Below are positions 1 through 20,489 of a stretch of DNA of 20,489 nucleotides, piece after piece. A model generated the notes under the pieces. That model was given only the letters and a program-made list of their open reading frames with translations, had not been told where the DNA came from and ran no database searches. Both the position numbers and the translations under genes were made by a program. How positions within the stretch are numbered: the stretch's first letter is position 1; every line of letters starts with the position of its first letter. Location: IMG/VR virus record IMGVR_UViG_3300030085_000749, positions 1 to 20,489 of that record; one strand, written 5' to 3'. The DNA is from a virus.

Positions 1-2
1 TG

Positions 3-71
3 ACATCTGTTGATCAAGAAAAGTTTGGAGTTTACACCTTTAAGAAGGTGAAGATCGAACGAAAAAAATAA
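3..71 (+). CDS. C-terminal end of an upstream phage gene (partial)
   Basis: Frame 3 is open from the left edge and ends at TAA 69-71, giving the last 22 residues of a protein whose start lies outside the window. The end is Lys-rich (FKKVKIERKK). The other two forward frames hit stops within the first dozen bases or by about base 51, so this frame is the natural reading. The next gene begins 17 bases later on the same strand, so it is probably the previous member of the replication operon. The fragment is too short to assign a function. Confidence 0.55.
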   Translation, partial: TSVDQEKFGVYTFKKVKIERKK

Positions 72-88
72 CAAAGGACAAATAAAAA

Positions 89-883
89 ATGACAAATAAT
101 AAAGCAAACGGTGCTGTCACCGCAAAGGCAGAAACTTTACCCGCTTCTAAAATAGAAGAAATGGTAAAGTTAGCAGGAGTAGGTTTAGAGTCTGTGACTA
201 CAGATGATTTACCTACACCAAGACTTAAACTTCTACAGTCAAACTCCGATGAAGTAACAGAGGGTCATGACAAATATGTAGATGGCGCAAGAGCAGGTCG
301 TATCTTTAATAGCGCAGGCAATAATGTGTATGGCGCAGATGGTATTAAAGTAGTTGTGTGTGGCTATGAAAAACAATGGCCAGAGTGGCAGGAAAGAGGA
401 ACAGGATCAAGTGCTCCTGTGAATGTATTTACTCCACAGAACAAACCGACCGACGCAGTACGTGGTGATGATGGAAAGTTCAGACTACCAAACGGAAACT
501 ACATAGAGGAAACAGCAAACTTCTATGTCTTGGTTCTTGGTGGTGCAACTCCAGAGCCAGCAATCTTATCTATGTCAAAGACAGGATTGAAGCATGCAAG
601 AAATTGGGCATATAGTTTGAAGAATGAGTTTATTCAAAACCCTAAAACTAAAAAACTATTCTTAGCCCCATCATGGTATCGTATCTATACTCTTAAAAGT
701 AGACTTGAGAAAAACGATAAGGGTAATTGGTATGGTTGGGAAATCACTAAAGATGAGTTCCTCAATGATGAGAATATTTTTGATGCTGCTTCTGCTTTTA
801 ATGACTCTGTCAGAAAAGGTAAGGTAGTTGCAAAATATGATGAGGAAGGAAGTTCTAACGAATCTGAGGACGCTCCTTTCTAA
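89..883 (+). CDS. Putative phage single-stranded-DNA-binding protein (SSB-like acidic tail)
   Basis: 264 aa, starting at ATG 89 with AAAGGA at 73-78. I do not see a classical OB-fold signature. The layout is suggestive: a Lys/Glu-rich N-terminus, a core beginning near residue 42 with LPTPRLKLLQ, several beta-rich stretches with aromatics (GYEKQWPEW, APSWYRIYTL, GNWYGWEI), and an acidic tail after about residue 250 ending EDAPF. A disordered acidic tail ending in Phe is the hallmark of SSB-type proteins, including E. coli SSB (DDIPF) and T7 gp2.5. It lies directly before the primase, with the TAA abutting the next ATG, followed by helicase and polymerase, which is where phages place an SSB. 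I recall similar proteins in phage replication modules, usually annotated as hypothetical. The SSB role is inferred from tail and context; a recombination mediator is an alternative. Confidence 0.5.
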   Translation: MTNNKANGAVTAKAETLPASKIEEMVKLAGVGLESVTTDDLPTPRLKLLQSNSDEVTEGHDKYVDGARAGRIFNSAGNNVYGADGIKVVVCGYEKQWPEWQERGTGSSAPVNVFTPQNKPTDAVRGDDGKFRLPNGNYIEETANFYVLVLGGATPEPAILSMSKTGLKHARNWAYSLKNEFIQNPKTKKLFLAPSWYRIYTLKSRLEKNDKGNWYGWEITKDEFLNDENIFDAASAFNDSVRKGKVVAKYDEEGSSNESEDAPF

Positions 884-2446
884 ATGGAACCAAGGGTCTC
901 TAAATTTAAAGAGATCTTTCTAGGGTTGGAGCGTGCATATGGTACGTTCCAACCTAAAGAGAGTCTCCGAGAAGATAATAAATCTGAAGGCGAAACCTGG
1001 ATACGCAAAAATCCTGTCGAGGATTCTTTGTGGGAAAGTCATCTAAAAGGTTTATGGCCTAGCATTGGCATCTTTCCAATCAACGACGAAGACAAATGTC
1101 GTTGGGGTTGTATTGATGTTGACGAATATCCTATTGATCATGTGAGCATAGCTCAAAAGATTGCTGGGAAAAATTTACCTTTCATTGTTACTAAATCTAA
1201 AAGTGGTGGTGCTCATATATTTTTATTTTTTAAAGAGTATGTCAACGCAGGTATTGTTCATCACAAGATAAGAGACCTTGCGTCGTCCATGGGCCTTGGG
1301 CACTGTGAAGTTTTTCCTAAACAAGAGAAACTATTACGAGAAGGAAATGAAAGTGATTGGGAAGTCGGCAGCTTTCTTAACATGCCTTATCACAACGGAC
1401 TAGATCAAACAGATAGATATGCCTTTGATGACAAAGGTAATGTTTTAAATCTTGATGGCTTCTTAGCAGAGGTCGAAAAGAAATCTCTTACAACAGAAGA
1501 GTTAAAAAAGTTATCACTTAAAAAAGAAAAATCAGAGTTTCACGATGCACCCTATTGTATCGAAGCATACCTTACAGAAAATGGTAAGGTGCAAAAAGGT
1601 AGTAGAGACAACTTCTTATTTCAATATGCAGTGTTCGCAAAAAAGAAATATGGAGAGTCTTACGAAGATGAAGTGCACAAGTTTCATCACAAATATTTTG
1701 AGGAAGCACTTCGACCAAAAGAAATTGAAAAGATTATCAAGCAGGCAGATAAAAAAGATTGGGGATACAAATGTAAAGACCAACCCATGTGTCAGTTCTG
1801 TAATAAATCTTTATGTCGTATTAGAAAGTTTGGTATTGGTGAAGACAGTGTCATTACAGATGTAGGCAACGTCACACAATACGGAAACAACGACGATGCT
1901 ATTTATCATATTACAATTAATCAAGAGAGCACGATTGTTTGCACAGTCGAAGAACTTTACGATCAACATAAGTTTAGAAAAAAATGTTTAGTAAAAACTA
2001 AATCAATGCCTCCGATGATGTCTCGAAATGACTACGATGCTTTTGTCACTTCGTTAGTTTCGAAAGCTATTGAAGTTAAAACAGATGAAGAGATGACACC
2101 TGAGGGACAGTTCAAGATTGTTTTAGCAAAGTATATTTCTAATCAAGCTAATGCCGTAGACATTGATGACATTCTCAATGGGCAGTGTTTCGTGGACGAT
2201 GAAGAAAACAAAGTGTACTTTCGTATTGATCAACTACAAGAGTACATGCGAAACAGAAAGCATGCAGCTCTGAGCACTAACCAAGTCGCTGTGTTTATCA
2301 GATCACTTGGTGGAGATTCAACAAAAAGAAAACTAAATAATAAACCAGGGCAGTTGGTTTGGTTTGTAGCTAACGATAAGTTTAATTCAGTAGAAAGAAT
2401 AGAGGCAGATGAGCCTGCGGAGAAAGAAGAGGACATCCCATTCTAG
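884..2446 (+). CDS. Archaeo-eukaryotic-type DNA primase (TOTE-like AEP domain with Cys cluster)
   Basis: 520 aa; probably makes primers for the phage polymerase. The N-terminal half has the AEP catalytic signature: CIDVDEY with metal-binding Asp78 and Asp80, then KSKSGGAHIFLFF with the nucleotide-binding Ser-x-His type motif ending at His111, then EVFPKQ at 142-147 and a GSFLNMPY segment near 162-169. EVFPKQ together with GGAHIFLFF resembles the primase domain of TOTE conflict systems. A primase C-terminal-like helical region (about 225-295) leads into four cysteines, Cys297, 303, 306 and 311, that could bind zinc or an Fe-S cluster. The last 200 residues are unassigned, perhaps winged-helix. 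The protein ends in an acidic run closing EEDIPF, almost identical to the SSB tip. The start abuts the stop of the preceding gene and the end overlaps the helicase start, suggesting translational coupling. Primase assignment is firm; subfamily less so. Confidence 0.85.
   Translation: MEPRVSKFKEIFLGLERAYGTFQPKESLREDNKSEGETWIRKNPVEDSLWESHLKGLWPSIGIFPINDEDKCRWGCIDVDEYPIDHVSIAQKIAGKNLPFIVTKSKSGGAHIFLFFKEYVNAGIVHHKIRDLASSMGLGHCEVFPKQEKLLREGNESDWEVGSFLNMPYHNGLDQTDRYAFDDKGNVLNLDGFLAEVEKKSLTTEELKKLSLKKEKSEFHDAPYCIEAYLTENGKVQKGSRDNFLFQYAVFAKKKYGESYEDEVHKFHHKYFEEALRPKEIEKIIKQADKKDWGYKCKDQPMCQFCNKSLCRIRKFGIGEDSVITDVGNVTQYGNNDDAIYHITINQESTIVCTVEELYDQHKFRKKCLVKTKSMPPMMSRNDYDAFVTSLVSKAIEVKTDEEMTPEGQFKIVLAKYISNQANAVDIDDILNGQCFVDDEENKVYFRIDQLQEYMRNRKHAALSTNQVAVFIRSLGGDSTKRKLNNKPGQLVWFVANDKFNSVERIEADEPAEKEEDIPF
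2428..2433 (+). promoter_or_regulatory. Shine-Dalgarno supporting an ATT start for the helicase
   Basis: AGAGGA lies six bases before the ATT at 2440, inside the last codons of the primase gene. It is the only good ribosome binding site near the point where the helicase reading frame becomes usable: the in-frame stop TGA is at 2410-2412 and Walker A begins at 2467. Confidence 0.5.
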
Positions 2447-3954
2447 ATCACGTTCATAAAATTATTGGTCCCCCGGGAACAGGTAAGACAACCACATTAC
2501 TGAGGTTTGTCGAGGATAATTTAAAACAAGAATTAGAACCTGATCGCATAGGATATTTTTCTTTCACCAGGAAAGCTGCCAATGAAGCTATCTTTCGAGC
2601 CGTTAATAAATTCAAGATAGAGAGAAAAGAATTCAAATGGTTTCGAACTTTACATTCTTTAGCCTATCAATTTTTAGGTTGCACTCACACAGATATTATA
2701 CAAGATCAAGACTTTGAAGAGTTTAAAAAAGAATTCGGTGTGGACATTTCTAATTCAATAAACGGAACTACGATGGTATCGGGCAGAGATCCAGACGGTA
2801 TTCATTTGATTGATTTATATCGAGTAAAAAATACTACGCTATATGAAGAGTTTAGAAAAGCGGGACACATTCAAGGAGGCTTTGAAAGACTACAAAAGAT
2901 AGACAAAAACTATCGTATGTTTAAAAAAGAAAAGGGCATCAAAGATTACACAGATTTAATTACAGAATTTAATAAAACAAAATCATCTCCAAAATTAGAT
3001 GTGGTTATTGTAGATGAGGTGCAAGACTTAAAAGCTTCTGAGTGGGACATGGTAAATACTATGATGAAGAAAGCCAAGACAGTTTACTTAGCCGGGGATG
3101 ATGATCAAGCCATCTATGGTTGGAGTGGGGCAGAAGTATCAAAGTTGATTAATTTAAATTGTCACTTAAAAGTTTTGAATCAATCATATAGAATACCAAG
3201 AAATGTTTTTTTAAGATCGAATAGATTGATAGGTAGAATTAAAAATAGAATTCCAAAAGAATGGAAATCGAGAGAAGCTCTCGGGACTGTCTCTAATATT
3301 AATTTTGAAAGATTGAATTTAAGAGAAAACGAATGGTTGATCTTATGTAGAACTAATTATTATCTAAATGAAATAGCTTCTGATCTAAGAGCTAAAGGAT
3401 ATTTGTTTGAAAAGAATAATAAATTATCCATCAAAGATGATGTCTTGGTAGCTTATAACTGTTGGAGACATCTACAAAATCTACAAGAAGTTTCTTTATC
3501 TGATGTTAAGACTATGTATCAATACATCAGATCTGGAGAGAATGGAATTGCTCGTGGTAAAAAGAAAATGCCAGGTGCCGACGAAGAAAAAAAATATACT
3601 TACGATGTATTGTTTGAAGAATGGGGTTTAAAAGTAAATATAAAAACTCCTTGGGATGTCGCACTTAGTGGTATTGGAGAGAATGAGGTTAGCTACATGA
3701 GGCAAATCTTAAAGAGAGGCTATGATTTAGATAAGAAAGCAAGTGTTAAACTATCTACAATTCATGGTGCAAAAGGCGGGGAGAGTCAGAATGTTGTTTT
3801 ATTTTCTGACATATCCAAAAGAATCGTTGATGAAATGGCTGTAAATAGGGACGATGAAAGAAGAGTTTTTTATGTTGGTATGACAAGAGCTAAGGAAAAT
3901 CTTTTTATTATCCCTTCCACTTCACAATATGAATTTGAGGAGATACTAAGATGA
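2440..3954 (+). CDS. UvrD/Rep-like superfamily 1 DNA helicase, probable ATT start
   Basis: 504 aa if started at ATT 2440; an ATP-driven DNA-unwinding enzyme for phage replication or repair. All core SF1 motifs are visible: Walker A GPPGTGKTTT (Lys16), Ia YFSFTRKAANEA, TLHSLAY, motif II VDEVQDL (Asp192/Glu193), III LAGDDDQAIYGWSGA, IV QSYRIP, V LSTIHGAKGGE and VI RRVFYVGMTRAKENL. At about 500 residues it is shorter than host UvrD or Rep (about 670-720) and lacks large 1B/2B insertions. No ATG, GTG or TTG exists in frame between the stop at 2410 and Walker A. The first conventional start, GTG 2740, would delete motifs I and Ia. ATT 2440 has a good Shine-Dalgarno and gives a normal ten-residue lead-in. 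It overlaps the primase by 7 bases and the polymerase start by 4 (ATGA). Alternatives are a -1 frameshift fusion with the primase or an assembly error. Confidence 0.9.
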   Translation: MLDHVHKIIGPPGTGKTTTLLRFVEDNLKQELEPDRIGYFSFTRKAANEAIFRAVNKFKIERKEFKWFRTLHSLAYQFLGCTHTDIIQDQDFEEFKKEFGVDISNSINGTTMVSGRDPDGIHLIDLYRVKNTTLYEEFRKAGHIQGGFERLQKIDKNYRMFKKEKGIKDYTDLITEFNKTKSSPKLDVVIVDEVQDLKASEWDMVNTMMKKAKTVYLAGDDDQAIYGWSGAEVSKLINLNCHLKVLNQSYRIPRNVFLRSNRLIGRIKNRIPKEWKSREALGTVSNINFERLNLRENEWLILCRTNYYLNEIASDLRAKGYLFEKNNKLSIKDDVLVAYNCWRHLQNLQEVSLSDVKTMYQYIRSGENGIARGKKKMPGADEEKKYTYDVLFEEWGLKVNIKTPWDVALSGIGENEVSYMRQILKRGYDLDKKASVKLSTIHGAKGGESQNVVLFSDISKRIVDEMAVNRDDERRVFYVGMTRAKENLFIIPSTSQYEFEEILR

Positions 3955-5831
3955 TATTTGAACAGCAGATGGATCTGCTAAAAAAAGAAAACAAACCAGA
4001 GTGGACGAGACCTAACTTTCCTGACGTCACTCAGATAAAACAAGTAGCAATAGATTTAGAAACATATGATCCTGAGATTAAAACTCTTGGTGGTGGGTGG
4101 GCAACGAACAAAGGTTTTGTTGTAGGTGTGGCTATATCCTTCGAAGGTTTTGATGGATACTTCCCGGTACGTCATGAGCGAGGGGGAAACTTCCCTGAGG
4201 AAGATGTAAAGAAATGGTTAAGAAAATTATTTAAACAAGATCCTATAGTTATATGCCACAATGCTGTTTACGATTTAGGTTGGCTTCGACGTTGGGGTGT
4301 AGAGTGTGATGTCACTAAAGTTTACGATACTTTAATAGCTGCTCCTTTGGTTGATGAAAACAGATTCAGTTATAGCTTAAATAATTTAGCTAAGGATTAT
4401 TTAGGAGAGAGAAAGCAGGGAAATGTTTTAGAAGACTTCGGTAAAGAGCATGGATTCAAAGCAATAGAAAATATGCATTGGGTTCCTGTGGAATATGCGG
4501 GAGTTTATGCGGAGCAAGATACTAGACTTACTTACAAGCTGTGGGAGTTTTTAAGATTAGAAATACAAAAACAAGGACTAACTGATGTGTTTAATTTAGA
4601 AACAGATTTGCTTCGTCTTTTATTGGAGATGAGATGGAAAGGTGTCCGGGTTGATTTAGAAAGAGCAGAGAAAACAAAAAAGTTTTTTAAATCAGAAGAA
4701 GAAAAAATTTACAACAACATTAAAAAGGAAACAGGTATCAAGATTGATGCCTCTGATATTTACACGGCAGCTTCGCTACAAAAAATATTCGATAAGCTTG
4801 GAGAGAAATACGAATACACAGAAAAAAATAAACAGGCAAAGATTAGTAATGAGGCGATGAAAGAAAGTGAGAATCCTTTGATTCAATCTCTTTCAGTAGC
4901 GAGAGAATATAATAAAGCTCACACTACCTTTATTGATTCTATCTTGAAGCATCAAGTTGATGGCAGGATTCACGCTGAGATTAATCAGCTTAAAGGAGAG
5001 TTCGGGGGCACGGTCAGTGGGCGGTTGTCCATGAACAATCCTAACCTACAACAGGTCCCTTCTCGCAACGAAATCATAGGTCCAAAGATACGATCTTTGT
5101 TTTTACCAGAAGACAAAGAAAAGTGGGTTTCTCTCGATTATTCTCAACAAGAGCCTAGATTGCTCGTACATTACGCCAAAAAACACGATTTAGAGGGCGC
5201 TGAGACCCTAATTAAGTTCTTCCATGAAGGAAAGGACTTCCATCAAGTAACCGCTGATATGGCGCAAATATCAAGGAAAGAAGCCAAGACCATAGGATTA
5301 GGTCTAATGTATGGTATGGGTATATCTAAATTAGCTGCCTCTCTTGATATTAGCCCAGATCAAGCCAAAGCTTTGAAGAAAAAATACAATGACAATGTTC
5401 ATTTTTTAAATAACATAATTGTTCGTGCTACTAGATACACAGAACAGAATGGATATATCAACACACTGCTCGGACGCAAATGTCGTTTTGATTTGTGGGA
5501 GAATAAAGACTTCCATGACAAAAGAATGATGTCTCATGAGAACGCTAAGAAGACTTGGGCGTGGAATGAAATGAAAAGAGCAGGGACCTATCGTGCATTG
5601 AATAGGTTAATACAAGGTTCAGCAGCAGATCAAACCAAAAAAGCTATGGTTGATTTGTGGAATACTTATAGGGTTGTACCCATGATTCAAATACATGACG
5701 AACTTAATATCTCAATAGCCAATGAGACCCAGGTGACAGAGATAAAAGAGATAATGGAGTCTGCTGTTGAACTTCATGTGCCCGTTAAATGCGAGGCTAA
5801 AATAGGAACTAATTGGGGAGAGATAAAATGA
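3951..5831 (+). CDS. Family A DNA polymerase with 3'-5' proofreading domain
   Basis: 626 aa; replicative phage polymerase of the Pol I/T7 family. The N-terminal exonuclease has all three motifs: Exo I IDLETYD (Asp35, Glu37), Exo II CHNAVYDLGW and Exo III YAEQDTRLTY. The polymerase half shows motif A LDYSQQEPRL (Asp396), motif B RKEAKTIGLGLMYG and motif C IQIHDELN (His582, Asp583, Glu584). There is no 5'-3' exonuclease domain, as is usual for phage enzymes. The motif B residue matching E. coli Pol I Phe762 is Leu450; published surveys of marine viral PolA link Leu here to slower, higher-fidelity or temperate-type phages. ATG 3951 has GAGGAG eight bases upstream and overlaps the helicase stop as ATGA; the end overlaps the next gene the same way, so the genes are probably translationally coupled. 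Function is certain; the lifestyle reading is inference. Confidence 0.97.
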   Translation: MIFEQQMDLLKKENKPEWTRPNFPDVTQIKQVAIDLETYDPEIKTLGGGWATNKGFVVGVAISFEGFDGYFPVRHERGGNFPEEDVKKWLRKLFKQDPIVICHNAVYDLGWLRRWGVECDVTKVYDTLIAAPLVDENRFSYSLNNLAKDYLGERKQGNVLEDFGKEHGFKAIENMHWVPVEYAGVYAEQDTRLTYKLWEFLRLEIQKQGLTDVFNLETDLLRLLLEMRWKGVRVDLERAEKTKKFFKSEEEKIYNNIKKETGIKIDASDIYTAASLQKIFDKLGEKYEYTEKNKQAKISNEAMKESENPLIQSLSVAREYNKAHTTFIDSILKHQVDGRIHAEINQLKGEFGGTVSGRLSMNNPNLQQVPSRNEIIGPKIRSLFLPEDKEKWVSLDYSQQEPRLLVHYAKKHDLEGAETLIKFFHEGKDFHQVTADMAQISRKEAKTIGLGLMYGMGISKLAASLDISPDQAKALKKKYNDNVHFLNNIIVRATRYTEQNGYINTLLGRKCRFDLWENKDFHDKRMMSHENAKKTWAWNEMKRAGTYRALNRLIQGSAADQTKKAMVDLWNTYRVVPMIQIHDELNISIANETQVTEIKEIMESAVELHVPVKCEAKIGTNWGEIK

Positions 5832-6058
5832 GAATATCTTATGACAACGGTAAATTAAATTTATCCTTAACTAATGAGGAAGTAGATCATATTGCTGATA
5901 ACAAAGGTAGAAGCATACCGATGGATATTAGTTGGTTAAAAGTTTTACATGAGGACATATCTAAATGTGTCATGGCTCATTGGTCAAGAGTTGAGGTATG
6001 GGATGCATTGGAGTCACATCAGAGGACTGTAAAAAGCATGACTAAAAATAAAAAATAA
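5828..6058 (+). CDS. Small unknown protein coupled to the DNA polymerase
   Basis: 76 aa, unrecognised. ATG 5828 is chosen because it overlaps the polymerase stop as ATGA and has GGGGAG seven bases upstream; an in-frame TTG at 5813 lies inside the polymerase and has no better ribosome site. The protein begins MRISYDNGKLNLSLTNEE, has a short central region with Trp and His (ISWLKVLHEDISKCVMAHWSRVEVWDAL) that may be helical, and ends Lys-rich (MTKNKK). There are no membrane segments. Its position at the end of the replication operon suggests an accessory role in DNA metabolism or takeover, but no domain supports one. Confidence 0.75.
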   Translation: MRISYDNGKLNLSLTNEEVDHIADNKGRSIPMDISWLKVLHEDISKCVMAHWSRVEVWDALESHQRTVKSMTKNKK

Positions 6059-6093
6059 CATTATATTCTCCATGAAATAACAAGGAGATAATA

Positions 6094-6273
6094 ATGTTTA
6101 ACTTAACTAATAGAGCAATGAATCACTTCTTAAACTTTTTTAAGAGTGATGACGATAAAGAAGAAGAATTAAAAGACTTCTTAAAAGCAGAATATAAAAA
6201 AGATTGGAAAGCAGCTTACGCTTGGTATTTAGAAGAAGGCACTTTACCTAACTATGTCAGGAGGACGCTGTAA
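6094..6273 (+). CDS. Small charged protein (59 aa), last gene of the replication strand
   Basis: 59 aa, function unknown. ATG 6094 follows a strong AAGGAG at 6082-6087, 35 bases after the preceding gene. The sequence is amphipathic and charged: MFNLTNRAMNHFLNFFK, an acidic cluster (SDDDKEEE), then a helix rich in Lys, Tyr and Trp (KAEYKKDWKAAYAWYLEEG) and the end LPNYVRRTL. The regular spacing and strong ribosome site make it a convincing gene despite its size. Its last 17 bases overlap the end of a convergent gene on the opposite strand. Confidence 0.7.
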   Translation: MFNLTNRAMNHFLNFFKSDDDKEEELKDFLKAEYKKDWKAAYAWYLEEGTLPNYVRRTL

Positions 6274-6370
6274 CCACTGGAAGACTTCCTTGTCCTCCAC
6301 AAAAAGGACAAGGCTTGCCTTCTATTTCTCCAGAGGCATTACATTCGATACAAGGTCTAGGTGTTTGCAA
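6257..6370 (-). CDS. 37-aa zinc-ribbon microprotein overlapping the lysozyme gene
   Basis: Reading leftward from TTG 6370 to TGA at 6257-6259 gives MQTPRPCIECNASGEIEGKP followed by CPFCGGQG and a short tail. Two CxxC pairs 11 residues apart, each followed by a Gly-containing turn, form a four-cysteine zinc-binding knuckle resembling the CxxCxGxG repeats of DnaJ. The start lies inside the last codons of the lysozyme gene and the end overlaps the convergent 59-aa gene by 17 bases. Weak points are the TTG start, the lack of a clear Shine-Dalgarno and the short length, so translation would rely on coupling to the lysozyme. The cysteine pattern is unlikely by chance. It might bind nucleic acid or a host protein; no function can be assigned. 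Confidence 0.55.
   Translation of the reverse strand: MQTPRPCIECNASGEIEGKPCPFCGGQGSLPVVTASS
6288..6313. terminator. 8-bp inverted repeat at the convergent gene junction
   Basis: CCTTGTCC (6288-6295) pairs perfectly with GGACAAGG (6306-6313) around a 10-base loop, just past the end of the + strand operon and near the end of the - strand operon. It could act as a two-way terminator or pause. Neither side has a proper U tract. On the - strand it lies within the zinc-ribbon codons for Cys-Pro-Phe-Cys-Gly-Gly-Gln-Gly and may only reflect that coding. Confidence 0.25.
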
Positions 6371-6806
6371 CTATTTCAGCTAAAGATTCACAGCGCTTCG
6401 GTGTTTGTTTATGCCACCTCGAGTCCTTCATTTCATCCGCTGCGGTTTTCCACTGCTTGACTCTCATCGCTTTCCACATTTTTTTAAACTTTGATACCCC
6501 GGTAGTTCCGAGTTGAAATACCATTTCTAAAATAACTTCGCCTACGTGTTGTGGCAGTTCGTGACCGATGTTGTCTTGTATTAACATGTCTGCTCCTGCG
6601 GCAGCTCTGTTTAAATCCATTTCAAATATTTCCATGATTTCATCCATGGGTATTTCTTTTCCTTCAGCAAATCTTTCTCTTTCATGTGGTTGTACGAGAT
6701 GGCCTATGCCCACAGTGGCCTTTCCTAAACTATCTAAATACATAGATGTGCGCAGGCCTTCATGGTCCTGTACTCGTGCTTTCAGTGCGTCTGTAATTTT
6801 AATCAT
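6357..6806 (-). CDS. T4-type lysozyme (endolysin)
   Basis: 149 aa; a muramidase that cleaves host peptidoglycan at lysis. It carries the T4 lysozyme active-site pattern E-x8-D-x5-T as HEGLRTSMYLDSLGKATVGIGH: Glu16, Asp25 and Thr31, followed by the GIGH turn. The length is close to phage T4 lysozyme (164 aa). ATG 6806 is chosen over an upstream in-frame codon because AGGAGGTA (complement of 6811-6818) sits just before it. There is no signal peptide or signal-anchor helix, so export should need a holin, which is not visible here. It follows the 99-aa gene by 21 bases and is followed by the overlapping zinc-ribbon frame. Confidence 0.92.
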   Translation of the reverse strand: MIKITDALKARVQDHEGLRTSMYLDSLGKATVGIGHLVQPHERERFAEGKEIPMDEIMEIFEMDLNRAAAGADMLIQDNIGHELPQHVGEVILEMVFQLGTTGVSKFKKMWKAMRVKQWKTAADEMKDSRWHKQTPKRCESLAEIVANT

Positions 6807-6827
6807 TTGGTACCTCCTATGCCCCAA

Positions 6828-7127
6828 TTACTTTCGTGTTCGTCTTTGTTTTGTTTTCTTTTTCTGTGCTTCAATAAATTTTCTATATACCGCAGCGGGT
6901 TTTGTTTTACCAGCAACCCTTGCTCTTTGCTCCATCGCAATAGCCGCTTGAGTTTTATGAGCGTGCGTTCGACCGCTTCTACGAATCTTAGAAACGCTAC
7001 GGCGAGCTGATGATGCATCTTTAAAACCAAGTCCTTTAATTGTTCCTTTTGGATTCTCATCGGTATAGAGATCCGAATGTAGTTTAGATTTAGCGGGTTG
7101 TCCACTTTTTCTTGGTATGCGTTTCAT
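6828..7127 (-). CDS. Small basic phage protein of unknown function
   Basis: 99 aa, very basic, with many Arg and Lys and a C-terminal run KKKTKQRRTRK. The block HSDLYTDENPKGTIKGLGF followed by ARRSVSKIRRSGRTHAHK and QAAIAMEQRARVAGK is familiar from conserved marine phage and virus proteins filed under a DUF; I think the DUF5824/DUF5872 group, which I cannot verify here. The charge suggests nucleic-acid binding or packing in the virion. ATG 7127 directly follows the stop of the 451-aa gene. An alternative 100-aa frame overlaps the same DNA but has no such conserved block. Confidence 0.8.
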   Translation of the reverse strand: MKRIPRKSGQPAKSKLHSDLYTDENPKGTIKGLGFKDASSARRSVSKIRRSGRTHAHKTQAAIAMEQRARVAGKTKPAAVYRKFIEAQKKKTKQRRTRK

Positions 7128-8483
7128 TTAGGAAACTATACCGCCGTATATCCTATCGTTTTCTCTTTGAAGATAGTCAAGATATTGACCTGCTATATCT
7201 GCAGTATTTTCAAATCTAATAACACCTTTAGTTAAATCTTTTAATTCGTTTGGTTCTATAGTTGGTCCAACTTTTTCTTGTAAAAAAGCTAGGTAGTTAT
7301 CATATGATTTTGGATTATCTGATTTAGGAGAGTAAATATCTAAAAATTCCTTCGTGGTTCTACCGTCTCCAACAATCTCAGCAACTCTCTCTATACCTGT
7401 TTTTAATCCTCTGTCTACGGTATCGAACGATGCAAACCTTTGTCCTGTTTCGCCACCATACCCAGGTTCTGCTCCCTCTTGATTTTTAAATTCTAAATTA
7501 AAAGGATTATTATACTCAGTTATTGAAGCTTGATCATCATTATTCGGTTGTAATTCTTTAACCTGAGGAGATATATTTAATTCATCTAGTAATTCTTTTT
7601 GTGCCTCTAAGTATTTAGGATCAAATCTATCAAGAGCTGATTGTTTTATTTCTTGAGCGGGAACCACAGGTTCTCTAAAAACTGGTAAATTAAAACTTTC
7701 TCTTTCATCTATATAATCTTTAGCCGATCTCAAATCAACTTTTGGACCCATGGTTCCTCCACTAAGAGTATCAATAGGTTCATTAACAAATTCAGATAAT
7801 CTATTTGTATCTACGCCAAGAGCACCGCTTGCATCGGCTGCAAATGAATTTGCATCTCTTTTTGCTTCGAGAGCTAGTCTTTCATTATTATACATTGAAG
7901 TAATTGCAGGCAAACCACTAGAGGTTAATGGATATTTATCTTTATTATCGGCAATTTCTTTTTGCACATCATTTAAGTTATCGTAGTCTTTGTTGGCTTT
8001 ATCAAAAAAATAATCACTGACAGCCGTTATCCCTGCCAAAAGTCCAACTTTACCGGTCATAGCTGCATCTGCAACAGCTCCTAAAGTTTTACCAGCAGCG
8101 TAGGTAAAATCTCCAGCTATTTCACCCATCGTCGGTCCGTATTTATTAGCTAATCTAATTCTTTCATCAGTTAAACTTCTCGGAGCATCGGCAGTCATTT
8201 GAGTTAGACCTGTAACTGTTCCTGTAACTTTACCTGTTACAGGATCTACAATATTTACAGGCTTAGTAAATTGTTCTTTAAAAGATTTTATTCCTTCTGC
8301 TTGTTTGATTCTTCGATCTAAGCGATCGGCAGTGATATCAGATCTATTATCAAAATATTGAGCACGAGCTACTTCTCTTTTCGCAGCTTGTGATCCTGCT
8401 GCTCCCGATTGACCAGATGCAAAGGCACTAGATGTGCTTGTTCCTTTATTTAAATTACCTGTAAATCCTCTAAACGGTGCCAT
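7128..8483 (-). CDS. Virion interior protein with possible C-terminal cell-wall domain
   Basis: 451 aa. The N-terminal 100 residues are low-complexity and Gly/Ser/Ala-rich, residues about 125-160 form a Gly-rich hydrophobic stretch (AAGKTLGAVADAAMTGKVGL), and a charged helical middle follows. The C-terminal part from about residue 325 has NNPFNL, then GGETGQRFASFDT near 343-355 and a helical segment ending IYGGIVS. NNP-x-N with FASFDT and a following Gly is the pattern of phage structural proteins with suspected muralytic or wall-binding activity, often labelled P5-like. I cannot point to catalytic residues. It overlaps the 1490-aa gene as TAATG and probably belongs to the DNA-ejection machinery, helping to pass the cell wall. 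Confidence 0.65.
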   Translation of the reverse strand: MAPFRGFTGNLNKGTSTSSAFASGQSGAAGSQAAKREVARAQYFDNRSDITADRLDRRIKQAEGIKSFKEQFTKPVNIVDPVTGKVTGTVTGLTQMTADAPRSLTDERIRLANKYGPTMGEIAGDFTYAAGKTLGAVADAAMTGKVGLLAGITAVSDYFFDKANKDYDNLNDVQKEIADNKDKYPLTSSGLPAITSMYNNERLALEAKRDANSFAADASGALGVDTNRLSEFVNEPIDTLSGGTMGPKVDLRSAKDYIDERESFNLPVFREPVVPAQEIKQSALDRFDPKYLEAQKELLDELNISPQVKELQPNNDDQASITEYNNPFNLEFKNQEGAEPGYGGETGQRFASFDTVDRGLKTGIERVAEIVGDGRTTKEFLDIYSPKSDNPKSYDNYLAFLQEKVGPTIEPNELKDLTKGVIRFENTADIAGQYLDYLQRENDRIYGGIVS

Positions 8484-11400
8484 TATGTATTCCTTTGTCT
8501 AGCTATTTCTTCCAATAGCGTGTCGTCGCCTATTATATCTCTTGCTAAAGCAGAATCAAGGTTTTGTGTTCCTTGAAAACCTGAAACTACACTGCCTGCT
8601 GTAGAACTTATCGGTTGGGTCGTGGTCGGTGGGGCGGGAGGCGTGATCTCGGTTTGTCTGAACCCTTCTGGTATAACAAAGGTTGAATCAAAATCGCCCT
8701 CGTTGACGTTTACACCTAAGTTGTTTCTTCTAATTTTCATTATTTCAGGATAAGCTAAAATCATAGGGTTTTGAATATCTCGACCTAGTTCCTTTCTCAA
8801 GTCTCTAAAGTTTTCAGCGAATGCTCTTCTTACTCCTTCTCCCGGTATGTATGGTAAATATCTACCTGTAATGATAGCAGTTCTTTCAGACTTCGTAACA
8901 CGATTTAGTTCTTTATTTATCTTACCTCTTTTCGCTCCTAATTTAAGAGCATCTAAATATGCATTGTGCATCTGTTTAAAGTTTTGAAATCTTACTCTTT
9001 CTGATTTGAGATATTGATCTACAATTTCAGCAGGAGAAACAAAGCCTCCTTTTAATACATCGCCAACAAAAGACGCTCTTGCACTATCGTTTTGTTTATT
9101 AAAATCTGTTACTATAAAAGGCATCGCTTTAATTGGATCAGCTTCTATGGCTCTAAATCCAAAGATACCTCCTGCCTCATCTAGTAAATCATAAGTTTGA
9201 CCATATTTATCTGGTATCTTTTGATTCCCTAATGCACCTGCTTGAAATAATCTTTTAACTTGATTGACAGAGCCGGGCATAAATGTTTCTAGAACATGCA
9301 TACCGCCTTTGTAGACTTTCTCCCCTGTTGAATCTCCAGGTCTAAAAACTTGTCGTCCATCTCTTGATCTTCCGTTTCTAGCAACAATGTCTGCAAAAGC
9401 CTCAAAGAAAATAGACTCTGAAATAAAAGGTTTTGATAGTTCAAAAAAACTTGTAGCTCCCGCATCTAATAAATATTTATTTAGACTTTCCCCTGTCATT
9501 TGTCCTTTGGTTGCTTCATTTAAAATTGTATTGGCAGGGCGAACTAATGTGTCATAAGGAAAAATATAACTTAGATCTACATATTTTACTTTTCCTGTTT
9601 CTTCATCTCTTTCGAGAGGCATTAACAAACCATTAGTTGACCAAGAAGGAACGAAAGTTCTAAGTGCTCTCATATCATCATTAGTCATACCTGCTAAAGC
9701 TTTACCAAACTCCACTAATCCTGCAGGGACAACTGCTGCTGTTGTGGCCACACCTGTCAATCTTCGAAGTCCTGTTTGTTTAAATCCCTCAACTTGTAGC
9801 TCTCTCAAACCTCTTTGAATTGTATTAAAGCCTGTTCTAATAATTTCAGCAGGAAAAGCTACAAAGGTACCAAGAGGTAATCTTCTTAATGTTTTGATAA
9901 ACTCTCCGACATACTCATAGTTAGGTATATTGTGTTTTGTAATCTGAGCAGCCATGTTTTCATAGAAAGTTTCTAATAGTTTGTCTCCTTCTAGTCTAAC
10001 GCCTTGATTACCAAGAGTTAAGAATCTACCATCAGGACTAATATCAACCACTCGGTCAAAGATAGGATCGTTCCTTGTTACTTTTCTACCAAGTAGTTTG
10101 CTATATGCCTGCATGTTTTTAGGATCAAAAATATTATCAGCAGTGATATTTAAAGCTTTGAAATTGTTTTTTAAAGAGTCTAATTCTACTTCGAAGTTAA
10201 AGTTCTTCCATAAATTATCTTCAGCTAGATAAGCTCGTCTTGCTTTCTCTGCTAGTTTACCTGTTCTCCCTAACAAAGTGTTCATGAAACCATTGAAATT
10301 TCCGTTATAGATATCTGTGCCTACCTCTTTCGCTAAAGCATCTATGTCTCCTGCGATAGGGTTAGTGCCATTGATACCTAGTCTTTGATTTCTTAATCTT
10401 CTAGTTTGTGACTCTACATCATTACCTGTTATATCTTTTAACGCTCTTTTAAAATATCTAGCTGTCTGTACGGGATTTTGAAGTAAAATATTACCATTCA
10501 TCGTGGTGAATAAAGCTGCGGATATTACGTTTCTAACGTGTGTAAAAGGAGAGTAAATAGTTTTAGCTTGTTGTGAAATACTTTTTGGAACCAAGACCAT
10601 CCACTTGTAAAGATTATTTAAAGTGTTGTCCTTTATCATTGTATCCGTATTTTTAATAGCTTCGGCTACGGGTCTAAAAGTATACTTACCATCTAAGACA
10701 CTCGGTATAAGATTACCGTTAGTTGTTTCAATTTGAACAATATCATCTTTTATACTGCTTAAATTTACATCTTTATATTGTGGTAAATTTTTTATAGCTG
10801 CGACTGCGTCTGCTCGACTATCAAAGTACGTATCACTTCTTACTCCTCTACCCAATCCTGGTATAACACTAGGTTTTAAACTATCTTGATATAGTTTATT
10901 GTGAGTGGCTAATTGTGCCATTATCTCAGATTGTTTTGCGTTAGTATTAGCAATATTAAAGAAAGGATCTTCGACCTCTCCTAATAATTCTCTTATAGCT
11001 TTGCTCTTAACTGTTCTCTTTTTAAAAATATCCTCATCAACGTCTAGCTTTAAATCATCCTTTAAAAACTTTCTAAAATTACCTATTGGTCCTGAGAATG
11101 ATTCCTCAAATAAAGAAGACCCTCTAGTGTCTATAATCATTTCCACTGCTTCAGCAGCTTTTTGAGGCGCAATATTTTCTTCAAAGTTTTTTGTTTTTCT
11201 AGCAATCTCTTCTTCAATAGCTTTTTGTTTTGATATTTTTCTTTCTCTCTCTATTAAAGGATCTCTTCTTCCTGTCATAGGTTGTGTTTGACGTTGCGCC
11301 GCTCTTCTCTCTACTGCCTCGGTAGCTTCTGCAATTGTCACTCTACTATTTCTATAAGCGCTAGTCAGAGCTTTGGTAAACATTCCCACATTTTTATTTA

Positions 11401-12955
11401 TAATTTCTTGCGTTGGTCTAAACTGATCATCAGAGAATAATTTTTTTATAATACCTTTATCTTTCTTAAATATTTTGTACTCTCTATTAACATACTTACC
11501 TAATTGACTTGTAAATGTTTCACTTAATTCTTCTGCATTTTTTAAAACTTCTTTAGCTATATTTTCTTCAGCTTCCGTTAATGTTTTTACTTTTAAAGCT
11601 GCTCTAGCTTCTTTTATGAGAGGTTGAAGTAATTGTTTATCTAAAGTTAAAGAGTTTAAATCTATCTGATATCTTGCATTTAATAGTGAGTTTTCAAATT
11701 GAGCTATATCATCGTCGGATGCTTTCAAAGTTGTTCTCATAAAGTCATGTAGTCTTTGTCTTTTTTGATAGGCAGGGTTATTTACTTCAATTTCTTTCCC
11801 TGATTTTGTTACTTTTGTTTTTACTCTAGGTGTAGAGTATGCCGCTTCTGGGACTGCTTCTTTTAAAATATTACCTTTACCATCAAAAACAAAATCTGTC
11901 TTTTTAAAATCACCGAAATCAGTTAGCCTGTCATTCAAAAGTTTTTGAAACTGATTAAATACTTGTTCTTTTTGACCTCCCGCATTTTTAAGAGCCTGTT
12001 TAGAAATTCTTTCAGCTTCTTTTGCTAAATTGTCTACAAAAAATTGTGACTTTAGAGCGTATGTTGTAGCAATTTGATCACCATCTTTTAAAATATTAAA
12101 AGCTCTTTTACCTAAAACACTATTAGGAGTTAGTTTATTTAGTCCTTTTCCTAACCAACTTTGTATGCCACTCTTATCAAACTGCCTTGCTAATGGAGCA
12201 GCTTTAGCCGCTTTAGTTACTCCTGTTATTATGGTTCCTAATCCTGCACCAAGAGCACCACTTTCCACGGCGAACTTAAAACGATTAGTAAATCTTCTAA
12301 ATGCTTCTTCTCTACCCTCAGCTCCTTCTCTTTGATCTGTAGCTGTAGGACCACCTAAAGTATCTCCGATAGTTCCGAAATCATCTGTGTAGGCTATGCC
12401 CTCACCTATGGTTGAACCTAATAAACCTGCCCCACCTATTTTGAATTTTCTACCAAGATCTGCTTTACCTGTAACTTGAAGTATTTCTTCCCTTGTTCGT
12501 GCATTCTTAACTTTTTTTGCAACTTCTAAATCTGTATATTTTCCCGCCCTTTTAGCATCAATAGCTTTTCTAGCAAGACCTGTTCCTATTTTATAGCCTG
12601 CGACTCCTGGTATACCTAATTGGATAAGTCCTTCGGTTATCTTACCTGCAACAGTTTTCTCTGCTACTTCTTCAAAAGGATTTATCTTATCAAAAAATTC
12701 TTCAACGCCAGTGGCTGTGTCTGTATCTAGCCCTAAGTCAACTAGCTCTGCACCAATTGATACAAAACCTTCTGGCACTTTTAAAACACCAGATGCAATA
12801 CCTGCAAGAAATCCTTTTATAAAACCAGGGGATCTATCCTCTTTCTTCTCTTCTTCTTCTTCAAGTAAAAACTTTTTAATTTTAGTTTCTGCCTCCTCCT
12901 GTGAGAGGCCGTCTTTTAATCTAAACTCTTCGCCGTTATATTCATAGATGGCCAT
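8483..12955 (-). CDS. Giant internal virion / DNA-ejection protein
   Basis: 1490 aa, the largest gene in the window, similar in size and position to T7 gp16 (about 1300 aa) though no direct similarity is claimed. The N-terminus has a short domain seen in many phage interior proteins (YNGEEFRLKDGLSQEEAETK), then Gly/Ala-rich hydrophobic segments near residues 45-65, 110-125 and 230-250 that could insert in membranes. Long charged, coiled-coil-prone stretches follow (about 300-650). A central YSPFTHVRNVISAALF motif recurs in large phage virion proteins, and the C-terminus is Pro/Thr-rich. There are no cysteine clusters or classic enzyme motifs. ATG 12955 follows AGGGG by a normal distance. Likely released into the cell to help deliver DNA; this role is inferred from size, order and composition. 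Confidence 0.75.
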   Translation of the reverse strand: MAIYEYNGEEFRLKDGLSQEEAETKIKKFLLEEEEEKKEDRSPGFIKGFLAGIASGVLKVPEGFVSIGAELVDLGLDTDTATGVEEFFDKINPFEEVAEKTVAGKITEGLIQLGIPGVAGYKIGTGLARKAIDAKRAGKYTDLEVAKKVKNARTREEILQVTGKADLGRKFKIGGAGLLGSTIGEGIAYTDDFGTIGDTLGGPTATDQREGAEGREEAFRRFTNRFKFAVESGALGAGLGTIITGVTKAAKAAPLARQFDKSGIQSWLGKGLNKLTPNSVLGKRAFNILKDGDQIATTYALKSQFFVDNLAKEAERISKQALKNAGGQKEQVFNQFQKLLNDRLTDFGDFKKTDFVFDGKGNILKEAVPEAAYSTPRVKTKVTKSGKEIEVNNPAYQKRQRLHDFMRTTLKASDDDIAQFENSLLNARYQIDLNSLTLDKQLLQPLIKEARAALKVKTLTEAEENIAKEVLKNAEELSETFTSQLGKYVNREYKIFKKDKGIIKKLFSDDQFRPTQEIINKNVGMFTKALTSAYRNSRVTIAEATEAVERRAAQRQTQPMTGRRDPLIERERKISKQKAIEEEIARKTKNFEENIAPQKAAEAVEMIIDTRGSSLFEESFSGPIGNFRKFLKDDLKLDVDEDIFKKRTVKSKAIRELLGEVEDPFFNIANTNAKQSEIMAQLATHNKLYQDSLKPSVIPGLGRGVRSDTYFDSRADAVAAIKNLPQYKDVNLSSIKDDIVQIETTNGNLIPSVLDGKYTFRPVAEAIKNTDTMIKDNTLNNLYKWMVLVPKSISQQAKTIYSPFTHVRNVISAALFTTMNGNILLQNPVQTARYFKRALKDITGNDVESQTRRLRNQRLGINGTNPIAGDIDALAKEVGTDIYNGNFNGFMNTLLGRTGKLAEKARRAYLAEDNLWKNFNFEVELDSLKNNFKALNITADNIFDPKNMQAYSKLLGRKVTRNDPIFDRVVDISPDGRFLTLGNQGVRLEGDKLLETFYENMAAQITKHNIPNYEYVGEFIKTLRRLPLGTFVAFPAEIIRTGFNTIQRGLRELQVEGFKQTGLRRLTGVATTAAVVPAGLVEFGKALAGMTNDDMRALRTFVPSWSTNGLLMPLERDEETGKVKYVDLSYIFPYDTLVRPANTILNEATKGQMTGESLNKYLLDAGATSFFELSKPFISESIFFEAFADIVARNGRSRDGRQVFRPGDSTGEKVYKGGMHVLETFMPGSVNQVKRLFQAGALGNQKIPDKYGQTYDLLDEAGGIFGFRAIEADPIKAMPFIVTDFNKQNDSARASFVGDVLKGGFVSPAEIVDQYLKSERVRFQNFKQMHNAYLDALKLGAKRGKINKELNRVTKSERTAIITGRYLPYIPGEGVRRAFAENFRDLRKELGRDIQNPMILAYPEIMKIRRNNLGVNVNEGDFDSTFVIPEGFRQTEITPPAPPTTTQPISSTAGSVVSGFQGTQNLDSALARDIIGDDTLLEEIARQRNT

Positions 12956-12966
12956 GGCCTAGCCCC

Positions 12967-14040
12967 TTATGCCCTTGACACTTCAGGTTCTTCTTCTGGA
13001 TTTTCTTGATTTAGGAACATACCTGTTCCAAATTCTTTTATAATTTGAGCGTTGGCAGCTTCAATCGCTTTATCAACTTCACCAAGTTCTTTTTCAAAAA
13101 GAACTAATAATTCTGAGTATCTTTCGTCTTTCATTTCAGCAATGGTTTTACCTGATTTTTGTTGATAAATTTCTATTGCTTTTGCCGAAGCTTCTTTTCT
13201 ATCTAATCCTTGTGTGTTCATTAAATCTTGAACTAACTGACCAAAGTTACCAACCTTTTGAGTTCTAGCCATTTCATCCTCGGCACCTTTGATTGCTAGC
13301 ATGTCGATTGCTCTTTCGTCTTTTAGTGACTCTCTACCTAAAGCTGCAAAAGCCTGTAATGGATCTTTAGCAGAGTTAGCAATCTTCTCTGCAAAATTAC
13401 CTCCTCGAGCAGATGCTAAGTTCAAACCAAACTGTGCTAGCTGTAATAGTCCTTGTTGTTTTAATCCTTCTTTAGGATCGCCTAAAATCTTTTTGTATAG
13501 TTCAGATCTTTCTTTGACCATTTCTTCAAGACCAGTTAATCTATCTCTTTCAGAATCTGTATTGTTTAAACCAGAGTTATCTAATTCTTCTTTTTTCTTC
13601 TCTACGTCTGCTACAATTTCTTCAGATGTTCTAGCTGACTTTGCTAAGTTTTCTGCACCCTCTTCCATTTCAGAAGCTAGTCTAAGATTACTTTGTCCAC
13701 CAACATTTTTTTCTTTTTTATTTTGTCCAAAATTTCTAGGATTTTTGCTAGTGTCTTGTGTAAGAGTTGCAGGTTCAATAACTTCTTCAACTGTTCTTTC
13801 AATAGGTAATCCTCTTGGACCTATCTGTCTAATTTTTCTTACTCTAACAATGTCACCATTTTCTTTGGTAACTATTTCTTCACTGATAACTTCTATTTCA
13901 CCAGCTTTTAATTTTGTAACTTCACCTGCTTCAGCAAATCTCTGAACCACGCCACCATTAGCAAATGCAGGTAAACCATATTGACGTAGTTGATCCATGG
14001 TCGGTCGTCGTTGAAAAAGGGGTCTATCTAATATAGCCAT
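12967..14040 (-). CDS. Probable virion/ejection protein, coiled-coil rich
   Basis: 357 aa. It begins MAILDRPLFQRRPTMDQLR followed by YGLPAFANGGVVQRFAEAGE; the FANGGVVQRFA segment is a motif I associate with marine phage virion proteins. Residues about 50-85 look beta-rich, residues 115-185 are Glu/Lys-rich and coiled-coil prone, and a short hydrophobic patch (LLQLAQFGLNLA) is followed by more helices and an acidic tail. No enzymatic motif is seen. It overlaps the 337-aa gene by one base (TAATG) and lies 11 bases before the 1490-aa gene, placing it with the interior proteins. Function beyond a structural or ejection role is unknown. Confidence 0.65.
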   Translation of the reverse strand: MAILDRPLFQRRPTMDQLRQYGLPAFANGGVVQRFAEAGEVTKLKAGEIEVISEEIVTKENGDIVRVRKIRQIGPRGLPIERTVEEVIEPATLTQDTSKNPRNFGQNKKEKNVGGQSNLRLASEMEEGAENLAKSARTSEEIVADVEKKKEELDNSGLNNTDSERDRLTGLEEMVKERSELYKKILGDPKEGLKQQGLLQLAQFGLNLASARGGNFAEKIANSAKDPLQAFAALGRESLKDERAIDMLAIKGAEDEMARTQKVGNFGQLVQDLMNTQGLDRKEASAKAIEIYQQKSGKTIAEMKDERYSELLVLFEKELGEVDKAIEAANAQIIKEFGTGMFLNQENPEEEPEVSRA

Positions 14041-15053
14041 TATCCTAGTAACGAACTGATACCGCCCGTTCCTCCTAAGGCACCCAAGGTGCTAAGACCT
14101 GCAATACCTAAACCTGCAACCTGTTGAAATAAAGATGGTGCGGGAGTCTCTGTATATCTCATTTGAGATGAAGGCACGCCTCGTAAAATATCTGCAGCGA
14201 ATGACGCTCTTCTAAATGGCTCTTGTTGTCTGGCTAGTTCTGTTCTTCTAGCAGCTTCCATTTCATTTTGAAGTTGTTGTTGTTGAACACCACCGACACT
14301 TAATAATCTGTTAATATCTATTCCACCTAATCTTTGCCCAGCTTCACCCAATCCAACTTGCGCTTGACCTGCTTGTAGTGTTTGCACTCCAAGTTGTCCT
14401 AACTGTTGCGCTGTTCTTTGCTGTGCCTGTTGCGCTTGTAAAAAGTTTCGTGATAAGTCCTCAAAAATTCTTTGTGATTTTACCTGTGATAAGTTTCTCG
14501 CTTCTTCCGCTTCACGAACACCGAATCGTGATCCACCAAATGCCCCTGCAGCTACAGCCTCTGCCGCTGTTCGTTGTCCTTGCATAGCTGCCTGCCTGTC
14601 TAGTTCAGCTAAAGCTTGTTGTGTAACTTGTTGTTGATACGGATCCATGAAAGTGGAAACTTGTGACGGATCTAATTGTTGCACTCCTGCGCCGATGGCA
14701 CCGAGCCCTGCGCCCACAGTTGTAGATGCAGCATCTAAAAAAGGTTGATAGACACCCAATCCCTCTTGTGCTTTTGTAACTGCTGTTTGTTGTGCTTCAG
14801 TTAAAGGTGCAATTTGTTGTGCGGGAACTGTTTGAGGTATGCCTGCTAGTCCTCGCAGTCTTAATTGATACTGCTCATCTGTTTCATCAGGTCTTCTAGT
14901 AGCGCCTAATTCTTCTAATCTTAATTCATATTCTTCGTCTGTTTCACCAGCTAGTCTTTGAAAATTAGGTATACCAAATGTAGAGCCTAATAATTGTTCT
15001 ACTCTCTGCTCTATAAATGGCGCTTGCCTTTGATATACTACTTGATCTACCAC
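14040..15053 (-). CDS. Gln-rich virion/ejection protein with a tandem repeat
   Basis: 337 aa, rich in Gln and Ala. Two copies of an ETDE-x-Y-x-LRL unit occur 20 residues apart (residues 37-46 and 57-66). The centre has MDPYQQQVTQQALAELDRQA and a GAFGGSRFGVREAEEARN segment, a pattern shared by many short-tailed phage proteins of unknown role, then a long Gln-rich helical region and a hydrophobic Gly-rich end (GLGIAGLSTLGALGG). The start is GTG 15053, overlapping the previous stop as TAGTG, with AAGAAGG upstream. Probably an internal virion protein analogous in position to T7 gp14; similarity to gp14 is not demonstrated. Confidence 0.65.
   Translation of the reverse strand: MVDQVVYQRQAPFIEQRVEQLLGSTFGIPNFQRLAGETDEEYELRLEELGATRRPDETDEQYQLRLRGLAGIPQTVPAQQIAPLTEAQQTAVTKAQEGLGVYQPFLDAASTTVGAGLGAIGAGVQQLDPSQVSTFMDPYQQQVTQQALAELDRQAAMQGQRTAAEAVAAGAFGGSRFGVREAEEARNLSQVKSQRIFEDLSRNFLQAQQAQQRTAQQLGQLGVQTLQAGQAQVGLGEAGQRLGGIDINRLLSVGGVQQQQLQNEMEAARRTELARQQEPFRRASFAADILRGVPSSQMRYTETPAPSLFQQVAGLGIAGLSTLGALGGTGGISSLLG
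14859..14950 (-). repeat. Imperfect 60-base tandem repeat within a virion gene
   Basis: The 32-base segment at 14859-14890 recurs at 14919-14950, exactly 60 bases apart, with 26 of 32 bases equal. It encodes two ETDE-x-Y-x-LRL units, so it is an in-frame 20-residue duplication. Confidence 0.75.
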
Positions 15054-15859
15054 TATGCTACCTTCTTCTCTAATTTATCCATCATGTCGTACATTTGCTT
15101 TGCACCTTTACGACGTTGTTCTAACTTATCACCTTTTTTTGCACCCTTCAATGCTCCTAATCCTCTTACTGCTTTTGCAGTCATTACAAACTCACCATCA
15201 CTTAACATGGCAGGGATGTCATCAGATTTTTCTGTTCCGGGTCCAGAGATCTGTCCTGTTTTTCTAGGAAAGCCTCCATCTTTTAAACTTCTATATGTTG
15301 GTGCTGCTGCACCATATGATTGTGTTTCAGGGTCGTAATAACTTACATCTGGTGTGCTAAGATCCAAAGGAGAAACACTACCTGCTTTTGGTGGTTCAGG
15401 AACTTTTGTTCCTTCTTCCTCATCCATTGCCCCCAACGCACCGATAGCACCTAAGCCTAAAGCACCAGCAGTGAAAGGTTTGTCTTTTATAAATTGACCA
15501 ACTTGAGATAGTAATCCTTCTTTTTGTGCAGCAGAGGTCGCTGCTTGTTTAACAGCGTTTGCTTCCATTTGTGCGGCTAAAGCAGATGTTGATGTTGGGG
15601 CACTAGCGGCAGCGGTTTGTCCTAAACCAACTGCAGCTTTTGCACTTGAACCAAGAGCACCTAACCCTTGACCACCAACTAATCCCATGCTACCTCCCAA
15701 GGCTCCTAAACCATAACCCATCAATGCTGATGTAGCTATGTTTGCGGGATTGTCTCCTCTAATCGCTGATCCCAAACCCGCTCCAATAGAAGCGCCCATA
15801 GGACCACCAACTGCGAAACCTATTGCTCCTGTTATAACGGGTAGAATCTTTTTAAACAT
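15053..15859 (-). CDS. Gly-zipper virion protein, probably membrane-active
   Basis: 268 aa. Residues about 5-75 are Gly/Ala-rich and hydrophobic with many G-x3-G steps (VITGAIGFAVGGPMGASIGA), typical of helices that pack in membranes; a second such patch is near residue 130-145 (AGALGLGAIGALGAM). The C-terminal third contains GGFPRKTGQISGPG and SDDIPAMLSDGEFVMTAKAV, a motif found widely in phage structural and tail-associated proteins. The end is Lys-rich and helical. ATG 15859 has CGGAG nearby. It is the first of the four interior-type genes and fits a protein of the ejection channel. A holin role is unlikely because of its length and motif, but its hydrophobic N-terminus is the only such segment near the lysis gene. 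Confidence 0.65.
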   Translation of the reverse strand: MFKKILPVITGAIGFAVGGPMGASIGAGLGSAIRGDNPANIATSALMGYGLGALGGSMGLVGGQGLGALGSSAKAAVGLGQTAAASAPTSTSALAAQMEANAVKQAATSAAQKEGLLSQVGQFIKDKPFTAGALGLGAIGALGAMDEEEGTKVPEPPKAGSVSPLDLSTPDVSYYDPETQSYGAAAPTYRSLKDGGFPRKTGQISGPGTEKSDDIPAMLSDGEFVMTAKAVRGLGALKGAKKGDKLEQRRKGAKQMYDMMDKLEKKVA

Positions 15860-15861
15860 TT

Positions 15862-16113
15862 TTACTCCGGTAGGGTGTGTGCCCCTGCAAATACATTTGG
15901 AGCTGTTACATGAACATCTCTTCTAATATCTGCCTCTGTTGTTTCTGTGTCAGGATTGTCAATATCTGCCTGACACTCCTCGTGTGAATTATACTCTTGA
16001 CCTGTTTTAGTATTGGTTATTGTAGTTTCAACTTTAGCACTATAAACAGGAACTTTTTCACCATCAATCTCGTCGTAACGTAAGATTTTAGGTTCATCTA
16101 CAATTTTCGCCAT
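15862..16113 (-). CDS. Small acidic unknown protein of the late operon
   Basis: 83 aa, acidic, not assigned. It begins MAKIVDEPKILRYDEIDGE, has a beta-like centre (VYSAKVETTITNTKTGQEY), a single Cys in SHEECQADIDNPDTET, and ends RRDVHVTAPNVFAGAH. No Shine-Dalgarno is seen before the ATG at 16113; the preceding 39-base gap is AT-rich. It lies between the oxygenase genes and the interior proteins. Similar short proteins occur in marine phages as far as I recall, with no known role. Confidence 0.65.
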   Translation of the reverse strand: MAKIVDEPKILRYDEIDGEKVPVYSAKVETTITNTKTGQEYNSHEECQADIDNPDTETTEADIRRDVHVTAPNVFAGAHTLPE

Positions 16114-16152
16114 ACTATAGTTTTATAGACGAAAACCTAATAAATCAACCGA
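16114..16152 (-). promoter_or_regulatory. AT-rich 39-base gap, possible internal promoter
   Basis: This is the longest non-coding gap in the late operon. On the - strand it reads TATAAAACTATAG just before the ATG and contains a 5-bp inverted repeat (CTATA/TATAG, 16115-16128). It could hold a promoter for the virion genes to its left; there is no matching -35 element I would trust. Confidence 0.25.
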
Positions 16153-16740
16153 TTATTGAAAGCCTATGTTTCCTGAGATTGATATTCTATCTTCATCAGA
16201 AGTGTAGAAGGGATAGACTTGATGATTTAGTTGAGCAGGGAATAAAGCCATTTTACCCTCCCATTCATTATCGGCAGGTACTGCGTGTGAGGTTATGTTT
16301 CCTAATTCATTTGTCATTATAAAAACAAAATGACCCGCTCTTATTTCACTTTCTTTCATATGTGGAAATCTAGCTTTTTCATCAGCCATTTTAAAAGGAA
16401 TTTTGTGCCAAATAACAAAACTAAATAAACCATCGTGTATGTGAATTGGATTAAATTCATGTTTCTTTTGATAGTTTACCCAAAGACTATGTAGTTCTAA
16501 CCTGAACTGATCTCCTTTATGCATACCACTTATTCTTGCAAAATAACCTGGATACTTGTCAAAATGTGCTTGTATACATTTATCAATCAGAGGCCAAACA
16601 ATAGGTTTGCCATCAGGTATTAAAAACTCACTTTGAATATTACCTGCTAAATCGTGATTAGCTTTTTCGGTATGTTTTTTGTTTATTACTTCGTCTAGTT
16701 TTTTTGTAATGTCTTCAGGGACATTTGTTATAAGATACAT
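16153..16740 (-). CDS. 2OG-Fe(II) oxygenase-like protein C (HxH type)
   Basis: 195 aa. The C-terminal half resembles the putative 2OG-Fe(II) oxygenase family (Pfam PF13759-like): NPIHIHDGLFSFVIW gives candidate metal ligands His100 and His102 (or Asp103), ALFPAQLNHQVYPF gives His173, and DEDRISISGNI supplies Arg185 for 2-oxoglutarate. The N-terminal 90 residues are helical and less conserved. Such enzymes usually hydroxylate a protein side chain or small molecule using oxygen and 2-oxoglutarate; the substrate here is unknown. ATG 16740 has a good AAAGGAG and follows the neighbouring oxygenase stop directly. A cupin-like non-enzymatic protein is the alternative. Confidence 0.7.
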   Translation of the reverse strand: MYLITNVPEDITKKLDEVINKKHTEKANHDLAGNIQSEFLIPDGKPIVWPLIDKCIQAHFDKYPGYFARISGMHKGDQFRLELHSLWVNYQKKHEFNPIHIHDGLFSFVIWHKIPFKMADEKARFPHMKESEIRAGHFVFIMTNELGNITSHAVPADNEWEGKMALFPAQLNHQVYPFYTSDEDRISISGNIGFQ

Positions 16741-17262
16741 TTATTGCTCCTTTGTAACTAATACTATTCTTAATAAAGAAGATAATCTGACAGGGGCTAA
16801 AGCTCTGTGAGGTAAAACTCCATTAAATAAAAAAGTTTTACCAAACTCAGGAGTTACTCCACCCACTACTACCCTACAATCTTTACTATAACATAGCACT
16901 TCTCCACCCCAACTCTTGTCCCAATCAATATTTAAAAAAGTTATTGTGGTTAGTTTGTAGTCTCCTTCTTCCTCTTCATAATCAGTATGAATAAGACCGT
17001 CATAGCCTGACGGATAAATCAGTATTTTTGAATCTTTCTTACACCACTTACGATTTCTTTCTTCATACATCTTCTTACAAGAATTTTCTAATTCTTCATA
17101 TCTATGAAAATATTTTTCTAATGTTTCAAACATATTCATAAAAGATTCAAACGAAGTAACTTCTTGAGTTCCAGAAGCATTTAAACCCCACGGAATACCA
17201 TTTGAAATACATTTTTCAAGACTTAGAAGTAAATCTCTAGAAAAAATTTCTCTTAATTCCAT
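16741..17262 (-). CDS. 2OG-Fe(II) oxygenase, prolyl-4-hydroxylase type (B)
   Basis: 173 aa. It has the full facial triad of a prolyl-4-hydroxylase-like fold: IHTDY (His92, Asp94), then WGGE, FLFNGVLPHRALAP (His152), and Arg165 in LLRIVLVT as the probable 2-oxoglutarate ligand. All are spaced as in the family (PF13640-type). The N-terminus is helical with a charged, Cys-containing stretch (SCKKMYEERNRKWCKK). It is expected to hydroxylate a side chain, often proline, in a protein. The ATG at 17262 lacks a clear Shine-Dalgarno, lying two bases after the stop of the 118-aa gene, so it is probably read by coupling. The substrate is unknown; neighbouring structural proteins are candidates. Confidence 0.85.
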   Translation of the reverse strand: MELREIFSRDLLLSLEKCISNGIPWGLNASGTQEVTSFESFMNMFETLEKYFHRYEELENSCKKMYEERNRKWCKKDSKILIYPSGYDGLIHTDYEEEEGDYKLTTITFLNIDWDKSWGGEVLCYSKDCRVVVGGVTPEFGKTFLFNGVLPHRALAPVRLSSLLRIVLVTKEQ

Positions 17263-17264
17263 TT

Positions 17265-17621
17265 CTATTGTTGTTGTTTTACCTCTAATACTGATACTTC
17301 AACCATTGCTCTTGATGATGCGTTAGCTTGTAGTTTCATAGCATCTCCTTCTTGATAAACCATAGAGGTTGAAATAGTATTTGTGTCTGACGCTGATACA
17401 TCTACTTGAAAAACTTGTAGATCATTACTTCCGTCATTGTGATCAATGTTAACTGTCACTGCGCTTGATCCATCATAATTGTGTGTATTTATAGTTTTTA
17501 CGATAAATGTCGACACTGGTGTAGGTGGAGTAGCTGCCACGTTTGCGGTAGGCACAGTAAAAATTGTGGTTAAATCAGTTGTAGTCAAATTAGCAACAAA
17601 TCTTCTAAATACGTCTGCCAT
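17265..17621 (-). CDS. Small beta-rich virion protein
   Basis: 118 aa, rich in Thr, Val, Ser and Asn with alternating hydrophobic residues (FIVKTINTHNYDGSSAVTVN), which suggests a beta-sandwich. It ends VEVSVLEVKQQQ. No catalytic motif. Its ATG overlaps the stop of the 55-aa gene (TAATG), and it sits between tail-nozzle and oxygenase genes, so a tail, neck or decoration component is likely. I recall comparable proteins next to nozzle genes in marine phages, but their function is not known to me. Confidence 0.65.
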   Translation of the reverse strand: MADVFRRFVANLTTTDLTTIFTVPTANVAATPPTPVSTFIVKTINTHNYDGSSAVTVNIDHNDGSNDLQVFQVDVSASDTNTISTSMVYQEGDAMKLQANASSRAMVEVSVLEVKQQQ

Positions 17622-17788
17622 TAATTAAAAAACCACGCTCTTCTCGTGGACTCCTCCTGTGTGTCTTGTGTGTATTGAGTATTTAATTGCTGTATCATTT
17701 CTTCTAGTTGTCTAATTAATTCAGCAGACTGTTGGGCATCATACTCAGGTCGTGGATCAGGAAATCTCTGTAAGATTAATTTTGCCAT
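17621..17788 (-). CDS. Small helical protein between two tail genes
   Basis: 55 aa: MAKLILQRFPDPRPEYDAQQ, then a helix rich in Gln and Glu (SAELIRQLEEMIQQLNTQYTQ) and a basic/aromatic end RRAWFFN. It overlaps both neighbours by one or a few bases (TAATG at each end), leaving no unexplained gap, which strongly supports it as a gene. The helix has a heptad-like pattern and could form a short coiled coil. Probably a minor virion component or assembly factor; no family is recognised. Confidence 0.75.
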   Translation of the reverse strand: MAKLILQRFPDPRPEYDAQQSAELIRQLEEMIQQLNTQYTQDTQEESTRRAWFFN

Positions 17789-19614
17789 TATCTTCTTCCA
17801 TCAGGTTGAATATCAAATCTTTGTGTTCCAAGTCTCCAAGCAGTGCCTGTAGTATTTGAAACGACATTAACAGTAAACTCTCTTCCTCTTCCACGTAAGC
17901 TTACAAATTCTGTAGCATCAGTGAAGGTGGCTGTTTTTGTGGTGCTAGTGCTATTGTTTGGATAATACTTAAATTCTAATTTCATATTTAATGTTCCTGA
18001 TTGATTTTGAATATCAGGAATCAATTTTTGTACAAAAAGAATATCGTTTCCTTCTCCTATTTCAACAGATCCAGATTTAACAAATGCAGTCATTGCTTCT
18101 CCATCAGCATCATTACCTGTCTCATGTAAAAACATTTGTGTAGCACCATCAGTTAAACCAGAAATAGTTTCATTATTAGCCGTGGTTGTTGGCAAATAAT
18201 CCGATGCTACAGGATTGTCGTACACTTCTCGATCAATCCAAGTTGTTCTGTCCAAAGTTCCTGTCCACCAAGTTTGTTCTAAGTAATTATAGGCAACAAC
18301 AGCATTGATTGTGTCCGATCCTGTTCTAGGATAAAACCACATTATTTCATTAAACTCACCATTGTGTCCTGCAAAAGCGTTTTCAGATCCTGTAATATTT
18401 ATATTGTCAAAAACAAATTGTTCCACGGTGCATGGTAGTTTTTTAACCGTACCATCAAATAAATAAAAAGAATCTTGAGACATCCAATATGCAACACCAT
18501 TTAAATCAAGCCCTGCGTGTATGCCTATAATACCACAATTTTGACCTAGCTGTCTTAAACCAAAAGTAAAAGGAGGACCAATAAACTGCATTGAGTGTAG
18601 TGAAGAATCTGTCCATACTAATATTTGACCTCTCGATCTTTCAGCCGCCACGATTCGTGATCCGTCGGCAATACGTAATGAACCCGCAGTATTTTCTGCG
18701 GTGGGTTGATACGTGGTAATATCTTCTTGATCTGAAAATCTAATTAGTAAATCATCTTGAGAGCTTGTTGTTCCAATAGTATTTTCTGTTCCCATAAAAA
18801 CTAAATGTCTATCAGGTGTTGATACTAAACTTATTCTTGACGCTGTTGGTGCTCCTGATATTGCTGCAGCTCTTGTAGACACACCAGTTGATGTATCCCA
18901 TTTAAAAGCTCCACCGTTTAAAACTGTTGCGATTAAATCTTCACCAAAATTATCAAGTGACCATTGTCTTGCTTCCAAAGTTACATTTGAGACTGTTGAA
19001 GGAGTGCCCCATGTGCCCGAACCCCAACTGTCTGTGCCCCAACCAAAAGCAGAAGTAGATATCTCAGGACCTATTGATATTTGATATTTTGCATTACCTG
19101 AACCGCCACCACCAGATGTAGATCCAGAGGCTGCAGCCGTTGTCGTTACTACATAAGCATCACTGTTTGCTATAGATGTAATTTCAAACTCTTTATTCAT
19201 ATCTAAACCATCTATTGCAGAAAAAGAATCAAATGTCACAAAGTCTCCCGCTTGAGCACCATGAGAAGTATCTGTGACAACTACGGATGTTGTTGCATTT
19301 GTAGTAAATGGATTAGTTAAAGCTTGTGTTTCTCTTATAGGAGTAATGTCGTAAGCTAAACCCTCCTCTATCACATAGAGCTTTCTATCCGTGCCTACAG
19401 CATTATATCTTGTGCCGTCTAAAGCTACCCATGCGTGCATATCACGAGCCACCCCTACCAAAGTGGTGGTGATAAACTTCTCCCATCCTTTGATCTTTTG
19501 TGGCAATCCTTGAAAAAAGCGTACGTTATCGCCGTCTGTCCACTTGCCTTCGCCTGTGTAGTCGGTTACTTCTTTATTGATACCTGGTGCTGGTCTAAAA
19601 TTAACTAAGGGCAT
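17788..19614 (-). CDS. Tail nozzle / DNA-stabilisation protein of a short-tailed phage
   Basis: 608 aa, predicted to close the head and form the lower tail tube. It begins MPLVNFRPAPGINKEVTDYT and has RFFQGLPQKIKGW near residue 35, a segment typical of P22 gp10-like or tail-tubular-B-like proteins in marine phages. The body is beta-rich with repeated strand motifs consistent with a beta-propeller. Near residues 160-205 a Ser/Gly-rich linker (SGSTSGGGGSGN) is followed by GWGTDSWGSGTWG, another mark of this group. The C-terminus ends LGTQRFDIQPDGRR, as in stabilisation proteins. It is in the late operon, 12 bases after an oxygenase gene. Assignment to tail is firm; the exact equivalence to gp10 or T7 gp12 is uncertain. 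Confidence 0.8.
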   Translation of the reverse strand: MPLVNFRPAPGINKEVTDYTGEGKWTDGDNVRFFQGLPQKIKGWEKFITTTLVGVARDMHAWVALDGTRYNAVGTDRKLYVIEEGLAYDITPIRETQALTNPFTTNATTSVVVTDTSHGAQAGDFVTFDSFSAIDGLDMNKEFEITSIANSDAYVVTTTAAASGSTSGGGGSGNAKYQISIGPEISTSAFGWGTDSWGSGTWGTPSTVSNVTLEARQWSLDNFGEDLIATVLNGGAFKWDTSTGVSTRAAAISGAPTASRISLVSTPDRHLVFMGTENTIGTTSSQDDLLIRFSDQEDITTYQPTAENTAGSLRIADGSRIVAAERSRGQILVWTDSSLHSMQFIGPPFTFGLRQLGQNCGIIGIHAGLDLNGVAYWMSQDSFYLFDGTVKKLPCTVEQFVFDNINITGSENAFAGHNGEFNEIMWFYPRTGSDTINAVVAYNYLEQTWWTGTLDRTTWIDREVYDNPVASDYLPTTTANNETISGLTDGATQMFLHETGNDADGEAMTAFVKSGSVEIGEGNDILFVQKLIPDIQNQSGTLNMKLEFKYYPNNSTSTTKTATFTDATEFVSLRGRGREFTVNVVSNTTGTAWRLGTQRFDIQPDGRR

Positions 19615-19626
19615 TGTGCCAATATA

Positions 19627-20133
19627 CTATATTTTTCTAAAATTAAAAGCGAGTGTAATCCGTTCATGATTTTCACCACCACAGGAGGACACAGAATGTG
19701 GTATATTTGCTTTGAAAAAAACCATCATTTTTTCTTTTGGATGTAAAAGGTACTGTTCTGAAATTATTGTTGGAACCAAACTATGAAAATTAAGCGTTGC
19801 TTTTTCACAGCATACTTTATGATAGTACACTACTGACCATGCTTCTTCAGTTGCATGAATATGTGGAAGATTAAAAGAATTGCCATCATTAATATTCAAC
19901 CAAAAATTAGATAATTGACAATTAAAATCAATTGAGGCTAAGCTCTCAATAGCAAAATTGATAATATCATCAAAACCAAAAGTAATATTATTGCTTTGAT
20001 AACCTCCTCGATTACTGACAACTCTACCTTTATCAAAGGTTAAAATGTGATCTATGTGTTTCTGTATGATATCAGTATCACCAGTATAATCATTTAAATA
20101 TATTGATTCTTTACGAATTACTTTCTCAATCAT
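19627..20133 (-). CDS. 2OG-Fe(II) oxygenase-like protein A (HxH type)
   Basis: 168 aa. The second half matches the putative 2OG-Fe(II) oxygenase pattern: FNLPHIHATEEAWSVVYY (His91 and His93), then MVFFKANIPHSVSS (His146) and NHERITLAFNF (Arg158). As in protein C, the Asp of the usual HxD is replaced in an HxH arrangement that I believe is normal for this subfamily. The start overlaps the glycosyltransferase-like stop as ATGA, so the two are probably coupled. Proteins A and C share the general pattern but little sequence, so they do not look like a recent duplication. The substrate is unknown. Confidence 0.7.
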   Translation of the reverse strand: MIEKVIRKESIYLNDYTGDTDIIQKHIDHILTFDKGRVVSNRGGYQSNNITFGFDDIINFAIESLASIDFNCQLSNFWLNINDGNSFNLPHIHATEEAWSVVYYHKVCCEKATLNFHSLVPTIISEQYLLHPKEKMMVFFKANIPHSVSSCGGENHERITLAFNFRKI

Positions 20134-20489
20134 TTTTTTTGTGCAACCAAAGACCCAACGTGTCCCTTATATGTCCTGTTGCCAAAATGTGTTAAAGGCA
20201 TTGCTAAATCTGCCCATATCTTACCACCGCACTCTTGCCATAGTCTTGAAAAATAATAATCCTCTGACAGATATCTAACTTGTGGTTTACCATCTCTGGG
20301 CGTATTGTACGGGCCCACTGCAAACAAATCATAACAGTTATCTGACTTATAGTACAAACCATTTACTATTTGATCAGACTCATATTTTCTTTCAGGGAAC
20401 TTTTTAAACATGGTTCTAAACACTTCTCGTTTTACAAGCATCATTCCTGTTGCAGCTTCGTTAACCGGGAAAAAACCATCGTGCCCTGT
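20130..20489 (-). CDS. Glycosyltransferase-like protein, C-terminal part (partial)
   Basis: The frame is open from the right edge for 119 residues and stops at TGA 20130-20132, so the start is outside the window. The visible part has GFFPVNEAATGMMLVKREVF, later YLSEDYYFSRLW, then GGKIWADLAMPLTHFG and YKGHVGSL. The A-A-T-G-x-M-L-V-K-R segment, the LSEDY-x-F acidic motif, and the GG-x-I-W-A-D and H-x-G end are typical of GT-A fold glycosyltransferases in marine phages and bacteria. The nucleotide-sugar binding DxD would lie upstream and cannot be checked. It overlaps the oxygenase A gene by 4 bases. A role in decorating virion proteins, DNA or host surface is possible. Confidence 0.65.
   Translation of the reverse strand, partial: TGHDGFFPVNEAATGMMLVKREVFRTMFKKFPERKYESDQIVNGLYYKSDNCYDLFAVGPYNTPRDGKPQVRYLSEDYYFSRLWQECGGKIWADLAMPLTHFGNRTYKGHVGSLVAQKK

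Follow-up and report, generated by a model that had tools for sequence, protein, structure and literature searches.

Genes for 2OG oxygenases are widespread in marine viruses, where they tend to be classed as metabolic genes. Among the cyanomyoviruses, 14 of 16 genomes carry between one and five of them, and these phages also hold genes for Trp halogenase, carbamoyltransferase and proteins with a ferrochelatase domain (Sullivan et al. 2010, PMC3037559). For the HTVC023P-type phages, Wittmers et al. (2022, PMC9599517) describe eight 2OG-Fe(II) genes that are not orthologous but lie close together and beside ferrochelatase-like genes, as well as three glycosyltransferases. Here we describe a locus in which 2OG genes occupy slots among tail genes and are exchanged more quickly than the surrounding scaffold diverges; halogenases, sulfotransferases and carbamoyltransferases use the same slots.

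The window, by which we mean the whole stretch of DNA analysed, is a 20,489-base virus record with the gene cluster in its right part, on the minus strand. Genes of the region from 16153 to 20489 abut or overlap and all lie on one strand; read along it, their order is the end of a glycosyltransferase (GT) gene, a 168-aa 2OG gene, a 608-aa nozzle gene, 55-aa and 118-aa genes, 173-aa and 195-aa 2OG genes and, beyond these, an 83-aa gene. A nucleotide search of the window against a phage collection gave no match. The phage is most likely an HTVC023P-related marine podovirus of SAR11 bacteria, a placement made from the nozzle and neighbouring scaffold genes of this 20.5-kb fragment: the nozzle is 43–48% identical in phages HTVC023P (43%) and DSL-LC04, and the 55-, 118- and 83-aa genes and the GT were recovered from HTVC023P by profile.

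Comparison with 80 contigs chosen by their nozzle (84–100% amino acid identity) revealed a fixed order of GT, nozzle, 55-aa, 118-aa and 83-aa genes, with cargo inserted in slot A upstream of the GT, slot B between GT and nozzle, slot C between the nozzle and 55-aa genes, and slot D between the 118-aa and 83-aa genes. The maps of the 80 contigs showed no insertion between the 55-aa and 118-aa genes. We regard it as nearly certain that this is a multi-slot cassette region, a fixed tail scaffold with defined insertion slots. The features of the window are:

15862..16113, minus strand, 83-aa scaffold gene, closes slot D (58 of 80 loci)
16114..16150, minus strand, promoter-like element TTGATTT...CTATAAAACTATAGT (consensus kept in 50 loci)
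16153..16740, minus strand, predicted 195-aa 2OG oxygenase, second cargo gene of slot D (PF13759 2OG-FeII_Oxy_5, E 2.6e-9)
16741..17262, minus strand, predicted 173-aa prolyl-hydroxylase-type 2OG oxygenase, first cargo gene of slot D (PF13640, E 2.1e-8)
17265..17621, minus strand, 118-aa small protein, scaffold, candidate substrate (69 of 80 loci)
17621..17788, minus strand, 55-aa scaffold gene (phrog_32936, E 7.8e-13; 72 of 80 loci)
17786..17790, minus strand, slot C at the nozzle/55-aa junction, empty in the window (from maps and junction sequences)
17788..19614, minus strand, nozzle or P22 gp10-like stabilization protein, 608 aa, scaffold (phrog_3287, E 1.3e-88)
19627..20133, minus strand, predicted 168-aa 2OG-Fe(II) oxygenase, cargo of slot B (PF13759, E 6.5e-7)
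20130..20489, minus strand, C-terminal end (119 aa) of a GT-A-like glycosyltransferase, scaffold

All three oxygenase genes passed the Pfam cut-off of 27 bits, with scores of 37.8 for the 195-aa, 35.4 for the 173-aa and 30.1 for the 168-aa protein, and PHROG matches agreed with these calls. The predicted iron-binding site is the facial triad HxD...H in the 173-aa protein, where HxD...H...R is invariant among relatives, and HxH...H in both PF13759 proteins. In the 195-aa family the site reads HxH...H...R, with H100, H102, H173 and R185 invariant across relatives; in the 168-aa family H91, H93 and H146 are invariant in 30 sequences with a mean identity of 30%. As HxH...H also occurs in the PF13759 structures 3bvc and 2rg4, both of which are matched by the 168-aa profile (E 4e-14 and 9e-14), we take it as the family's own variant. 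The 195-aa model (pLDDT 92.9) has the double-stranded beta-helix of the 2OG oxygenase fold, and its structural neighbours rank from 3bvc (Z 15.1) and 2rg4 through protein prolyl hydroxylases (Z 13–14; 13.8 to a bacterial P4H) to AlkB (12.8). PDB matches of the 173-aa protein were to human PHD2/EGLN1 and weak (E about 0.1); from PF13640, its HxD...H...R site and its P4H/PHD similarity it is predicted to be of prolyl-hydroxylase type. The three genes are thus confirmed, at the level of sequence, as predicted Fe(II)/2OG oxygenases, with a chance origin ruled out by Pfam scores, conservation and the purifying selection described below. The preliminary description of one prolyl-hydroxylase-type and two HxH-type oxygenase genes was exact. 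The phrog_3287 match of the 608-aa nozzle gene is to a phage virion structural family, and its homologues are annotated as "stabilization protein" in phages. The preliminary count of three oxygenases holds for the window but is too low for the locus: sister contig L001, with a nozzle 99.7% identical to that of the window at the DNA level, holds seven 2OG-class genes in this region, together with a carbamoyltransferase and a DUF6065 gene.

The glycosyltransferase-like gene of that description also stands as GT-A-like, although only the C-terminal 119 aa fall within the window because the contig ends there. The full-length protein has 275 aa (L001:6658-7485), was recovered in 77 of 80 relatives and has a dN/dS of 0.09. 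In its full-length L001 form it has no Pfam match; its PHROG matches are to phrog_1574, of unknown function, and weakly to the glycosyltransferase family phrog_34859 (E 9e-4), and a PDB profile search with the GT alignment returned only a spurious match. A DxD motif, D89-A-D91, is invariant in 38 sequences. Although its pLDDT is a modest 61, the model reaches Z scores of up to 11.5 to GT-A proteins, its neighbours being LH3 residues 279–521, mimivirus R699, Mnn9, COLGALT1 and GalNAc-Ts; it is closest to protein glycosyltransferases, including those that act on collagen hydroxylysine. We take the protein to have a GT-A fold, and it probably acts as a GT. GT-A folds are widespread, and LH3 279–521 is a segment that we take to be an accessory domain and not the active GT domain, so the modelled likeness to collagen-modifying enzymes is only suggestive.

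Cargo in the relatives was abundant and varied. Slots B to D contain 270 cargo genes in total, of which 81% encode 2OG or cupin/JmjC oxygenases: 170 in Pfam-2OG clusters (clusters counted by matches of their representatives or window members), 26 in clusters recognised by their motif, the majority of which PHROG matches back up, and 22 cupin/JmjC. The remainder includes Trp halogenase (E 3e-102), carbamoyltransferase (6e-51), sulfotransferase (1e-12), methyltransferases and DUF6065 proteins. A regular expression for Hx[DEH]...H...R/K, a loose pattern applied without a chance control, matched 378 of 395 2OG-class cargo proteins. The 55 complete regions, 3.2–11.0 kb in length, fall into 43 arrangements with 0–11 cargo genes (mean 3.8), and slot C alone takes 0–5. 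All inner slots are empty in four of the 55, with the scaffold cleanly joined at the junctions, so no single inner cargo set is essential; where upstream sequence is available, these genomes still have 2OG genes upstream of the GT. In the 28 loci where the available upstream sequence exceeds 5 kb, the region contains 3–11 2OG-class genes, with a mean of 5.7. The promoter-like element lies directly upstream of the 83-aa gene and stays there whether slot D is full or empty. Small enzymes of one domain, most of them predicted Fe(II)/2OG hydroxylases, come and go at defined gene junctions as single-ORF cassettes. Selfish cargo, such as homing endonucleases, was considered and rejected, as no HNH or GIY-YIG Pfam match was present among the cluster representatives.

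The exchange of cargo is rapid. Among 33 pairs of loci with 90–95% nozzle DNA identity, 97% have no cargo in common at 70% amino acid identity or more, a count that takes in pairs with empty slots; L001 and L002, with 93.7% nozzle identity, have none in common. The family containing the 168-aa oxygenase requires at least 22 slot changes on its tree, compared with 41 under random labelling; movement from slot to slot therefore occurs but is constrained. Members of the 195-aa family mostly stay in slot D, and this is the most persistent of the cargo families. Despite this fast swapping, cargo is under purifying selection. Divergent pairs within clusters give dN/dS values near 1 through saturation, and pairs at least 75% identical were therefore used; in these, dN/dS is about 0.1 for cargo overall, as expected of working genes, and about 0.08 for the 195-aa oxygenase. 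The P4H cluster gave 0.5, from three pairs only.

In longer sequences the 2OG genes keep to the same neighbourhood. Every PF13640 or A3-profile match in seven contigs of 38–57 kb lies within about 6 kb of the nozzle. In HTVC023P and HTVC027P, both isolated on Ca. Pelagibacter HTCC1062, the cargo-cluster profiles detect 2OG genes immediately upstream of the nozzle and nowhere else, with none in the remaining 42 kb and 37.8 kb, respectively. Across another 80 HTVC023P-like contigs, the usual place of a 2OG gene is directly upstream of the nozzle, and a Trp halogenase occurs twice. The more distant DSL-LC04 and CRP-902 have no such cargo in the stretch examined.

The preliminary description had suggested that the three oxygenases and the GT may form a pathway of hydroxylation followed by glycosylation, to be checked by co-occurrence of the four genes across contigs. 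In the 55 complete regions the GT is constant (55/55), while the 195-aa family is found in 31, the 168-aa family (at 40% identity or more) in nine and the P4H family in five; across all 80 loci the 195-aa family (again at 40% or more) is present in 38 and the P4H family in six. Pairwise association between the oxygenase families is absent or weak and in no case significant (Fisher p 0.06, 0.64 and 1.0), and only sister contig L001 contains all three. The families therefore occur independently, the finding that had been named beforehand as telling against the pathway, and on this ground we reject a fixed pathway of the four genes. A common class of target for the enzymes survives this result.

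The cassettes resemble a set of exchangeable tools for the chemical decoration of molecules of the phage or its host, and it is plausible that the enzymes modify virion proteins. In the mechanism that we propose, the enzymes would be made together with the tail proteins by late co-expression and would oxidise side chains on exposed tail proteins such as the fibres, the nozzle or the 118-aa protein. The constant GT would then add further groups, as may the carbamoyl-, sulfo-, methyl- and halogen-transferring enzymes in relatives. Acquisition of a new enzyme set would alter the chemistry of the receptor-facing surface while leaving the fold unchanged, and sets may be swapped under pressure from host receptors or defences. 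We put the chances of this mechanism as a whole, in which interchangeable enzymes tailor tail proteins and the GT is their constant partner, at about even. Its fuller form, a combinatorial tailoring by hydroxylase, halogenase, sulfo-, carbamoyl- and methyltransferase cassettes in which the GT acts on the groups they install, is advanced more tentatively, as a possible reading.

The case for tail proteins as substrates draws on confinement near the nozzle, on the protein hydroxylases and protein glycosyltransferases among the structural neighbours, and on covariation. Partial Mantel tests relate inner-slot cargo to the 118-aa gene (0.35, p about 0.003) and cargo upstream of the GT to the fibre genes (0.33, p about 0.003); tested in the same way against the fibre genes or a 268-aa gene, inner-slot cargo showed no covariation. 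Linkage alone could explain these correlations. The 118-aa gene has two allele types, and presence of the 195-aa oxygenase is weakly linked to them (28/43 versus 4/15, Fisher p 0.015, uncorrected for kinship). Two observations count against a role on tail proteins: the 195-aa oxygenase has its nearest isolate homologues in cyanomyoviruses, where they are encoded in the DNA-replication cluster, and the AlkB-type match of its model is nearly as good as those to prolyl hydroxylases. A collagen-like substrate was also considered and rejected; tracts of eight or more G-x-y repeats near the enzymes were present only in the fibre of two loci, as one short tract.

The enzymes might instead act on host targets such as translation factors, ribosomal or surface proteins or glycans, with effects on the physiology or the receptors of the host in late infection (superinfection exclusion, for instance), the tail region being no more than a tolerated, late-expressed insertion site. 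In its favour, one of the best structural matches is a bacterial P4H with a solved EF-Tu complex (4iw3), surface glycans are conceivable targets of the sulfo-, carbamoyl- and methyltransferases, and inner-slot cargo is dispensable. However, a tolerated site could be anywhere in the late region, whereas the 2OG genes are confined beside adhesin and nozzle genes, and the cargo of the inner and upstream slots tracks the 118-aa and fibre genes, respectively; we consider this explanation unlikely.

Rather improbable, in our view, is a region that serves mainly as a hot spot for auxiliary metabolic genes, with 2OG enzymes that adjust the host's 2-oxoglutarate, succinate or iron status and a diversity that stems from gene flow and not from a common target. 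Modulation of 2OG has been proposed for cyanophages (PMC3037559), HTVC023P-type phages have 2OG genes beside ferrochelatase-like ones (PMC9599517), and the very fast turnover would fit. Bulk 2OG turnover would not, however, need 3–11 divergent enzymes per genome under purifying selection, and halogenases and sulfotransferases occupy the same slots. We give little credence to AlkB/TET-like enzymes that would repair or hypermodify the DNA or RNA of the phage, the GT and carbamoyltransferase completing hypermodified bases. In cyanophage Syn33 the nearest isolate homologues of the 195-aa protein do lie between regA and gp43, with a further 2OG gene next to uvsX, AlkB is matched in fold (Z 12.8), and a proposal of DNA repair for cyanophage 2OG proteins is cited in PMC3037559. 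However, the families are PF13640 and PF13759 and not TET/JBP or AlkB, the known hypermodification genes of these phages are located by the DNA polymerase and not here (PMC9599517), halogenases, sulfotransferases and many parallel hydroxylases misfit a single base pathway, and in these genomes the cargo is not associated with replication genes.

The pattern of slots thus points to tail proteins as a common and testable target, and the role of phage 2OG oxygenases, an old question, can now be approached on existing isolates. If tail-protein tailoring is correct, it would give an abundant marine lineage a route to new receptor recognition without a change of protein fold. In the open-access literature searched we found no direct precedent for hydroxylation of phage virions, nor an account of slots like these, of their turnover and range of cargo, or of confinement to the tail genes.

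The phages with the closest described gene set, the HTVC023P-type, belong to the same broad lineage by nozzle homology; the sections considered of the account by Wittmers et al. (PMC9599517) describe neither slots, empty sites, turnover nor confinement to the nozzle, nor halogenase, carbamoyltransferase or sulfotransferase cargo, nor a role in tail modification. The GT is constant and precedes the nozzle here, whereas in HTVC023P a relative of the GT follows the 83-aa homologue. Cyanomyoviruses have largely the same kinds of enzymes as our slots, including homologues 40% identical to the 195-aa oxygenase, but the homologue examined sits in the replication cluster and not among tail genes. The best structural matches, 3bvc and 2rg4, have the same fold and HxH...H site and are uncharacterized cellular proteins of marine Rhodobacterales. 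LH3, COLGALT1 and mimivirus R699, which the modest GT model resembles at Z 9–11.5, belong to collagen systems in which a hydroxylase and a GT cooperate on one protein; unlike the LH3-type collagen enzymes, the predicted phage hydroxylases and GT are encoded by separate genes. Multiple 2OG genes in this lineage were already known; the slots, their turnover, the breadth of their cargo and its confinement to the tail region had no counterpart in the open-access papers searched.

The product of the prolyl-hydroxylase-type gene at 16741-17262 (minus strand), which occupies slot D, the cargo-holding junction between the 118-aa and 83-aa scaffold genes, matches both phrog_274 and PF13640. The phrog_274 label reads "DNA endonuclease V", whereas its actual matches are 2OG oxygenases, and the label has been passed on to other annotations, for example URG13117.1 of phage 023Pt_psg01. 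The "minor coat protein" label of phrog_1644 may be a similar mislabelling.

Among the scaffold genes, the 118-aa gene (17265-17621 in the window, and its relatives) falls into two allele types by identity (about 53% as against 83-97%), and its flanking genes are almost constant. The 83-aa gene is preceded by the following element, kept in 50 loci and present whether slot D is full or empty:

16114-16150, minus strand, promoter-like element TTGATTT...CTATAAAACTATA, upstream of the 83-aa gene

The nozzle gene likewise has a TATATT element ahead of it.

Oxygenase cargo is accompanied at 29 loci by DUF6065 (phrog_7084) genes. Examples of these, and of two further kinds of gene in related contigs, are:

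L062:10323-11036 and L001:4729-5451, DUF6065 proteins
L080:12615-14105, tryptophan halogenase gene, also in L111 and L131, all pelagiphage-like contigs
L037:769-1788, L051:1327-2244 and others, adhesin-like proteins rich in glycine (27-34%)

The halogenase genes sit amid tail genes, adjoining cupin/JmjC and 2OG genes. Upstream of the cargo, the adhesin-like proteins, of which that in L037 has a PF21722 match, alternate with S74-chaperone fibres.

Two features belong to the isolate HTVC027P:

L083:4283-5944, three 2OG genes, gp72-74
L168:3493-4200, glycosyltransferase relative, gp05

All three 2OG genes are inverted, being carried by the opposite strand immediately upstream of the nozzle gene. 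Glycosyltransferase relatives also occur in the primase/helicase interval of HTVC027P and, in some contigs (L093, L094), as tandem pairs downstream of the 83-aa gene.
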